Below, in pieces: positions 1 to 5,948 of a stretch of 5,948 bases of DNA. Under the pieces are notes generated by a model that was given only the letters and a program-made list of their open reading frames with translations, was not told the origin of the DNA and did no database searches. How positions within the stretch are numbered: the first letter of the stretch is position 1; each line of letters begins with the position of its first letter. Location of the stretch: positions 1-5,948 of the forward strand of contig JABFST010000203.1 of NCBI GenBank assembly GCA_013140465.1. The letters run 5' to 3'. Made by a program: the position numbers and the translations under genes. This DNA comes from Methylococcaceae bacterium (lineage in GTDB: Bacteria > Pseudomonadota > Gammaproteobacteria > Methylococcales > Methylomonadaceae).

Positions 1-582
1 GGTTAAAACTTCGCTGAAATAGGCTTTTGCCCAGGTAAATTGAAAGCGGCGGTCAGGCCGTTCGTCGTATTGGTTTTTGTCGTGTTGTTCTTGCGCCCAA
101 TGCAAGACCCTATCAGCCAGCGACAGGATGTTAGCCGTGCGTTTTATTTGCATCAGCGCGCGGCGCAGGTTTTCATAAAGCTCGTCAATGTCATGGCTAG
201 CCAGCAATTGTTGAAAACGCAGTTCGCTTAAGACGGGTTTGCCGCTTTGGTCATTTTGTTGCCCCAACTGTTTGGGGAAACTGAGGTCGCTAAGCTGGTT
301 AATATGCGCCAATATGCCGGCGACTGCGGCTAAGGCCAATGTGGGGGTTTTGGGGAAATGCTGCTGCAAGTCATAAAAACTCGCTTGCATCAGGATGTCC
401 TGTGGTTTTTCGCAGCGACGGAGCTTGGCCCGCTCACCACGGTTGGACTTGGTTTTGCCATTGGCCAGTTGGGGGTCCTGTAGGCTATCCCACCAAGCCA
501 TTAAGGCTTGCTGTTCGTGCTCGCGCCACAAAACGCTGTAGCGGGTTTTTTCGGTTTTTGTTGTGTTGTTGTCATCACTCAT
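1..582 (-). CDS. cse2: Cse2 (CasB/Cas11), small subunit of type I-E Cascade, 3' end cut off
   Basis: Reading the minus strand from ATG at 582-580 gives 194 codons with no stop before the window edge, so the extreme C-terminus is missing. Cse2 forms the dimer along the belly of Cascade that holds the displaced DNA strand of the R-loop. Supporting sequence: an early WW (WWDSL, about residues 36-40), a basic GERAKLRRCEKP segment (55-66) typical of this all-helical family, LSELRFQQLLAS (about 144-155), LRRALMQIKR (about 164-173) and a final RRFQFTWAKAYF segment near the end, where the family usually stops. Usual length is 160-200 residues, so little is lost. The start is fixed by AGGAG (590-594 on the plus coordinate) seven bases upstream. 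It follows cse1 after 13 nt, so the two are almost certainly one operon. The remaining Cascade genes presumably continue off the left edge. Confidence 0.93.
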   Translation of the reverse strand, partial: MSDDNNTTKTEKTRYSVLWREHEQQALMAWWDSLQDPQLANGKTKSNRGERAKLRRCEKPQDILMQASFYDLQQHFPKTPTLALAAVAGILAHINQLSDLSFPKQLGQQNDQSGKPVLSELRFQQLLASHDIDELYENLRRALMQIKRTANILSLADRVLHWAQEQHDKNQYDERPDRRFQFTWAKAYFSEVLT

Positions 583-595
583 GTCTTTGCTCCTG

Positions 596-2164
596 TTATG
601 CCGCTAATGCTTTGATGTTTTTACCTGCGTTGAGCCAGATTTCTAATTGGCGACGGGCGGTGATAACCCGCTTCATGTCGCCGTCTTCGTTGTTGCTGGA
701 TAATGCCCAATGGTCAAAGAGGCTAAGGGCTTGGGTGCGCAGCACACGTTTCCATTCGGTAAACACAAGCTTGACTTGGGCTTCGTTGTCGCCGCAGTGT
801 ATAAGCTGTTCTAGCAAGCGGTAAAAGTCTGTTTCGGTGGTTTGCCAAAATTGCGGGTCGGTAAAAGTGATTTCCCCTTTGGCTTCTTTGGGCTTGGTAA
901 ACCAGGCTTGTTTTAAGGTGGAACGCACATCCAAAGCCACCTCAGTGGCGGCATCCAACATTTTGCCTATGTCGGCCTGTAAGCTGTCCCTGCTTGTGCG
1001 CGGGATAGGAAAAACAGGCATCGTGGTTTCGTACCAACACCGCGCTTTCATATTGTCCATATCGTAACCAAACAACCATAAGCGCGGTTGGTAGTCGCCG
1101 CCAATGAGTTCTTGGCGGCTGTTTATGTAGGTCGTGACTACTTTTGCCGCTTGTTTATGGTTTTTATCATCCGCCAACACCAAGCCCAACCAATGCCGAT
1201 AGCTAATTCCACCCACTTGCGCTTTAACGGAATAGGCTTCTTTTTTCGGGTCGCGGACATAGGGTGTCAGAGGGTGCAGCCAAGTGCTGCTGTAATTGAC
1301 ACCTAGGTTTTGGGTGCGATAGTGGGTTAAAAGCTGTTCTGATGGTTCATGGCAAATATCACAGACACCTGTTTGAAGGTTGTTAATGTCAAGGCGGATC
1401 CGCCGTGGCATTCCCCAATACATTTGATAAGGATGGCCTTGCTCGGGGTAGGTGATGAAGTCTTTATTGCTAGCTGCGCTGGTGCGTGTGGGTGCTAGCC
1501 ACGGAAATATGGCGGCAAGATCTGTTAGCTCGGTGTTGCCGCTAAAGCTGCCCACTTCATTTTGGGTAAAAATGTTTAGCCACAATTTTTGCCATAAACT
1601 GGCGGCTTGTTGGCTTTCGTTGGGCAAAACCAAGGTGGTTAAGGGGCCGCCACCGCGTAAGCTGGTGCGATGCCCTGAGCCACCCGAAGGTGCGTTGGTT
1701 TGCAGCGTAAACAAGGCAATGTTGGCCCAATAGGGCGACACTTGTTGAGTCGTGCCTTCTTTGACAAAAAAGGTGCCGCCACCTGAGGTGTCTATCAATA
1801 AAGAAGCGATGCCTATGGCTTGCTTATCTGCCAGTAATTCATAGTCTTGCATAAAAGCGGGTGTGCCAGTGCCGATAGCAAAAGCTGGGGTTACGGTTAG
1901 GAAAGCCGCTTTTAGCGTTTGGGGGTCTGGGGGTGATAGCCAATAGTGTTCCCAAACGTCTTCATCTTTGGGCGCAAAAGTGGTTTGTACAAGGCCAATC
2001 AGCAATTGGTACAACGCGCCCTTAAAATCGGCACGCGGCACCAGCACATCGGTGATGGGATTTGTACCCGTCAAATCGTGGGTGATTTGCCACAAGCCCT
2101 GTAGTTTTTCTTGTTCGCCATTACGGCGCACAACGCTTAACCATTCGTCTTCCAATAAATTCAT
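596..2164 (-). CDS. cse1: Cse1 (CasA/Cas8e), large subunit of type I-E Cascade
   Basis: 522 residues, close to the 502 of E. coli Cse1. This subunit reads the PAM, opens the target duplex and docks Cas3. Seen in order: N-terminal NLLEDEWL; a loop around 128-143 (GGGTFFVKEGTT) at the position of the L1 loop that contacts the crRNA 5' handle and PAM region; the family signature NAPSGGSGHRTSLRGGGPL (157-175); WGMPRRIRL (250-258); a CDIC pair (268-271) that could hold zinc, although no second CxxC follows; VNYSSTWLHPLTPYV (289-303); GYDMDNMKARCW (366-377); and a helical C-terminal region (about 395-515) fitting the four-helix bundle. The ATG at 2164 is preceded by AGGAGA (2172-2177) at 7-base spacing. 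No -35-like TTG occurs on this strand between 2165 and 2248, so its promoter probably lies further upstream, at 2592-2620. Confidence 0.97.
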   Translation of the reverse strand: MNLLEDEWLSVVRRNGEQEKLQGLWQITHDLTGTNPITDVLVPRADFKGALYQLLIGLVQTTFAPKDEDVWEHYWLSPPDPQTLKAAFLTVTPAFAIGTGTPAFMQDYELLADKQAIGIASLLIDTSGGGTFFVKEGTTQQVSPYWANIALFTLQTNAPSGGSGHRTSLRGGGPLTTLVLPNESQQAASLWQKLWLNIFTQNEVGSFSGNTELTDLAAIFPWLAPTRTSAASNKDFITYPEQGHPYQMYWGMPRRIRLDINNLQTGVCDICHEPSEQLLTHYRTQNLGVNYSSTWLHPLTPYVRDPKKEAYSVKAQVGGISYRHWLGLVLADDKNHKQAAKVVTTYINSRQELIGGDYQPRLWLFGYDMDNMKARCWYETTMPVFPIPRTSRDSLQADIGKMLDAATEVALDVRSTLKQAWFTKPKEAKGEITFTDPQFWQTTETDFYRLLEQLIHCGDNEAQVKLVFTEWKRVLRTQALSLFDHWALSSNNEDGDMKRVITARRQLEIWLNAGKNIKALAA

Positions 2165-2248
2165 TTACGGTTCTCCTACTAAAAATTTTTGGCTATTGAG
2201 GGTATTGCTGGTGTTGCATTGATTGTTGCTTTCGCGTACTTATTTAGG

Positions 2249-2298
2249 CCCCCTCGCAAGCTCCCCCCCCTTGAAAAAGGAGAGAACTTGCGAGGGGG
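2249..2298. repeat. Inverted repeat with 12-bp arms, dispersed-repeat type
   Basis: The arms CCCCCTCGCAAG (2249-2260) and CTTGCGAGGGGG (2287-2298) are exact reverse complements. Inside them CTCC and CCTT can pair again with GGAG and AAGG, so the whole element folds as one long interrupted hairpin. It contains a run of eight C (2263-2270). Its appearance, C-rich with AAGGAG-type inner pairing, is that of short intergenic repeats found in many copies in some proteobacterial genomes; this family assignment is from memory. It is not followed by a T-run in either direction, so I do not call it a terminator. Confidence 0.6.
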
Positions 2299-2310
2299 GT
2301 ATTTAATAAA

Positions 2311-2341
2311 CCTCCCCTAACCCCTCCTTTTTAAGGAGGGG
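2311..2341. repeat. Second C/G-rich inverted repeat, 9-bp stem
   Basis: CCCCTCCTT (2321-2329) pairs perfectly with AAGGAGGGG (2333-2341) across a TTT loop, preceded by a related CCTCCCC (2311-2317). With the neighbouring inverted repeat it forms a compact ~95-bp block between the 58-codon ORF and cse1. The block resembles a common intergenic repeat seen in multiple copies in various gammaproteobacterial genomes (recalled, not searched). The RNA hairpin could slow transcription or stabilise an mRNA end, but there is no following U-tract. Confidence 0.6.
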
Positions 2342-2384
2342 AACTGAATGTTTACGCTTTCGCTACGCATAACAGCTACAAGCT

Positions 2385-2561
2385 TTAGGCTTTGAACCAA
2401 GGATTGGCGGCTATCACGGCAACGCCTAAAGCCGTTGCACACCTGTCATACTTGCTTAAAACTGTGAGGGCGAATAAAACAACCAGTAATACCAAAGCAA
2501 TTAGACCCTTAAGCGATAATTGATTTAACGCCAATACAATTCTTTCAATGTCGTTGAACAT
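2385..2561 (-). CDS. 58-aa small membrane protein, unrecognised
   Basis: I do not recognise this protein. From ATG at 2561 it encodes 58 residues: a polar amphipathic N-terminus (MFNDIERIVLALNQLSLK), one clear hydrophobic segment (about 19-36, rich in L, V and A), a short charged loop (SKYDR, 36-40), a second mildly hydrophobic stretch (42-53) and the tail NPWFKA. It would sit in the inner membrane. Two features argue that it is real: AGAGA (2567-2571) five bases before the ATG, and a strong promoter (2592-2620) whose expected start point is about 24 nt upstream of the ATG. A longer in-frame reading back to 2771 would run through that promoter and the CRISPR repeats and is not credible. It lies between the guide-RNA target and cse1, on the cas strand. 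It could be a small toxin, a cas-linked membrane protein, or a leader ORF. Confidence 0.5.
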   Translation of the reverse strand: MFNDIERIVLALNQLSLKGLIALVLLVVLFALTVLSKYDRCATALGVAVIAANPWFKA

Positions 2562-2591
2562 GTTTTTCTCTGAAAAGTTAATTCGGCAAGA

Positions 2592-2620
2592 AGCATAGCC
2601 CCCCAAAAAGACAATGTCAA
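2592..2620 (-). promoter_or_regulatory. Sigma-70 promoter for the 58-aa ORF and probably cse1-cse2
   Basis: On the minus strand a perfect -35 box TTGACA (2615-2620) is followed after exactly 17 bp by TATGCT (2592-2597), four of six matches to the -10 consensus. The start point would fall near 2585. The spacer contains a run of six G. This is the best promoter in the cas3-cse1 interval. Since no other is visible ahead of cse1, it plausibly drives the Cascade operon through the 58-aa ORF. The self-matching protospacer begins 10 bp upstream of the -35, with its PAM on the promoter side. Confidence 0.65.
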
Positions 2621-2629
2621 CAAAACATA

Positions 2630-2664
2630 AAGCTCTTTTGTATTTCTTATAAAAATCTCGTAAT
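2630..2664 (+). other. Self-protospacer with AAG PAM for the mini-CRISPR spacer
   Basis: AAG (2630-2632), the canonical type I-E PAM, is followed by 32 nt that match the spacer at 2727-2758 at 19 positions. Matches are at 1-5, 7-10, 13-17, 19, 23, 26, 30 and 31. The seed (1-5, 7, 8) is complete, and in the first 19 positions the mismatches are 6, 11, 12 and 18. Positions 6, 12 and 18 are flipped out in Cascade and need not pair. Such partial pairing is known to allow Cascade binding without efficient Cas3 destruction. The site abuts the minus-strand promoter and covers a possible plus-strand -10 (TATAAA, 2648-2653). Confidence 0.7.
2648..2653 (+). promoter_or_regulatory. Possible -10 box for the mini-CRISPR transcript
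   Basis: TATAAA matches five of six bases of the -10 consensus, and a transcript starting near 2660 would cover the mini-CRISPR and end at its hairpin near 2786, about 127 nt. No convincing -35 lies 16-18 bp upstream. TACAAT at 2689-2694 is an alternative -10, also without a -35, and would start transcription inside the first repeat. The TATAAA box overlaps the self-protospacer, so bound Cascade could also limit guide synthesis. Confidence 0.28.
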
Positions 2665-2670
2665 GAAGAA

Positions 2671-2683
2671 AAATTTGTTGATT
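2671..2683 (-). promoter_or_regulatory. IHF-like site in the leader position
   Basis: The minus strand reads AATCAACAAATTT, matching the IHF consensus WATCAANNNNTTR at all but the last base. It lies 14 bp upstream of the first 29-nt repeat, roughly where type I-E leaders carry the IHF site that bends DNA for spacer integration. The surrounding sequence is AT-rich, so a chance match is possible. If real, it suggests that the mini-array derives from a leader-proximal fragment of a normal array. Confidence 0.3.
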
Positions 2684-2695
2684 CTAGGTACAATA

Positions 2696-2726
2696 GGTTC
2701 ATCCCCACGCCCGTGGGGATGAACCG
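2696..2726 (+). repeat. First CRISPR repeat, perfect 13-bp palindrome
   Basis: The arms GGTTCATCCCCAC (2696-2708) and GTGGGGATGAACC (2713-2725) pair perfectly around a GCCC loop, and a final G (2726) completes the canonical 3' end GTGGGGATGAACCG of type I-E repeats. The last eight bases, ATGAACCG (2719-2726), would be the crRNA 5' handle left by Cas6e cleavage. The 5' half differs from the usual GTGTTCCCC or GAGTTCCCC form: it is the reverse complement of the 3' half, so the stem is nearly twice the usual seven base pairs. Confidence 0.85.
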
Positions 2727-2787
2727 CTCTTGTGTACATCTTAGAGTTAGGTAAAAAACCGTTCCCCACACCCGTGGGGATTTTTCA
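2698..2787 (+). CRISPR. Mini-CRISPR: repeat, one 32-nt spacer, degenerate repeat
   Basis: Two 29-nt repeats (2698-2726 and 2759-2787) flank a 32-nt spacer (2727-2758). The 61-nt period is exactly that of type I-E arrays, and the locus sits between I-E cas3 and cse1. The repeats share a 19-bp core (2702-2720 and 2763-2781) with one difference, G against A. The second repeat keeps the stem but has lost GAACCG at its 3' end, as terminal repeats often do, so the array reads on the plus strand. Its mature RNA would carry an 8-nt handle and the spacer, and load into Cascade. The spacer partly matches a PAM-flanked site 94 nt upstream, which suggests a regulatory guide like CreA or CreR instead of an immune memory. 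No further repeats are visible. Confidence 0.85.
2763..2786 (+). terminator. Degenerate repeat acting as intrinsic terminator of the guide RNA
   Basis: TCCCCAC (2763-2769) pairs with GTGGGGA (2774-2780) across ACCC, and TTTTTC follows at once (2781-2786). The seven-pair GC-rich stem is the Cas6e recognition hairpin of the repeat, while the T-run replaces the GAACC of the normal 3' end. The combination has the form of a rho-independent terminator, so the guide transcript would end here, before dinJ. On the minus strand the same stem is followed four bases later by six T, so it could also work in that direction. Confidence 0.55.
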
Positions 2788-2843
2788 ACAGCTTGGATCG
2801 CATTAGCGGATTAGCCCAACTCAATCGCGTAAAAGGCCACCCC

Positions 2844-3101
2844 ATGAAATCTGAATTTATACGCTGTAAGGTAGAACCTGAGTTAAAAACCACGGTGGAT
2901 GGGATTCTTGCCGAATTAGTCATTAACACCACCCAAGCCATTACCTTGTTTTACCAACAAATCGCTTTAACCAACGGTTTGCCGTTTGCGTTGGAGTTAC
3001 CGAATGAAACAACCCTCAAGACAATGCAAAAAACCGATGCCAACCAAGAGCTGACGGTCTGCAAAGATGCGGATGACCTGTTTGACAAACTCGGCATTTA
3101 G
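2844..3101 (+). CDS. dinJ: DinJ-type antitoxin (RelB/DinJ family)
   Basis: 85 residues, against 86 in E. coli DinJ. The antitoxin binds YafQ, blocks its ribonuclease activity and represses its own operon through an N-terminal ribbon-helix-helix. Seen: a short beta strand (EFIRCKVEP, 4-12), helices of the DNA-binding part (LKTTVDGILAELVINTTQAITLFYQQIAL, about 14-42), the family-typical GLPFALELPNETTLKTM (45-61), and a C-terminal toxin-wrapping tail KDADDLFDKLGI (74-85) identical to the end of E. coli DinJ as I recall it. The ATG at 2844 has AAAGG seven bases upstream; an earlier in-frame TTG (2793) has no ribosome binding site and lies just after the guide terminator. The toxin gene starts 2 bp after the stop. 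No clear promoter or LexA box is visible upstream; a weak -35 (TTGGAT, 2793-2798) has no good -10. Confidence 0.95.
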   Translation: MKSEFIRCKVEPELKTTVDGILAELVINTTQAITLFYQQIALTNGLPFALELPNETTLKTMQKTDANQELTVCKDADDLFDKLGI

Positions 3102-3103
3102 CC

Positions 3104-3370
3104 ATGCTGGCCCCGGTATTTACGCACCAATTTAAACGTGACCTTAAGCGCCTAGAAAAGCGCAATAAAGACATGGACAAGCTTAAATTCCTGATGCGGC
3201 GGTTACTGGACAATGAGCCTTTAGAGCCCAAATACCGTGACCATGACCTTATCGGCAACTACTCCCAACGCAGGGAATGCCATATAGAACCCAATTGGCT
3301 ACTCATCTACAAAAAAGAACCCGACCGTATTATTTTTGAGCGCACGGGTTCCCACGCCGATTTGTTTTAA
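3104..3370 (+). CDS. yafQ: YafQ-type mRNA interferase toxin (RelE superfamily)
   Basis: 88 residues, the usual size (E. coli 92). YafQ enters the ribosomal A site and cuts mRNA, mainly at in-frame lysine codons, stopping growth when DinJ is degraded. Recognisable segments: KRDLKRLEKRNKDMDKLKFLM (11-31), YRDHDLIGNY (44-53), RRECHIEPNWLLIYK (56-70) and FERTGSHADLF (78-88). By alignment from memory, catalytic His50, His63 and His87 of E. coli correspond to H47, H60 and H84. Asp61 is replaced by E58 and Asp67 by N64, which may weaken or alter cleavage. The gene is 2 bp behind dinJ and ends 11 bp from the stop of cas3 on the opposite strand, with no terminator seen in the gap, so the two transcripts probably overlap. 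It may stabilise the CRISPR locus by addiction. Confidence 0.95.
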   Translation: MLAPVFTHQFKRDLKRLEKRNKDMDKLKFLMRRLLDNEPLEPKYRDHDLIGNYSQRRECHIEPNWLLIYKKEPDRIIFERTGSHADLF

Positions 3371-3381
3371 ATTTGTACCGC

Positions 3382-5948
3382 TTAACCCCCCGCAAATTGC
3401 CCAATCTCTGCACCTAACAACATGCCCTGCTGGCAACAGTATGTTAGGCTTATGGCTTTGCCGTTAGCGTCTACCGCCTGGCCTTGCCATTGGGTATCAG
3501 ACACGGGCAGCATCGGCAAAATAAAGCTATAGTCGTTAAAGCCTTGTTCTTGGTCACGCAGTTGCTTAAGGGCTGCCGCCAAGTCTTTGGACAATTCAGC
3601 CAAACCGCTAAGTTGTTGGGCTTTAATATTGACGCTACTTAAATCCCAAGCATATTTTTTTGCCCGCACTAATGGCGATAACTGTCCCTCGTGCCAAACC
3701 GCTAAATACACCGTGACCGAATCTTCTGATAAACGCGTGGGTATGCGCTGGTCTTCATCCCAAGAGTTGTCACTAAGGGTGTAACCGGACTCGGGTTTCA
3801 GGGCATTCATATTCGCCATGCTCGCTTTTGCCCAATGTTCGCCTTCAGCTTCGGCACTGGCTTTTTTAAGGGCTTCAGGAATGTCGCCGTCCTCTGCGCG
3901 ATACACGGTGTCTATGAGTTCCCGCGCATCTTCGGGCATACGCCATGCTTGTTTTTTTGCCAATAACTGGGCGGTGCGCCAGAGTTGCCCGGTGTGCGGA
4001 TACACACCATTGGCTTTGGGGAATACTGCTTTGTACCAATCTTGGGCTGGCTGTTCTTCGAGTACAGGCGCATGGATGACTAGGCTAGGCAATAGGCGTT
4101 GGTCTTGTAGTGCATAAATGTCTGGATTGCCTAAGCTGTCCCGGATATGGCGGTGTAAACGCCCAGCACGTTGAATCAATAAATCTATAGGCGCCAAGTC
4201 GCTAATCATCACGTCAAAATCCAAATCTAAGGATTGCTCCACTACTTGGGTGGCACACAGGACTTTACCGCTACGCATGGCAGCCGTGGATGTTTTGCCA
4301 AACAGGTTTAATACTTGCTCTTCAATGGTTTGCCGATCATGCAAGGCATAGCGGCTATGAAAAAGCAGTGCTTCGCCCGTAAACGCCGCATTATTTTTAA
4401 GTTCGCTGTAGGCAGTACGCGCATCAAAAACGGTGTTGCGTATCCAGCACACACACTGCTTATTGGCTACTGCAAGGTTAATCAATTCGTATACGGCGGC
4501 GCAGTCATGGACAAACGCCACTTTAACCGTGCGCTGCACTTCTGGGCGGGTAGCCAACACCTTTTCTACGGGTTCGGCATCGGTGATATGAGTTAATAAG
4601 GGATAATCGCCGGGGGCATTTTTTTGTAATTTGAACGGCGTAAAGCCGGCCCCTTTTTGGAACGCCGCAACAAAATCTTCGCGCATCGCAAACGGCAGTG
4701 TCGCGGACAATAAAATCGCGCTACCGCCCAACAGGGCATGGAAGTGCAGTAGATTTTGCAACAACCGGTTCATATAGGCATCGTAAGCATGGACTTCATC
4801 GACAACCAGCACTTTATTGGCTAAGCCCAACAGCCTTAAGGACTGATGTTTGGCAGGTAAAACCCCGAGCAAAGCTTGGTCTATGGTACCGATGCCAACA
4901 TCCGCCAGCAACGCTGCCTTACGATGGTCTGCAAACCATCGCACACATTGTATAGAAGCCGTGTTGTCGTCGCGGGTGTAATCACGGTCTTTGGCGGTTT
5001 GCCCCATAATGGATTGCTGAAAGGCTTCTGATAAATGCCTGGCACTGTGCGCCAAAATTAATGAGGGTTTTTCGTGATGGGCGTAGAGCTTTTGATAACA
5101 ATCACCCATGCGCCCATACATGGCATTGGCGGTTGCCATTGTCGGCAAACCGAAAAACAAGCCTTGTGCCAAACCTTGGCTGATTAAGCGATGGGCTAAC
5201 ATCACTGCCGCTTCGGTTTTTCCTGCCCCTGTGACATCTTCCAAGATCAATAACTGAGGGCATTGCGGCAATACCAGACTGTCTGCTGCTAACTGTAATG
5301 GCGTAGGTTTATTAAGATAGGGAAATAGTGCTGGTAAACTTTGTTTACTGGCTACTTTTGCGGGCAAGATGCCCGCTTTTTGTAGGGCAAGCTTTGCACT
5401 AGGAAGTGCGTGCTTATGCCAATAATCGCTTAACGATAGGGATTCATCAGCGCAATATTTAAAACTGTCGGTATCAGAGCCCAACCAATCACATAACACA
5501 CTATACCCAGACAACAACCAACTGGCGGATTGTTGTTGCTGGACAAAATGGTCTTGTTGCAGATAGCTGGCAAGGGCTGCTGGGTCGGGCTTAAAGAGTG
5601 GGGTAAGGTCTTGATAAAATGCGGCGGCACTGTCTATATCAAACGCTTTAAAGTAAGTTTTGGCTAATACCTTAGCGCCATTTTTACTGTTTTTCGGTGG
5701 CATACCATGATGCCCCGTCACTGCTTGTAGCCATATTTTTAGGCTTTTACGATAAAAACGCGATTCAAGAGCAATGTCTTTACGAATGGCTGAATCGTCT
5801 TCCCATAGGATGAACCCTAAGCTGTCATGGCGAATGTCATAACTGGTTTTAGTGATTGCGCCCCACCAGTTTTGCCGTAGTTCTGGCTTTAATTGCTGGA
5901 AGCTCTCGGCAAACTTACCGCAGTCATGCACGGCAAGCAGTACACTTA
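3382..5948 (-). CDS. cas3: Cas3 helicase-nuclease, type I-E, 5' end cut off
   Basis: The frame is open to the right edge: upstream of GTG at 5931 it continues with SVLLA, so that codon is internal (it encodes the Val before HD) and the true start is outside, probably 60-80 codons further. Counting from that codon, HD-nuclease metal ligands are H2-D3 (HDCGKF), H35 (RHDSLGF), H74-H75 (GHHGMPP) and D148 (CDWLGSD); the family's first His lies off the window. Helicase motifs follow: Walker A VTGAGKT (K238), GLPTMATANAMY (261-272), DEVH (378-381), SATLP (409-413), LLFHSRY (522-528), ATQVVEQSLDLDFDV (560-574) and QRAGRLHR (587-594), then a C-terminal domain to 849. All visible catalytic motifs are intact. 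Cas3 is recruited by Cse1 to nick and degrade target DNA from the PAM side. It is separated from cse1 by 1.2 kb, so it may be transcribed apart from Cascade. Confidence 0.97.
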   Translation of the reverse strand, partial: SVLLAVHDCGKFAESFQQLKPELRQNWWGAITKTSYDIRHDSLGFILWEDDSAIRKDIALESRFYRKSLKIWLQAVTGHHGMPPKNSKNGAKVLAKTYFKAFDIDSAAAFYQDLTPLFKPDPAALASYLQQDHFVQQQQSASWLLSGYSVLCDWLGSDTDSFKYCADESLSLSDYWHKHALPSAKLALQKAGILPAKVASKQSLPALFPYLNKPTPLQLAADSLVLPQCPQLLILEDVTGAGKTEAAVMLAHRLISQGLAQGLFFGLPTMATANAMYGRMGDCYQKLYAHHEKPSLILAHSARHLSEAFQQSIMGQTAKDRDYTRDDNTASIQCVRWFADHRKAALLADVGIGTIDQALLGVLPAKHQSLRLLGLANKVLVVDEVHAYDAYMNRLLQNLLHFHALLGGSAILLSATLPFAMREDFVAAFQKGAGFTPFKLQKNAPGDYPLLTHITDAEPVEKVLATRPEVQRTVKVAFVHDCAAVYELINLAVANKQCVCWIRNTVFDARTAYSELKNNAAFTGEALLFHSRYALHDRQTIEEQVLNLFGKTSTAAMRSGKVLCATQVVEQSLDLDFDVMISDLAPIDLLIQRAGRLHRHIRDSLGNPDIYALQDQRLLPSLVIHAPVLEEQPAQDWYKAVFPKANGVYPHTGQLWRTAQLLAKKQAWRMPEDARELIDTVYRAEDGDIPEALKKASAEAEGEHWAKASMANMNALKPESGYTLSDNSWDEDQRIPTRLSEDSVTVYLAVWHEGQLSPLVRAKKYAWDLSSVNIKAQQLSGLAELSKDLAAALKQLRDQEQGFNDYSFILPMLPVSDTQWQGQAVDANGKAISLTYCCQQGMLLGAEIGQFAGG

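What the first reader, a model, noticed from the sequence alone, without database searches (positions are those of the whole stretch)
2630..2758. Spacer partly matches a PAM-flanked site beside the promoter of the same locus: a probable Cascade-guided regulator
The 32-nt spacer (2727-2758) and the DNA at 2633-2664 agree at 15 of the first 19 positions, including the whole seed. Mismatches are at 6, 11, 12 and 18, so all but position 11 fall on the every-sixth bases that Cascade does not pair. The PAM-distal half is largely unpaired, and the site is preceded by AAG, the canonical I-E PAM. Established knowledge: partial seed-side pairing lets Cascade bind and block transcription without efficient Cas3 cleavage, and crRNA-like CreA and CreR RNAs use this to repress a toxin gene or the cas operon. 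Inference: this is such a guide in a type I-E locus. A perfect self-match would be lethal; the pattern here is what a tolerated self-target should look like.
Basis: partly seen in the sequence, partly recalled or inferred. Interest (0 to 1): 0.93.

Follow-up and report, generated by a model that had tools for sequence, protein, structure and literature searches.

The report
CRISPR guide guarding a hidden peptide
In this bacterial CRISPR locus a two-repeat mini-array carries a spacer that partly matches a site beside the predicted promoter of a tiny, probably membrane-bound peptide gene and the CRISPR genes behind it, so the CRISPR complex likely keeps both switched off and would release a predicted toxin when it is disabled.

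Summary
In 2000 shuffles of the window none reaches it (best 12 of 15 against 14). Of 100 distinct regions upstream of cse1, 38 reach 13/17 matches (4.65 expected); mismatches gather at 6, 12, 18 and beyond 17, and the 38 carry 30 different seeds. Window and close relative L034 changed guide and target together at four positions.

Not found in print is the cargo. The targeted promoter leads into a 58-aa hydrophobic peptide, then cse1. Relatives of about 36 aa form an unannotated family under protein-level selection (pooled pN/pS 0.22). Of 14 intact copies in those 100 loci, 13 have a guide; three close relatives without the guide have the peptide broken or missing. I infer a Cascade-repressed, toxin-like peptide joined to cas autoregulation. 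The family is patchy, and toxicity, guide RNA and repression are untested.

The parts
2698..2726 (+). first repeat of the mini-array (R1), ends in handle ATGAACCG; extended palindrome 2696-2725
   Evidence: 3 mismatches to an I-E type consensus; in relatives R1 is degenerate but its stem often stays paired
2727..2758 (+). 32-nt guide spacer (crRNA-like)
   Evidence: no exact match of its first 20 bases in viral contigs, best phage E 0.08
2759..2787 (+). second repeat (R2); its stem 2763-2780 is followed by TTTTT and is called terminator-like
2630..2632 (+). PAM AAG
   Evidence: AAG in 31 of 38 loci
2633..2664 (+). protospacer partly matched by the guide (14 of 15 at positions 1-17 without 6 and 12)
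2592..2620 (-). predicted sigma-70 promoter TTGACA-17-TATGCT, -35 starts 12 nt from the protospacer edge
2385..2561 (-). 58-aa hydrophobic peptide gene, predicted toxin-like, first gene behind the targeted promoter
   Evidence: model with helices 2-13, 17-37, 39-52, mean pLDDT 70, pTM 0.37
2240..2350 (.). copy of a dispersed palindromic repeat between peptide and cse1 (not part of the module)
   Evidence: 51 matches in own genome
596..2164 (-). cse1/cas8e
   Evidence: TIGR02547 E 5.5e-101
1..582 (-). cse2/cas11, cut by contig end
   Evidence: TIGR02548
3382..5946 (-). cas3, cut by contig end
2844..3101 (+). RelB/DinJ-type antitoxin, neighbour, probably unrelated to the guide
3104..3370 (+). 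YafQ/RelE-type toxin, neighbour

Best explanation
The two-repeat mini-array at 2698-2787 likely makes a crRNA-like guide that would lead the cell's own Cascade to the AAG-flanked, partly matching site at 2633-2664 and so repress the adjoining predicted promoter, the only one predicted ahead of a small hydrophobic peptide gene and the cse1 operon. Shown by sequence: array, PAM, partial match with unpaired bases at 6, 12 and 18, promoter-like site, peptide frame, cse1 behind it, and joint change of guide and target in relatives. Inferred: the guide is transcribed and processed by Cas6e; pairing of about 17 bases lets Cascade bind without Cas3 cutting; bound Cascade blocks RNA polymerase. Inferred further: the promoter serves both peptide and cas genes, so one guide works as CreR (feedback on Cascade) and as antitoxin (silencing of a peptide that would harm the membrane). 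If an anti-CRISPR or a mutation disables Cascade, both would be released: more Cascade, and if that fails a peptide that stops the cell. The guide part I hold at about 0.93, repression of cas genes at about 0.75, the peptide as toxin at about 0.5.
For: Chance excluded; site unique in the assembly. Of 100 distinct cse1 upstream regions 38 reach 13/17 matches against 4.65 expected and 27 reach 14/17 against about 0.5; mismatches among the 38: position 5: 1, 6: 24, 7: 1, 11: 2, 12: 20, 13: 1, 18: 25; PAM AAG 31 of 38. Guide and target co-change. Set distance from target to -35. R1 stems kept by paired changes in several lineages. Peptide: pooled pN/pS 0.22 over 28 pairs of 8 genes. In 201 genomes of the family a profile of the peptide gave 11 hits at E 2e-6 or better; all 11 lie beside cse1, 10 have a guide-target pair of 13-15 of 15, the 11th is cut by a contig end; five of the 11 are contigs already seen. 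Close relatives without the guide: peptide split by a frameshift in L036, absent in L035 and L037. Cas6e, a Cas5 and a Cas7 gene lie on another contig of the assembly. Published parallel: in Acinetobacter I-F the creA spacer pairs at 17 of 20 positions, all but 6, 11 and 18, in the cas3-csy1 gap, with a divergent toxic mini-gene (PMC10097628, passages).
Against: No RNA or expression data. The peptide is patchy: as a single sequence the window's peptide finds only itself in 61 related genomes and one protein cluster, its own, in the protein database; with the family profile, one solid hit (the window) in 369 genomes drawn over the class. L074 carries an intact peptide beside cse1 and no guide that I could find. 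L038 and L039 have the guide without the peptide, so guide conservation does not need it. The window's peptide is longer (58 aa) than its relatives and 18-46% identical to the other 18 members aligned, its near-twin P0001 apart. A 110-nt dispersed repeat parts it from cse1 here, so co-transcription is less plain than in L034 (28 nt) or L081 (20 nt). No family library knows the peptide, so 'toxin' rests on size, hydrophobicity and the analogy with CreTA/CrePA.
Confidence: 0.8

Rival explanations
1. CreR only: the guide is a plain autorepressor of the cas operon, and the peptide is a harmless leader or an accessory protein of the operon.
For: CreR is reported for type I-E (PMC13131331, passage); L038 and L039 have guide and target 60-66 bp before cse1 with no peptide; L074 has the peptide and no guide found.
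Against: The peptide family is under protein-level selection, recurs with a divergent Cascade (L126, cse1 26% identical), and is broken or gone where the guide is gone in three close relatives.
Confidence: 0.35
2. Classical CreTA: the segment behind the promoter acts as a toxic RNA and its reading frame is incidental, as reported for Acinetobacter I-F creT.
For: Same layout in the cas3-cas8 gap; published creT genes carry a conserved mini-ORF yet act as RNA (PMC10097628, passages).
Against: In 28 pairs of eight relatives synonymous differences run from 0.15 to 1.00 per site while protein-changing ones stay at 0.04-0.28, which is not expected of a sequence-specific RNA toxin. Not tested on the window's own subgroup.
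Confidence: 0.1
3. An ordinary antiviral spacer whose likeness to the promoter is an accident or a past self-acquisition.
For: A spacer between two repeats beside cas genes is what an array remnant looks like.
Against: 0 of 2000 shuffles, the same relation in many lineages with different seeds, no viral source found.
Confidence: 0.02

Closest known systems
CreR (cas-regulating RNA from a mini-CRISPR; types I-B, I-E, V-A)
   Same: mini-array beside cas genes, partial match with PAM at a promoter ahead of the Cascade genes, same subtype I-E (passage in PMC13131331; passages of the review PMC12737573; primary paper not held, recalled only)
   Different: here a small peptide gene lies between the targeted promoter and cse1; [quoted passage not shown]
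CreTA of Acinetobacter I-F (PMC10097628, passages)
   Same: cas3-cas8 gap, divergent mini-gene, hairpin-keeping repeats, spacer unpaired at 6, 11 and 18
   Different: creT is reported as a toxic RNA with a 33-bp frame; here selection in relatives keeps a protein of about 36 aa; type I-E; the published target lies downstream of the creT promoter
CrePA (section 3.3 of PMC12737573)
   Same: protein cargo repressed by a crRNA-like guide and Cascade
   Different: CreP is described as typically a KilA-N protein acting on FtsZ; the peptide here has no Pfam or PHROG domain and looks like a single membrane helix
Type I toxin-antitoxin peptides (TisB, Ldr and the like; recalled)
   Same: short, one hydrophobic helix
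   Different: no antisense RNA known; the silencer would be Cascade acting on DNA

Membership tests
CreR | mini-CRISPR of one or two repeats beside cas genes | tested here: met
CreR | spacer partly matches a PAM-flanked site at a promoter | tested here: met
   (promoter predicted, not measured)
CreR | the promoter is that of the cas operon | tested here: inconclusive
   only predicted promoter in 2150-2860 ahead of cse1; directly before cse1 in L038 and L039; here a peptide gene and a repeat lie between
CreR | guide RNA made and repression depends on Cascade | not testable with these tools
   needs RNA and reporter work
CreTA | cargo acts as an RNA toxin | tested here: inconclusive
   protein-level selection in 8 relatives, pooled pN/pS 0.22, speaks against it; the window's own subgroup not tested and no toxicity assay
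CreTA | two degenerate repeats flanking the guide | tested here: met
   mild in the window, strong in many relatives
CrePA | protein toxin with KilA-N domain | tested here: not met
   no Pfam match for the window's peptide and only sub-cut-off ones for its relatives
CrePA | cargo stops cell division when Cascade is disabled | not testable with these tools
   needs an experiment
Type I TA toxin | short hydrophobic peptide | tested here: met
Type I TA toxin | silenced by an antisense RNA | not tested
   no antisense gene was looked for

The most novel reading that the evidence does not exclude
In a clade of type I-E systems the first gene behind the Cascade promoter is a membrane-toxin peptide, and the CRISPR effector is its only antitoxin: one guide at one promoter couples cas feedback with a suicide switch that any anti-CRISPR would trip. 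The slot also takes other small cargoes, and guide spacers that fold back on their seed would make the switch easy for ordinary crRNAs to displace.
Probability: 0.4. Interest if true: 0.87.

Novelty: new variant of a known kind. Interest (0 to 1): 0.74.

Why it matters
If true, CRISPR immunity in some methanotrophs and other gammaproteobacteria comes with a built-in peptide that punishes loss or inhibition of Cascade, in a form (short protein ahead of the Cascade genes, behind one promoter) not described in the listings and passages seen here (searches). It gives a sequence rule for finding such guides without experiments, namely a PAM plus positions 1-17 with holes at 6 and 12 at a set distance from a -35 box, and makes the question of why cells keep CRISPR testable in culturable strains such as Methylomonas sp. 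LW13 (L059).

Tried and rejected
Spacer as phage-derived: an exact scan of viral contigs with its first 20 bases gave 0 matches; phage blastn at E up to 1 listed 15 records, best E 0.08. Peptide as phage or plasmid gene: one family member gave no match in either collection. Known family for the peptide: nothing convincing in Pfam (best E 0.0031, an OppC_N membrane helix below its cut-off), PHROGs (best E 0.0038, unknown function), NCBIfam (window peptide only) or PADLOC. Rfam: only sub-threshold matches; Chlorobi-1 RNA at 2697-2763 has 24.3 bits against a gathering score of 50. Peptide hits dropped as chance: G249, G368, G474 and G618, all partial, E 2e-4 to 6e-4, no cse1 found beside them; L042 with E 0.79. 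Some of the 38 pairs are chance (about 4.65 expected; L049, L075, L083, L110 and L032 look so by handle or PAM); they were kept in the counts. For L081 the row shown is not the pair found, which also has 13 of 17. The 100 regions include sister pairs (L098 and L102, L018 and L022), so they are not all independent. The guide's own promoter: only a TACAAT at 2689-2694 seen by eye, not called by the scan.

A first phasing test was biased because the PAM complement CTT itself helps make a TTGACA-like start; it was redone with those three bases kept (29 loci picked by hand). Self-folding holds for the set (35 guides, mean z -1.57, against 300 of 521 array spacers, mean z -0.16) but not for the window's guide (z +0.54); 8 of the 35 were cut shorter than 32 and related species are not independent. 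Fixed-register stem counts understate pairing where R1 is one base shorter. The protein search scored only the 7989 candidates sharing most words.

Full report
What is in the window. The window is a whole contig (C477) of a draft assembly of 507 contigs, 83% complete. Its closest cse1 relatives in named records are four Methylobacter MAGs with about 80% protein identity (L034-L037). It holds part of a type I-E operon on the minus strand: cas3 (3382-5946), then a gap, then cse1 (596-2164) and cse2 (1-582), named by Pfam and NCBIfam. Cas6e, a Cas5 and a Cas7 (CT1975-like) gene lie together on another contig, C155, so the assembly holds genes for every Cascade subunit, in pieces.

The match. Positions 1-5, 7-10, 13-17 and 19 agree; 6, 11, 12, 18 do not; the distal half is mostly unmatched. 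With an AAG PAM and positions 6 and 12 left out it scores 14 of 15. In 2000 dinucleotide shuffles of the window the best AAG score was 12, reached once; 20,000 shuffles of the gap gave none at 14. In the assembly the AAG-plus-seed pattern occurs once without mismatch.

Relatives. I took up to 3 kb upstream of cse1 from 114 sequences (the window, copies of it, and the loci), then 100 regions with distinct last 300 bases. Guides were the 32 bases behind an I-E handle with up to 4 mismatches in 12, targets a PAM plus sequence on either strand within 1.5 kb. Thirty-eight of 100 loci reach 13 of 17 raw matches; 40 shuffles per locus predict 4.65. Twenty-seven reach 14 against about 0.5. The criterion does not favour any position, yet mismatches fall on 6 (24 of 38), 12 (20) and 18 (25) and hardly on 5, 7, 11 or 13 (1, 1, 2, 1). 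That is the mark of Cascade, which leaves every sixth base unpaired (established knowledge). Beyond 17 the guide is nearly free. PAM AAG in 31 of 38; 30 different five-base seeds. Between the window and L034 guide and target share the new base at positions 3, 8, 14 and 17.

Geometry. Of 29 hand-picked loci with the target on the strand opposite to the operon, 23 have a promoter of 8 of 12 or better within 70 nt; its -35 starts 1-2 nt (12 loci) or 11-13 nt (9 loci, the window among them) from the PAM-side edge of the protospacer. Five hundred shuffles that keep the PAM complement give 10.7, 1.5 and 0.75 on average, with maxima 17, 7 and 4. The two positions lie about one turn of the helix apart, which suggests (inference) that bound Cascade must face the polymerase in a set way. 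Other loci, such as L057, L059 and L065, have the target on the operon strand with the -35 inside the protospacer.

Repeats. R1 is often far from the array consensus (arrays) yet in several lineages keeps its stem by paired changes, for example CTACGC/GCGTAG in L058, CCCAAT/ATTGGG in L064, CCTCAT/ATGAGG in L090. This fits processing by Cas6e and the reported degeneration of creA repeats (PMC8501985, start of abstract). R2 looks closer to consensus by eye and in the window ends in a T-run that the scan calls terminator-like.

The peptide. Behind the targeted promoter, ahead of cse1, a subset of these loci carries a frame of about 36 codons: a first helix with a nearly invariant Asn, often a Ser-Pro turn, and one hydrophobic helix (alignments; model of the window's peptide with helices 2-13, 17-37 and 39-52, mean pLDDT 70, pTM 0.37). 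It ends 20 nt before cse1 in L081 and 28 in L034; in L057, L059, L065 and L068 a HicBA pair, in L064 HicB alone, lies between (Pfam names for L059). Eight relatives give a pooled pN/pS of 0.22 over 28 pairs, with synonymous differences above 0.6 per site in most of them, so protein is what selection keeps. A profile search of the protein database listed 33 members including the window's own, none with a Pfam domain, called hypothetical or uncharacterized where named. In 201 genomes of the family the profile gave 12 hits; 11 at E 2e-6 or better all lie beside cse1, 10 with a guide-target pair, the 11th 162 nt from a contig end. Over the class it is rare: in 369 genomes only the window gave a solid hit. 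In the 100 loci, 14 intact peptides: 13 with guide, one (L074) with none found. Three of the four nearest relatives speak to loss: L036 has the frame split by a frameshift and no recognisable handle, L035 and L037 have neither guide nor peptide. L038 and L039 have the guide aimed at the promoter directly before cse1 and no peptide.

How it most likely works. Shown: anatomy, co-change, geometry, selection on the peptide in relatives. Inferred: a crRNA-like RNA is made, loaded and used by Cascade to hold the promoter shut; partial pairing spares the DNA from Cas3. With the only predicted promoter ahead of both peptide and cse1, the guide would act on both. When Cascade is scarce or blocked the promoter would open, making more Cascade and the peptide. 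I think a membrane-acting toxin is the likeliest role of the peptide (about 0.5), because the layout is that of CreTA in Acinetobacter I-F (PMC10097628, passages) with a protein cargo as in CrePA (PMC12737573, section 3.3), because of its build, and because it decayed where the guide is lost in close relatives. Against it stand L074 and the patchy spread. A leader or accessory role remains open (0.35).

Comparison with what is known. CreRs are in print for types I-B, I-E and V-A (PMC13131331, passage; the primary paper is not in the library and is only recalled). So the guide is a new member of a known kind. CreTA is defined by an RNA toxin, which the selection pattern speaks against without settling it; CrePA by a KilA-N protein, which is absent. 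A short hydrophobic peptide as cargo, ahead of the Cascade genes behind the guided promoter, is the new variant. Searches for it in print: in an open-access library without preprints or most subscription journals; an unseen paper or supplement may well list some of these loci.

Further leads. Guide spacers as a set fold back on themselves and mask the seed more than array spacers do (not in the window). Other small cargoes occupy the same slot elsewhere.

Noticed in passing
L016, L038, L063, L068, L082, L099, L104, L109, L112, L119, L124, L125, L126: Guide spacers of this kind are often inverted repeats, the 3' half pairing with or near the seed: these 13 of 35 fold better than 95% of their shuffles; mean z -1.57 for 35 guides against -0.16 for 300 array spacers. 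The window's guide does not share this. Might make the guide easy to outcompete.
   Followed up: partly
L016, L027, L089, L099; L098, L102, L109; L112, L094; L018, L022; L043, L052; L108; L045; L104: The slot between targeted promoter and cse1 holds other small frames: a hydrophilic 60-80 aa type ending near FADT or FSDT, a 44-aa type behind a long leader, other short hydrophobic peptides, a small basic peptide and singletons. The three tested (from L099, L098, L112) have no Pfam match.
   Followed up: partly
L057, L059, L064, L065, L068: A HicB-like gene, in four of the five with HicA, lies between the peptide and cse1; Pfam names both in L059, the others read by eye. A type II toxin-antitoxin pair might then share the Cascade-repressed promoter.
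   Followed up: partly
window 2844-3370; L036 5330-5614: RelB-YafQ pair between cas3 and the mini-array in the window; a frame much like this RelB sits at the same place in L036 (by eye), so it is an old neighbour.
   Followed up: no
window 2240-2350: Copy of a dispersed palindromic repeat with 51 matches in the assembly, between peptide and cse1.
   Followed up: partly
29 loci: Distance from target edge to the -35 box mostly takes two values, 1-2 or 11-13 nt, about one helical turn apart.
   Followed up: yes
L074: Intact peptide of the family right before cse1 but no guide found in 900 nt: a counterexample or a decayed guide.
   Followed up: partly
L034 3332-4033, also L035, L037: A transposase-like gene of the REP-associated kind (named by eye) follows cas3; in L035 and L037 it stands in the gap where guide and peptide are missing.
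   Followed up: no
window 2697-2763: Sub-threshold Rfam match to Chlorobi-1 RNA, E 0.00025, 24.3 bits against a gathering score of 50, over the mini-array.
   Followed up: no
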